From contig NZ_JAQWTM010000084.1 of NCBI RefSeq assembly GCF_029242675.1, positions 1 to 52,593 on the forward strand: a DNA stretch of 52,593 nt. The letters run 5' to 3'. The DNA is from Flavobacterium sp. (GTDB lineage: Bacteria > Bacteroidota > Bacteroidia > Flavobacteriales > Flavobacteriaceae). Each line of letters starts with the position of its first letter. Positions within the stretch are counted from its first letter, which is position 1. Of this stretch, positions 1 to 52,593 are shown one piece after another. The position numbers and the translations under genes were made by a program. The notes beneath the pieces were generated by a model. The model did not search any database and was not told where the DNA came from. It saw nothing but the letters and a program-made list of their open reading frames with translations.

Positions 1-2459
1 ATAGTGAAGTTTTGTGCATCGGGGTTGTTTAAGTAATTTCCTCTCCATGCAAAATCAAGACGAAGTACTTTAAAAATATTACCAACTCCAGCACTGTACT
101 CCCAGTACGCTCGCTCAGGAGCAACATAGGTCAAGCCCGAAGCATTAATGGCTCTATTAGCATCTGAGATCGTTCCATAAACCGATCGAACACCAATCAT
201 CTCCCTCCAATTCAGTTTTCTCATAAACGGAATTCTACCAAATATGCGTCCGCCAAAGTTATGTTCCCATTGCAAAGTCGCAAATTGATCAGAAACAAAT
301 TCGTAAAAATTCAAGTTGCTAAAGGTGTTTTCAATAGTAAAATACGTTTGATTTCCGGGAATAACACTCATAAGTCCTAGTGGTATTGTACCAAAGGTTT
401 TACCTACTTCGACGATTACATTCGAACGACCTAACGGACCGATAACAATAGGTTGTTTATAATACAACTGAATCTTTTCGTATTGAAAATCACTATTTAG
501 CAACCCTTTAAAACCTTGGCTGTAATTAACATAAAAGCGACTAAAAGGGCTGTCCACATTCCCTCGCTCTACACCATAACCACTTGTTTTGCGGTTGGGT
601 GTAAATTCTACTTGAAAATTAATTTCAGCTTGCTTTACCTCACTTTTTGTAATTGTCTGTGCCGCATCTGTATAATAATCTAAACTAAAAGTTGTTGAAG
701 CCGACTGCAATGTGCGATACGAAAATCCCGTTTGAAACGTCAAATTTTTAACCGGCTCAATCTCTATTCCTACATTGGTCAAATTAATACTAGTTAATTT
801 ACCATTACTACCTGATGAGAACAATGATGAGGACGCGAAACTCCTACCAAGTACATCATTCGTACTCGTTAAACTAGCACCTATTTGCTCTATATCTCTC
901 CTATTTCCAGCAGACAATATGATTCGCTTTTCCTTATCGACCATCCACTTTCCTGAAAGCCCGTATTTAAACTTATTATCATCAAAGCCATAAGCAGTGT
1001 AACCTTGAATACGCCATGGATCATTTCGTCCAAAGTAGGTTCTTCCGCCTACACGCAAACGAATTCCTTCTACTTGGTTGTAACCAAAAGTGGAAAAAAT
1101 AGGACCAAAATCGAACTTATCGATAGGAACATACCCACTTCCTAAAATGGTAACCGTACTGTAGATTTGCTTGAACTTCTTCACGGATTGCAAGGTGTCT
1201 AACATTTGGTACACACCTTTTTCATCTTTATTCAGGTTTTCGAAACGGTTTTCATCCCAAAATTCATCACTTTTATTATAGACTTCGTTGTCTACAAAGT
1301 TGACCTCATCTTTATAAAAAGCAGCTGGTTTCTCTATATTAAACTGATGATTTTGATACAAGGTAGTTCGTTTGCCATACATCCCTTTCGACTCCTCCTT
1401 TTTGTTAAAAGCAAAATCGGACATCATATAATCTCTCGTTAACAAGAAAACAGAATCGTTTTGAACTTCAAACTCCTGCTCAATATAAATATCTTTTACC
1501 CAGTTAATATTAGCACTTTTGGTAACGGCCATGTTAATTTTCTTGATGGCAAATGTGCTGTCGTTTACCCAAAAATCCCCTTTAAAAGTAAGTTCGTTTT
1601 TGCGTCGAGGATAAAATAAGATATTGTAACACCACTTTTTATCGATATAAGCACTGTCTCGAAGTACATAGTTGTAGACATCGATTCCAGTTTTAGACAA
1701 CGGACTGGTAAAACTCTTATCAAAAAAAGTAAGGTGGTTGTTGTAAATATCATAGTCTGAATACAAGTCTTTTACAAAAGATAAAATTTGCTGGTTGTTA
1801 CTAAAACCCGAGTTTTTGTTTGCCTTTAATTTCTCCTTTACCTTTTTAATCTTGTTATCACCGTACACATCAAGCAACGATTCATTGATGAAAATAGGTA
1901 AATAGGTTTTTCCAGTTACATCTGAAGTATCAATATGTTGAAAAACAAATTCCATCCCTTTAAATAGCTTGCTTTTCATAAAAGCACTATCAATGGTATT
2001 CATATCAAACTCTACCTTCTCGTACTTTTCCATTTGGTATTGATCGAATTGAGACAAACCATTCTTGCGTTTGCGTTCCCAAATTTTTCTCAAAATTTCA
2101 AGTGCAGGATTATCCTTTTTAGAAGTTTTTCCAGTAAAAATTACCACCTCTTTCAAACTTTCAGCCTCGTTTAAAAGGACTCTAAAATCATAATTTACCA
2201 GTTTGGTCAAAACAAGTTCTTTATCTGAAAAACCTACTGAGGTCACAATTATGGCTTGGTAATTATTTTTCGATTCCAAATAAAAGCGCCCGTCTTCATT
2301 AGACATAACACCTTCATTGGAACCCTTAAAAACCACATTGGCATACGGAACTGGTTGGTTCAATTTATCAATGATGATTCCGCTTACTTTTGTTTGTGCA
2401 AACAAAGAGGTAAAAGAAAAACTCATTAATAAAAGAAAATATAAAAGCGTCTTATTCAT
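1..2459 (-). CDS. DUF5686 / carboxypeptidase-regulatory-like domain outer membrane protein (partial, runs off the left edge)
   Basis: Reverse-strand reading from ATG at 2459 (MNKTLLYFLLLMSFSFTSLFAQTKVSGIIIDKLNQPVPYANVVFKGSNEGVMSNEDGRFYL...) has a signal peptide, a CarboxypepD_reg-like domain and then a long beta-barrel-like region, open to position 1. Absent from the ORF track because no stop lies within the window. Confidence 0.85.
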   Translation of the reverse strand, partial: MNKTLLYFLLLMSFSFTSLFAQTKVSGIIIDKLNQPVPYANVVFKGSNEGVMSNEDGRFYLESKNNYQAIIVTSVGFSDKELVLTKLVNYDFRVLLNEAESLKEVVIFTGKTSKKDNPALEILRKIWERKRKNGLSQFDQYQMEKYEKVEFDMNTIDSAFMKSKLFKGMEFVFQHIDTSDVTGKTYLPIFINESLLDVYGDNKIKKVKEKLKANKNSGFSNNQQILSFVKDLYSDYDIYNNHLTFFDKSFTSPLSKTGIDVYNYVLRDSAYIDKKWCYNILFYPRRKNELTFKGDFWVNDSTFAIKKINMAVTKSANINWVKDIYIEQEFEVQNDSVFLLTRDYMMSDFAFNKKEESKGMYGKRTTLYQNHQFNIEKPAAFYKDEVNFVDNEVYNKSDEFWDENRFENLNKDEKGVYQMLDTLQSVKKFKQIYSTVTILGSGYVPIDKFDFGPIFSTFGYNQVEGIRLRVGGRTYFGRNDPWRIQGYTAYGFDDNKFKYGLSGKWMVDKEKRIILSAGNRRDIEQIGASLTSTNDVLGRSFASSSLFSSGSNGKLTSINLTNVGIEIEPVKNLTFQTGFSYRTLQSASTTFSLDYYTDAAQTITKSEVKQAEINFQVEFTPNRKTSGYGVERGNVDSPFSRFYVNYSQGFKGLLNSDFQYEKIQLYYKQPIVIGPLGRSNVIVEVGKTFGTIPLGLMSVIPGNQTYFTIENTFSNLNFYEFVSDQFATLQWEHNFGGRIFGRIPFMRKLNWREMIGVRSVYGTISDANRAINASGLTYVAPERAYWEYSAGVGNIFKVLRLDFAWRGNYLNNPDAQNFT

Positions 2460-2471
2460 AGGATTTGATTT

Positions 2472-2509
2472 AAAAAAAAGCTTCATCGAACTAACGTAAG
2501 ATGAAGCTT
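2472..2509 (-). terminator. Hairpin with T-tract on the minus strand, downstream of pdhB
   Basis: AAGCTTCATC-(11 nt)-GATGAAGCTT; on the minus strand followed by TTTTTTTT. Confidence 0.7.
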
Positions 2510-2533
2510 CAATAGTATCTAGTAAAATATATA

Positions 2534-3511
2534 TTATTTATACATTACCTTTTTTACTGCCTTAATAACATCATCAGCATTTGGCAACCATTCCTTTAAT
2601 AAAACAGGAGAATATGGCGCTGGTGTATCAGCAGTAGTAATTCTTTGTATTGGCGCATCTAAGAAATCAAATGCACGCTCTTGAACGATATAAGTAATCT
2701 CCGAAGCAACACTAGCAAATGGCCAAGCTTCTTCAAGAACAACTAATCTGTTTGTTTTTTTAACCGATGCAATAATTGCATCATAATCCATAGGACGTAC
2801 CGTTCTTAAATCGATAATTTCGCATGAGATTCCTTCTTTCGCTAACTCTTCAGCAGCAATGTGAGCCTCTTTGATGATTTTACCAAACGAAACGATGGTT
2901 ACATCAGTACCTTCACGTTTGATATCAGCAACACCTAACGGAATTGTATATTCTCCATCTGGCACTTCCCCTTTGTCACCATACATTTGCTCTGATTCCA
3001 TAAAAATTACAGGATCATTATCACGAATAGCGGCTTTCAACAAACCTTTAGCATCGTAAGGTGTTGATGGAACAACCACTTTTAGACCCGGAGTATTAGC
3101 AAACCAGTTTTCTAAAGCTTGAGAGTGTGTTGCCCCTAATTGTCCTGCCGAAGCAGTTGGACCACGAAAAACGATTGGAACATTAAATTGTCCACCTGTC
3201 ATTTGACGCATTTTAGCTGCATTATTTATAATTTGATCAATACCAACTAAACAAAAGTTGAAGGTCATGTACTCCACAATCGGACGGTTCCCGTTCATGG
3301 CTGAACCTACAGCAATACCCGTAAAACCAAGCTCAGCAATAGGAGTATCAATCACTCTTTTAGCTCCAAACTCAGCAAGCATTCCTTTTGATGCCTTGTA
3401 AGCACCATTGTATTCAGCAACTTCTTCACCCATTAAGTAAATGGACTCATCCTGACGCATTTCTTCGCTCATCGCTTCGCAAATAGCCTCTCTAAATTGT
3501 ATCGTTCTCAT
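2534..3511 (-). CDS. pdhB: Pyruvate dehydrogenase E1 component, beta subunit
   Basis: MRTIQFREAICEAMSEEMRQDESIYLMGEEVAEYNGAYKASKGML... matches transketolase-like E1 beta. The listed ORF start (3616) is probably 35 codons too early; ATG at 3511 begins the conserved protein. Confidence 0.93.
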   Translation of the reverse strand: MRTIQFREAICEAMSEEMRQDESIYLMGEEVAEYNGAYKASKGMLAEFGAKRVIDTPIAELGFTGIAVGSAMNGNRPIVEYMTFNFCLVGIDQIINNAAKMRQMTGGQFNVPIVFRGPTASAGQLGATHSQALENWFANTPGLKVVVPSTPYDAKGLLKAAIRDNDPVIFMESEQMYGDKGEVPDGEYTIPLGVADIKREGTDVTIVSFGKIIKEAHIAAEELAKEGISCEIIDLRTVRPMDYDAIIASVKKTNRLVVLEEAWPFASVASEITYIVQERAFDFLDAPIQRITTADTPAPYSPVLLKEWLPNADDVIKAVKKVMYK

Positions 3512-3593
3512 ATATATTATGTAAGTCAAGTTTTCGAAAAGCAAAAATAAATATTTAAAACCATTTACAAGCATAATTTTATCTAAAATTACT

Positions 3594-3672
3594 AGGAGCT
3601 TTTTCCGGCTATTCACTTTATCTTCTTGAGCCTAAAGAAGGCTCAAGAAGGATGCCGTTCCTATCCGGGCTA
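3594..3672. repeat. Intergenic structured repeat, copy 1 (conserved frame with variable hairpin)
   Basis: AGGAGCT-TTTT-CCGGCTATTCACT-TT-ATCTT-[CTTGAGCC TAAAGAA GGCTCAAG]-AAGGATGCCGTTCCTATCCGGGCTA; shares its frame with 40517-40609. Confidence 0.75.
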
Positions 3673-3779
3673 CGAAATCGTAATAGTTTAACAAAAAAAT
3701 ATTATGCACGCATAGTATATTATTCGATTTATTATTTTAAATTTGTAAAACAAAAGAATGACAATTAAATATATACATC

Positions 3780-4526
3780 ATGAAAATACTAGTTTGCATA
3801 AGCCATGTTCCTGATACTACCGCTAAAATTAACTTTGTTAATGGAGATTCAGAGTTTGATACTAATGGCGTACAATATGTAATTAATCCTAATGACGAAT
3901 TTGGATTAACACGTGCTATTTGGTTCCAAGAAAAACAAGGCGCAACGGTTACTGTTGTAAATGTTGGTGGACCTGACACCGAACCAACTTTAAGAAAAGC
4001 ACTTGCAATAGGTGCTAACGAAGCAATTCGTATTAACGCTAATCCAACAGATGGTTTCTTCGTAGCAAAACAATTAGCTGAAGTAATTAAAAACGGAGGA
4101 TACGATTTAATTATCGCAGGAAAAGAATCATTAGACTATAATGGTGGAATGGTTCCGGGAATGGTAGCTGGAATTTTAGGATACAATTTCCTAAACTCGT
4201 GCACTGAACTAACGGTTGATGGAACAGCTGCTACTGCAGTTCGTGAAATCGATGGTGGTAAAGAAACTGTTTCTACTTCATTACCATTAATCATTGGTGG
4301 TCAAAAAGGATTAGTAGAAGAAAAAGACCTACGCATCCCAAACATGAGAGGAATCATGACTGCTCGTACAAAACCTTTAACGGTTATAGAAGCTGTTGAT
4401 GCATCTGTAACAACAAAAGCGGTGAAATTCGAAAAACCAGCACCAAAATCAGCAGTAAAACTGATTAATGCTGACAACTTGGATGAATTAATCAACTTAC
4501 TACACAACGAAGCTAAAGTAATTTAA
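3780..4526 (+). CDS. etfB: Electron transfer flavoprotein, beta subunit
   Basis: MKILVCISHVPDTTAKINFVNGDSEFDTNGVQYVINPNDEFGLTRAI... typical EtfB; directly upstream of etfA. Confidence 0.93.
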   Translation: MKILVCISHVPDTTAKINFVNGDSEFDTNGVQYVINPNDEFGLTRAIWFQEKQGATVTVVNVGGPDTEPTLRKALAIGANEAIRINANPTDGFFVAKQLAEVIKNGGYDLIIAGKESLDYNGGMVPGMVAGILGYNFLNSCTELTVDGTAATAVREIDGGKETVSTSLPLIIGGQKGLVEEKDLRIPNMRGIMTARTKPLTVIEAVDASVTTKAVKFEKPAPKSAVKLINADNLDELINLLHNEAKVI

Positions 4527-4616
4527 TAAACAGTCATAAGCCACAGGTCGAAAGTCGAAAAGTAAATACCATTTACTGCCGGACATTAGACATTTAAACT
4601 TTAAGACTAAAAAAAT
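4527..4616. repeat. Quasi-palindromic intergenic repeat of GTCGAAA / ACTTT / GACATT motifs between etfB and etfA
   Basis: CAGTCATAAGCCACAGGTCGAAAGTCGAAAAGTAAATACCATTTACTGCCGGACATTAGACATTTAAACTTTAAGACT; central perfect hairpin AGTAAAT-ACC-ATTTACT; AGTC...GACT ends. Confidence 0.5.
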
Positions 4617-4624
4617 AAAATATT

Positions 4625-5593
4625 ATGTCAATATTAATATACGCAGAATCAGCTGAAGGGAAATTCAAGAAAGTAGCTTTTGAATTAGCTTCTTATGCGA
4701 AAAAAGTAGCTGAATCATTAGGAACAACCGTTACTGCTTTAACAATCAATGCAGGAGACGTTTCTGAATTATCAACTTACGGAGTAGATAAAGTATTAAA
4801 AGTTAGCAATGATAAATTAGCTGGTTTTACCGCTAAAGCTTATGCTGATGTAATCAAGCAAGCAGCAGAAAAAGAAGGTGCTAAACTAGTTTTACTTTCT
4901 TCTACTACTGATAGTATTTACTTATCATCACTTACTGCTGTTGGGCTTAACGCAGGTTATGCCTCTAATGTAGTAGGACTTCCTTTAAGCACTTCACCTT
5001 TTCAAGTAAAAAGAACGGCTTTCTCAAACAAAGCTTTCAATATTACTGAAATCGAAACAGAAGTTAAAGTATTAGGTCTTGCTAAAAACTCTTACGGAAT
5101 TTTTGAAAATCCAACTTCAACTACTGAAGAAGACTTTAGTCCAACTATTGGTGACAATGACTTTGGTGTAAAAGTAGAATCAGTAGAGAAAGTATCAGGT
5201 AAAGTTTCTATTGCTGATGCCGAAGTTGTAGTATCTGCAGGTCGTGGTCTAAAAGGACCTGAAAACTGGGGAATGATCGAAGAGCTAGCAACCGTTATGG
5301 GAGCAGCAACTGCTTGTTCTAAACCAGTATCTGACTTAGGTTGGAGACCTCACGGAGAACACGTAGGACAAACAGGGAAACCAGTAGCTACTAACTTATA
5401 TATTGCAATTGGAATCTCAGGAGCCATACAGCACATTGCAGGTATCAACTCGTCTAAAGTAAAAGTAGTAATCAACTCTGATCCTGAAGCACCGTTTTTT
5501 AAAGTGGCTGATTACGGAATCGTTGGTGATGCCTTCGAAATTGTACCACAATTAATAGAGAAAATGAAAGCTTTCAAAAGTCAGCAATCATAA
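4625..5593 (+). CDS. etfA: Electron transfer flavoprotein, alpha subunit
   Basis: C-terminal FAD-binding region SAGRGLKGPENWGMIEELATVMGAATACSKPVSDLGWRPHGEHVGQTGKPVATNLYIAIGISGAIQHIAGI. Confidence 0.94.
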   Translation: MSILIYAESAEGKFKKVAFELASYAKKVAESLGTTVTALTINAGDVSELSTYGVDKVLKVSNDKLAGFTAKAYADVIKQAAEKEGAKLVLLSSTTDSIYLSSLTAVGLNAGYASNVVGLPLSTSPFQVKRTAFSNKAFNITEIETEVKVLGLAKNSYGIFENPTSTTEEDFSPTIGDNDFGVKVESVEKVSGKVSIADAEVVVSAGRGLKGPENWGMIEELATVMGAATACSKPVSDLGWRPHGEHVGQTGKPVATNLYIAIGISGAIQHIAGINSSKVKVVINSDPEAPFFKVADYGIVGDAFEIVPQLIEKMKAFKSQQS

Positions 5594-5619
5594 ATTAAAC
5601 CTCTGTATTTAATTAATAG

Positions 5620-5668
5620 CTGTCTGAGAACAAGATAATCGTATCTTTGTTTTCAGACAGTTTTTTTT
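5620..5668 (+). terminator. Rho-independent terminator after etfA
   Basis: CTGTCTGA...TCAGACAG followed by TTTTTTTT. Confidence 0.8.
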
Positions 5669-5757
5669 GTCCTATTTTTGCATTAAAATTGTACGCCATT
5701 TAACAACTACAATAAATCAACAAAACAGGGTATTTATTACCTTTCATTACAACAATT

Positions 5758-6384
5758 ATGAGCTTAGTTAAATTATCTATAAAAGGAATTTCATACAGCC
5801 AAACACAAAACGGAGCCTACGCTTTAATATTAAATGAAGTCGATGGCGAAAGAAAGCTACCTATCGTAATTGGAGCATTCGAAGCGCAATCCATAGCCAT
5901 CGCTTTAGAAAAAGAAATAAAACCACCTCGCCCTCTAACGCACGACTTATTCAAGAATTTTGCCGAACGTTTTGAAATCGTAGTCAAACAAGTTATTATT
6001 CATAAATTAGTTGATGGTGTTTTTTATTCTAGCATTATTTGTGAGCGTGATAATGTAGAAGAAATTATCGATGCACGTACATCAGATGCGATTGCACTAG
6101 CACTTCGATTTAGCGCTCCTATTTTTACGTACAAAAACATCTTGGACAAAGCGGGTATTTACTTAAAGACCAATAATCAGGATAGCGATAAAGATTCTCA
6201 AGATATTGACGATATTCTTTCTAATCCTGAAACCTTTGGAATAGAAGACGACCACAATTCTGATCGTATTTACATTAAACATAGTTTACAAGAACTAACC
6301 GAACTTTTAGAGCAAGCCGTAGCACAAGAAGACTACGAGAAAGCAGCTCAAATTAGAGATGAAATTTCTAAGAGAGAATCCTAA
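5758..6384 (+). CDS. Bifunctional nuclease (BFN/DUF151) family protein with C-terminal UvrB/UvrC-like motif
   Basis: N-terminal LPIVIGAFEAQSIAIALE... DARTSDAIALALR; C-terminal LEQAVAQEDYEKAAQIRDEI is UVR-like. Confidence 0.88.
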   Translation: MSLVKLSIKGISYSQTQNGAYALILNEVDGERKLPIVIGAFEAQSIAIALEKEIKPPRPLTHDLFKNFAERFEIVVKQVIIHKLVDGVFYSSIICERDNVEEIIDARTSDAIALALRFSAPIFTYKNILDKAGIYLKTNNQDSDKDSQDIDDILSNPETFGIEDDHNSDRIYIKHSLQELTELLEQAVAQEDYEKAAQIRDEISKRES

Positions 6385-6453
6385 AATTTATTTCAAAATC
6401 GGTTAGCTATTCAATCGTTACAACCCTAAACCGATTAACTTGATACTTAAAAA

Positions 6454-7278
6454 ATGAAACAATATTTAGATTTAGTACAGCACGTTATGGAGAACGGTTG
6501 CCAAAAAGGTGATCGCACTGGAACTGGAACAAAAAGTGTATTTGGATACCAAATGCGTTTTGATTTAAGCGAAGGTTTCCCTATGGTAACTACCAAAAAA
6601 CTGCACCTTAAATCTATTATTCATGAATTACTTTGGTTTTTAAAAGGAGATACTAACACAGGTTACCTTCAAGAAAACGGTGTGAAAATTTGGGACGCTT
6701 GGGCCGACTCCAATGGAGACTTAGGACCAGTTTACGGCCATCAATGGCGCAATTGGAATAGTGAGGAAATTGATCAAATAAAAGATCTAATTACCGAACT
6801 AAAAACCAACCCTAATAGCCGCCGTATGATTGTTTCAGCATGGAATCCATCAGTACTGCCAGATACCAGCAAATCGTTTGAAGAAAATGTAGCCAACAAT
6901 AAAGCTGCTTTGCCTCCTTGCCATGCATTCTTTCAATTTTATGTTGCTGATGGCAAATTGTCTTGTCAGTTGTACCAACGTAGCGCTGACATCTTTTTAG
7001 GTGTTCCTTTTAACATTGCTTCATATGCTTTGTTAACAATGATGATTGCCCAAGTTTGCGGCTTCGAACCTGGTGAATTCATTCACACCTTTGGTGACGC
7101 ACATATTTACAACAACCATTTTGAGCAACTAGAATTACAACTATCTAGAAATCCAAAACCATTACCAAAAATGATCTTGAATCCAGAAATAACGGATATT
7201 TTTGATTTTAAGTTTGAAGACTTTACACTCGTTGGATACGAACCACACGATGCTATAAAAGGAAGTGTAGCCGTTTAA
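6454..7278 (+). CDS. thyA: Thymidylate synthase
   Basis: [38 protein letters not shown]...[13 protein letters not shown]...[22 protein letters not shown]. Confidence 0.97.
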
Positions 7279-7284
7279 TTAGTG

Positions 7285-7581
7285 CTATAATTCCAAAACA
7301 CTGTTTTCAGCACCAGCAAAGGAATTGTATTTGTAAGCATCTGCTTCAGATTCGTTTACATAAGCGCCGTCCACAAGGTATTTAAACTCGTAAGAAGCAT
7401 CTTTATCGATATCAAAAACACCTTTAAAGGTTCCGTTTTTCAATTTATTAAGTTCGCCTTCCTCAGGATTCCATCCATTAAAATCACCAACTACCGCTGC
7501 TAACTTAGCTTCTTTAGCAACTACTGAAAAAGTTACTTTGCACACTGGTTTTGTCTTTACAAATTGTTTTTTAATTGCCAT
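7285..7581 (-). CDS. Isoamylase early set / glycogen-binding (CBM48-like) small protein
   Basis: VVGDFNGWNPEEGELNKLKNGTFKGVFDIDKDASYEFKYLVDG. Confidence 0.85.
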   Translation of the reverse strand: MAIKKQFVKTKPVCKVTFSVVAKEAKLAAVVGDFNGWNPEEGELNKLKNGTFKGVFDIDKDASYEFKYLVDGAYVNESEADAYKYNSFAGAENSVLEL

Positions 7582-7817
7582 AACCGCTTAATTTATAGGT
7601 TTATAATTCAAAGTAAAAGAAATTAAATTAAACCGCAAGGCATCCATTTCACTTTTGAGAGTATGCGAAAATTGTTGCTCTATTTAAATCGATACTTAAA
7701 AAACTTCCCTGAAAAATTATGGATTTAAAAAAGAAATTTATTTCACTCTAAATATCGCAACTATCATTTAGCGACTTTCCAATTTATATTTTATCTTTAT
7801 AATCTAAAAACCAAACC

Positions 7818-8153
7818 ATGGAAAAAGACCAACACGAATTATATGAATATGCCCGAAAAAGGCTAAAACAGAAAAAGAGATTATATTTTCACTTCGTCGT
7901 GCTTTTTTTAGCCAGCTTATTTTTATTCATTGCTACAAAAATTTTCAGTTTTAATCCTGAAACCAATTGGTATATATGGATAATCACTATCTGGTTTTTT
8001 ATTTTTCTATTGCACTTTATAAAAGTTTTTATCACTGATCGCTTTATGAATAAAAATTGGGAGCGGGAACAATTAGATCGTTTGATCAACTTACAGAAAA
8101 AGAAAATAGCCGAATTACAAGCAAAAGTAGAAGACGAAACCACTATTAAATAA
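7818..8153 (+). CDS. 2TM domain-containing protein
   Basis: Two transmembrane segments between polar ends (YEYARKRLKQKKRLYFHFVVLFLASLFLF... WYIWIITIWFFIFLLHFIKVF...NWEREQLDRLI), typical of the 2TM family. Confidence 0.75.
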   Translation: MEKDQHELYEYARKRLKQKKRLYFHFVVLFLASLFLFIATKIFSFNPETNWYIWIITIWFFIFLLHFIKVFITDRFMNKNWEREQLDRLINLQKKKIAELQAKVEDETTIK

Positions 8154-8162
8154 AACAATTAA

Positions 8163-8645
8163 ATGATTATAATGATTGCAGCCGCCGCAGAAAACAATGC
8201 GCTTGGCAAAAACAATGATTTAGTTTGGCACTTACCTAATGACTTTAAAAGATTTAAAGCTTTAACTTCTGGTCATCATATTATAATGGGACGAAAAACA
8301 TTTGAAAGTTTTCCAAAACCCTTACCCAACAGAACCCACATTGTAATAAGCAGACAAAAGGATTATGCTCCTGAAGGCTGTATAGTGGTAAATAGTATGA
8401 AAGAAGCTCTTGCTGCATGCCCTAAGGAAGAAGACATTTTTATAATTGGTGGAGGTGAAATCTATACTTTAGGAATAGCCTTGGCAGATAAAATTGAACT
8501 AACTTTAGTCCACGAAACCTTTGAGGCCGATGCCTTTTTTCCTGTAATAAAAGAAGAAGACTGGAGGTTAGACCAAGCAGAGAGGCATTTAAAAGATGAC
8601 AAACATCAATACGACTACACTTATCAAACTTATGTTCGCAAATAA
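8163..8645 (+). CDS. folA: Dihydrofolate reductase
   Basis: MIIMIAAAAENNALGKNNDLVWHLPNDFKRFKALTSGHHIIMGRKTFESFPKPLPNRTHIVISR. Confidence 0.96.
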   Translation: MIIMIAAAAENNALGKNNDLVWHLPNDFKRFKALTSGHHIIMGRKTFESFPKPLPNRTHIVISRQKDYAPEGCIVVNSMKEALAACPKEEDIFIIGGGEIYTLGIALADKIELTLVHETFEADAFFPVIKEEDWRLDQAERHLKDDKHQYDYTYQTYVRK

Positions 8646-8676
8646 AAAAACACCCAATCAAGGGTGTTTTTTTTTC
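8644..8676 (+). terminator. Terminator after folA
   Basis: AAAAAACACCC-AATCAA-GGGTGTTTTTTTTT. Confidence 0.85.
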
Positions 8677-8711
8677 TAATTCAAAATCAATCAATGACGG
8701 GAAATAACGAA

Positions 8712-9029
8712 CTACTCTTGAAACATTATTTGATAACATAAAATGAGAATTACAAATGCTAACAATATCCCCGAGATAAAGATGATAGCATTTGCTGTTT
8801 TTTGAGAGTACATCTCAAAGAAGCCTTTAATACCAAATACCACAAAGGCACTAAAGACAAAGAAAATTAAAATTTCCAAAAACAAATTTAATCCTAAGAA
8901 CGTATTTCGCGTTGAGTTTAGGCAACTGCTTTGTAAAACAGTACCTTCCAAACTAGTTACCAGAACAAGTGAAATTAGTAACGCAAAACCTAACCACTTG
9001 ATTTGGCCCATTAAATCCCTATTAATCAT
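8712..9029 (-). CDS. Small hypothetical membrane protein (about 3 TM segments)
   Basis: MINRDLMGQIKWLGFALLISLVLVTS...FVFSAFVVFGIKGFFEMYSQKTANAIIFISGILLAFVILILCYQIMFQE. Confidence 0.6.
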   Translation of the reverse strand: MINRDLMGQIKWLGFALLISLVLVTSLEGTVLQSSCLNSTRNTFLGLNLFLEILIFFVFSAFVVFGIKGFFEMYSQKTANAIIFISGILLAFVILILCYQIMFQE

Positions 9030-9196
9030 TGACTTTTTGATTTATGTAAAATTCTACATAATAAAAGAGATGCACAATACCCACTTTTAGTGATTTTTCA
9101 TTTTTCTTATTTTCAATTATTACTACCTAGATACTTTTCCTTAAATTGCTTTGGTAGTGAATAGCGCTTTTAGCTTAATAATATATTGGATTATAG

Positions 9197-9204
9197 TATC
9201 TTTG
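9197..9204 (+). promoter_or_regulatory. Bacteroidota -7 box (TAnnTTTG) upstream of ubiE
   Basis: TATCTTTG 15 nt upstream of the ATG; no clear -33 TTG. Confidence 0.4.
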
Positions 9205-9218
9205 TAAAAAAATAAAAA

Positions 9219-9950
9219 ATGTCAAAAAATATTACTCCATATAAAGACTCAGGATTAGGAAAAAAAGAGCAAGTTGCTCAAATGTTTGACACTATTTCTG
9301 GAAATTATGATAATTTAAATCGTGTTATTTCATTTGGAATAGACATCAAATGGCGTAAAAAAGTACTCAAAATAGTTAACGATGCGAAACCTAAAACCAT
9401 TTTAGACATCGCTACGGGAACAGGAGATTTAGCTATATTAATGGCTGAAACCAAAGCACCAAAAATTATTGGGTTAGATATTTCAGCAGGTATGCTAGAG
9501 GTTGGTGTTAAGAAAATAGCCGATAAGAACTTATCAAAAACGATAGAAATGGTTTTAGGTGACTCTGAAAACATGCCTTTTGATACTGATTATTTCGATG
9601 CAGTAACTGTTGCATTTGGAGTAAGAAACTTTGAAAATCTAGAAAAAGGACTTACCGAAATTCTAAGAGTATTAAAGCCAGAGGGTGTTTTTGTGATTTT
9701 AGAAACCTCAGTACCGGATAAAACTCCATACAAACAAGGGTATCAGTTTTACAGTAAAAACATTCTTCCCCTAATTGGTAAGCTGTTTTCAAAAGACAAT
9801 GCGGCCTACGGTTACCTATCCGAATCTGCTGCAGCATTTCCTTATGGTGAGACGTTGAACAATATTTTAAGAAAAGTTGGGTTTATAGATGTAGTTGCTA
9901 TGCCACAAACGCTTGGTGTCGCCACCATATATATTGCATCAAAAAAATAA
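9219..9950 (+). CDS. ubiE: Demethylmenaquinone / ubiquinone biosynthesis methyltransferase
   Basis: [30 protein letters not shown]...[12 protein letters not shown]...[17 protein letters not shown]; menG/ubiE family. Confidence 0.95.
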
Positions 9951-9967
9951 ACAAAGCTTTCGCAAAA

Positions 9968-10669
9968 ATGAAAAAAATAGCAGTCTTTTTAGTTCTACTA
10001 CTCTGCAGTTTCGGATATGGTCAAACAAAAGGCATGTTCAGCAAGGATCCGATCGTTAATTTAGAAAATTTTCAAAAACAAAAAGTGTATTTTGGATACT
10101 ACCTTGGCTTTAACTCCTTTGATTTTAAAATAGATTATAAAACTGTAGGACCGGACATTCAAACCAAAAAATCAACAGGTTTCAACGTTGGAATTGTGGG
10201 AGATTTAAAACTGCAAGAATATATTAATCTGCGTTTTGAGCCGGGATTGTACTATACAAAAAGAGATTTGAACTACCCCAATTTTTCAAGAGAAATTGAC
10301 CGAATTAGAGAGGTGAATAGTACTTATATCCATTTTCCGCTTTTACTAAAATTCTCTTCTTTACGAACGGGTAACATTAGGCCTTACCTCGTTGGCGGAG
10401 TTTCGGCAACATTAAACTTATCTAGCAATTCTAAATCGATAGACGACAACTCCCAACAACGATTTAGGGTAAAACCTTGGACTACTAATTATGAAGTTGG
10501 CTTGGGAATCGACATTTTTTCAGAATACTTTATTTTCTCTCCTTCTATTCGAGGTTTGATAGGAATTAATGATGAATTAATACGAGATAACGACCCAAAC
10601 AGCCCTTGGACTGGAAACATTCAATCCCTAAAATCAAGAGCGATTTTAATCAATTTCACCTTTCATTAA
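9968..10669 (+). CDS. porT: PorT-family outer membrane beta-barrel protein (T9SS-associated)
   Basis: Signal peptide MKKIAVFLVLLLCSFGYGQTKGMFSKDPIVNLENFQKQKVYFGYYLGFNSFDFKIDYK; outer membrane barrel pattern; position next to ubiE is typical for PorT in Flavobacteriia. Confidence 0.75.
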   Translation: MKKIAVFLVLLLCSFGYGQTKGMFSKDPIVNLENFQKQKVYFGYYLGFNSFDFKIDYKTVGPDIQTKKSTGFNVGIVGDLKLQEYINLRFEPGLYYTKRDLNYPNFSREIDRIREVNSTYIHFPLLLKFSSLRTGNIRPYLVGGVSATLNLSSNSKSIDDNSQQRFRVKPWTTNYEVGLGIDIFSEYFIFSPSIRGLIGINDELIRDNDPNSPWTGNIQSLKSRAILINFTFH

Positions 10670-10689
10670 TTTCACTTTCCAGAAAGTAA

Positions 10690-11421
10690 TTACAAGGAAG
10701 CTCTCTTAAATTCACTCAACACAATTGCGGTGGCGGTGGCTACATTTAAACTTTCAGTCTTTTGAATGGAGCCAAAGCGAGGTATAGATAAACGGTGACT
10801 CACAATCGCTTCAATCTCTTTTGAAATTCCATTCGCTTCATTACCCATTACGATGATACCTTCTTTAGGTAAGGTAGTTTTGTATATAGTTTCGCCGTCC
10901 ATAAAGGTACCAAACACCTCTAATTTAGCTGTTTCTAAATAGTCTTTTAAATCTAAATAGCTTACGTTGACCCGAGAAATAGATCCCATAGTGGCTTGTA
11001 CAACTTTTGGATTGTAAACATCTACCGTTTCCTTTGAACATACTATTTGTTGAATACCAAACCAGTCACAAAGGCGTAAAATAGTACCCATGTTTCCCGG
11101 ATCTCTAATCGAATCTAGCGCTACGATTAAACCAGTATTTGATAGCGGTTTTTCACTACCCATCTTAAAAATTGCCAAGCAAGTATTTGGGGTAGCCAAA
11201 GCCGTTATCTTTTTTAGATCAGCCTGATCGATTATTGTTTTTTTATCACTTGAAACAGATGGAAAGTCGTTCTCGGTAGTGTACAAATGAATCAGCTCAA
11301 AGTTAGATAGTACCAATTCCTGAATCACTTTTATGCCTTCGGCAAAAAACATTTGATTGGCAATGCGATACTTTTTTTGCTGTAAACTAGTTATTAGTTT
11401 TATTTGGTTTTTACTAACCAT
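10690..11421 (-). CDS. TrmH/SpoU-family RNA 2'-O-methyltransferase
   Basis: MVSKNQIKLITSLQQKKYRIANQMFFAEGIKVIQELV...LDSIRDPGNMGTILRLCDWFG...IVMGNEANGIS...LSIPRFGSIQKTESLNVATATAIVL. The listed start at 11598 is too early; ATG at 11421 fits. Confidence 0.92.
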   Translation of the reverse strand: MVSKNQIKLITSLQQKKYRIANQMFFAEGIKVIQELVLSNFELIHLYTTENDFPSVSSDKKTIIDQADLKKITALATPNTCLAIFKMGSEKPLSNTGLIVALDSIRDPGNMGTILRLCDWFGIQQIVCSKETVDVYNPKVVQATMGSISRVNVSYLDLKDYLETAKLEVFGTFMDGETIYKTTLPKEGIIVMGNEANGISKEIEAIVSHRLSIPRFGSIQKTESLNVATATAIVLSEFKRASL

Positions 11422-11458
11422 AAAAATATGTACTTTTGAATTAAATATTTTGGAACAC

Positions 11459-14023
11459 TTGAAAAAAATCTTAACAAAAATATCATTATTTATTCTAATA
11501 GGGATAATTATATCTGCATGTGACGCTGAAAAAAGAGTCCCTGCCGAAAAAAGACTTCTTACTAAAAATGAAATTCTAGTTAATGACAAGAAAATCAACG
11601 ATGAAATCGTATTTAATCAACTGTATCAAAAACCAAACAGTAGTTTATTTTTAGGATACAAATTACGTCTTCATTTGTACAACTTGGCCAATTTAAATCC
11701 GGATTCCACTTATCAAGCTAAATTCGACAAAAATCCAGGTAAATATGAAAGAAAATCGAAGTGGTTATCAGCGAAACAAGTAGACCGTTTAGGAAAATCA
11801 TTCTGGTACCACGGCATTCACGACTTTTTAAAAAGAACAGGCGAACCTCCGGTCATTATTGATAGTGCAAAAACTACAAAATCACTACTGCGACTTAAAT
11901 ACTATTACTTTAATGATGGCTATTTTGATGTTGCCACAAAAGCTTCAGTAGACACAACAAGTCCTAAACGAGCTGCTGTAAAATATCTAGTTAACACGGG
12001 AGCGGCTTATTTACTGGATACCATTAAAGCAACAATTACAACACCCGCTTTAGATTCCTTGTTCCAATCTAAAAAAGAAAGTTCGGCCTTGAAATCAGGG
12101 CATCAATATAGGACTATAGATTTTGAAGAAGAGCGAACACGAATCGCGACGCAATTTAGAAATAATGGAGCTTATTATTTCCAACCCACTTATGTTAATT
12201 TTGACATCGATACTATTGGTAAAAAAAAGAAGGCTGATGTCAATTTAATCATTAATGATTATTCCTACCAAGACAAAGATTCCACTCGAACAACTCCTTT
12301 TAAATTGTATACCATAAGTGACGTAAACATATACACTGATTACAATTCGAACAAAGAGTCGCAACGCATTACAGATAGCCTAAGTTACAAGAACTTTAAT
12401 TTGTACAGCCACAGCAAATTAAAATACAAGCCTGCTGCCATTACTGATGCTATATTTATTAGCAAAGGAAGTTTATTTGCCGACAACAAAACGGTGTTAA
12501 CGAGCAGGTATTTAAATAATCTTAAAATTTTTAATTACCCTACAATTAAATACGAGGTCGATAGTCGAGATTCAACCGCCAGCTCCTTAATTGCTAAAAT
12601 TTATTTAACGCCCCGCAAAAAATATAGTTTTGGAGCCTCTTTTGACATAACGCACTCGAACATTCAAGATATTGGAATCGCTTTTAGTCCCTCCATGACC
12701 GTACGTAATGTTTTCAATGGTGCCGAAACGTTGCAACTATCCGGAAGAGCTAATATAGGTTCGTCTAAAGATTTAGCCAATCCAAACAATCAATTTTTTA
12801 ATGTTTCAGAATACGGGGTAGACTTGTCCTTAAATATACCAAGAATTTTTCTGCCTTTCTCTACCGAAAAAATCATTCCAAAGAGTATGATTCCTTCATC
12901 AGTAATTTCATTGGGTATTGCAAGACAAACAAACATAGGTCTCGACAAAGAAAATTTTACAGGTGCGATCTCTTACAATTGGAATCCAAAAAAGAACAAT
13001 ACCGCTCGATTTGACCTACTTAATGCTCAATTCGTACGCAACCTAAATCCAAATAATTATTTTAATGTGTATCGATCTTCGTACGATGCCTTAAATGCTA
13101 TTGGAAAAACATTCAACACGAACAACAATTATTTTGACAATACTACTGATAGAAACTTAATTATTCAATCAGGAACGACAGGGTTCACTAATGCCGTACT
13201 CAACAATGCCACAGCATTAACATCAGGAGATGATGAGTATCAGTCCGTAAAAAGTATTGAGGAAAGAAGAATACGATTGACGGAGAATGACTTCATATTA
13301 GCTACAAGCTTTTCTTTTACGAAAACCACCAAAAAGGATTTACAAGACAAGTCATTCTATCAATTTAAAACCAAAATTGAGTCTGCTGGATCCCTACTTT
13401 CACTTATAGCTAATGTTTCCAATCAATCTGTAAATGCAAATGGGAATCGAGAAATATTCAATTTAGAATATTCGGAATATATTAAAACTGAGTTTGACTA
13501 CATTAAACATTGGGATCTTTCTAAGGAAAAAGTTCTGGCGATACGCAGCTTTTTTGGAATTGCAATTCCTTTCGGGAATTCTGATAATATACCCTTTTCT
13601 CGAAGTTATTTCTCAGGTGGATCTAATGATAATCGCGCATGGCAACCTTACAGTTTAGGACCTGGAAGCAGTGGAGCTCTAAATGATTTCAACGAGGCTA
13701 ATATGAAAATTGCTTTTAGTTCGGAATTCCGCTTTCGATTATTTGGCGATCTAAAAGGGGCTTTATTTGCTGATGCGGGTAATATTTGGAACGTTAGCGA
13801 TAATGTCACGGATCCAAAATCAACATTCAATGGATTTAGTAGTTTAAAAGACTTAGCGCTTGGTTCCGGATTTGGATTGCGGTATGATTTGACCTTTTTA
13901 GTGGTCCGATTTGACTTTGGATTTAAAACGTATGATCCTGCCAATGAATCGGGAAAAAAATGGTTTAGGCAGTACAACTTTGCGAACACAGTTTTAAATT
14001 TTGGAATAAATTACCCTTTCTAA
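11459..14023 (+). CDS. BamA/TamA-family outer membrane lipoprotein (TamL-like)
   Basis: From TTG at 11459: MKKILTKISLFILIGIIISACDAEKRVPAEKRLLTKNEILVNDKKIN... has a lipobox (ISAC) and an Omp85 barrel end (ALGSGFGLRYDLTFLVVRFDFGFKTYDP...NFGINYPF). The ORF-track start at 11357 overlaps the divergent gene. Confidence 0.85.
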   Translation: MKKILTKISLFILIGIIISACDAEKRVPAEKRLLTKNEILVNDKKINDEIVFNQLYQKPNSSLFLGYKLRLHLYNLANLNPDSTYQAKFDKNPGKYERKSKWLSAKQVDRLGKSFWYHGIHDFLKRTGEPPVIIDSAKTTKSLLRLKYYYFNDGYFDVATKASVDTTSPKRAAVKYLVNTGAAYLLDTIKATITTPALDSLFQSKKESSALKSGHQYRTIDFEEERTRIATQFRNNGAYYFQPTYVNFDIDTIGKKKKADVNLIINDYSYQDKDSTRTTPFKLYTISDVNIYTDYNSNKESQRITDSLSYKNFNLYSHSKLKYKPAAITDAIFISKGSLFADNKTVLTSRYLNNLKIFNYPTIKYEVDSRDSTASSLIAKIYLTPRKKYSFGASFDITHSNIQDIGIAFSPSMTVRNVFNGAETLQLSGRANIGSSKDLANPNNQFFNVSEYGVDLSLNIPRIFLPFSTEKIIPKSMIPSSVISLGIARQTNIGLDKENFTGAISYNWNPKKNNTARFDLLNAQFVRNLNPNNYFNVYRSSYDALNAIGKTFNTNNNYFDNTTDRNLIIQSGTTGFTNAVLNNATALTSGDDEYQSVKSIEERRIRLTENDFILATSFSFTKTTKKDLQDKSFYQFKTKIESAGSLLSLIANVSNQSVNANGNREIFNLEYSEYIKTEFDYIKHWDLSKEKVLAIRSFFGIAIPFGNSDNIPFSRSYFSGGSNDNRAWQPYSLGPGSSGALNDFNEANMKIAFSSEFRFRLFGDLKGALFADAGNIWNVSDNVTDPKSTFNGFSSLKDLALGSGFGLRYDLTFLVVRFDFGFKTYDPANESGKKWFRQYNFANTVLNFGINYPF

Positions 14024-14089
14024 TGCTAATTAATTCCTATTTTTGCTGTCTGAAACTAAAAACAAAAGAACCAACTAAAAAAAATTAAA

Positions 14090-15157
14090 ATGGGACACAA
14101 TATCAAACCGGGCGTTGCCACAGGAGATCAAGTACAGGAAATTTTTAATTATGCAAAAGAAAAAGGCTTTGCACTACCTGCAGTAAATGTAACAGGATCT
14201 AATACGGTAAACGCTGTGTTAGAAACAGCAGCAAAGTTAAACGCACCAGTTATTATTCAATTTTCTAATGGAGGAGCACAATTCAACGCTGGAAAAGGAT
14301 TGTCTAACGAAAACGAAAAAGCAGCTATAGCTGGAGGAATCGCAGGTGCCCTACACATTCATACATTGGCAGAAGCCTACGGAGCTACTGTAATACTACA
14401 TACTGATCACTGTGCTAAGAAATTACTACCTTGGATCGACGGTTTATTAGATGCCTCTGAAAAACATTTCGCTGCTACAGGAAAACCACTTTTTAGCTCT
14501 CACATGATCGACTTATCAGAAGAGCCAATCGAAGAAAATATCGAAATTTGCAAAGGATATTTGGAGCGTATGAGTAAAATGGGAATGACCTTAGAAATCG
14601 AACTTGGAATTACAGGTGGTGAAGAAGATGGTGTAGACAACTCTGATGTTGACAGTTCAAAATTATACACGCAACCTGAAGAAGTATCGTATGCATACGA
14701 AGAACTTTCTAAAATAAGCCCAAAATTTACAATTGCAGCTGCTTTTGGAAATGTACATGGCGTGTACAAACCAGGAAACGTAAAATTGACTCCGAAAATC
14801 CTAAAAAACTCTCAAGATTACGTTCAAAATAAATTCAACACAGGACACAATCCAGTTGATTTTGTTTTCCATGGAGGATCAGGATCTACACTTGAAGAAA
14901 TTAGAGAAGGAATTAGCTACGGAGTAATAAAAATGAATATTGACACGGATTTACAATTTGCTTTTACAGAAGGTATTCGTGATTATATGGTTAAAAATCT
15001 TGAGTACTTAAAAACTCAAATTGGAAACCCAGATGGTGCTGATGTGCCTAACAAAAAATATTACGACCCAAGAAAATGGTTGCGTGAAAGCGAAATCACT
15101 TTTAATACTAGATTAGAGCAAGCGTTTGCCGACTTGAACAACGTGAATACATTATAA
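14090..15157 (+). CDS. fbaA: Class II fructose-bisphosphate aldolase
   Basis: GATVILHTDHCAKKLLPWIDGLLDA...MTLEIELGITGGEEDGVD...FVFHGGSGSTLEEIREGISYGVIKMNIDTDLQ. Confidence 0.96.
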   Translation: MGHNIKPGVATGDQVQEIFNYAKEKGFALPAVNVTGSNTVNAVLETAAKLNAPVIIQFSNGGAQFNAGKGLSNENEKAAIAGGIAGALHIHTLAEAYGATVILHTDHCAKKLLPWIDGLLDASEKHFAATGKPLFSSHMIDLSEEPIEENIEICKGYLERMSKMGMTLEIELGITGGEEDGVDNSDVDSSKLYTQPEEVSYAYEELSKISPKFTIAAAFGNVHGVYKPGNVKLTPKILKNSQDYVQNKFNTGHNPVDFVFHGGSGSTLEEIREGISYGVIKMNIDTDLQFAFTEGIRDYMVKNLEYLKTQIGNPDGADVPNKKYYDPRKWLRESEITFNTRLEQAFADLNNVNTL

Positions 15158-15265
15158 AATAGTGTACAGTAGGCAGTTTCTAGTAGACAGTTTAAATCAT
15201 TTACACTGAACACTTCAACTAATTACAAACACTAAACAATTGATTACTGAACACTGAATACTAGA
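15158..15265. repeat. Quasi-palindromic intergenic repeat of CAGT / ACACTGAAC motifs between fbaA and accD
   Basis: AGTGTACAGTAGGCAGTTTCTAGTAGACAGTTTAAATCATTTACACTGAACACTTCAACTAATTACAAACACTAAACAATTGATTACTGAACACTGAATACTAG; AGTGT/CAGT-rich left half, ACTGAACACT-rich right half. Confidence 0.5.
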
Positions 15266-15268
15266 AAA

Positions 15269-16123
15269 ATGGCTTGGTTTAAAAGAAAAGAAAAAGGAAT
15301 TACGACTGCTACCGAAGACAAGATGGACGTTCCTAAGGGACTTTGGTACAAATCTCCAACAGGTAAAATTATCGATGCTGACGAACTAGAACGCAATTTA
15401 TTTGTAAGTCCTGAGGACGGTTTTCACGTTAGAATTGGAAGTAGTACTTATTTTGAAATTTTGTTTGACAACAACGAATTTAAAGAGTTGGACAAAAACC
15501 TAACCTCGAAAGATCCTTTGCATTTTGTTGATACTAAAAAGTATGCAGACCGTTTGAAAGATGTAATGGAGAAGACCAAATTAAAAGACGCAGTGCGAAC
15601 AGCTGTTGGTAAATCCAAAGGAAAAGATGTAGTGATTTGCTGCATGGATTTCGCCTTTATTGGTGGTTCGATGGGAGCGGTAGTTGGAGAAAAAATTGCT
15701 AGAGGAATTGATCATGCAATCAAGCACAAACTTCCGTTTGTAATGATTTCAAAATCAGGTGGAGCTCGTATGATGGAAGCCGCTTACTCTTTAATGCAGT
15801 TAGCAAAAACTTCTGTTAAGTTAGCGCAGTTAGCTGAAGCTAAATTACCTTATATCTCTTTATGTACTGATCCAACAACAGGTGGAACAACAGCCTCTTA
15901 TGCCATGTTAGGAGATATCAATATCGCTGAACCTGGTGCGTTAATTGGCTTTGCTGGGCCTAGAGTTGTTAAAGACACTACTGGAAATGATTTACCAGAA
16001 GGTTTTCAAACATCAGAATTTTTATTGGAGCACGGTTTCTTAGATTTTATTACACCAAGAAAAGAATTGAAGGACAAAATTAACTTGTACATCGATTTGA
16101 TTCAAAATAACGATGTTAGATAA
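15269..16123 (+). CDS. accD: Acetyl-CoA carboxylase carboxyltransferase subunit beta
   Basis: [36 protein letters not shown]...[19 protein letters not shown]...[35 protein letters not shown]. Confidence 0.95.
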
Positions 16124-16143
16124 TTAGTACTTTTATACCATAT

Positions 16144-16173
16144 AAAAAGCCCAAGAAGTATCTTGGGCTTTTT
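16144..16173 (+). terminator. Terminator after accD
   Basis: AAAAGCCCAAGA-AGTA-TCTTGGGCTTTTTT. Confidence 0.85.
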
Positions 16174-16239
16174 TATGCTTGAATATTAAGCTAAAAACTT
16201 AAAAAGTCAATTTGTTTTGCAACAAAAGTCGATTATATA

Positions 16240-17490
16240 TTACATCCCCGTTCTAATTGCTTCAACAGGATCTAATTTTGATGCAGTAATAGCAGGTAAA
16301 ATACCCGAAATCAAACCAATTAAAGCAGCTAAACTTGTTCCTAAAAGAATATTACCCATTCCGAGTATAAATTCAAAGTCTAGTGCCTTAGTTAAGACAA
16401 AAGCTATTATCCAAACTAAAAACAGTCCGATTACCCCACCAATAACTGATAATATAATTGCCTCAAACAAGAATTGAAATAAAATAAACCTATTTTTTGC
16501 CCCTAATGACTTTTGAATACCAATTAAATTAGTTCGCTCTTTTACCGAAACAAACATGATGTTAGCGATTCCAAAACCACCAACCAAAAGTGAAAAACCA
16601 CTAATCATCCATCCACCAAATTTCATATTTAATATTATTCCATCAATTAGATCGGTAAAACCTGAGAAAACATTAATAAAGAAATTATCAATCTCACCTG
16701 CTTTTACTCCTCTATACATTCTTAGCTTTTGGGAAATCTCTTCTTTATAAGCCTCCATATCTACACCACTATTGGGTTTAAAAACAATAACATTAGTCAG
16801 AGACGTGTTGTTATCTCCAAACGATTGACGGATGAAGTTTACTGGCAAATAAGCTGAAGTATCATCACTATCACCAAAAAGCCCTGCTCCAGCCTTTTTC
16901 AAAACACCAATAACGGTTAACTTTTGTCCATAAACACGAACACTTTTACCAATAGGATCGATGCCGTCAAATAACGAATTAGCAATTTCATTTCCTAAAA
17001 CGATAACCTTAGCTCCTGAGTTAGCTTCTGATTCGTTATAGAATCGACCTTTTTCAAATTCAAGTCCTTGAATATCGATGAACTCATAGGATACTGGAAC
17101 CATATTTACATCTGAAACCACATTGGAATCGTACTTAATTGATTCTCTTTTAGTAAAAATTTGAAAAGCCAATTGCTTCGTATTTGTCATTGCACCTTTC
17201 AAGTAGGTATACTCATCATACTGCACATTAGGAAACTGTTCTCTTTTCCATTGCGGAATTTCTGATGGTCCAAATGAAAATTTCATTAAGTAAATGGTGT
17301 TTTTATCTAATGAACTTAAATCCTTAGTGATTTTTTGATCTAACGAATCAACAGCAGCAAGAACGGCAATGATTGAAAAAATCCCGATAGTTACCCCAAG
17401 CAAGGACAGTAAAGTTCTTAATTTATTGTTACGCAAGGCATTCATAGCAAACGTAAAACTCTCTTTCAATAATCGAAAATATAGTATCAT
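16240..17490 (-). CDS. MacB-like ABC transporter permease
   Basis: NALRNNKLRTLLSLLGVTIGIFSIIAVLAAVDSL... MacB_PCD-like; C-terminal FtsX-like GISGILPAITASKLDPVEAIRTGM. Confidence 0.92.
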   Translation of the reverse strand: MILYFRLLKESFTFAMNALRNNKLRTLLSLLGVTIGIFSIIAVLAAVDSLDQKITKDLSSLDKNTIYLMKFSFGPSEIPQWKREQFPNVQYDEYTYLKGAMTNTKQLAFQIFTKRESIKYDSNVVSDVNMVPVSYEFIDIQGLEFEKGRFYNESEANSGAKVIVLGNEIANSLFDGIDPIGKSVRVYGQKLTVIGVLKKAGAGLFGDSDDTSAYLPVNFIRQSFGDNNTSLTNVIVFKPNSGVDMEAYKEEISQKLRMYRGVKAGEIDNFFINVFSGFTDLIDGIILNMKFGGWMISGFSLLVGGFGIANIMFVSVKERTNLIGIQKSLGAKNRFILFQFLFEAIILSVIGGVIGLFLVWIIAFVLTKALDFEFILGMGNILLGTSLAALIGLISGILPAITASKLDPVEAIRTGM

Positions 17491-17687
17491 AAAATATTGA
17501 TATGGGTTATTGTAAAATTCAATAAATATTGTTCAAAAACCTAACGGCTTCGATATTAGTTTTAAAAGCAAATTATAATTCAGATTTATTCTTACAAAAA
17601 ACCGAATATTTCTAAATTATCTCTTTTTCTAATAGCTCAATTTTAACTTTAAAAAACTATTTTTGCACTTCATAACTATAACTACAC

Positions 17688-19214
17688 ATGAGCACAACTA
17701 AAACAATTCAATCTGCATTAATTTCAGTTTTTTCTAAAGAAGGTCTTGAACCAATTGTAAGACTACTAAACAGTCAAAATGTTACACTTTATTCTACAGG
17801 AGGAACGGAAGAATTTATAAAAAACCTAGGAATACCTGTTATTCCAGTTGAAGACGTAACTTCATATCCTTCTATTCTTGGAGGACGCGTTAAAACATTA
17901 CATCCCAAAGTTTTTGGAGGAATACTAAACCGCCAAGACAATCCAAGCGATGTACAACAAATGGAAGAATTCAATATTCCTCAAATTGATTTAGTAATCG
18001 TTGATTTATATCCTTTCGAAAAAACAGTGGCATCCGGTGCTACTGAAGCTGACATCATCGAAAAAATTGATATTGGTGGAATTTCATTAATCCGCGCTGC
18101 TGCCAAAAACTTTAAAGACACCGTTATAGTGGCTTCGGTAAACGAATACAGTAGCCTACTTGAAATCATAACCGCACAAAACGGAGCAACTACTCTTGAA
18201 GATAGAAAACTTTTTGCAACCAAAGCTTTTCATGTTTCTTCTCATTATGACACAGCCATCTTTAATTACTTTAATACTGATGAAACGGTATATAAAGCAA
18301 GTATTGCTGAAGGCCAAGTACTTCGTTACGGCGAAAACCCACATCAAAAAGGATTTTTCTTTGGAAAATTTGATGCTATGTTCAACAAAATCCATGGAAA
18401 AGAATTATCATACAACAACTTACTAGATGTTGATGCAGCTGTTCACTTGATTAATGAATTCAAAAATGACGGTCCAACATTTGCCATATTAAAGCACAAC
18501 AACGCTTGTGGTTTAGCTTCAAGAAAAACAATTAGCGAAGCGTACGTAGCTGCCCTAGCTTGTGATCCTACTTCTGCTTTTGGTGGTGTATTGATTTCAA
18601 ACACTACAATTGATGTAGCCACAGCTTTAGAAATCAATAAATTATTTTGTGAAGTGGTAATCGCTCCAAAATACGAAGAAAAAGCAATTGCGATATTAGA
18701 AGAAAAGAAAAACAGAATTATACTAATACAAAACGAAGTCGAACTACCTAACAAACAGGTTCGTACTTGCCTGAATGGCCTTTTAATTCAAGAAAGAAAC
18801 ACAGTAACAGACAATAAAGCCGATTTAAAAACCGTTACAACAACAAGTCCTACTGAACAAGAAATTGAAGACCTAATTTTTGCGTCCAAAGTGTGTAAAA
18901 ACACAAAGTCAAACACCATTGTCTTCGCAAAAAACGGAACGCTTATCTCATCCGGAACTGGTCAAACTTCGCGAGTTGATGCATTAGTACAAGCAGTTGA
19001 AAAAGCAAAAGCTTTTGGATTTGACTTAAAAGGAGCATCAATGGCAAGTGATGCATTTTTTCCCTTTCCTGATTGTGTTCAACTAGCAAAAGAAGCAGGT
19101 ATAACCGCAGTAATACAACCAGGTGGATCTATAAAAGACCAATTGAGCATCGATTATTGCAATGAAAATAAACTTGCAATGGTATTTACAGGAACCCGTC
19201 ATTTTAAACATTAA
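17688..19214 (+). CDS. purH: Bifunctional phosphoribosylaminoimidazolecarboxamide formyltransferase / IMP cyclohydrolase
   Basis: ALISVFSKEGLEPIVRLL...STGGTEEFIKNLGIPVIPVEDVTSYPSILGGRVKTLHPKVFGGIL...LRYGENPHQKG...QPGGSIKDQ...FTGTRHFKH. Confidence 0.97.
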   Translation: MSTTKTIQSALISVFSKEGLEPIVRLLNSQNVTLYSTGGTEEFIKNLGIPVIPVEDVTSYPSILGGRVKTLHPKVFGGILNRQDNPSDVQQMEEFNIPQIDLVIVDLYPFEKTVASGATEADIIEKIDIGGISLIRAAAKNFKDTVIVASVNEYSSLLEIITAQNGATTLEDRKLFATKAFHVSSHYDTAIFNYFNTDETVYKASIAEGQVLRYGENPHQKGFFFGKFDAMFNKIHGKELSYNNLLDVDAAVHLINEFKNDGPTFAILKHNNACGLASRKTISEAYVAALACDPTSAFGGVLISNTTIDVATALEINKLFCEVVIAPKYEEKAIAILEEKKNRIILIQNEVELPNKQVRTCLNGLLIQERNTVTDNKADLKTVTTTSPTEQEIEDLIFASKVCKNTKSNTIVFAKNGTLISSGTGQTSRVDALVQAVEKAKAFGFDLKGASMASDAFFPFPDCVQLAKEAGITAVIQPGGSIKDQLSIDYCNENKLAMVFTGTRHFKH

Positions 19215-19268
19215 TTTGTTTAACTTTGTTGGCACTTATTTTATAACTTTTAAACCCCTAAAAAACAT

Positions 19269-20297
19269 ATGGGATTTTTTGATTTCATGACCGAGGATAT
19301 TGCGATAGATCTTGGTACCGCTAACACTTTAATCATTCACAATGATAAAGTAGTCATTGACAGCCCTTCAATAGTTGCCCGAGATAGAATTTCAGGTAAA
19401 ATCATTGCTGTTGGTAAAGAAGCTAACTTAATGCAGGGTAAGACACATGAAAACATCAAGACCATAAGGCCTTTAAAAGATGGTGTAATTGCTGACTTTG
19501 ATGCTTCTGAAAAAATGATCAGTATGTTTATCAAAAGCATTCCTGCTTTGAAAAAAAGAATGTTTACTCCTGCCCTACGTATGGTAGTTTGTATCCCTTC
19601 TGGTATTACTGAAGTAGAAATGAGAGCGGTAAAAGAATCATGTGAGAGAGTAAATGGAAAAGAAGTATACTTAATTCATGAACCTATGGCTGCAGCAATT
19701 GGTATAGGAATCGATATTATGCAACCAAAAGGAAACATGATTGTTGATATAGGTGGTGGAACAACTGAAATTGCCGTAATTGCATTAGGTGGAATTGTGT
19801 GTGATAAATCAGTGAAAATCGCTGGTGATGTTTTCACAAATGATATCGTGTACTACATGCGTACGCAGCACAATTTATTTGTTGGAGAAAGCACTGCAGA
19901 GAAAATAAAAATTCAAATAGGCGCCGCAATCGAAGATCTAGAAGAAGCTCCTGAAGACATGTCAGTACAAGGAAGAGATTTACTTACTGGGAAACCTAAG
20001 CAAGTAGATGTTTCATACAGAGAAATAGCAAAAGCATTAGACAAATCAATTCAACGTATCGAAGATGCTGTAATGGAAACCCTATCACAAACTCCACCAG
20101 AATTAGCAGCAGATATATACAACACTGGAATTTATCTTTCTGGTGGAGGATCTATGTTAAGAGGTTTGGACAGACGTATATCTCAGAAAACAGATCTTCC
20201 TGTGTACATTGCTGAGGATCCATTAAGAGCCGTTGTTCGTGGTACTGGAATGGCACTTAAAAACATTGGAAAATTTAAAAGTATCTTGATAAAATAA
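19269..20297 (+). CDS. mreB: Rod shape-determining protein MreB
   Basis: MGFFDFMTEDIAIDLGTANTLIIHNDKVVIDSPSIVARD...IVDIGGGTTEIAVIALGGIV. Confidence 0.97.
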   Translation: MGFFDFMTEDIAIDLGTANTLIIHNDKVVIDSPSIVARDRISGKIIAVGKEANLMQGKTHENIKTIRPLKDGVIADFDASEKMISMFIKSIPALKKRMFTPALRMVVCIPSGITEVEMRAVKESCERVNGKEVYLIHEPMAAAIGIGIDIMQPKGNMIVDIGGGTTEIAVIALGGIVCDKSVKIAGDVFTNDIVYYMRTQHNLFVGESTAEKIKIQIGAAIEDLEEAPEDMSVQGRDLLTGKPKQVDVSYREIAKALDKSIQRIEDAVMETLSQTPPELAADIYNTGIYLSGGGSMLRGLDRRISQKTDLPVYIAEDPLRAVVRGTGMALKNIGKFKSILIK

Positions 20298-20391
20298 GAA
20301 ACTACACCAATAATATTACTTCCCCTTAATTTTAAACACAACTAAATCAAAGACTTATTAATAATCAAGATAAAATAAATCAAAAAAGAGA

Positions 20392-21216
20392 ATGCAGCAA
20401 ATATTTAATTTCATATTCAAAAACAGTAATAGATTACTGTTTTTGCTGTTATTATGCATTTCGTTTTTACTTACAATCCAATCGCATTCTTTTCATAGGA
20501 GTAAAATGATTAGTTCGGCTAATTTTTTAAGCGGCGGAGTGTATCAACAGATAAACGATGTTAGTGAATATTTGAATCTAAGAACCGAAAACGAAGCATT
20601 AGCTCTTGAAAACGCTCGATTGAAAAGCATTTTATTTAATACCAAAGACACCTCTTATTTGAAGCGAATGGATTCAATCAAAGGAATTCCTGCTGATGAT
20701 GTTCTAGTATCAAAAGTTATACGCAACTCCTACAATGTTCATGAAAATTTCCTAACCCTTAATTCTGGCTCTAATGACGGGGTTAAACAAGATATGGGAG
20801 TTATTAATGACCTAGGCATCGTTGGGATTGTAGATAACACATCCCCTCAGTTTGCAACCGTACTCAGTATTTTAAATGTTAAATCTCGGATTAATGCTAA
20901 AATTAAAAAATCAAATCACTTTGGTTCTTTGATTTGGAATGGAAAGAGCACTGGTTTTGCGCAATTAGTTGACGTACCTAGACTTGCGGCTATTAGAAAA
21001 GGTGACACTATAGTTACTGGAGCACAGTCCGCAATATTTCCAGAGAACATAAACATTGGAACGATTGATAAGGTAGAAATAGATGACCAAACACATTACT
21101 ATACCATTACCGTAAAACTCTTTAATGACATGACAAACTTAGGTCATGTGTACATACTAAAAAGTAAAAACCGCGAAGAGCTTCTTAACTTAGAAAAACG
21201 AAACACAGATGAATAG
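20392..21216 (+). CDS. mreC: Rod shape-determining protein MreC
   Basis: Position after mreB; one N-terminal TM, coiled coil, NSGSNDGVKQDMGVINDLGIVGIV. Confidence 0.94.
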   Translation: MQQIFNFIFKNSNRLLFLLLLCISFLLTIQSHSFHRSKMISSANFLSGGVYQQINDVSEYLNLRTENEALALENARLKSILFNTKDTSYLKRMDSIKGIPADDVLVSKVIRNSYNVHENFLTLNSGSNDGVKQDMGVINDLGIVGIVDNTSPQFATVLSILNVKSRINAKIKKSNHFGSLIWNGKSTGFAQLVDVPRLAAIRKGDTIVTGAQSAIFPENINIGTIDKVEIDDQTHYYTITVKLFNDMTNLGHVYILKSKNREELLNLEKRNTDE

Positions 21217-21715
21217 CACGTTGTTATCCAATATTTTTCGGTTTATTTTGTTATTGGCCGTTCAAATTGTTATCTTTAATAATATGACATTTTTGGGCTT
21301 TATAATGCCCTTACCTTATCTATTATTTATCATACTATATCCTGTAAACGGAAACAAATCAGGATTACTTTTAGCTAGTTTTTCATTGGGATTAATTATG
21401 GATATTTTTTTAAACTCAGGAGGAATCCATGCAACAGCTTGTTTAATATTAGCCTACGTGCGCCCTTCTATTTTTAAATTCTCCTTTGGAATTAGTTATG
21501 AATACCAAACTATCAAACTTAATGATGTACTAACACCTGAACGATTTTCATTTATTCTGCTTTCAGTTGTCAGTCATCATTTTATTCTTTTCCTCCTAGA
21601 AGCCTTTCAAATTAGTTTCTTTTGGGATATTTTAATACGAGCACTTTTAAGCGCCGTATTCACAATCATTAGTTGTATAATTATAATATACCTTATTAAG
21701 CCTAACAAAAGATGA
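21209..21715 (+). CDS. mreD: Rod shape-determining protein MreD
   Basis: Multi-TM small protein between mreC and PBP2 (8-nt overlap with mreC, ATGA overlap with PBP2). Confidence 0.9.
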   Translation: MNSTLLSNIFRFILLLAVQIVIFNNMTFLGFIMPLPYLLFIILYPVNGNKSGLLLASFSLGLIMDIFLNSGGIHATACLILAYVRPSIFKFSFGISYEYQTIKLNDVLTPERFSFILLSVVSHHFILFLLEAFQISFFWDILIRALLSAVFTIISCIIIIYLIKPNKR

Positions 21716-23649
21716 GAAAACTTCTGCTGCCTTCTTTGATTATTATTGCAGCATCTTTGCTACTTATTCGCATTTTTTATTTGCAAGTTGTCGATGATAC
21801 CTTCAAATTAAAATCGGAGAACAATGCTATAAAAGTACAGTATGATTACCCTGAACGAGGATACATTTACGACAGAAACGGTAAACTACTAGTTGCCAAT
21901 CAAGCATCTTATGATATCATGGTTATCCCCAAAGACCTAAAAAACATAGATACGCTAGAATTTTGTCAGTTACTAAATATCACCAAGGAGGATTACATCA
22001 AAAAAATAGCAAAAGCAAAAGTTTACAGTCCAAGACTTCCATCAGTTTTTTTACCACAATTAAACAAAAGTGAATTTGCTGCATTTCAAGAAAAAATAAG
22101 AAAATTTGAGGGATTCTATTTTCAAAAACGTTCTTTACGTGATTATGAAGTAGATTTTGGAGCCAATGTTTTTGGATTCATTACTCAAGTAAACGACAAA
22201 CTTATCGCTAAAAACCCTTACTATAACAGCGGAGACTTGATTGGACGCCAAGGTGTCGAAGAAAGTTATGAGGAAATTTTACGCGGAATAAAAGGAGTTA
22301 AATACATCCAAAAAGACAAATACAATAGAGAAATCGGTTCGTATAAAGAAGGGAAATACGATACCATTGCAGTGCAAGGAGAAGACATCAACTTAACTTT
22401 AGATGCCGAATTACAGCGATATGGTGAGCAGTTGATGATTAACAAACGAGGCGGAATTGTAGCCATCGAACCAAGAACGGGCGAGATTTTAGCACTTGTA
22501 ACTGCACCTTCTTATGATCCTTCGATTTTAGTGGGAAGACAACGCTCTAAAAACTATACCTTATTGTACCGCGACTCAATTGCAAAACCGCTATACGACA
22601 GAGGATTATTAGCAGAGTATCCTCCGGGATCGCCCTTTAAAATTTTAACAGGTCTAATAGGACTGCAAGAAGGTGTGGTTGATGAACAAACGACATTTAT
22701 GTGCCACCACGGATTTAGCTATGCTCGAGGTCGCTTTATGAAATGTCACGGCTTTGGACCGCATACCTTACATAACGGAATTTACAATTCGTGCAACACT
22801 TATTTTGCGCAAGTGTACATGCGAACCATCAATAAATATTCAAAACCAGGATATGCGGTTGATGTATGGAGCAATCACGTAAAAAGTTTTGGATTAGGTG
22901 ACTTCATGGGCTATGATTTGCCAACGGGAAAAAGAGGAAATGTTCCTTCTTCTAAGACCTATAAAAAAATATATCCTAACGGCGGATGGAGAAGCACAAC
23001 AATTGTATCTAATGCCATTGGTCAAGGAGAAGTTTTAATGACTCCAATTCAATTAGCTAATATGATGGCAACAGTAGCTAATCAAGGATATTACTACACT
23101 CCTCATATCATCAAAAAGATTAAAGGAGGAAAAATCGATCCTAAGTTTACTGTAAAACATGAAACTACGATCGACAAAAAATATTTCAAACCCATGATTA
23201 GTGGTTTATTTGATGTCTACAACTTTGGTACCGCTAGTGCTTTAAGAGTAGAAGGAATCGATATTTGCGGTAAAACAGGTACCGCTGAAAACTTTGCCAA
23301 AATCAATGGAGTCAGAACTAAACTAGAAGATCACTCTATATTTGTAGCTTTTGCACCAAAAGACAATCCGAAGATTGCTATTGCTATTTTAGTAGAAAAC
23401 GGAGGATACGGTGCGACAATTGCAGGTCCGATTGCGAGTTTAATGATCGAAAAATACCTACGTAAAAAAATTACCCGAACTGATTTAGAAAAAAGAATCT
23501 TAGAAAGAAGTTTAAGAGATCGCTACGCTAAATTAGGAGGTATGAAAGAGGCAAGTGCAATTGAAACAACGCCAAAAGATACGATCAAAAAAACGACTCC
23601 AACCAAATTGAGAACTAGCACCGTAATTGACACCACTAAAGAGAACTAA
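21712..23649 (+). CDS. mrdA: Penicillin-binding protein 2
   Basis: RGYIYDRNGKLLVANQASYDIMVIPKDL...GGIVAIEPRTGEILALVTAPSYDPS...DICGKTGTAEN. Confidence 0.95.
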   Translation: MRKLLLPSLIIIAASLLLIRIFYLQVVDDTFKLKSENNAIKVQYDYPERGYIYDRNGKLLVANQASYDIMVIPKDLKNIDTLEFCQLLNITKEDYIKKIAKAKVYSPRLPSVFLPQLNKSEFAAFQEKIRKFEGFYFQKRSLRDYEVDFGANVFGFITQVNDKLIAKNPYYNSGDLIGRQGVEESYEEILRGIKGVKYIQKDKYNREIGSYKEGKYDTIAVQGEDINLTLDAELQRYGEQLMINKRGGIVAIEPRTGEILALVTAPSYDPSILVGRQRSKNYTLLYRDSIAKPLYDRGLLAEYPPGSPFKILTGLIGLQEGVVDEQTTFMCHHGFSYARGRFMKCHGFGPHTLHNGIYNSCNTYFAQVYMRTINKYSKPGYAVDVWSNHVKSFGLGDFMGYDLPTGKRGNVPSSKTYKKIYPNGGWRSTTIVSNAIGQGEVLMTPIQLANMMATVANQGYYYTPHIIKKIKGGKIDPKFTVKHETTIDKKYFKPMISGLFDVYNFGTASALRVEGIDICGKTGTAENFAKINGVRTKLEDHSIFVAFAPKDNPKIAIAILVENGGYGATIAGPIASLMIEKYLRKKITRTDLEKRILERSLRDRYAKLGGMKEASAIETTPKDTIKKTTPTKLRTSTVIDTTKEN

Positions 23650-23661
23650 TCAAATACTCCA

Positions 23662-24897
23662 ATGAAAAACCAAAGCATAAAGAAAAATATTGACTGGAGT
23701 TGTGTCATCATTTACAGCCTTCTCGTTTTAATGGGTTGGTTGAACATCTACTCCTCCTCGTTATCCTCTCTGGAGGGCACTTATGAAAAACAATTTATTT
23801 TCATATTGCTAACGATTCCATTAATATTTATCATTGTTGCAGTAGATAGCAAATTTTATGAAAAATACGCTACTATTATATTTGGAATCTCTTTACTGAC
23901 ACTTGCAGGCTTATTCCTTTTTGGAAAAACAATCGCGGGACAAAGATGCTGGTACGCGATTGGTAGTTTCACAATACAACCTTCGGAATTTGCAAAAGCA
24001 GCTACAGCCTTAGCACTATCTAAATATCTAAGTGACTCACAAATTAATTTAAAAGACGTTAATAGACAAATACAAGCTTTGGCAATTGTATTTTTACCTG
24101 TCTTACTCATATTACCTCAGCCCGATCCAGGAAGCGCATTGATCTACAGTATATTTTTGATCGTTCTGTATCGTGAAGGTTTGCCTTCTTGGTATATTTG
24201 GACTGGATTTATTGCCATCACGTTGTTCGTATTAACCTTATTAATTGAACCTCAATACGTAATTCTGATTGCACTAATCGTTTTGTTACTAGTTCATTAT
24301 AAATCAAGACTAGCGGATAGAAACCTTGTTTTAAGTGGAATACTACTCGTTTTAATTTCTGGATTCGTACTGTCTGTAAACTACGTTTTTGAGAATGTCT
24401 TCAAACAGCATCATCGTGACCGTTTCAATATTCTTCTTGGGAAAACAGTTGATTTAAAAGGAATTGGATACAACACCAATCAATCAGAAATCGCTATTGG
24501 ATCAGGAGGATGGTTCGGAAAAGGCTTCTTGGAAGGAACACAAACTAAAGGTGGATTTGTGCCGGAACAACATACCGATTACATCTTTACCACTGTTGGA
24601 GAGGAGTGGGGTTTTGTTGGATCCATTATCGTTATTGGCTTATTTGTAACTTTATTATTAAGAATAATTTACCTTGCAGAAAGGCAAAAAACAAAGTTTA
24701 GTCGCGTATATGGCTATTGCGTAGCCGGTATTTTATTTACTCACTTTTTTGTAAATATTGCGATGGTGATTGGTATATTCCCAACTATAGGTGTGCCATT
24801 ACCATTTTTCTCCTATGGAGGATCAGGATTATGGGGATTCACAATCTTGTTATTTATCTTTTTAAAGATGGATGCCAACAAGGTAAACGAATGGTAG
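23662..24897 (+). CDS. rodA: Rod shape-determining protein RodA (SEDS family)
   Basis: FTIQPSEFAKAATALALSKYL...LPQPDPGSALIY...PEQHTDYIFTTVGEEWGFVG...PLPFFSYGGSGLWGF. Confidence 0.95.
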   Translation: MKNQSIKKNIDWSCVIIYSLLVLMGWLNIYSSSLSSLEGTYEKQFIFILLTIPLIFIIVAVDSKFYEKYATIIFGISLLTLAGLFLFGKTIAGQRCWYAIGSFTIQPSEFAKAATALALSKYLSDSQINLKDVNRQIQALAIVFLPVLLILPQPDPGSALIYSIFLIVLYREGLPSWYIWTGFIAITLFVLTLLIEPQYVILIALIVLLLVHYKSRLADRNLVLSGILLVLISGFVLSVNYVFENVFKQHHRDRFNILLGKTVDLKGIGYNTNQSEIAIGSGGWFGKGFLEGTQTKGGFVPEQHTDYIFTTVGEEWGFVGSIIVIGLFVTLLLRIIYLAERQKTKFSRVYGYCVAGILFTHFFVNIAMVIGIFPTIGVPLPFFSYGGSGLWGFTILLFIFLKMDANKVNEW

Positions 24898-24910
24898 GTT
24901 TCGACCTACC
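24893..24910. other. Hairpin spanning both stop codons of convergent rodA and nuclease genes
   Basis: GGTAGGT-TTCG-ACCTACC; rodA stop TAG at 24895-24897, minus-strand TAG at 24906-24908. Confidence 0.75.
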
Positions 24911-25739
24911 TAATAAACCAAGGGTGCTTATCTACCTCTTTCTCTAGTTTATTTTCAATAGCATCATCAAGTGCTGGAAAGAAGTCTATACCCGTCTTTT
25001 TTTCGATTACATCTACTGGAACAGCATAATCAAACAAAGCTTTGTTACTAGCCTTATTTGGAATTAAAAAAGCAATCATTTTATAGTTACTACCTGATGG
25101 ATATAAAATAATTTTATAAAATTCCTTAGGCACTGCGACATGATCTTTACCAATGGTTTGCAATGATGGTTCTAAAACACCTCCGGTTACAACGTAAACT
25201 CCATTGTACTTTTCAGCCCAAAATCGCACCTTCTGCTCCAATCGATTCCAAATACCTGCATTAAATTCATGATCTTGCGGAGAAATATTTGATGTTAAAA
25301 AAGTATCATTATAGCTATCTAGGTTCAATTCCATATCAGCTGCAGGGACTAAATGCCCCTTGTCGTAACCTGATTTTTTATAATTTCTCCAATCGGCTGA
25401 ACCAGTAGAAACCTTATTATCCTCAATAAAATAGGGTCTTTTGAAATCATTATTCTTTAGATTTTCTTTCTTTAATTCATAAGCGACCCATTCGGCCTGT
25501 TCGTACTCTTCGTTATAAGACAATGAGTAATAAGTATGTTGAATGATTTGCTTTGTTGTTGAGGTAGGCGCTAAATCTAAATTAGACCTACTAGCACCAG
25601 CCTTGTCAAACTCCCCTGAAGTTTGCTCTACACCACTACCTATTGCCACACTATCAAACTCAGCTGTATTGTTCTGTTTACAAGACAGTAAACACACTGA
25701 CAAGCACAGAACGGTAAAAAAAGAATTTCTATATTTCAT
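24906..25739 (-). CDS. DNA/RNA non-specific endonuclease (NUC1/EndoG family), predicted lipoprotein
   Basis: Lipoprotein signal MKYRNSFFTVLCLSVCLLSCKQ; catalytic-motif region SGYDKGHLVPAADMELN...NISPQDHEFNAGIWNRLE. Confidence 0.9.
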   Translation of the reverse strand: MKYRNSFFTVLCLSVCLLSCKQNNTAEFDSVAIGSGVEQTSGEFDKAGASRSNLDLAPTSTTKQIIQHTYYSLSYNEEYEQAEWVAYELKKENLKNNDFKRPYFIEDNKVSTGSADWRNYKKSGYDKGHLVPAADMELNLDSYNDTFLTSNISPQDHEFNAGIWNRLEQKVRFWAEKYNGVYVVTGGVLEPSLQTIGKDHVAVPKEFYKIILYPSGSNYKMIAFLIPNKASNKALFDYAVPVDVIEKKTGIDFFPALDDAIENKLEKEVDKHPWFIR

Positions 25740-25786
25740 TTCAATAGCACCTATTACATTTTTAAACTTCTACACCTCTTAAAGAA

Positions 25787-25820
25787 AACGCCTCAAAATT
25801 AAGACTAATTTTGAGGCGTT
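25787..25820 (-). terminator. Strong hairpin downstream of the Prc-type protease
   Basis: AACGCCTCAAAATTA-AGAC-TAATTTTGAGGCGTT, perfect 15-bp stem; T-rich tail on the minus strand. Confidence 0.85.
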
Positions 25821-25852
25821 ACTTCTATCTAATTCAATAGCCTAACACTACT

Positions 25853-28102
25853 TTACGACTTTGCTAACTTGTCTTTTTTAATAGTTGTAGTCATTGTTTT
25901 TTTAACCACCGGCTTTGCTTGTAAATCATCCAATACATTCAAGGCTTCTTCTACGTAGATATCCTTAGCTAATCCTTCATGCCATCTATCTCTTTTTTCC
26001 TTTAGCACATTATCTTTTGCCATTTGCTCCAATTCATATGGGAGAGAAGTAAATTGTAGTGAATTTTGGTACTGCATTATAGGTTTAAATAATTTTGCAG
26101 TTTCTTCGATAGCCATTTGTTCTTTCTTAAAAGTATTAATATTTAAGCTATAATTACTTTCTTTACTACGGTTATCAATCCATTTTGCGTTTTCTTCAAT
26201 TAATTTGAATTGTGCATTGTTTTGAATTCTGTTCTTACTATTTACAATAGCTTTGTTAAAATTAGCTGTCTTGTCCCAAATGGTATAATCTGCAGCGTCA
26301 ATCTTATCCCATGGCATTGCATTTTCAACATCACGCTCACCCATTTTCAAATAAGCGTAACGATCTGGCATCACAACATCACTGCTTACTCCTTCTAATT
26401 GAGTCGAACCACCATTGATACGGTAGAATTTTTGAGTAGTTGTTTTTAAGGCTCCTAAATCACCTACCTCGCTATTTCGAACAAATTGGTTTAGATCTAT
26501 TACATTTTGCACCGTCCCTTTACCATAAGTTTGTTTACTACCAATAATAATTCCGCGCTTGTAATCTTGAATCGCTGCCGCTAAAATCTCAGAAGCAGAA
26601 GCTGAAAAGCTATTTACCATGATTACCAATGGTCCATCGTATTCAATTTTTTTATCACGATCGTAAAGCACTTCTTTTTTTCTACCTGCAGATTTAATTT
26701 GAACAATGGGACCTTGTTCGATAAAAAGACCCGCAATATCAACCACAGTAGATAGAGACCCTCCACCATCATCACGAACATCTAAAACGATTCCGTCAAC
26801 TTGAGCCTGCTTCAATCTCTCAACCTCCAAAGCAATGTCTTTACCAGCATCCCTACCGTCTTTATTTTCAAAATCGATATAGAACTTTGGTAAGTAAATC
26901 ACACCGTACTTTAAACCATTTCTAGTAACAATACTAGTTTTAGCATAGGTTTCTTCAATCTCAACAATATCCCTAATGATCGAAACAATTTTAATGGTTC
27001 CATCAACTTTTTTAACGGTTAAGCGTACTTCTGAACCTTTAGGACCTTTAATTTTTTTAACTACATCATCTAAACGCATACCAACAACATCAACCGCTTG
27101 AGCATTTCCTTGAGCGACCTTAATAACTACATCTCCTGCTTCAAGTTCTTTGCCTCTCCAAGCTGGACCACCCGATATTAATTCTGATATTTCCGTGAAA
27201 TCATTCTTTTTTTGTAATCGTGCCCCAATACCCTCCAACTTACCGCTAATACTTACATCAAATCTTTCTTTTTCTTCAGGTGCAAAATAATTAGTATGCG
27301 GATCAAAACCAGCTGTAATTGAATTAATAAAAACCGAAAACCAATCATTTCTATTCAAATCATGCATAAATCCAAAATACTCATCTAAGGCTTTTTTTGC
27401 ACTTTCTCGATTTTCCTTTTCTAACTGAGCAAATGTCTTAACTTTATCATTACTAGTAACATCATTTTTTCTACCCAATGCTTTACCTTCAGCTTGACTA
27501 GTAACTGAAATGGTATCGATAGTAGCAACATTCTCTCTTTCCTCTTGTACTTTAATTCGATCGGTCAGGGAGGATAACGTTGATAGCTTAAGTTGCTTTC
27601 TCCATCTGTCTTTCAACTCATTTACTGATTTTACGTATGGAGCTTTCTCAGAATCGGTATTGTAAAACTCGTTGGTATTATAATTGAAAGGAGTACTTAG
27701 TATATTTTGGTAAATAAGTTTGCTTTGCTCCATCCTTTTCATCAATCTTTCAAAAGTAAGATTGAAAAAAGTTAGGTCTTTATTTTTAATCTGATCGTCT
27801 AGTTCTAATTCATATTTGGAAAACTCATCAATATCCGACTGTAAGAAGAACCTCTTGGAAGGATCTAAGGCTTTAATGTAATCCTTGTAAACACCTTTAG
27901 AAAAGTTATCATCTATCGTTGTCGGACTGTAATGTCCCTTTTCAATGACAAATGTTAGCAATTCTAATAGTAATTTATCTTTATCAGGGTCACCCTCATT
28001 CGAGGACTTCATCTTGAAGGCGAATAGTGTTACTGAAAGTAAAACAAGTGCAAGAAGTATTTTATAATTTCTTTTCATATAGTTGATAATAGTATTCATC
28101 AA
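25853..28102 (-). CDS. prc: Carboxy-terminal processing peptidase (Prc/Tsp family)
   Basis: PDZ region GKLEGIGARLQKKNDFTEISELISGGPAWRGKELEAGDVVIKVAQG; catalytic VNSFSASASEILAAAIQDYKRGIIIGSKQTYGKGTVQ. Probable start may be a few codons downstream (MKRNYK). Confidence 0.93.
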   Translation of the reverse strand: MMNTIINYMKRNYKILLALVLLSVTLFAFKMKSSNEGDPDKDKLLLELLTFVIEKGHYSPTTIDDNFSKGVYKDYIKALDPSKRFFLQSDIDEFSKYELELDDQIKNKDLTFFNLTFERLMKRMEQSKLIYQNILSTPFNYNTNEFYNTDSEKAPYVKSVNELKDRWRKQLKLSTLSSLTDRIKVQEERENVATIDTISVTSQAEGKALGRKNDVTSNDKVKTFAQLEKENRESAKKALDEYFGFMHDLNRNDWFSVFINSITAGFDPHTNYFAPEEKERFDVSISGKLEGIGARLQKKNDFTEISELISGGPAWRGKELEAGDVVIKVAQGNAQAVDVVGMRLDDVVKKIKGPKGSEVRLTVKKVDGTIKIVSIIRDIVEIEETYAKTSIVTRNGLKYGVIYLPKFYIDFENKDGRDAGKDIALEVERLKQAQVDGIVLDVRDDGGGSLSTVVDIAGLFIEQGPIVQIKSAGRKKEVLYDRDKKIEYDGPLVIMVNSFSASASEILAAAIQDYKRGIIIGSKQTYGKGTVQNVIDLNQFVRNSEVGDLGALKTTTQKFYRINGGSTQLEGVSSDVVMPDRYAYLKMGERDVENAMPWDKIDAADYTIWDKTANFNKAIVNSKNRIQNNAQFKLIEENAKWIDNRSKESNYSLNINTFKKEQMAIEETAKLFKPIMQYQNSLQFTSLPYELEQMAKDNVLKEKRDRWHEGLAKDIYVEEALNVLDDLQAKPVVKKTMTTTIKKDKLAKS

Positions 28103-28276
28103 AATTTTTTAAACTAAGTTACGTCAAAAACCATCCCAATTACAGCAGGGCTCGCATAAATTTTTGTTAAAGATAGGAAATTGGTTTTTTTGTTTTGGCA
28201 TTAATCTATCAAGTTAATAAAATTTAGTTCCTTTGTTATAAATTACTACTGTAGTACAGCCTAAAGATAAAAAAAC

Positions 28277-29056
28277 ATGAAAAAAGTAAAACCGCTGATC
28301 TTAATTACAAATGATGACGGAATCACTGCTCCTGGAATTAGAGCACTTATAGCAGTCATGGCAGAAATTGGCGAAGTAGTGGTAGTTGCTCCCGATAAAC
28401 CGCAAAGCGCAATGGGCCACGCCATCACAATAAACAGCACCTTGTACTTGAATAAAACATCTAAGATACATGATAGTATTACTGAATATAGCTGCTCCGG
28501 CACACCTGTTGATTGTGTAAAAATAGCTGTAAATGAGATTCTAGATCGCAAACCTGACTTATGCGTATCTGGTGTGAATCACGGGTCGAACTCGTCGATT
28601 AATGTGATTTATTCTGGCACAATGAGTGCAGCTGTAGAAGCTGGTATAGAAGGAATTCCTGCAATTGGTTTTTCGCTATTGGACTATGATTGGAATGCCG
28701 ACTTTGAATCTATAAAGCCCTTTATTCGCAAAATAACGCTTGAAGTGCTCGAAAACAAACTTCCAAAAGATGTTGTTTTAAACGTTAACTTCCCCAAATT
28801 AAAAACAGCAGACATCAAAGGAATTAAAATATGTCGTCAAGCGAAAGCACTTTGGATGGAAAAATTCGACAAACGACAAACACCCCAAGGAAAAGACTAT
28901 TATTGGCTCGCAGGAGAGTTTGTCAATCAAGACAGCGGCGAGGATACTGACGAATGGGCTCTTGGACAAGGCTATGTTTCAGTAGTTCCCGTTCAGTTTG
29001 ATCTTACGGCTCACCATGCCATGCAACAACTTAATACCTGGAAATGGAATGAATAA
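28277..29056 (+). CDS. surE: 5'/3'-nucleotidase SurE
   Basis: LILITNDDGITAPGIRALIAVMAEIGEVVVVAPDKPQSAMGHAIT...CSGTPVDCVKIAV...SGVNHGSN. Confidence 0.96.
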   Translation: MKKVKPLILITNDDGITAPGIRALIAVMAEIGEVVVVAPDKPQSAMGHAITINSTLYLNKTSKIHDSITEYSCSGTPVDCVKIAVNEILDRKPDLCVSGVNHGSNSSINVIYSGTMSAAVEAGIEGIPAIGFSLLDYDWNADFESIKPFIRKITLEVLENKLPKDVVLNVNFPKLKTADIKGIKICRQAKALWMEKFDKRQTPQGKDYYWLAGEFVNQDSGEDTDEWALGQGYVSVVPVQFDLTAHHAMQQLNTWKWNE

Positions 29057-29321
29057 AAAACAATTCGCAGCAGGAGCGGTACTGGGGTTTGTAGGTACTT
29101 TTCTGGGATGTATCCTGTACCTTTCTCTCTTTACGACCTATGAAATAAAAACAGGTTTCGCAATCTTAGAGTCACAAGGAGCTTTGGGCAAATTAATAAC
29201 GTTAGGTTCCGTTATCAACTTACTCCTTTTTGGAGTTCTTTTGAAATTAAACCAAGAAATGATGGCAAGAGGCGTAATTTTGTCTGTTATAGTAATGGCA
29301 ATACTCACCATCTTTATTTAA
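29049..29321 (+). CDS. Small conserved membrane protein overlapping the surE 3' end
   Basis: MNKKQFAAGAVLGFVGTFLGCILYLSLFTTYEIKTGFAILESQGALGKLITLGSVINLLLFGVLLKL...; ATG at 29049 overlaps surE by 8 nt. Confidence 0.7.
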   Translation: MNKKQFAAGAVLGFVGTFLGCILYLSLFTTYEIKTGFAILESQGALGKLITLGSVINLLLFGVLLKLNQEMMARGVILSVIVMAILTIFI

Positions 29322-29401
29322 ACAAAGACTTTTATTTGATTGCTAAAAGTGCAATACTTAATTTTGAAATACAATCTCATTAATCCATTTAGAACCTAAA
29401 A

Positions 29402-30517
29402 ATGAAATATTACATAATAGCAGGAGAAGCATCAGGTGATTTACACGGCTCTAATTTGATGAAAGCGTTGTACAAGGAAGATCCGGAAGCAACCATTCGT
29501 TTTTGGGGAGGTGATCTAATGCAGGCAACTGGTGGAACATTAGTAAAGCACTACCGCGAACTTGCCTTTATGGGATTTATTGAAGTTGTTTTTAACCTAA
29601 AAACCATCTTAGGAAATATCAAAGTTTGTAAAAAGGACATCCTAGCTTTTCAACCCGATGTTATTATTTTTATTGATTACCCCGGATTTAATATGCGCAT
29701 CGCTAAATGGGCAAAGGTTTTGGGGATGAAGACGCATTACTATATTTCACCTCAAATTTGGGCATGGAAAGAAAACCGAATTAAGGAAATTAAGCGAGAT
29801 GTGGACAAAATGTATGTCATTTTACCTTTCGAAAAAGATTTTTATGAAGTAAAGCACAACTATCCCGTTTCCTTTGTTGGACATCCGTTGATAGACGCTA
29901 TTCACAACCAACCTCCTATTGACTCAAATGACTTTAGAAACCAAAATGAGTTAGGAGAAAAACCAATTATAGCTTTACTTCCCGGAAGCAGAAAGCAAGA
30001 AATCACTAAAATGCTTTCGATTATGCTAACGGTAGCCGATGACTTTCCTGATTATCAATTTGTAATTGCTGGGGCACCAAGTCAAGATTTTTCATTTTAC
30101 GAAACTTTTATTACCGCAAACAACATCAAGTTCATTTCGAATAAAACCTATGATTTACTAAAGATAGCGACAGCAGCACTTGTTACTTCGGGAACTGCAA
30201 CCTTAGAAACGGCACTATTTAAAGTGCCTGAAGTGGTGTGTTACAAAGGAAGCTGGGCTTCTTATCAAATTGCGAAACGCATCATAACCCTAAAGTACAT
30301 TTCGTTAGTTAATTTAATTATGGATGAGGAGGTTGTAACCGAATTAATTCAAGAAGACTTAAATACTAAAAACATTAAAACAGAGTTAACTAAACTATTA
30401 GAACCGAACTATCGCGAACAATTACTTAAAAAGTACGAGCTCCTAGAAACTAAATTAGGCGGAATTGGTGCCAGCGAAATAACTGCACAATTAATCGTAT
30501 CCGATTTAAGAAACTAA
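29402..30517 (+). CDS. lpxB: Lipid-A-disaccharide synthase
   Basis: MKYYIIAGEASGDLHGSNLMKALYKEDPEATIRFWGGDLMQATGG...IDYPGFNMRIAKWAK...YISPQIWAWKENRI...ALLPGSRKQEI. Confidence 0.96.
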   Translation: MKYYIIAGEASGDLHGSNLMKALYKEDPEATIRFWGGDLMQATGGTLVKHYRELAFMGFIEVVFNLKTILGNIKVCKKDILAFQPDVIIFIDYPGFNMRIAKWAKVLGMKTHYYISPQIWAWKENRIKEIKRDVDKMYVILPFEKDFYEVKHNYPVSFVGHPLIDAIHNQPPIDSNDFRNQNELGEKPIIALLPGSRKQEITKMLSIMLTVADDFPDYQFVIAGAPSQDFSFYETFITANNIKFISNKTYDLLKIATAALVTSGTATLETALFKVPEVVCYKGSWASYQIAKRIITLKYISLVNLIMDEEVVTELIQEDLNTKNIKTELTKLLEPNYREQLLKKYELLETKLGGIGASEITAQLIVSDLRN

Positions 30518-30530
30518 CATAAAAACACTT

Positions 30531-31028
30531 TTGAAATCAATTATCTCCCTTCTCCTACTTACCATTTTATTTGCTTCCTGCAAATCATCATCTGTTTTAA
30601 CCAAAAAAACAGACCGCAAGGAAACTAAAGAAAATCAGAAAATAGTAGATAACATAATTGATTCGGCAACAGAAAACTTAGGCGTAAAATATAAAACTGC
30701 AGGCGTAACTAAAAACGGCTATGACTGCTCTGGATTAGTGTTTTCTACTTTTGCCAAATACGACATTGCACTTCCCCGTACTTCAATTGACCAATCCAAA
30801 CAGGGAATTCAGCTTGGCACCAAGTTAGAAGAAGCTAAAAAAGGAGATTTAATTTTCTTTAAAACCAATAGTAGGTCTCAAATCAATCATGTAGGAATCG
30901 TAACAGAGGTAAGAGACGATCAAGTGCTCTTTATTCATACCTCTACTTCTAAAGGAGTCATCATCTCATCGACAAAAGAACCATACTACAAAAGAACTTT
31001 TGTACAAGTCAACAGAATTTTAAACTAA
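30531..31028 (+). CDS. C40 (NlpC/P60) family peptidase, lipoprotein
   Basis: TTG start; lipobox LFASC; NGYDCSGLVFSTFAKYDIALPRTSIDQSKQG...GDLIFFKTNSRSQINHVGIVTEV. Confidence 0.92.
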   Translation: MKSIISLLLLTILFASCKSSSVLTKKTDRKETKENQKIVDNIIDSATENLGVKYKTAGVTKNGYDCSGLVFSTFAKYDIALPRTSIDQSKQGIQLGTKLEEAKKGDLIFFKTNSRSQINHVGIVTEVRDDQVLFIHTSTSKGVIISSTKEPYYKRTFVQVNRILN

Positions 31029-31067
31029 GAAAAAAGGTTTTTAATAAAAATTCAGTACTTTAGAGTA

Positions 31068-33104
31068 ATGAAAGTACTACAGTTCCCACTAGCAAAGATT
31101 ACTCTAGCCTTTATTTTAGGTATAGTAAGCACTTATTATTGGAACCCAGCTTTAACCTTCCTAATTGTAGGATTAAGTCTGTCGCTACTGCTTTTATCAT
31201 CCTTTTTCATCTCCAAAGTACTTACACCCAACAAATCCTTATTTTTTAGTATTGCGGTATGTTTTGCTGCCTATTTCCTTGGTGGTTTCTCGCTGTTTTT
31301 GAATACTGATTCAAATCAAAAAAGTAATTATCTCCATTTTAGCACTGCCTTCAACAATCTACACGAAATAACAATCGTCATCAGGGAGAAATTAAAAAGC
31401 TCAAAAAATAATGATCGTTATATTGCTTTAATTCAAAATATAGATAAGGAATCGTACACAGGGAAAATAGTGCTGAATATAGCAAAGGACAGTTTGAATA
31501 CGACGCTAAAAACGGGGAGTTACATCAAAGTACAAGAAAAACTGTATAAAAATAGTGCCACTACAAACCCTAATCAATTTGATTACGGTAATTACCTTGA
31601 TAAAAAACAATTGTATGCGCAAGTTTACACTACTTCATCTGGTATTCAAATTGGCACTAAAATCAAAAAGGATCTTTGGTACTACACAGACCAATTACGA
31701 TCGACAATCAAGACGAATTTAGAGAAAAACAATTTTAATTCAAAGGAACTCAATGTAGCCATAGCTTTGCTAATGGGCCAAAAACAGGAAGTTTCGCCAG
31801 ATGTAATGCAAGATTATCAATATGCTGGAGCCATTCACATCTTATCCGTTTCAGGTTTACATGTGGGTTACTTGATGTTGTTTTTAACCTTTCTCTTAAA
31901 ACCTATTCCAAACACTAAAAAAGGAGCGATTACTAAATTAGTAATTCTGATTTTGATTCTGACTGCTTTCGCTATTTTAGCAGGGCTTTCTCCCTCAGTT
32001 TTGCGATCAGTCGTTATGTTTTCCTTTGTTGCTATTGGATACCATTTACGCAGAACGGTAAACATTTATCATACCCTATTAGTATCAGCATTTTTGATTT
32101 TACTATTTCAACCGTATTTTATATTTGATGTTGGTTTTCAACTTAGCTATTTGGCACTGTTTTTTATTGTGTGGTTACAGCCGACAATCGCAAATGCATT
32201 CAAACCTAAAACAAAAATAATTAAAAACTGTTGGACAATTCTTAGTGTTTCTTTCGCGGCTCAACTTGGTACCTTACCACTATCTTTATACTACTTCCAT
32301 CAATTTCCTAGTTTGTTTTTTATAACTAATCTAATAGTCGCACCCTTACTGACTTACATTATGATATTGGGCATCATCGTACTTTTTTTAGCCGCTTTTG
32401 CAATTGCTCATCCTCTTTTAATTAAACCACTGGAATGGGGTATTTATGCCCTTAATTACAGCATTCACTACGTAGCCTCATTTGAGCAATTTTTAATCAA
32501 GGATATCCCATTCAATTATCTCTTATTGATTACATCTTATGCCTCAATAATAGCTTTAATTATGGGGTTGAAAAAACCAACATTTCAAAGGATCGCTGTC
32601 GCTTTTACATTCCTGATCGCTTTTCAATCTATGCTGCTCTATACCAAATGGCAAATTCAAAACGAACAAGAATGGATCGTGCTAAATTCGAAAAAAAATA
32701 GCATTATACTAGAACGGCAGGGAGACCAAGCGGTTGTTTTAACCAATGATAATTTTAAAAAAACGGAGTATAGCAATACAATAATACAATCGTACTTGGT
32801 AGCTAATTTTAGCCAACTCGTAACCAAGAAGAAACTACCAAACCTACTTTATTTCAATAGCACCAAGATTTTAATGATAGATAGCTCCGGCATTTATAAT
32901 GTAAAACTAAAACCAGACGTAGTACTGTTGACCCATTCCCCTAAAATTAACCTAGACAGATTATTATCAGAAATGGAACCCAAGGTCGTGGTAGCGGACA
33001 ACTCTAATTATCTAAATTTACAAAAACAATGGGAACGAACTTGCGCCAAAAGAAAAATCCCTTTCCATGCTACAGCCGAAAAGGGATTCTATAAGTTAAA
33101 TTGA
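31068..33104 (+). CDS. comEC: ComEC/Rec2-family DNA internalisation channel protein
   Basis: Competence core: AIALLMGQKQEVSPDVMQDYQYAGAIHILSVSGLHVGYL...LSPSVLRSVVMFSFVAIGYHLRR...FDVGFQLSYLALF. Confidence 0.88.
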   Translation: MKVLQFPLAKITLAFILGIVSTYYWNPALTFLIVGLSLSLLLLSSFFISKVLTPNKSLFFSIAVCFAAYFLGGFSLFLNTDSNQKSNYLHFSTAFNNLHEITIVIREKLKSSKNNDRYIALIQNIDKESYTGKIVLNIAKDSLNTTLKTGSYIKVQEKLYKNSATTNPNQFDYGNYLDKKQLYAQVYTTSSGIQIGTKIKKDLWYYTDQLRSTIKTNLEKNNFNSKELNVAIALLMGQKQEVSPDVMQDYQYAGAIHILSVSGLHVGYLMLFLTFLLKPIPNTKKGAITKLVILILILTAFAILAGLSPSVLRSVVMFSFVAIGYHLRRTVNIYHTLLVSAFLILLFQPYFIFDVGFQLSYLALFFIVWLQPTIANAFKPKTKIIKNCWTILSVSFAAQLGTLPLSLYYFHQFPSLFFITNLIVAPLLTYIMILGIIVLFLAAFAIAHPLLIKPLEWGIYALNYSIHYVASFEQFLIKDIPFNYLLLITSYASIIALIMGLKKPTFQRIAVAFTFLIAFQSMLLYTKWQIQNEQEWIVLNSKKNSIILERQGDQAVVLTNDNFKKTEYSNTIIQSYLVANFSQLVTKKKLPNLLYFNSTKILMIDSSGIYNVKLKPDVVLLTHSPKINLDRLLSEMEPKVVVADNSNYLNLQKQWERTCAKRKIPFHATAEKGFYKLN

Positions 33105-33106
33105 TT

Positions 33107-33598
33107 TTATTGCTTGGTATGGATAATACCATCAGTTACTTCTAAAAAAGCGGTAGGTCCACCTGGTACATAACCGGTACTACCTAATCCTTGAAAATTT
33201 ACCTGACCTTCTTTTTGCACTGCTTTAGCGATGTGAATGGTTGGAAAACCTTGCACTCCAAAAGCTTGCATTATTTGAGCATTCTGGTTTTGCATTTCAG
33301 GAGTTTGAAGATTCTTTCTTGGGAAATCTAATTCTACTAAAACAACATTTTCAGCAGCCCACTTTTTAAATTCAGGAGTTTTCAATACTTCCGTTTGAAG
33401 TTTGATACACCAACCGCACCAATCACTACCGGTAAAAAAGAGCAGCAATGGTTTATTTTTGGTGGCGCTTACCACCATAGCCTCCTTAACGTCGGTATAC
33501 CAAATTGAATTACCTTCTTGTTTAGCACTACTTGTACTTTGCGAATGCACCATCAACATATTGCAGAACAAGACGAGAATAAAAAATATTTTTTTCAT
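33107..33598 (-). CDS. Thioredoxin-fold protein (DUF255/thioredoxin_7-like), secreted
   Basis: Signal peptide; LLLFFTGSDWCGWCIKLQTEVLKTPEFKKWA...VQGFPTIHI. Confidence 0.88.
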   Translation of the reverse strand: MKKIFFILVLFCNMLMVHSQSTSSAKQEGNSIWYTDVKEAMVVSATKNKPLLLFFTGSDWCGWCIKLQTEVLKTPEFKKWAAENVVLVELDFPRKNLQTPEMQNQNAQIMQAFGVQGFPTIHIAKAVQKEGQVNFQGLGSTGYVPGGPTAFLEVTDGIIHTKQ

Positions 33599-33648
33599 AA
33601 GTAGTTTAAATTGATCATTTAAGAAACAAAAATGATACCATATCTTTT

Positions 33649-35190
33649 TTAGTTTACGCCGTGCATCAATTTCTTCATCAATGGAGTTAACAGTATCATT
33701 ATAAGCCCAATACCAATTGATACTACGGTAAAAATTAAAAAGAAAGTAGACAAGCTATATTGTGTACTTATCGTTTCAATCATACCACCCATCGAACCAG
33801 CAATTTTGTTACCCATACCAATGAATAAATAATACACTCCAAACATTATTCCAATCCAAGTTGCAGGAACTAGCTTACTCACATAAGATAACCCTACAGG
33901 AGAGATACATAATTCTCCAAGAGTGTGAAACAAATAAGCGGCTATTAACCAAAACATGCTTACACGTACAACAGAATCAGGAGTGATTCCCATACTTCCG
34001 TACGCTAGAAAACCAAAACCTAAACCTAGTAAAGTCATTCCTAGTCCAAACTTCATTGGCCCAGAAAGGTTGTATTTACTCTCCCACCATTTAGAAAAAA
34101 CGGGAGCAAAACAAACAATGAATAGGGAGTTTAAGATACCAAACCAAGTTGCTGGAACTTCAGTACCGGTAGCAGCAAATTCTCTACCTACTTTCCAAAG
34201 GACAATTCCCCAAATAATCACAAAACTAGTCGCTAGAATTATATTACCTGTTGCGTATTTTTTAAATGTTTGCTTAAACAATTTAAACAACACATAGGTG
34301 ATCACTAAAAGTGGAATAATGGTCAACAAGGCATCTGCAATTTTAAATACCGAAGCGCTAGAACCAAACAATTCTCTTTGGGTGTATTTTTCAGCAAAAA
34401 TAGTCATAGACCCACCAGCTTGTTCAAACGCTGCCCAAAAGAACACTGTAAATACCGAGAATATCAAAACAGCAATGATACGATCACGAACTACATTAGG
34501 CGCTGTGTTTTCGGCAGCTGCTTTGGCTTTAGATGCTAACTTAGATTCAGCCGAAGGCTTTAAACCAATTTCTCCAAAAATGTTTTGAGTGAAATAGAAT
34601 TGTAACATTCCAAAGAACATAAAAATCCCAGCTAATCCAAATCCCCAGCTCCAAGAGATTTTCTCACCAATGTAACCACACAACATAATTCCTAAAAACG
34701 CACCTGCATTCACACCCATGTAATAAAGCGAGTAGGCACCATCTTTTTTCTCAGGGTGCTTTTCATAAGCATACGAAATAATAGAAGTCATGTTTGGTTT
34801 GAACAAACCGTTTCCTACCATTAAAAAACCAATACCAATGTATAAAAACAAAGGTGTTTCAACTGCCATTGATGCATGACCTAAAGTCATTGCCAATGCA
34901 CCTAAGATAACTGCCATACGATACCCTAAAAAACGATCCGCTAGTAATCCTCCAATCACAGGAGTAAAATAGACAGCCATAGTGTACGTTCCGTACAATG
35001 CCAATGCATCTTCAATAGTCCATGCCCAACCCCCTTTGGCTAAACTAGAGGTTAGAAAAAGCACCAATAAAGCACGCATTCCGTAATACGAAAAACGCTC
35101 CCACATTTCGGTAAAAAACAATACAAAAAGTCCAGCTGGATGTCCTAAAACATTAGTTTTAAAAAAATCGTCGTTTGTGTTTTGATTCAT
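33649..35190 (-). CDS. POT/PTR-family peptide MFS transporter (copy 2)
   Basis: FFTEMWERFSYYGMRALLVLFLTSS...GGLLADRFLGYR...YYMGVNAGAFLG. Confidence 0.93.
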   Translation of the reverse strand: MNQNTNDDFFKTNVLGHPAGLFVLFFTEMWERFSYYGMRALLVLFLTSSLAKGGWAWTIEDALALYGTYTMAVYFTPVIGGLLADRFLGYRMAVILGALAMTLGHASMAVETPLFLYIGIGFLMVGNGLFKPNMTSIISYAYEKHPEKKDGAYSLYYMGVNAGAFLGIMLCGYIGEKISWSWGFGLAGIFMFFGMLQFYFTQNIFGEIGLKPSAESKLASKAKAAAENTAPNVVRDRIIAVLIFSVFTVFFWAAFEQAGGSMTIFAEKYTQRELFGSSASVFKIADALLTIIPLLVITYVLFKLFKQTFKKYATGNIILATSFVIIWGIVLWKVGREFAATGTEVPATWFGILNSLFIVCFAPVFSKWWESKYNLSGPMKFGLGMTLLGLGFGFLAYGSMGITPDSVVRVSMFWLIAAYLFHTLGELCISPVGLSYVSKLVPATWIGIMFGVYYLFIGMGNKIAGSMGGMIETISTQYSLSTFFLIFTVVSIGIGLIMILLTPLMKKLMHGVN

Positions 35191-35220
35191 TCTATTGTAA
35201 TATATAATTAAATTTATTTT

Positions 35221-36735
35221 TTATTTCTCGTTGTCTTCTGCACCGTGTGTCAACCTTTGAAGTGGCTTCAAAAGTAATAAAAACACGCCACCAATCAACA
35301 ACGTAAAAATTAATATCCCTAAGAAAACAGTGTATTCTCCTAAACTACTAGCCGATTCTCCAATAATACCTGCTACTTTATTCCCCAATCCTGTTGCTGC
35401 AAAATAAACTCCCATCATTAATGAAGCATATTTTACGGGAGCTAACTTAGTTATAAAAGACAATGCTACTGGCGAAATACAAAGCTCTCCAATCGTGTGA
35501 AATAAATAGGCTAGCACTAACCAAATCATACTTGAAGTCCCCGATTTTTCGAATTGCATAGCCGCAAAAACCATGAATAAAAACCCAAAGCCCATAATGA
35601 TGATACCAATTGCCATTTTGAAAATAGACGATGCTTCTTTACTTTTTAATTTACGAGTTGCCCAATATCCAGCTACTACGGTAGCAAAAAGTATGATAAA
35701 ACCAGCATTTAAACTTTGGAACATTACTGTTGGAATTTCGAAACATAGAAGTATTCTATCCGTTTTAGTATCGGTATATAAATTCATTAATCCTCCCGCT
35801 TGCTCATAAGCACCCCAAAAAATAATTACCATGATAAATGACAATAACAATACTAAGAAACGGTCTTTATCTTGCTGCGTCGAAAGCTCCTTATAAATCA
35901 TCATCATTAACCCAATGATTACTGTTAGAAACAAAAATAACAATCCGTAACCCCATCCTAAACTGTACCATCCAAACAATGATAAAACTAAGAACAGTCC
36001 GGTAATCATTAATTGATTCGTTGATTTCATTAAATCACCAAAAAGCTGTCCGTATGAACTTTGTTCTTTGTCATTTACATCTTGCTTCACAAAATTTCCA
36101 ACATGCACTAAGTATTTTTGTCCCCATAAGTACACAATCAAACCTAAAACCATTGCAATACCTGCTAGTCCAAAACCAGCATGCCATCCCCATTGTGCTA
36201 CTACAAAACCAATTACCATTGTAGCCAAAAGAGACCCAGTGTTTATACCAATGTAAAAAATACTAAATCCTTTATCCCTACGAATATCCCCTTGACCATA
36301 CAAACCACCTACCATGGTAGAAATATTAGGTTTTAGCAGTCCCACTCCTAGCACTACTAGTCCTAATCCGGTGTAAAATGCCCAAGTTTGGGTCAACACT
36401 AGTACGCCATGTCCAACACAGAGAACAATAGCACCCACTAAAACCGCCTTTTTTTGCCCTATTATTTTATCCGCAATCATACCTCCTGGTATCGACATCA
36501 AATAAACCAACATGGTATACCAGCCATAAAGCGCTAAGGCTTCTTGACTTGTCCAACCTAATCCTGCACCTCTTGGATCATCTCCTAGTGTTGAGCTTGT
36601 AATATATAAGACTAACAGTGCTCGCATTCCATAATAGGAAAATCGTTCCCACATCTCTGTTAAGAATAAAATATACAATCCTGTTGGATGCCCAAAAAGA
36701 GTGGAATTATTAGGAGCTACAGCGGTTTTCGACAT
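35221..36735 (-). CDS. POT/PTR-family peptide MFS transporter (copy 1)
   Basis: FLTEMWERFSYYGMRALLVLYITSS...GGMIADKIIGQKKAVLVGA...FYIGINTGSLLA; clear paralogue of the neighbour. Confidence 0.93.
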   Translation of the reverse strand: MSKTAVAPNNSTLFGHPTGLYILFLTEMWERFSYYGMRALLVLYITSSTLGDDPRGAGLGWTSQEALALYGWYTMLVYLMSIPGGMIADKIIGQKKAVLVGAIVLCVGHGVLVLTQTWAFYTGLGLVVLGVGLLKPNISTMVGGLYGQGDIRRDKGFSIFYIGINTGSLLATMVIGFVVAQWGWHAGFGLAGIAMVLGLIVYLWGQKYLVHVGNFVKQDVNDKEQSSYGQLFGDLMKSTNQLMITGLFLVLSLFGWYSLGWGYGLLFLFLTVIIGLMMMIYKELSTQQDKDRFLVLLLSFIMVIIFWGAYEQAGGLMNLYTDTKTDRILLCFEIPTVMFQSLNAGFIILFATVVAGYWATRKLKSKEASSIFKMAIGIIIMGFGFLFMVFAAMQFEKSGTSSMIWLVLAYLFHTIGELCISPVALSFITKLAPVKYASLMMGVYFAATGLGNKVAGIIGESASSLGEYTVFLGILIFTLLIGGVFLLLLKPLQRLTHGAEDNEK

Positions 36736-36784
36736 AATATTAAATTTGGTTAGTTTGAATTTAGTTTTGTTTAAAAAATAAGAA

Positions 36785-36810
36785 AAGCCATAGCGTAAAA
36801 CACTATGGCT
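36785..36810 (-). terminator. Hairpin downstream of the DPP-IV gene
   Basis: AGCCATAG-CGTAAAACA-CTATGGCT; minus-strand tail TTTTCTTATTTTTT. Confidence 0.7.
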
Positions 36811-36827
36811 ATAAGGGTGTGTTTTTA

Positions 36828-38996
36828 TTAAAGATTGTCTTTAATAAAGTTTGTCATTTTAGTGTACAGCTGAATCCTGGTCATTCCGCCATAAATTCCA
36901 TGATTTTTATCTGGATAAATTTGTGAGTCAAATTGTTTGTTAGCCTGAATTAAGGCTTCCATCATTTGCATTGAATTTTGAACATGCACGTTGTCATCTC
37001 CACTTCCGTGAATTAAAAGGTATTTCCCTTTCAGCTTATCGACATGATTAATTGGAGAGTTTTGGTCGTATCCACTTGCATTTTCTTGTGGCGTTTGCAT
37101 GTAACGCTCGGTGTAAATGCTATCGTAAAATCTCCAATTCGTCACTGGCGCAACGGCGATAGCCATTTTGAACACATCATTCCCTTTCAAGATGCAATTA
37201 GAAGCCATAAAACCTCCGTAAGACCATCCGAAAATTCCAATTCTGCTTTTATCAACATAAGGATAATTTCCAATAACTTTAGCAGCATCAATTTGATCCT
37301 CTACCTCGTATTTCCCTAATTCTAATTGCGTTACTTTTTTGAAATCAGCTCCTTTGTATCCCGTTCCACGACCGTCAACACAAGCAACGATATACCCTTG
37401 TTGCGTTAACATCATAAACCAATAGTCGTTAGAGCTAGACCATGCATTCATAACTTGTTGTGATCCTGGGCCTGAATATTGAAACATAAATACAGGATAT
37501 TTTTTAGAAGGATCAAAATCTTTAGGCTTAATAATCCAAGCATTCAATTCATTTCCTTTTTCTGTTTTAAGTACAAAAAACTCCTTTGAAGGCAAGTCAA
37601 ATGCTTTTAACTTAGTTGTTAACGCTGCATTATCCTGAATAACTTGCAATTGCTTTCCGTCTTTTGCTGCATTTAAAGTATACAATGTTGGTTGGGTAGC
37701 ACTTGAAAAAGTATTGATAAAATATTGGAAGTTAGGACTAAAAGTAGCTCCGTTCGTTCCTGTTTTCGTAGAAAGTCCTTTTTTGTTTTTCCCGTCTAAG
37801 CCAATACTATAAATAGCTCTATTAATTGAACCATTTTCGGTAGATTGATAAAAAACAGTTTTAGATTTTTCATCAAATCCATAGTATGAAGTAACTTCCC
37901 AATTACCTTTGGTCACTTGATTTTTAAGTTTCCCTGATTTGTCATATAAGTAAATATGATTAAAACCATCTTTCTCACTAGTCCAAATAAAACTGTTGTC
38001 CTTTAAAAAAGTAAGGTTGTCAGTAACATCAACGTAGGCTTTGTCCTTCTCATTTAAAACTACAGTAGCTTTTCCTGAATTTCCATCAATAAAAAGCAAA
38101 TCTAAATTATCTTGATGGCGGTTCAATACCTGAGCCGAAACCACGTTAGCATCCTTCGTCCATTGCATTCTTGCAATATAAAAATCATTGTATTTACCTA
38201 AGTCAACTTTTTTTGTTGCATTTGTGTTGATGTCGACTAAATGCAAAGAGACCACGGCATTTTTTTCTCCTGCTTTTGGATATTTAAAAGTCTCTACCGT
38301 TGGATAAAGATTTTTTTGAAACATCGACATAGAGAACTCTGGAACTTCACTTTCGTCAAAACGAATGTAAGCTAACTTCTTACTATCAGCACTCCAATCA
38401 AAAGCTTTCACAAAAGCGAATTCTTCTTCATATACCCAATCAGTAATACCATTGATAACAGCATTTTTCTTTCCGTCAGTAGTGATTTGCGTTGTTTTTT
38501 TAGTTGCTAAATCATATACAAACAAGTTGTTTTCTCTGGCATACGCAATTTTACTTCCATCAGGAGAAAAAGTAGGCTCTTGAATTTGAAAATCAAACAG
38601 TTTCGTTAACTGCTTCGAACCTATCTCATACAAATAGTAATCGGCCGTAAATGAGTGGCGAAAAATTTGATTGGAATTAGTAGCTAAAAGCATTTTCTTT
38701 TCACTAGCGTCAAAAGTGTATCCGTCTATAGATGGCAGTCCTTTATGGTCTTTTGTATCAATTAACGTAGCTGATTTTTTTAAGGTTGCAAAATCATACA
38801 AATCAATTTGCATACTTCTAGAAGCACGATCATAATTAAGTACCGTATATTGATTGGAGTTTTTCAAGGATTGCAATTCATCCATTCCTTGTGCACGAAA
38901 GGTGCCATTATAAATTTGTTCTACAGTAATTTTTTGCTGTGCAAAAATACTGACACATAAAAATAAAAATAAGACCGAAAAATGTTTTGACTTCAT
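36828..38996 (-). CDS. S9 family peptidase (dipeptidyl peptidase IV-like)
   Basis: Beta-propeller plus GIFGWSYGGFMASNCIL nucleophile elbow; HGSGDDNVHVQNS; DKNHGIYGG; N-terminal DWVYEEEF. Confidence 0.95.
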   Translation of the reverse strand: MKSKHFSVLFLFLCVSIFAQQKITVEQIYNGTFRAQGMDELQSLKNSNQYTVLNYDRASRSMQIDLYDFATLKKSATLIDTKDHKGLPSIDGYTFDASEKKMLLATNSNQIFRHSFTADYYLYEIGSKQLTKLFDFQIQEPTFSPDGSKIAYARENNLFVYDLATKKTTQITTDGKKNAVINGITDWVYEEEFAFVKAFDWSADSKKLAYIRFDESEVPEFSMSMFQKNLYPTVETFKYPKAGEKNAVVSLHLVDINTNATKKVDLGKYNDFYIARMQWTKDANVVSAQVLNRHQDNLDLLFIDGNSGKATVVLNEKDKAYVDVTDNLTFLKDNSFIWTSEKDGFNHIYLYDKSGKLKNQVTKGNWEVTSYYGFDEKSKTVFYQSTENGSINRAIYSIGLDGKNKKGLSTKTGTNGATFSPNFQYFINTFSSATQPTLYTLNAAKDGKQLQVIQDNAALTTKLKAFDLPSKEFFVLKTEKGNELNAWIIKPKDFDPSKKYPVFMFQYSGPGSQQVMNAWSSSNDYWFMMLTQQGYIVACVDGRGTGYKGADFKKVTQLELGKYEVEDQIDAAKVIGNYPYVDKSRIGIFGWSYGGFMASNCILKGNDVFKMAIAVAPVTNWRFYDSIYTERYMQTPQENASGYDQNSPINHVDKLKGKYLLIHGSGDDNVHVQNSMQMMEALIQANKQFDSQIYPDKNHGIYGGMTRIQLYTKMTNFIKDNL

Positions 38997-39116
38997 ATTA
39001 TTGTTTGATATGTAAAAAGTAGCCCAATTTTAGTGAAAATTTTACAATTATCTAACATTTGTTATGTTAAAAATTAAAATCAGCAACTTTAAAATCACTT
39101 TAATCTACTTGGTTTA

Positions 39117-39149
39117 TTGCAAAAGAAAACACCTAAAAATGTATCTTTG
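39117..39149 (+). promoter_or_regulatory. Bacteroidota-type promoter for HMG-CoA reductase
   Basis: TTG (39117-39119) - N22 - TATCTTTG (39142-39149). Confidence 0.5.
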
Positions 39150-39171
39150 CAACTAATTATACTATAATCTA

Positions 39172-40494
39172 TTGACAATGAATAACGCCGTTGCAGGATT
39201 TTCAAAATTATCTAAAGAAGAAAAAATAAATTGGATAGCTAAGGAATACTTTTCCACACCCGATGAAGCGATACAGTTATTAAAAAACTATTGGAATTCA
39301 GACGAGAAAATCCAAAAACTACACGATGAATTTATCGAAAATACGATTACCAACTTCTATATTCCGCTTGGAGTGGCTCCAAATTTCCTCATAAACGGAA
39401 AATACAGCACCATTCCTATGGCAATTGAAGAAAGTTCTGTGGTTGCTGCCGCTTCAAAGTCAGCTAAATTTTGGTCTACCCGAGGTGGTTTCAAAGCAAC
39501 GGTTCTCAACACCGAAAAAATAGGTCAGGTTCACTTTATGTACCATGGCGACCCTTCGAAATTGGCCTTGTTTTTTGTGGAAACGAAACAAAAATTCTTC
39601 ACCGATACCGAGAACATTACTAAAAACATGCAAAAAAGAGGTGGTGGAATCTTAGATATAACGCTAGAGGACAAGACTAATTTACTTCCTAATTATTATC
39701 AATTGCATGCTACTTTTGAAACTAAAGACAGCATGGGAGCTAATTTCATCAACTCTTGCCTAGAACAATTTGCCAAGACTTTAAAGGATGAAGCTCTAAA
39801 CTATGGACTCTTTTCAGAAACCGAGAAAGAGATTCAGGTTATCATGAGCATCCTCTCTAATTACGTACCCAATTGCATCGTTCGTGCCGAAGTTACTTGC
39901 CCAATTGAAGATCTTAAAGAAAAACACATTGACAATCCTCTTGACTTTGCCCAGCGCTTTGTACAAGCGGTTCAAATTGCCGAAGTAGAACCTTTTAGAG
40001 CCGTGACACACAATAAAGGCATTATGAATGGTATCGATGCGGTGGTTTTAGCTACCGGAAATGACTTTCGTGCAGTCGAGGCAGGAATACACGCTTATGC
40101 CGCTCGATCAGGCCAATACAGCAGTTTATCCCATGCCAAAATAGAAAACGGAAACTTCCACTTTTGGATGGAAATACCCTTAGCTTTAGGAACCGTAGGC
40201 GGACTAACTTCTCTGCATCCTTTGGTTAAATTGTCACTAGAAATGCTTGAAAAACCGTCAGCACAGGAACTCATGCAGTTTGTTGCCATTGCTGGTTTAG
40301 CTCAAAATTTTGCCGCTTTACGTTCCTTGACGACAACTGGAATTCAAGACGGCCACATGAAAATGCACTTAAACAATATTTTAAACCAGTTCAACGCTAC
40401 CGATGTGGAGCGCACAGCCATAAGGAATCACTTTAAAGACCAAGCCGTGTCGCACAGTGCGGTGGTGGACTTAATCGAAAACTTAAGAAAATAA
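39172..40494 (+). CDS. Hydroxymethylglutaryl-CoA reductase, degradative (class II)-type
   Basis: GFSKLSKEEKINWIAKEYF...NFYIPLGVAPNFLINGKYSTIPMAIEESSVVAAASKSAKFW...GIMNGIDAVVLATGNDFRAVEAGIHAYAARSGQY...PLALGTVGGLTSLHPL. Confidence 0.95.
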   Translation: MTMNNAVAGFSKLSKEEKINWIAKEYFSTPDEAIQLLKNYWNSDEKIQKLHDEFIENTITNFYIPLGVAPNFLINGKYSTIPMAIEESSVVAAASKSAKFWSTRGGFKATVLNTEKIGQVHFMYHGDPSKLALFFVETKQKFFTDTENITKNMQKRGGGILDITLEDKTNLLPNYYQLHATFETKDSMGANFINSCLEQFAKTLKDEALNYGLFSETEKEIQVIMSILSNYVPNCIVRAEVTCPIEDLKEKHIDNPLDFAQRFVQAVQIAEVEPFRAVTHNKGIMNGIDAVVLATGNDFRAVEAGIHAYAARSGQYSSLSHAKIENGNFHFWMEIPLALGTVGGLTSLHPLVKLSLEMLEKPSAQELMQFVAIAGLAQNFAALRSLTTTGIQDGHMKMHLNNILNQFNATDVERTAIRNHFKDQAVSHSAVVDLIENLRK

Positions 40495-40516
40495 AGCAAT
40501 AACTATCCTGTTTTTC

Positions 40517-40609
40517 AGGAGCTAATCCCGCTATCCGCTCCAATCTTTTAAGACCCTGTTGTTTTACAACAACAAGGTCTTAAAAGGATTTCCACTACTA
40601 TCGGGGCTA
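40517..40609. repeat. Intergenic structured repeat, copy 2 (conserved frame with variable hairpin)
   Basis: AGGAGCT-AAT-CCCGCTATCCGCT-CCA-ATCTT-[TTAAGACCCTGTTGTTTTACAACAACAAGGTCTTAA]-AAGGATTTCCACTACTATCGGGGCTA. Confidence 0.75.
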
Positions 40610-40641
40610 AAAAAACTGCTTCAAAACCAAATTAAGCGATA

Positions 40642-41562
40642 ATGAAACAAACCTTCTACAGTAACGGAAAACTATTAATCACCGGAGAATATCTTGTACT
40701 TGATGGCGCAAAAGCATTCGCGTTACCAACTAAATTTGGGCAAAGTTTACAAATAGAACCGGGCTCGAATAACGAAATCCAATGGATTAGTTATGACAGT
40801 GATGCAAAAATATGGTTTGAAGCAACAATTCCGTTTTCAGACATCAAAAAACCAACAGTAGCAACCATCGAAACGGTTCAATCTACTCTAATTACCATTT
40901 TACACCAAGCGTATACGCTCAATCCGGCTTTCCTAAACAACAGCAAAGGTTTTAAAGTAGCCACCAAGCTTAGCTTTCCACGAAAATGGGGATTAGGCAC
41001 CTCGTCTACCCTAATCAATAATATTGCGCAGTGGACACAAGTTAATGCCTTTACGCTACTCAACACTAGCTTTGGCGGAAGCGGTTATGATATTGCTTGT
41101 GCACAAAACAACACGCCTATTCTTTACCAGCTAGAAAACAACCAACCCACCGTTACGGTGATTCCGTTTGCTCCTGATTTTACTAAAAACATTTACTTTG
41201 TATACCTCAATAAAAAACAAAGTAGTAAAACGGCAATCAATACGTACCAGACCAACAAAACAACTGAACTACTAAAAAAAGTGGCCGCTATAGATCAAAT
41301 AACCGCCGAATTTTTACACGCCACAACGCTGGAACAATTCGCCACAGCGATCGAAAAGCATGAGGCTACCATGAGCTACACACTAGAAACGGATACCGTT
41401 AAAGAAAGCTTATTTTCGGATTTTGATGGTGCAATAAAAAGCCTTGGCGCTTGGGGTGGCGACTTTGTAATGGCTGTATCTCAAGAAAATCCAACAGCGT
41501 ATTTTAAAAGCAAGGGTTATGAAATTATACTGCCGTATGATGAAATGATTTTAAGGAACTAA
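40642..41562 (+). CDS. GYDIA-family GHMP kinase
   Basis: MKQTFYSNGKLLITGEYLVLDGAKAFALPTKFGQ...RKWGLGTSSTLINNIAQW...SFGGSGYDIACAQNN. Confidence 0.92.
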   Translation: MKQTFYSNGKLLITGEYLVLDGAKAFALPTKFGQSLQIEPGSNNEIQWISYDSDAKIWFEATIPFSDIKKPTVATIETVQSTLITILHQAYTLNPAFLNNSKGFKVATKLSFPRKWGLGTSSTLINNIAQWTQVNAFTLLNTSFGGSGYDIACAQNNTPILYQLENNQPTVTVIPFAPDFTKNIYFVYLNKKQSSKTAINTYQTNKTTELLKKVAAIDQITAEFLHATTLEQFATAIEKHEATMSYTLETDTVKESLFSDFDGAIKSLGAWGGDFVMAVSQENPTAYFKSKGYEIILPYDEMILRN

Positions 41563-41570
41563 AAGCATAA

Positions 41571-41610
41571 AAAACTCCCAAATATTCCTATTTGAATAGT
41601 TGGGAGTTTA
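41571..41610. terminator. Bidirectional-looking hairpin between the GHMP kinase and convergent OMP gene
   Basis: AAAACTCCCAA...TATTC-CTATTT-GAATA...TTGGGAGTTT. Confidence 0.75.
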
Positions 41611-41631
41611 AAATAAAGAATTGCAGCTTTT

Positions 41632-42176
41632 TTAAAATGAATATCCTATTCTTACATGCAAGTCAGCTGCTGTTTCCCACTCTTTTAAAACAGTATAGTA
41701 TCGTTTACCAATGCCTAAACCCAATTCATAATTAAAGGAACTATTTGCAATTGCTCTTCTAATACCCCATTTAGGAATTACTGAAATTTGCTCAGCCACA
41801 CTGAGATCATTACTATTACCTATTACAAACCAATCGGGATGGTACTCTATTCCTATGGCTAAAAAATTAGCACTGTTGTTTTTACTCTCTTTACCATTAA
41901 CTTCTCTTTGAATGATATTGTAGTACCATCTAGGTTCGACTGCTAAAACTGGTGCTAAACCAAAGAGCGTTTTCCCTACCAAATCACCTCCACGAATACC
42001 TCCATCAAATCCTACTTCTGATCTTACAACAACCTCTTTTGAGATCATAGCCTCTTGATTAAACCAAATCCCAAGAAAACCAGTCTGAATAGTATAAACT
42101 GATTTTTCGACACCTGCACTTTGCGCAGTTCCTATTTGACAAATAGCTAGTATTATTAGCGTAAAAAAAAATTCAT
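41632..42176 (-). pseudogene. Outer membrane beta-barrel protein whose signal peptide is out of frame across a 9-nt homopolymer (frameshifted or phase-variable)
   Basis: Barrel ORF 41632..42048 continues open upstream (IQTGFLGIWFNQEAMISKEVVVRSEVGFDGGIRGG). ATG at 42176 would give MNFFFTLIILAICQIGTAQS... in frame only if the T9 tract (plus A9, 42163-42171) were T10. Confidence 0.7.
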
Positions 42177-42190
42177 TTTCATTTCTTATA

Positions 42191-42793
42191 TTATTTGATT
42201 GTAATTGATTTTTTCATGAGTTCATTTATCATCCTTTTATAGGCTCCAAGAATTAACGCATCATTTGATTTCGCAAAATGAATATCATCATTATCATTTC
42301 CTCTAGCCACAAAAGCAATAACTCTTTGCGAATAAATGATGTCACTAGTGTTAAGATCATAAACTTCTAACATCACCTCACTTTCATTGACTCCTCCAAA
42401 ATTAAAGCGATGATTAGATAAATCAATACTACCCAATTGTTTCTTAGTGTCCTGTGCTTTAATATTTATAAAATAATCAAAACCAGTTCCCCTTTTTTAC
42501 TCATTAATCACCAATGGGGTGGGATTCATGTTGGTTTTTTTAGGAAGCAGCAAGCCAATCCCGTCTGCCACGTAGACAAACCTTTCGTTTAAAACTTTTG
42601 AAAAGTGCGAAATTGCCATTGTAGTAATCTTATTTTGAGTACCTGCTGTTGCATCAACAAAATTGAGTAACCATTTTCCTTTTGTGAAATCTAATCCCGT
42701 ATTTAGTCCCGTATTGTCTACCATATAACGTGGAACACTACACGAACTAAATACAAGGGGAATTAACAAAAAGAGCATTTTTAAATATTTCAT
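42191..42793 (-). pseudogene. Lipoprotein gene interrupted by an in-frame TAA
   Basis: ORFs 42497..42793 and 42191..42436 are in the same frame (starts differ by 357 nt = 119 codons). Joined reading: MKYLKMLFLLIPLVFSSCSVPRYMVDN...PTPLVINE*KRGTGFDYFINIKAQDTKKQLGSIDLSNHRFNFGGVNESEVMLEVYDL...KKSITIK, with TAA at 42497-42499 as the only stop. Confidence 0.75.
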
Positions 42794-43047
42794 ACTTGTA
42801 CGGTTCTGAAAGACATTGAATTTGTTTTAACACTGATAATTATCTTGCTTATAAAAAACAATCATTTTTATACTAAATACTTTATAAAACGAGTATTGAT
42901 TACATACAGTTGTACTGAAACACAATAAACAAAAGATTTTCTAGTCTAAACTCCTCTAAATCCATCAGTTCTTAACAGTGCTAAAATTACATAAAAATAA
43001 TTTTACAAAGAATATTTCTTACAAGAATTAATATCATTTAAAAGCAT

Positions 43048-43080
43048 AAAAAAACTCGATACTAAGTATCGAGTTTTTTT
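43048..43080 (-). terminator. Hairpin downstream of the PpiD-like gene
   Basis: AAAAACTCGATAC-TAA-GTATCGAGTTTTTTT. Confidence 0.8.
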
Positions 43081-43105
43081 GTGAATAATAATTAACTAGG
43101 TATTC

Positions 43106-45205
43106 TTAGTAGTTAAATTGTCTTCTATTGTCTTCGATTTTAGCTTTATCTTTTAATGCAGGTAAAACTCTGTTAACATCACCAGCTGTTTGGCCTTTCA
43201 GTTTTCCAACATAAGGACTTACGTCTTTAACAGCAGGAGCTTTAGTAGTACTGATATTTTTTACTACATACACACCCGTTGCACCTTCGATTGGCGCTGA
43301 TAATTTGTTAGCAGCTAATGCAAATGCATTTCCTACTACTCTAGGCTCAATACCTACACCACCAGCTAAAACTGAATTAGCAAGAGTAACATCAGTTGCT
43401 TGTTCTACTTTTGATCCGGTAGCAGTAGCAATCGCTTCTAAAGAAGAACCTGTCATCTTAGCTTTGATTAATTCTGCTTTCTTTTTATTTTTAAGAATTG
43501 GCTCTACATATGATCTTGCTTGAGAAACAGCAACCAATCCTGAATTGTCAATACTTTTAACTCTTGCAATTACGTGACCTACATTAGCCACTTCAAATCT
43601 TTTAACAGCTCCAATTTTAGAATTGTCTTCAAAAGCCCATCTTACAATTGTTCTTTGGTTTCCTAAAGGTCCAAAGTTTTCTTGCATTACTCCCACTGTT
43701 ACTGGTCCAGAAACAGTTAGCTTCATTTCTTTTGCTAAAGCATTGAAATCTTTATCTACTGCTCCCATTTCAAACTTAGTCGCTTGTGTAAATACTCTAT
43801 CAGCAGTCGCTTCTGAAGCTTCTAATTTTTGAGCCACAGTAGCTAAACGAATTCCGTCTTGCTTATCTGTAATCTTTATAATGTGGTAACCAAAGTCTGT
43901 TTCAACTAAACCAACTTTTCCAATTCCATTATTGAAAACAAAATCATTAAACGGTTTTACCATTTGGTTTGGACCAAAATAACCTAAATCACCACCTTGT
44001 TGTGCAGATGAATCATCAGAATTTTGAAAAGCCAACATTAAAAAACTTTCTGGATTAGCGTTTACTTGCGCTAGGATAGATTCAGCCTTAGCCTTCGCTT
44101 CTTCTTTAGTTCTGCTCTCTTTTTGATTTGGCACTGTAGTCCCTTCGTAACTAATTAAGATATGACTTGCTTTAGCATTCACTCCTAATTTTTTACCCAT
44201 TGATTTAGAAATACAGTAGTAGTTTCCAAAAATATAAGGACCATATACTTGACCTGGAGCTAAGTTATACAATTGCTCAGCATCAACAGCTGGTAAATCT
44301 TTTTTAGCTACATAACTAGAATCGTAAGGTACATCAGAATTTGAATTCACAAATTCAGCTACATTCTTAGCGGTTCTAAATCCAGCTAAAGTATCATTTT
44401 TACCAGTTGCTTGGTTGTAAACAACACTTCCAGTCAACAACTGATTAATTTTAGATTTTACCTCAGCCTCATCTTCTTTAGAAGCTTTGTCTTCGATTAA
44501 AACATATTCTACTTCACGAGTTTCATCAGTTTTGAATTTTTTCTCGTTTTTCTTCATGTAATCCAAGATCTCAGCATCTGAAACCTTAACATCACTATCT
44601 TTTATTGTAGAGTACAATCCAGCAACATAGGCAAAACTCACTTTGTTAGCTTCCATTTCATACTGTAATTTTCCTTCCGCTTCAGTTGTATAAAGCGCAG
44701 ACTTAACTAATGTATTGTATATTTGATACTTTGCGTTAAGCTCAGCATCTTTCTCTCTGTCTTTCAAGAATTGCGCTTGAGCTGGATTTGACTTGAAAAA
44801 TTCTTTGAATTTTGCAATATCAAACATCCCTGCAGAATTTAAAAACATTGGGTTTTTTCCAATATTTTGATCTGCTTTAAGCACTTCAAGAATGTGTTTC
44901 TCACCAACTCTTAAACCTAGTTTTTCAAATTCAGAACTTAATAGAGCAATCGAAACCTCTTGATCCCAAACTCTAGTCGCTGCTGCGGTAGACGTGATCC
45001 CTTGACCACTTTTTTCAACTTCACTTACTTTAATTCTAAAATCCTCAAAGGAGATATCTTTTCCATTGATGCTTCCTACATCCTTAGATGTACTATTGAA
45101 ACTACCACTTTTGAACAAATCACCAATGATAAATGCGAATAAAGCAAATGCGATTACTGCAATCATTAAAGCGGAACGTTGTCTAATTTTTGATAAAACT
45201 GCCAT
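43106..45205 (-). CDS. PpiD-like SurA N-terminal / parvulin-type peptidylprolyl isomerase
   Basis: MAVLSKIRQRSALMIAVIAFALFAFIIGDLFKSGSF...SINGKDISFEDFRIKV; rotamase region KASHILISYEGT...SDDSSAQQGGDLGYFGPNQMVKPFNDFVF. Listed start (45247) is 14 codons early. Confidence 0.92.
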   Translation of the reverse strand: MAVLSKIRQRSALMIAVIAFALFAFIIGDLFKSGSFNSTSKDVGSINGKDISFEDFRIKVSEVEKSGQGITSTAAATRVWDQEVSIALLSSEFEKLGLRVGEKHILEVLKADQNIGKNPMFLNSAGMFDIAKFKEFFKSNPAQAQFLKDREKDAELNAKYQIYNTLVKSALYTTEAEGKLQYEMEANKVSFAYVAGLYSTIKDSDVKVSDAEILDYMKKNEKKFKTDETREVEYVLIEDKASKEDEAEVKSKINQLLTGSVVYNQATGKNDTLAGFRTAKNVAEFVNSNSDVPYDSSYVAKKDLPAVDAEQLYNLAPGQVYGPYIFGNYYCISKSMGKKLGVNAKASHILISYEGTTVPNQKESRTKEEAKAKAESILAQVNANPESFLMLAFQNSDDSSAQQGGDLGYFGPNQMVKPFNDFVFNNGIGKVGLVETDFGYHIIKITDKQDGIRLATVAQKLEASEATADRVFTQATKFEMGAVDKDFNALAKEMKLTVSGPVTVGVMQENFGPLGNQRTIVRWAFEDNSKIGAVKRFEVANVGHVIARVKSIDNSGLVAVSQARSYVEPILKNKKKAELIKAKMTGSSLEAIATATGSKVEQATDVTLANSVLAGGVGIEPRVVGNAFALAANKLSAPIEGATGVYVVKNISTTKAPAVKDVSPYVGKLKGQTAGDVNRVLPALKDKAKIEDNRRQFNY

Positions 45206-45312
45206 TTTTATTGTTGTTAATTTTATATTCAGTTTGCGAAAATACAATTATCTAATTAATAATTATACTCGTAGCGTTTTATTTTGCAAAAAAAAACTTT
45301 TTCGAAAAAAAA

Positions 45313-46572
45313 TCAGTCTTTCACAGTCATTCTAACCAATTCAATCTTCTTATTTGTGGCTTCTTCGATAACAAAATGATAGATTCCGATGGTAATAACC
45401 TCTCCTTTTAACGGAATGTCATTTGTGAAATCCACTATAAATCCCCCTAAAGTACCATAGGAATCACTTTCAGGTATTTGTAATTTATACGATTGGTTTA
45501 AATACTCTACATCAAATCGAGCCGAAAACAAGTAGGTATCCTCACCCAATTCTTCCTCAATCAAGGTTTCACTAGAATCGTGTTCATCCTCAATTTCTCC
45601 AAAAAGCTCTTCGACAATATCTTCAACAGTAATAATACCTGACGTACCACCGTACTCATCGATTACCACTGCTACACTTTTTCTTTTTTTAGTAAGTAAA
45701 TCAAGTACGTCTTTTATATATATGGTCTCAGGAACAAACTCCACCGGAATAACTACTGACTTGATGTTTTTAGGTTTTTTAAACAAATCAAAGGAATGCA
45801 CATAGCCTATAATATCATCTAGCGAGTTTTCATATACCACTATTTTAGAATAGCCCGTTCGAACAAACAAGTCCTTCAATTCATCAACCGTATCAAACAA
45901 ATCAATTGCTACGATCTCCGTACGCGGCGACATAATATCCCTAGCCTTCACACCTGAGAACTCCAAGGCATTTTGAAACATTTGAATTTCAGAATCCACC
46001 TCTTCATTATCCTCCACAGTACTCATTTGCTCGGTTATGTAATTCCCTAACTCTACTTTGCTAAAAAAAAGTTGTGTTTGGTCTCCCGCTGTTCCGAAAA
46101 ATTTTCTCAAAATAAAATCCGAAACCCAAATAAAAAAAGAAGAAATAAAATAGAAGAAAACGTAAAAAAAATAGGCCGGAATAGCAAAAAACTTAATCAA
46201 GGAGTTGGCATAAATTTGAAAAAAAACCTTGGGTAAAAACTCCGCTGTCAATAGAACAATTAAAGTTGACAAAACCGTTTGCACCAGCAAATTCAGTAAT
46301 TCAGAAAAATGAAAACCACACCTCTCTATCAATACCATAAGCAAGTCACCCATGAAAAAACCGTATACAACAAGCGCAATATTGTTACCAATAAGCATGG
46401 CAGCAATAAATTTAGAAGGCTTTTCAGTAAGTTTGGTCAGTATCTTAGAAATAAATCCGTCTTGCTTTTTTTCTATTTCCAGATAGATTTTATTGGAAGA
46501 GATAAATGCTATTTCCATTCCAGAAAAAAAAGCACTTAGTATTAAACACAATATTATAATACTAATTTCCAT
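45313..46572 (-). CDS. CNNM/CorC (hemolysin-like) family protein with CBS domains
   Basis: DUF21 N-terminus (ILCLILSAFFSGMEIAFISSNKIYLE), CBS region DIMSPRTEIVAIDL..., EYGGTSGIITVEDIVEELFGEIEDEHD. Confidence 0.93.
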   Translation of the reverse strand: MEISIIILCLILSAFFSGMEIAFISSNKIYLEIEKKQDGFISKILTKLTEKPSKFIAAMLIGNNIALVVYGFFMGDLLMVLIERCGFHFSELLNLLVQTVLSTLIVLLTAEFLPKVFFQIYANSLIKFFAIPAYFFYVFFYFISSFFIWVSDFILRKFFGTAGDQTQLFFSKVELGNYITEQMSTVEDNEEVDSEIQMFQNALEFSGVKARDIMSPRTEIVAIDLFDTVDELKDLFVRTGYSKIVVYENSLDDIIGYVHSFDLFKKPKNIKSVVIPVEFVPETIYIKDVLDLLTKKRKSVAVVIDEYGGTSGIITVEDIVEELFGEIEDEHDSSETLIEEELGEDTYLFSARFDVEYLNQSYKLQIPESDSYGTLGGFIVDFTNDIPLKGEVITIGIYHFVIEEATNKKIELVRMTVKD

Positions 46573-46575
46573 AGA

Positions 46576-46770
46576 TTAGGATTTGTTATTTCTGTTATGC
46601 AGTTTATTGGCAAAATTTCTCCTAAAGAAAAACATGAAAACACAAACTGCGGCAAAAGCAATGCTTAAGTAAGGAGTTGCAGCAGGATCGTTCCATTTAT
46701 TAATTGCATCATATAAAAAAGCGATGGCTACAATTAGGTATAAAAAAGGGGTGTATTTTAAATAACTCAT
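46576..46770 (-). CDS. Small two-TM hypothetical protein
   Basis: MSYLKYTPFLYLIVAIAFLYDAINKWNDPAATPYLSIAFAAVCVFMFFFRRNFANKL; start taken at the internal ATG (46770), which removes the overlap with lptC. Confidence 0.65.
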   Translation of the reverse strand: MSYLKYTPFLYLIVAIAFLYDAINKWNDPAATPYLSIAFAAVCVFMFFFRRNFANKLHNRNNKS

Positions 46771-46789
46771 AATAAGTGTAATTTGATAT

Positions 46790-47344
46790 TTATTCTGACG
46801 ATTCAATTTCGCCCATAATTCGTTGCGAATTGATCACTTTAAAATCTTTACTAAAGTCAATTCCTTGACCGTTAGATGTTCCTTTAAGGTCTGTAAATTT
46901 AAACTTTTTCTCGGTATAAAACCATTCGTTTTTTTGGTCAAAATACAGCTGTTCTGTTTCTAGCTTCTGACCATTTTCGGCAACAATTTTCACGTTTCCT
47001 TGAAGATCAATAATTCCAGTTCCTTTGTAAGATACTGCATAATTAGAAGTTACTCTTGTTTTTTTTCCTTTATCATCGTACAAAGTAACATCAACACCTT
47101 TAGGGAATTCTGTGAAAGGAAAGTCGACAGTAGCAAAATCTAACATTTTAGGACTTACCAAAACAACTTTAATCAAACCTGAATCGGTATATTTCAGATT
47201 AACCTTGTCTGCATCGCCGCTAGGAGTAAACTCTGTAAAGTTTATTTTTTGAACTTCCTTAAAATTACTTTCGCACCCAAAAAAGAGAGTCACGGCAAGA
47301 GCCATGACTATCTGAACTGTTTTATGTTTATTAAATGAAATCAT
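46790..47344 (-). CDS. lptC: LPS export ABC transporter periplasmic protein LptC
   Basis: Lipoprotein signal (LFFGCES); PFTEFPKGVDVTLYDDKGKKTRVTSNYAVSYKGTGIIDLQGNVKIVAENGQKLETEQLYFDQKNEWFYTEKKFKF. Confidence 0.87.
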   Translation of the reverse strand: MISFNKHKTVQIVMALAVTLFFGCESNFKEVQKINFTEFTPSGDADKVNLKYTDSGLIKVVLVSPKMLDFATVDFPFTEFPKGVDVTLYDDKGKKTRVTSNYAVSYKGTGIIDLQGNVKIVAENGQKLETEQLYFDQKNEWFYTEKKFKFTDLKGTSNGQGIDFSKDFKVINSQRIMGEIESSE

Positions 47345-47395
47345 AGGTCAAAAATGACAAATTAAGTGCAATAACTAACCATCCCTGTTTTTCTA

Positions 47396-48646
47396 TTATT
47401 GGAATTTTCTTTTTTCAAACCATCGGTCATTTAAAGATAATCCAATGCTAAAGTTGGCATAATTCTCTTGGATTAAACCTGCGGAAGTCGTTCCTCTTTT
47501 TCCCATTTCAAAACCAAAGTTCACATTAGAGAATGTACCTGTAATTGGCAAACCTAATCCCAGCGTAAATCCAATATCATTGATCGATTCTGATTTCACC
47601 ATAAGACCCGTTTTATCGTATTTCAAACCAGCTCGGTACACAATACGCTTCGCATAGTTGGTAAAGGAATTGTAATTAGGCACATAATATCCGCCCAAAC
47701 TATATTTCATAGACTTCTCATACGAAACATCGTTAGATTGATTATATGTATTTACTAAATCACCTACACTCCCTAACACAGCTTGCGCACCGATCATCCA
47801 TTTACGTGCCTCCCCAAAGCCAGCTCCAACGGAAAGTTTACTTGGTAATTTTAATATCTTTTTGTCGGTTATTTCATCTTCGGAATCTACAGTAGTGAAG
47901 TTAAAATTGGCGTTATAATTAACTGCAGAAATACTACTTGTATTATTAGATGTTAAGTTACTCTCCATTTTATAGCTTACGCTACTAAAAAAACTAATTT
48001 TCTTACTGATTTTAGTTTGGTACATCGCTCCAATCGAATAATCAACTCCTGACAAGTTAGCTGTACTTAGTTCTCTTGTTCCAACAGGCACATCAGTTAC
48101 GAAAACCAATCCTGAAGTTTCGATTTTACCAAAGTTATAATGTACATCGGCACCAAAACTAAACTTAGGAGATATTTTATATGCTGCACCTAAAAAGGCT
48201 TTATTAAGGCCACCATTACCATCATATCGACTATTACTACCTCCATCGATAGTATTCAAAGATTCAATTTGGTACCCTACAGAAGAATACGGAATCAATC
48301 CAAAACCTACTCCTAATTTCCCCATTGGTAAACCAACAGCTAAATAGTCAATTGCAGTACGCCTAGCGTTTTCAGTAACACTAGCGTTTTTCATTTTGGT
48401 AGTTAAATAAGAACCACCAACAGCAAAAGTGGTTAGTTTTAAATTGGCATAACTAGCCGGGTTATCCATATTTAAGTGAATACTGTCTTGTTCAACAGCT
48501 ATACCTGCCATAGAGCGTATTTCAGCAGTTCCTTTGTATCTTACGTCACCAATACCATAATACGAATAAGGCGAAGCAGTTCCTTGCTGAGCAAATGAAA
48601 CTACTGACAAAAGCAAGCAAACAGCGATACTAATTTTTTTAATCAT
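47396..48646 (-). CDS. Outer membrane barrel protein (FadL/PorV-like), hypothetical
   Basis: Signal peptide; SPYSYYGIGDVRYKGTAEIRSMAGIAVEQDSIHLNMDNPASYANLKLTTFAVGGSY...; 8-nt overlap with coaX. Confidence 0.8.
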   Translation of the reverse strand: MIKKISIAVCLLLSVVSFAQQGTASPYSYYGIGDVRYKGTAEIRSMAGIAVEQDSIHLNMDNPASYANLKLTTFAVGGSYLTTKMKNASVTENARRTAIDYLAVGLPMGKLGVGFGLIPYSSVGYQIESLNTIDGGSNSRYDGNGGLNKAFLGAAYKISPKFSFGADVHYNFGKIETSGLVFVTDVPVGTRELSTANLSGVDYSIGAMYQTKISKKISFFSSVSYKMESNLTSNNTSSISAVNYNANFNFTTVDSEDEITDKKILKLPSKLSVGAGFGEARKWMIGAQAVLGSVGDLVNTYNQSNDVSYEKSMKYSLGGYYVPNYNSFTNYAKRIVYRAGLKYDKTGLMVKSESINDIGFTLGLGLPITGTFSNVNFGFEMGKRGTTSAGLIQENYANFSIGLSLNDRWFEKRKFQ

Positions 48647-49373
48647 TGTCGATTTTATATTGAAATGTTTGGTTCAAGCTCTCTAAAAGAAAATTTGAAT
48701 TGGCAAATATGGTATTTTTTAATCGTTTAGCCAAAAATTCTGTGTCGCCGCCCGTTAAAATTATTATAAATTTTGAAGCCAACGTCCTATATTCATCTAT
48801 AAAACCATCGATTTCATAGACCAAACCATTAATTACTCCTGAGTGAATTGACCCCGCAGTGGACTTACCTATTAAATCAGCAGATGCAGCAATCGTCAAT
48901 AACGGAAGCTTGGCTGTAAAGGCATGAAGTGATTCATAGCGTAAGCGCAAACCAGGAGCTATGGCACCGCCTAAATAATTATCATTTGCATCAATAAAAT
49001 CGTAGGTAACACAGGTTCCCGCATCAATAACGAGTCGATTGCAATTAGGATATTGAATCACAGCTCCCGCCGCCAGTACCATTCGGTCTATCCCTAAGGT
49101 CTTAGGTGTTTCGTATAAATTACAAAACGGAAAAACATCATCATGGGATATAAAATGTACATTAACTTCCTTTTCAAATTGCAAAAAGGACTGCTTTTCT
49201 AAAATACCAACGGATGCAACCACCAAATAATCCACTTTTTGATATTTTTTTAAAATATTTAAAATATTTTTTTCCAATGCTGCCGGATCAAAAACAAAAT
49301 ATTCCAAAGCGGTAGCGCCCTCAAATACAGCACCTTTAATTCTCGTATTTCCAACATCAATAGTTAAAATCAT
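48639..49373 (-). CDS. coaX: Type III pantothenate kinase
   Basis: MILTIDVGNTRIKGAVFEG...TLGIDRMVLAAGAV...LVIDAGTCVTYDFIDANDNYLGGAIAPGLRLRYESLHAFTAKLP. Confidence 0.95.
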   Translation of the reverse strand: MILTIDVGNTRIKGAVFEGATALEYFVFDPAALEKNILNILKKYQKVDYLVVASVGILEKQSFLQFEKEVNVHFISHDDVFPFCNLYETPKTLGIDRMVLAAGAVIQYPNCNRLVIDAGTCVTYDFIDANDNYLGGAIAPGLRLRYESLHAFTAKLPLLTIAASADLIGKSTAGSIHSGVINGLVYEIDGFIDEYRTLASKFIIILTGGDTEFLAKRLKNTIFANSNFLLESLNQTFQYKIDND

Positions 49374-49426
49374 AAATTGGTTTTTGATTTGGCAAAGATA
49401 CGAATCAATTTTTTTTAAAAAATGTT

Positions 49427-49456
49427 TTGCACAAACTAAAAAAGGTTATATATTTG
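49427..49456 (+). promoter_or_regulatory. Bacteroidota-type promoter for tRNA-Phe
   Basis: TTG (49427-49429) - N19 - TATATTTG (49449-49456), 17 nt upstream of the mature tRNA. Confidence 0.7.
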
Positions 49457-49472
49457 CACCCGCAACAAGCAC

Positions 49473-49548
49473 GGTACCTTAGCTCAGATGGTAGAGCAAT
49501 GGACTGAAAATCCATGTGTCCCTGGTTCGATCCCTGGAGGTACCACCA
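49473..49548 (+). tRNA. tRNA-Phe (GAA), CCA encoded
   Basis: GGTACCT-TA-GCTC-AGATGGTA-GAGC-A-ATGGA-CTGAAAA-TCCAT-GTGTC-CCTGG-TTCGATC-CCTGG-AGGTACC-A-CCA; anticodon GAA in loop CTGAAAA. Confidence 0.96.
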
Positions 49549-49577
49549 AAACCCACTAAGCAATTAGTGGGTTTTTT
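49549..49577 (+). terminator. Terminator after tRNA-Phe
   Basis: AAACCCACTAA-GCAA-TTAGTGGGTTTTTT. Confidence 0.85.
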
Positions 49578-50184
49578 GTTTTTACTCCCTAGCCACAAAA
49601 CGGACTGAAGCCTTGTGATTATAAATATGATCTTAAAAAATTCTTACAAAAAGAAAACCATCGCTGAAATCTAAAAAAAAAGAATACCGATACTTTGTAC
49701 TATTGCAGAAAAAAGCAAACTAAAAAACAGACTCTTCCTTGTTATCAACATGAGATCAACGCTACTTCAATCGAATTTTTAAAGTTTTGTTTTTCGTTTA
49801 AATACACAGTAAATAGAGACTAAATGCCAATTTTTGAATATAAAAAGACCAATGTAGTGCTCATGATAGAAAAGTTGCAATCCAAATAGCGCTATCAATC
49901 CTAAATTGGCCCAAATCCTAACCCAATGAGGGCATTCAGAATTAAATGGTACCCAAAGGACTTCTTAACAAATTCAAGGCAGCAATTTGCGCTATAAAAG
50001 ATGATATTCCAAAGTCAATAGTTAGGAGTTTAATCTTGCTACTATTGCGATCTAATGACCCTACAACTCCTGTAAGCCTCAAGCGGACTACATCAATGAT
50101 TAAATAGTAACCAATTGAATGCATGAAAAAAGGCCCTTTCATCAACTGAAAAGACCTTTAAACATTCAAAAATAACTAAAAAAA

Positions 50185-52593
50185 CTACTTTCTGATTAAC
50201 TTCAAAGAAGCCGTCGTATTATCATCACCAACAACTTGAACTACATAATTCCCAGTTGTTAAATCATCTATCGCATAAGTATGATTACTGCTAAAATCAC
50301 CTTTAAACTCTTTTATCAATTGACCCGCTAAATTATAAACCAGCACTTGCTTAGCAGCAGTATTAAGCAAGAAATAACCGGGTGCCGGATTAGGATATAA
50401 ACTAACCTCGGTACTGTTTTTTTCAAAATCAGCAATGGCCAGAGAAGCTGTTTTATTTCCATAAATTCTGTATTCACCAGCTGCTAAAGAAATTGGACTG
50501 CTTGTATTTGTCACAGTAATAGCCGTATTATCCATCAAATTATACCAAGTTCCTGCATAGGGAAAACCGGTATTGACACTTTGTGTATTTACATCAAAAT
50601 TAGCAATGATTAGCACGTCCTTTAATTGGGTTGCTTGTAAATTACTATTGGTAATCTTAATATTGGGATAAAGAGAGTTCGTGTTAGAGACTACAACACT
50701 ACCCGAAAACACAGGTTCTACTTGTTTCATAGTGATCATTTTAGCCCAGTTATTGTAAACTGCACTTCTTTCTGTCACTCCTAACCAATTGTTTGTCCAT
50801 TGCGACTGTGGTTTCGTATCTAACTTACAATCACCACCAATGGCGTCAGTGGGTGTATTTACGCTACCGTTATTGCAGGTAAAGATCGAATACTCCCAGC
50901 CTAACTCTCCAAATTGCCAAATCATTTTAGGTCCAGGAATCAATAAAGAGACCGCACCTATTGCTGACATTCTTGACAGGGCTACATTTAAATTTTTAAC
51001 GTTATGCGATGAATTTGCACTATTGCCAAACTGAAGATTTTTGTACATCAAACGCTCTTCATCATGACTCTCAGCATAGCCCATCAAGCGATTCGCTGTA
51101 AAACCACGACTAGAACTAGTCATTCCAGATATATTTGATGGGTAACCCATCGATAATTCGTTATAATTATCCGTCATTTTGCCCCACATCATTACACCTT
51201 TGCTTGGTGTTTCTGCAATTCTATAATTAGCCCATTGCTGTTCCTCAACATTACCACCTAAATGCTCAAAAATAGCATAGTGAGTTGGATCTAAACTCCA
51301 AGAATAATCTGCATATTCTTTCAAAACATCGACTCTGTCTTGTTGATAGCTGTTGGTGCAATTTTCATCATTAGCAGTACAATTTTGCGTAAAGCCTTTA
51401 GTTAAATCCCAACGCAATCCATCAATTTTGTATTCTTGAATCCATTGCTTCACCACTCTTTTTACATAATTTCTTGTAAGTGCAGCAGAATGATTAAAAT
51501 CCTCACCTACATTATAACTATGTTTTGCCACTGTATTAAAATAAGGGTTCTCGGTTGTAGGTGAGCCAAAGCCATCACCATCAGGATCGTTCATCCACAT
51601 TCTAACCATTGGGTTTCTGCCAAAAGCGTGGTTTAAAGCCACGTCAAAAATCACTGCAATCCCATTTTGATGACACAAATCAATAAATTCTTTCAACTTA
51701 TTTGATGGACCATAAAACTTATCCAAAGCCATATGAAAGGACGTATTGTAACCCCAACTTTCATTTCCTTCAAATTCCATAACTGGCATAAGCTCGATGG
51801 CGTTAATTTTAAGATTTTTAAAATAGTCCATCTTATTAATCAGGTCTTGATAGGTGCGCTTAGCATCAAAATCACGAACTAAAAGTTCATAAACTACCAA
51901 TTTTTCTTTTTTTGGCTTTACAAAATTAGTGGTTGCTGCACTCCAAGCATAAGGTGTTTGTCCTGTTTGTAAAACAGTAACCTCGCGTTCCTGCCCAGCT
52001 GGATAAACCGGCATATTAGGATACGAAGCAGCTGGAATAAAAGGATCATCATAAGGTGACAAAACTAAAGTCGAATAAGGGTCGGCTGTTTTTACTAAAG
52101 CAGGAGAGTTGACAAGCGGTGTTGTTTCTCCAACCCAATATTGATAACTATAATTAACCCCGGAAACCAAACCAGTAAGCTCTAACCAAAACTTGCCCGT
52201 CGTAGGGTCTTTTTTCATCGCATAAGCAGTTGTAGGCTGCCAATTATTAAAACTTCCAGCCACGTATACAACATCTTTTAACGGCGCATCTAATACTAAT
52301 GTGGCTTTAGTAGCATCAGTAGAATTGTAATTAATTCCATCTAAAAGACCTACCGGCAAGGCCGCAGTTAAAGTTCCGGGATTAACAATAACCGAAAACT
52401 TTTTTACTATGGTAATTGATCCTTGAGTTACCTCAAGAGAGTAATTTTGATTTCCTTGAATAGAAGTATGATTAAACGAATAGCTCGCAGTACTTGCGTT
52501 GGTATTAATGCTAACACCATTTGCTTTTAAATTGTAACTCGCATTTCCACCACTGTTAGTTGCAGCAATATTTAAAGTCCCACCTGATGCTAC
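50185..52593 (-). CDS. Secreted GH13 alpha-amylase-family protein with T9SS type A sorting domain (partial, N-terminus off the right edge)
   Basis: NAIELMPVMEFEGNESWGYNTSFHMALDKFYG...VIFDVALNHAFG...DGLRWDLTKGF; C-terminal SLYPNPAPGYFLLNTAAKQVLVYNLAGQLIKEF...TGNYVVQVV...LKLIRK. The frame is open upstream to 52593 (VASGGTLNIAATNSGGNASYNLKANGVSINTN...). Confidence 0.92.
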   Translation of the reverse strand, partial: VASGGTLNIAATNSGGNASYNLKANGVSINTNASTASYSFNHTSIQGNQNYSLEVTQGSITIVKKFSVIVNPGTLTAALPVGLLDGINYNSTDATKATLVLDAPLKDVVYVAGSFNNWQPTTAYAMKKDPTTGKFWLELTGLVSGVNYSYQYWVGETTPLVNSPALVKTADPYSTLVLSPYDDPFIPAASYPNMPVYPAGQEREVTVLQTGQTPYAWSAATTNFVKPKKEKLVVYELLVRDFDAKRTYQDLINKMDYFKNLKINAIELMPVMEFEGNESWGYNTSFHMALDKFYGPSNKLKEFIDLCHQNGIAVIFDVALNHAFGRNPMVRMWMNDPDGDGFGSPTTENPYFNTVAKHSYNVGEDFNHSAALTRNYVKRVVKQWIQEYKIDGLRWDLTKGFTQNCTANDENCTNSYQQDRVDVLKEYADYSWSLDPTHYAIFEHLGGNVEEQQWANYRIAETPSKGVMMWGKMTDNYNELSMGYPSNISGMTSSSRGFTANRLMGYAESHDEERLMYKNLQFGNSANSSHNVKNLNVALSRMSAIGAVSLLIPGPKMIWQFGELGWEYSIFTCNNGSVNTPTDAIGGDCKLDTKPQSQWTNNWLGVTERSAVYNNWAKMITMKQVEPVFSGSVVVSNTNSLYPNIKITNSNLQATQLKDVLIIANFDVNTQSVNTGFPYAGTWYNLMDNTAITVTNTSSPISLAAGEYRIYGNKTASLAIADFEKNSTEVSLYPNPAPGYFLLNTAAKQVLVYNLAGQLIKEFKGDFSSNHTYAIDDLTTGNYVVQVVGDDNTTASLKLIRK

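Follow-up and report, generated by a model that had tools for sequence, protein, structure and literature searches.

What is the small structured element that lies between the divergent pdhB and etfB genes of this Flavobacterium sp., and is it an RNA or a DNA repeat? The window, that is, the whole stretch of 52,593 nucleotides analysed here, was described in a first-pass annotation as carrying one conserved frame twice, at 3594-3672 and 40517-40609, the two copies having unrelated hairpins in the interval from ATCTT to AAGGAT. Both observations are borne out by the sequence, and Pfam confirms the pdhB/etfB intergenic setting. A search of Rfam 15 places both copies in RF01705 (Flavo-1), each as a full-length match (model positions 1-76, minus strand) scoring 72.8 bits (E = 3.6e-14) for copy 1 and 74.6 bits (E = 1.2e-14) for copy 2, where the gathering cut-off is 42 bits. 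Full-length matches at these E-values put the frame in the window far beyond chance. Both sequences are members of a family that is already known; because the Rfam entry exists, the supposed novelty of the element falls, while its reading as a structured dispersed element stands. The parts of the two copies are as follows, with x, N and RY denoting variable positions of the consensus given below.

3595..3672, minus strand: Flavo-1 copy 1, TAGCC...GCTCC, type A ends (RF01705 match 3598-3675 minus, 72.8 bits)
3651..3666, minus strand: left frame of copy 1, GGATAGGAACGGCATC, with x=G, N=A, RY=AC (frame scan, pair tables)
3623..3650, minus strand: variable hairpin of copy 1, core CTTGAGCC/GGCTCAAG, bulged C at 3650
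3607..3622, minus strand: right frame of copy 1, GATAAAGTGAATAGCC, with RY=GT, N'=T, x'=C (frame scan)
40518..40609, minus strand: Flavo-1 copy 2, TAGCC...GCTCC, type A ends (RF01705 match 40520-40612 minus, 74.6 bits)
40587..40603, minus strand: left frame of copy 2, CGATAGTAGTGGAAATC, with x=C, N=A, RY=GT (frame scan)
40546..40586, minus strand: variable hairpin of copy 2, AAGACCTTGTTGTT.../...AACAACAGGGTCTT, unrelated to the hairpin of copy 1
40529..40545, minus strand: right frame of copy 2, GATTGGAGCGGATAGCG, with RY=GC, N'=T, x'=G (frame scan)

Read on the minus strand, copy 1 runs from TAGCCCGGATAGGAACGGCATCC through its hairpin to GATAAAGTGAATAGCCGGAAAAAGCTCC and copy 2 from TAGCCCCGATAGTAGTGGAAATCC through its own to GATTGGAGCGGATAGCGGGATTAGCTCC. 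In copy 1 the outer variable pair reads G-C and in copy 2 C-G, the flip that had been noted earlier. Our frame scanner finds these two matches in the window and no others, and 0.73 Mb of shuffled sequence yields no match at all. Copy 2 is located between the HMG-CoA reductase gene (PF00368, Pfam) and a same-strand 306-aa ORF, which has no Pfam match and is taken for a GHMP-type kinase.

The count of two copies holds for the window only, as the genome it comes from contains at least 113, a floor because 150 of 861 candidates were scored. These copies are scattered, and for most of them the flanking sequence is unshared. Across the genus the number ranges from none in genomes G018 and G020 and a few in G024, G033, G032 and G002 to more than 65 elsewhere, and an exact pattern also matches Chryseobacterium, Epilithonimonas, Kaistella, Halpernia, Polaribacter, Flavivirga and others, in keeping with the earlier remark that similar sequences occur in flavobacterial intergenic regions. 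Flavo-1 is listed among the most abundant bacterial sRNA families, without known function (PMC9029176), and genomes across Flavobacteriia have it annotated as an RNA gene. Phage, plasmid and viral collections yield no real match, only two weak Cronobacter phage hits.

Over the 113 copies the consensus reads x G A T N G n A R Y G G(C or AA) ATC, a bulged C, the hairpin, and then GAT(AnA or TGnA) R Y G n A N' A G C x'. All four Watson-Crick types occur at x-x' and N-N', the inner RY/RY pairs are seen as GC/GC, GT/AC and AC/GT, and the A.G and G.A mismatches between the variable pairs are nearly invariant. In a set of 337 distinct cores drawn from many species, 95.5-96.7% of the four variable pairs are Watson-Crick versus shuffled-partner means of 30-63%, figures to be read with a scanner that is itself mildly biased to Watson-Crick at x and N, and with copies related by descent, so that neither pair nor hairpin counts are independent. 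The frame comes in coupled variants, GGCATCC accompanying GATAnA and GGAAATCC accompanying GATTGnA. Of the 113 copies, 76 have type A ends (TAGC.../...GCTCC), including 14 in which an extra arm precedes GCTCC, and about 23 have other ends, for example GCGTGA/TCACGCC plus a second hairpin. Some Flavo-1 elements carry an extra module of ~45 nt (ACTTCAC...GTTCAGTGAACTTCGTTTG) in one or both arms (L295, G417 174286; L320, G256 261478; the G355/G265 45184 site). Other dispersed palindromes occupy hairpin tips, such as GTCATACTGAGCTTGTCGAAGTA in the genome of the window (e.g. G000:C375:19720, 22695) and CCTGAACTTGTTTCAGGATCC... in G355.

Since a G-U pair on one strand is an A-C mismatch on the other, we used the ratio of the two to tell which strand folds. 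On the Flavo-1 strand the frame holds 34 G-U versus 3 A-C, the 301 distinct hairpins, related by descent like the frames, hold 85 versus 14, and a manual count of intermediates at the pdhB/etfB site across species gives nine versus 0; G-U is rare overall, at about 2-3% of pairs. The excess therefore indicates that the fold is kept on the Flavo-1 strand, as RNA or single-stranded DNA, which in the window is the minus strand and not the forward strand on which the element was first presented. A structured non-coding RNA, transcribed and acting as an sRNA or UTR element, would likewise covary and tolerate G-U pairs on one strand, which counts against the DNA element that we prefer. RNA energy parameters predict the whole fold on this strand in both copies, whereas DNA parameters predict mainly the hairpin, a difference that speaks for RNA and against DNA; in these predictions folding alone does not decide between the two. 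Rfam assigns Flavo-1 the type sRNA, Weinberg et al. 2010 (PMC2864571) consider it probably an RNA, found in Bacteroidetes and without a cis-regulatory role, and some 5' transcribed regions of F. psychrophilum coincide with Flavo-1 matches (PMC9723704). We nonetheless regard an RNA as unlikely on account of the genomic setting of the copies.

Each of the two genes flanking copy 1 has a likely -7 box (consensus TAnnTTTG).

3542..3549, minus strand: likely pdhB -7 box, TATTTTTG (TAnnTTTG), found by eye, between copy 1 and pdhB
3738..3745, plus strand: likely etfB -7 box, TAAATTTG, found by eye, on the far side of copy 1

The pdhB box, which reads CAAAAATA on the plus strand, is kept in most orthologous intergenic regions, and the etfB box is present in most of them, with a few deviating by one base. 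As copy 1 sits between these boxes, it is upstream of both likely promoters and outside both likely mRNAs. Close upstream of etfB lies a palindrome at 3703-3714 (TATGCACGCATA), which almost every orthologous region preserves as TATGCRYGCATA; it is probably a regulator site.

In the wider set, Flavo-1 copies are intergenic, in either orientation, and often directly behind a stop codon. A replication-strand bias was set aside, both orientations being present within 400-kb stretches. Between co-directional genes of the genome of the window, 45 are antisense versus 25 sense; pooled genomes give 80 versus 42, with orthologous sites counted repeatedly. No promoter motif is conserved upstream of the copies, and more than 100 of them lie beside unrelated genes. 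An element biased to the antisense orientation is a poor fit for an RNA belonging to the neighbouring transcripts. The lack of a conserved promoter, rare T-tracts, the 2:1 antisense bias and the position of copy 1 upstream of both likely promoters favour a DNA-level element. Likewise, matches in the F. psychrophilum transcriptome overlap transcripts "indistinctly" in the sense or the antisense direction, and many overlap no transcript (PMC9723704). An ordinary intrinsic terminator working in both directions, or a hairpin at mRNA 3' ends, would account for a strong hairpin so often close after a stop codon. This explanation is hardly credible, however, as just 12 copies out of 113 show a run of five T within 25 nt of the end when the Flavo-1 strand is read, and 8 when the opposite strand is read, the conserved mismatch frame is superfluous for a terminator, and copy 1 lies between divergent genes. 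With at least 113 copies and rare T-tracts, the original judgement of a small dispersed element rather than a terminator holds.

How the element changes in place is visible at orthologous sites, where its neighbours are housekeeping genes. At the pdhB/etfB site it occupies the same place in the same orientation in about 20 of 30 sampled species, the remainder having relics, other sequence or nothing. Here x-x' is G-C in most species and T-A in G036 and G085, and the hairpin varies by paired substitutions (CCTGTGGC/GCCACAGG, CTTGAGCC/GGCTCAAG, others). At the HMG-CoA reductase/kinase site the element is present in several species, and in others the two genes are separated by a short gap. Comparison of two pairs of genomes at ~95% identity shows that the majority of Flavo-1 sites are common to both members. 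Over 400 kb of the G355/G265 pair, the centre has been replaced or extended by an unrelated palindrome at about 5 of 12 sites, with flanks and outer frame unchanged (e.g. C310079/D315933); B290029 is a further example, and at C80793/D80453 x-x' has gone from A-T to G-C on both sides at once. These comparisons suggest that the central hairpin is replaceable while the frame stays, so that the compensatory maintenance and interchangeable hairpin proposed from two copies can be seen between close species. A clean recent insertion was sought in 330-400 kb of each of the two close pairs and none was seen; at the best candidate, G265 290978, the partner holds a different palindrome. New insertions are therefore rarer than tip replacement, and mobility has to be inferred from the older empty sites.

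Two further observations concern Flavo-1 edges. G243 (L228) matches the window at 97% identity across etfB with its promoter, and at 76% across the HMG-CoA reductase/kinase stretch, and we rejected it as a close strain; in its etfB region the upstream gene has been replaced at the Flavo-1 edge, which suggests gene transfer or rearrangement there. Between conserved flanks, L294-L295 (G417:C1, about 144.0-154.5k) and L313-L314 (G256:C5, about 132.3-144.8k) differ by a hypervariable cassette-like region of mainly unrelated same-strand ORFs, some IS-like, one GNAT-like and one beta-lactamase-like, set between ~250-bp repeats that consist of a type-B Flavo-1 and ~140 bp with promoter-like TATATTTG.

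That about 20 species have long maintained the element at the pdhB/etfB site, with compensatory changes, could reflect a host function and to that extent argues against a purely selfish repeat. A DNA site used by the host, as REP/BIME are used by gyrase, Pol I or IHF, and retained because it helps to organise the chromosome or relieves supercoiling between genes, would fit this maintenance, the intergenic positions, often right after stop codons, and a site beside the same nuoH/nuoI-like genes that Flavobacterium genomes have in common with Kaistella chaponensis, of another family (L045, L339, L359, L432). Congeners with none (G018, G020) or almost none, the many relics and empty sites, and the rapid replacement of tips make such a role improbable.

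No protein partner was found among the candidates, none of which tracks Flavo-1 copy number, and this weighs against a DNA repeat. Movement of a REP-like repeat by a resident RAYT or IS200-type Y1 transposase would match a palindromic, intergenic, high-copy element without target-site duplication (over 76 copies, no offset or length stood clearly above shuffled pairs). The rich genomes G004, G029 and G030, with at least 64 copies each, have no Y1 match, G018 has one Y1 match and no Flavo-1, and Flavo-1 is near 1 of 15 scanned Y1/RAYT loci. This lack of tracking speaks against a resident enzyme and leaves the Y1/RAYT explanation very unlikely; a past enzyme, since lost, is possible. Among Flavo-1 neighbour genes no transposase recurs. 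Reverse transcriptase, as for a SINE-like RNA, was rejected on 0 RVT_1 matches in the genome of the window despite its at least 113 copies, and integron integrase because none of 60 relatives has a match that exceeds the TIGR02249 cut-off. Strong sub-threshold tyrosine recombinases occur in Flavo-1-rich and -poor genomes alike and do not track copy number; one class matches both TIGR02249 halves (E about 1e-30 each, below the integron cut-off) in G000:C313, G000:C213 and 20-odd relatives.

Known systems resemble Flavo-1 in part. Like REP/REPIN elements with RAYT, it is short, palindromic, intergenic, present in more than 100 copies per genome, patchy between species and without target-site duplication; unlike them, it is longer, has a conserved mismatch frame and an arbitrary tip, and has no RAYT link in the tested genomes. 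DDE MITEs are also short, non-autonomous and dispersed, but Flavo-1 lacks their target-site duplication and perfect terminal inverted repeats and conserves a single-strand fold. Of the alternatives first offered, REP/MITE-like or RNA with a swappable stem, a REP/MITE-like DNA element thus fits better, but neither REP/RAYT nor DDE MITE as tested. Integron attC sites fold on one strand, and in them conserved mismatches together with a bulged base surround a terminal hairpin that varies. Flavo-1 likewise folds on one strand and sets a variable tip on a constant frame, a similarity of form and nothing more, and it bounds a cassette-like region in two species; unlike attC, with its RYYYAAC/GTTRRRY core where the stem starts, it lacks the R-box consensus, has GTTRRRY at its edges in 3 of 113 copies, and comes without an integron integrase above cut-off in 60 genomes. 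With the Rfam family the window copies agree in strand, fold and membership, and differ in that the evidence here favours a DNA-level element over the sRNA type.

On balance we lean towards reading Flavo-1 as a DNA repeat, dispersed through the genome and recognised in its folded single-stranded form, and not as an sRNA. It would be a non-autonomous repeat of about 80-130 bp, recognised as one folded strand (the Rfam strand) that forms a stem with conserved G.A mismatches, a bulged C and an arbitrary hairpin on top. Paired changes maintain the frame and the tip gives way to other palindromes, the probable route being recombination between copies or a template switch from one to another; the acting form would be single-stranded DNA, and its recogniser a recombinase, transposase or DNA-binding protein. 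More tentatively, Flavo-1 may be the folded single-strand substrate of a novel flavobacterial recombinase or transposase, the mismatch frame serving as handle and the tip as a free slot exchanged between copies, with recombination at the edges shuffling neighbouring genes as in G417/G256. The family itself is known; new here are the folding of one strand, a kept frame with a replaced tip, and the orientation bias. Species pairs that differ in their tips, together with copy-free congeners, make the idea of a DNA repeat directly testable. If it is right, hundreds of "sRNA genes" per genome would be misannotated across Flavobacteriia, and Flavo-1 would represent a repeat of a new type, folded from one strand and with a tip that can be replaced; if the recombinase or transposase proposal is also true, one of the most abundant "sRNA" families in Rfam would be a family of mobile DNA.
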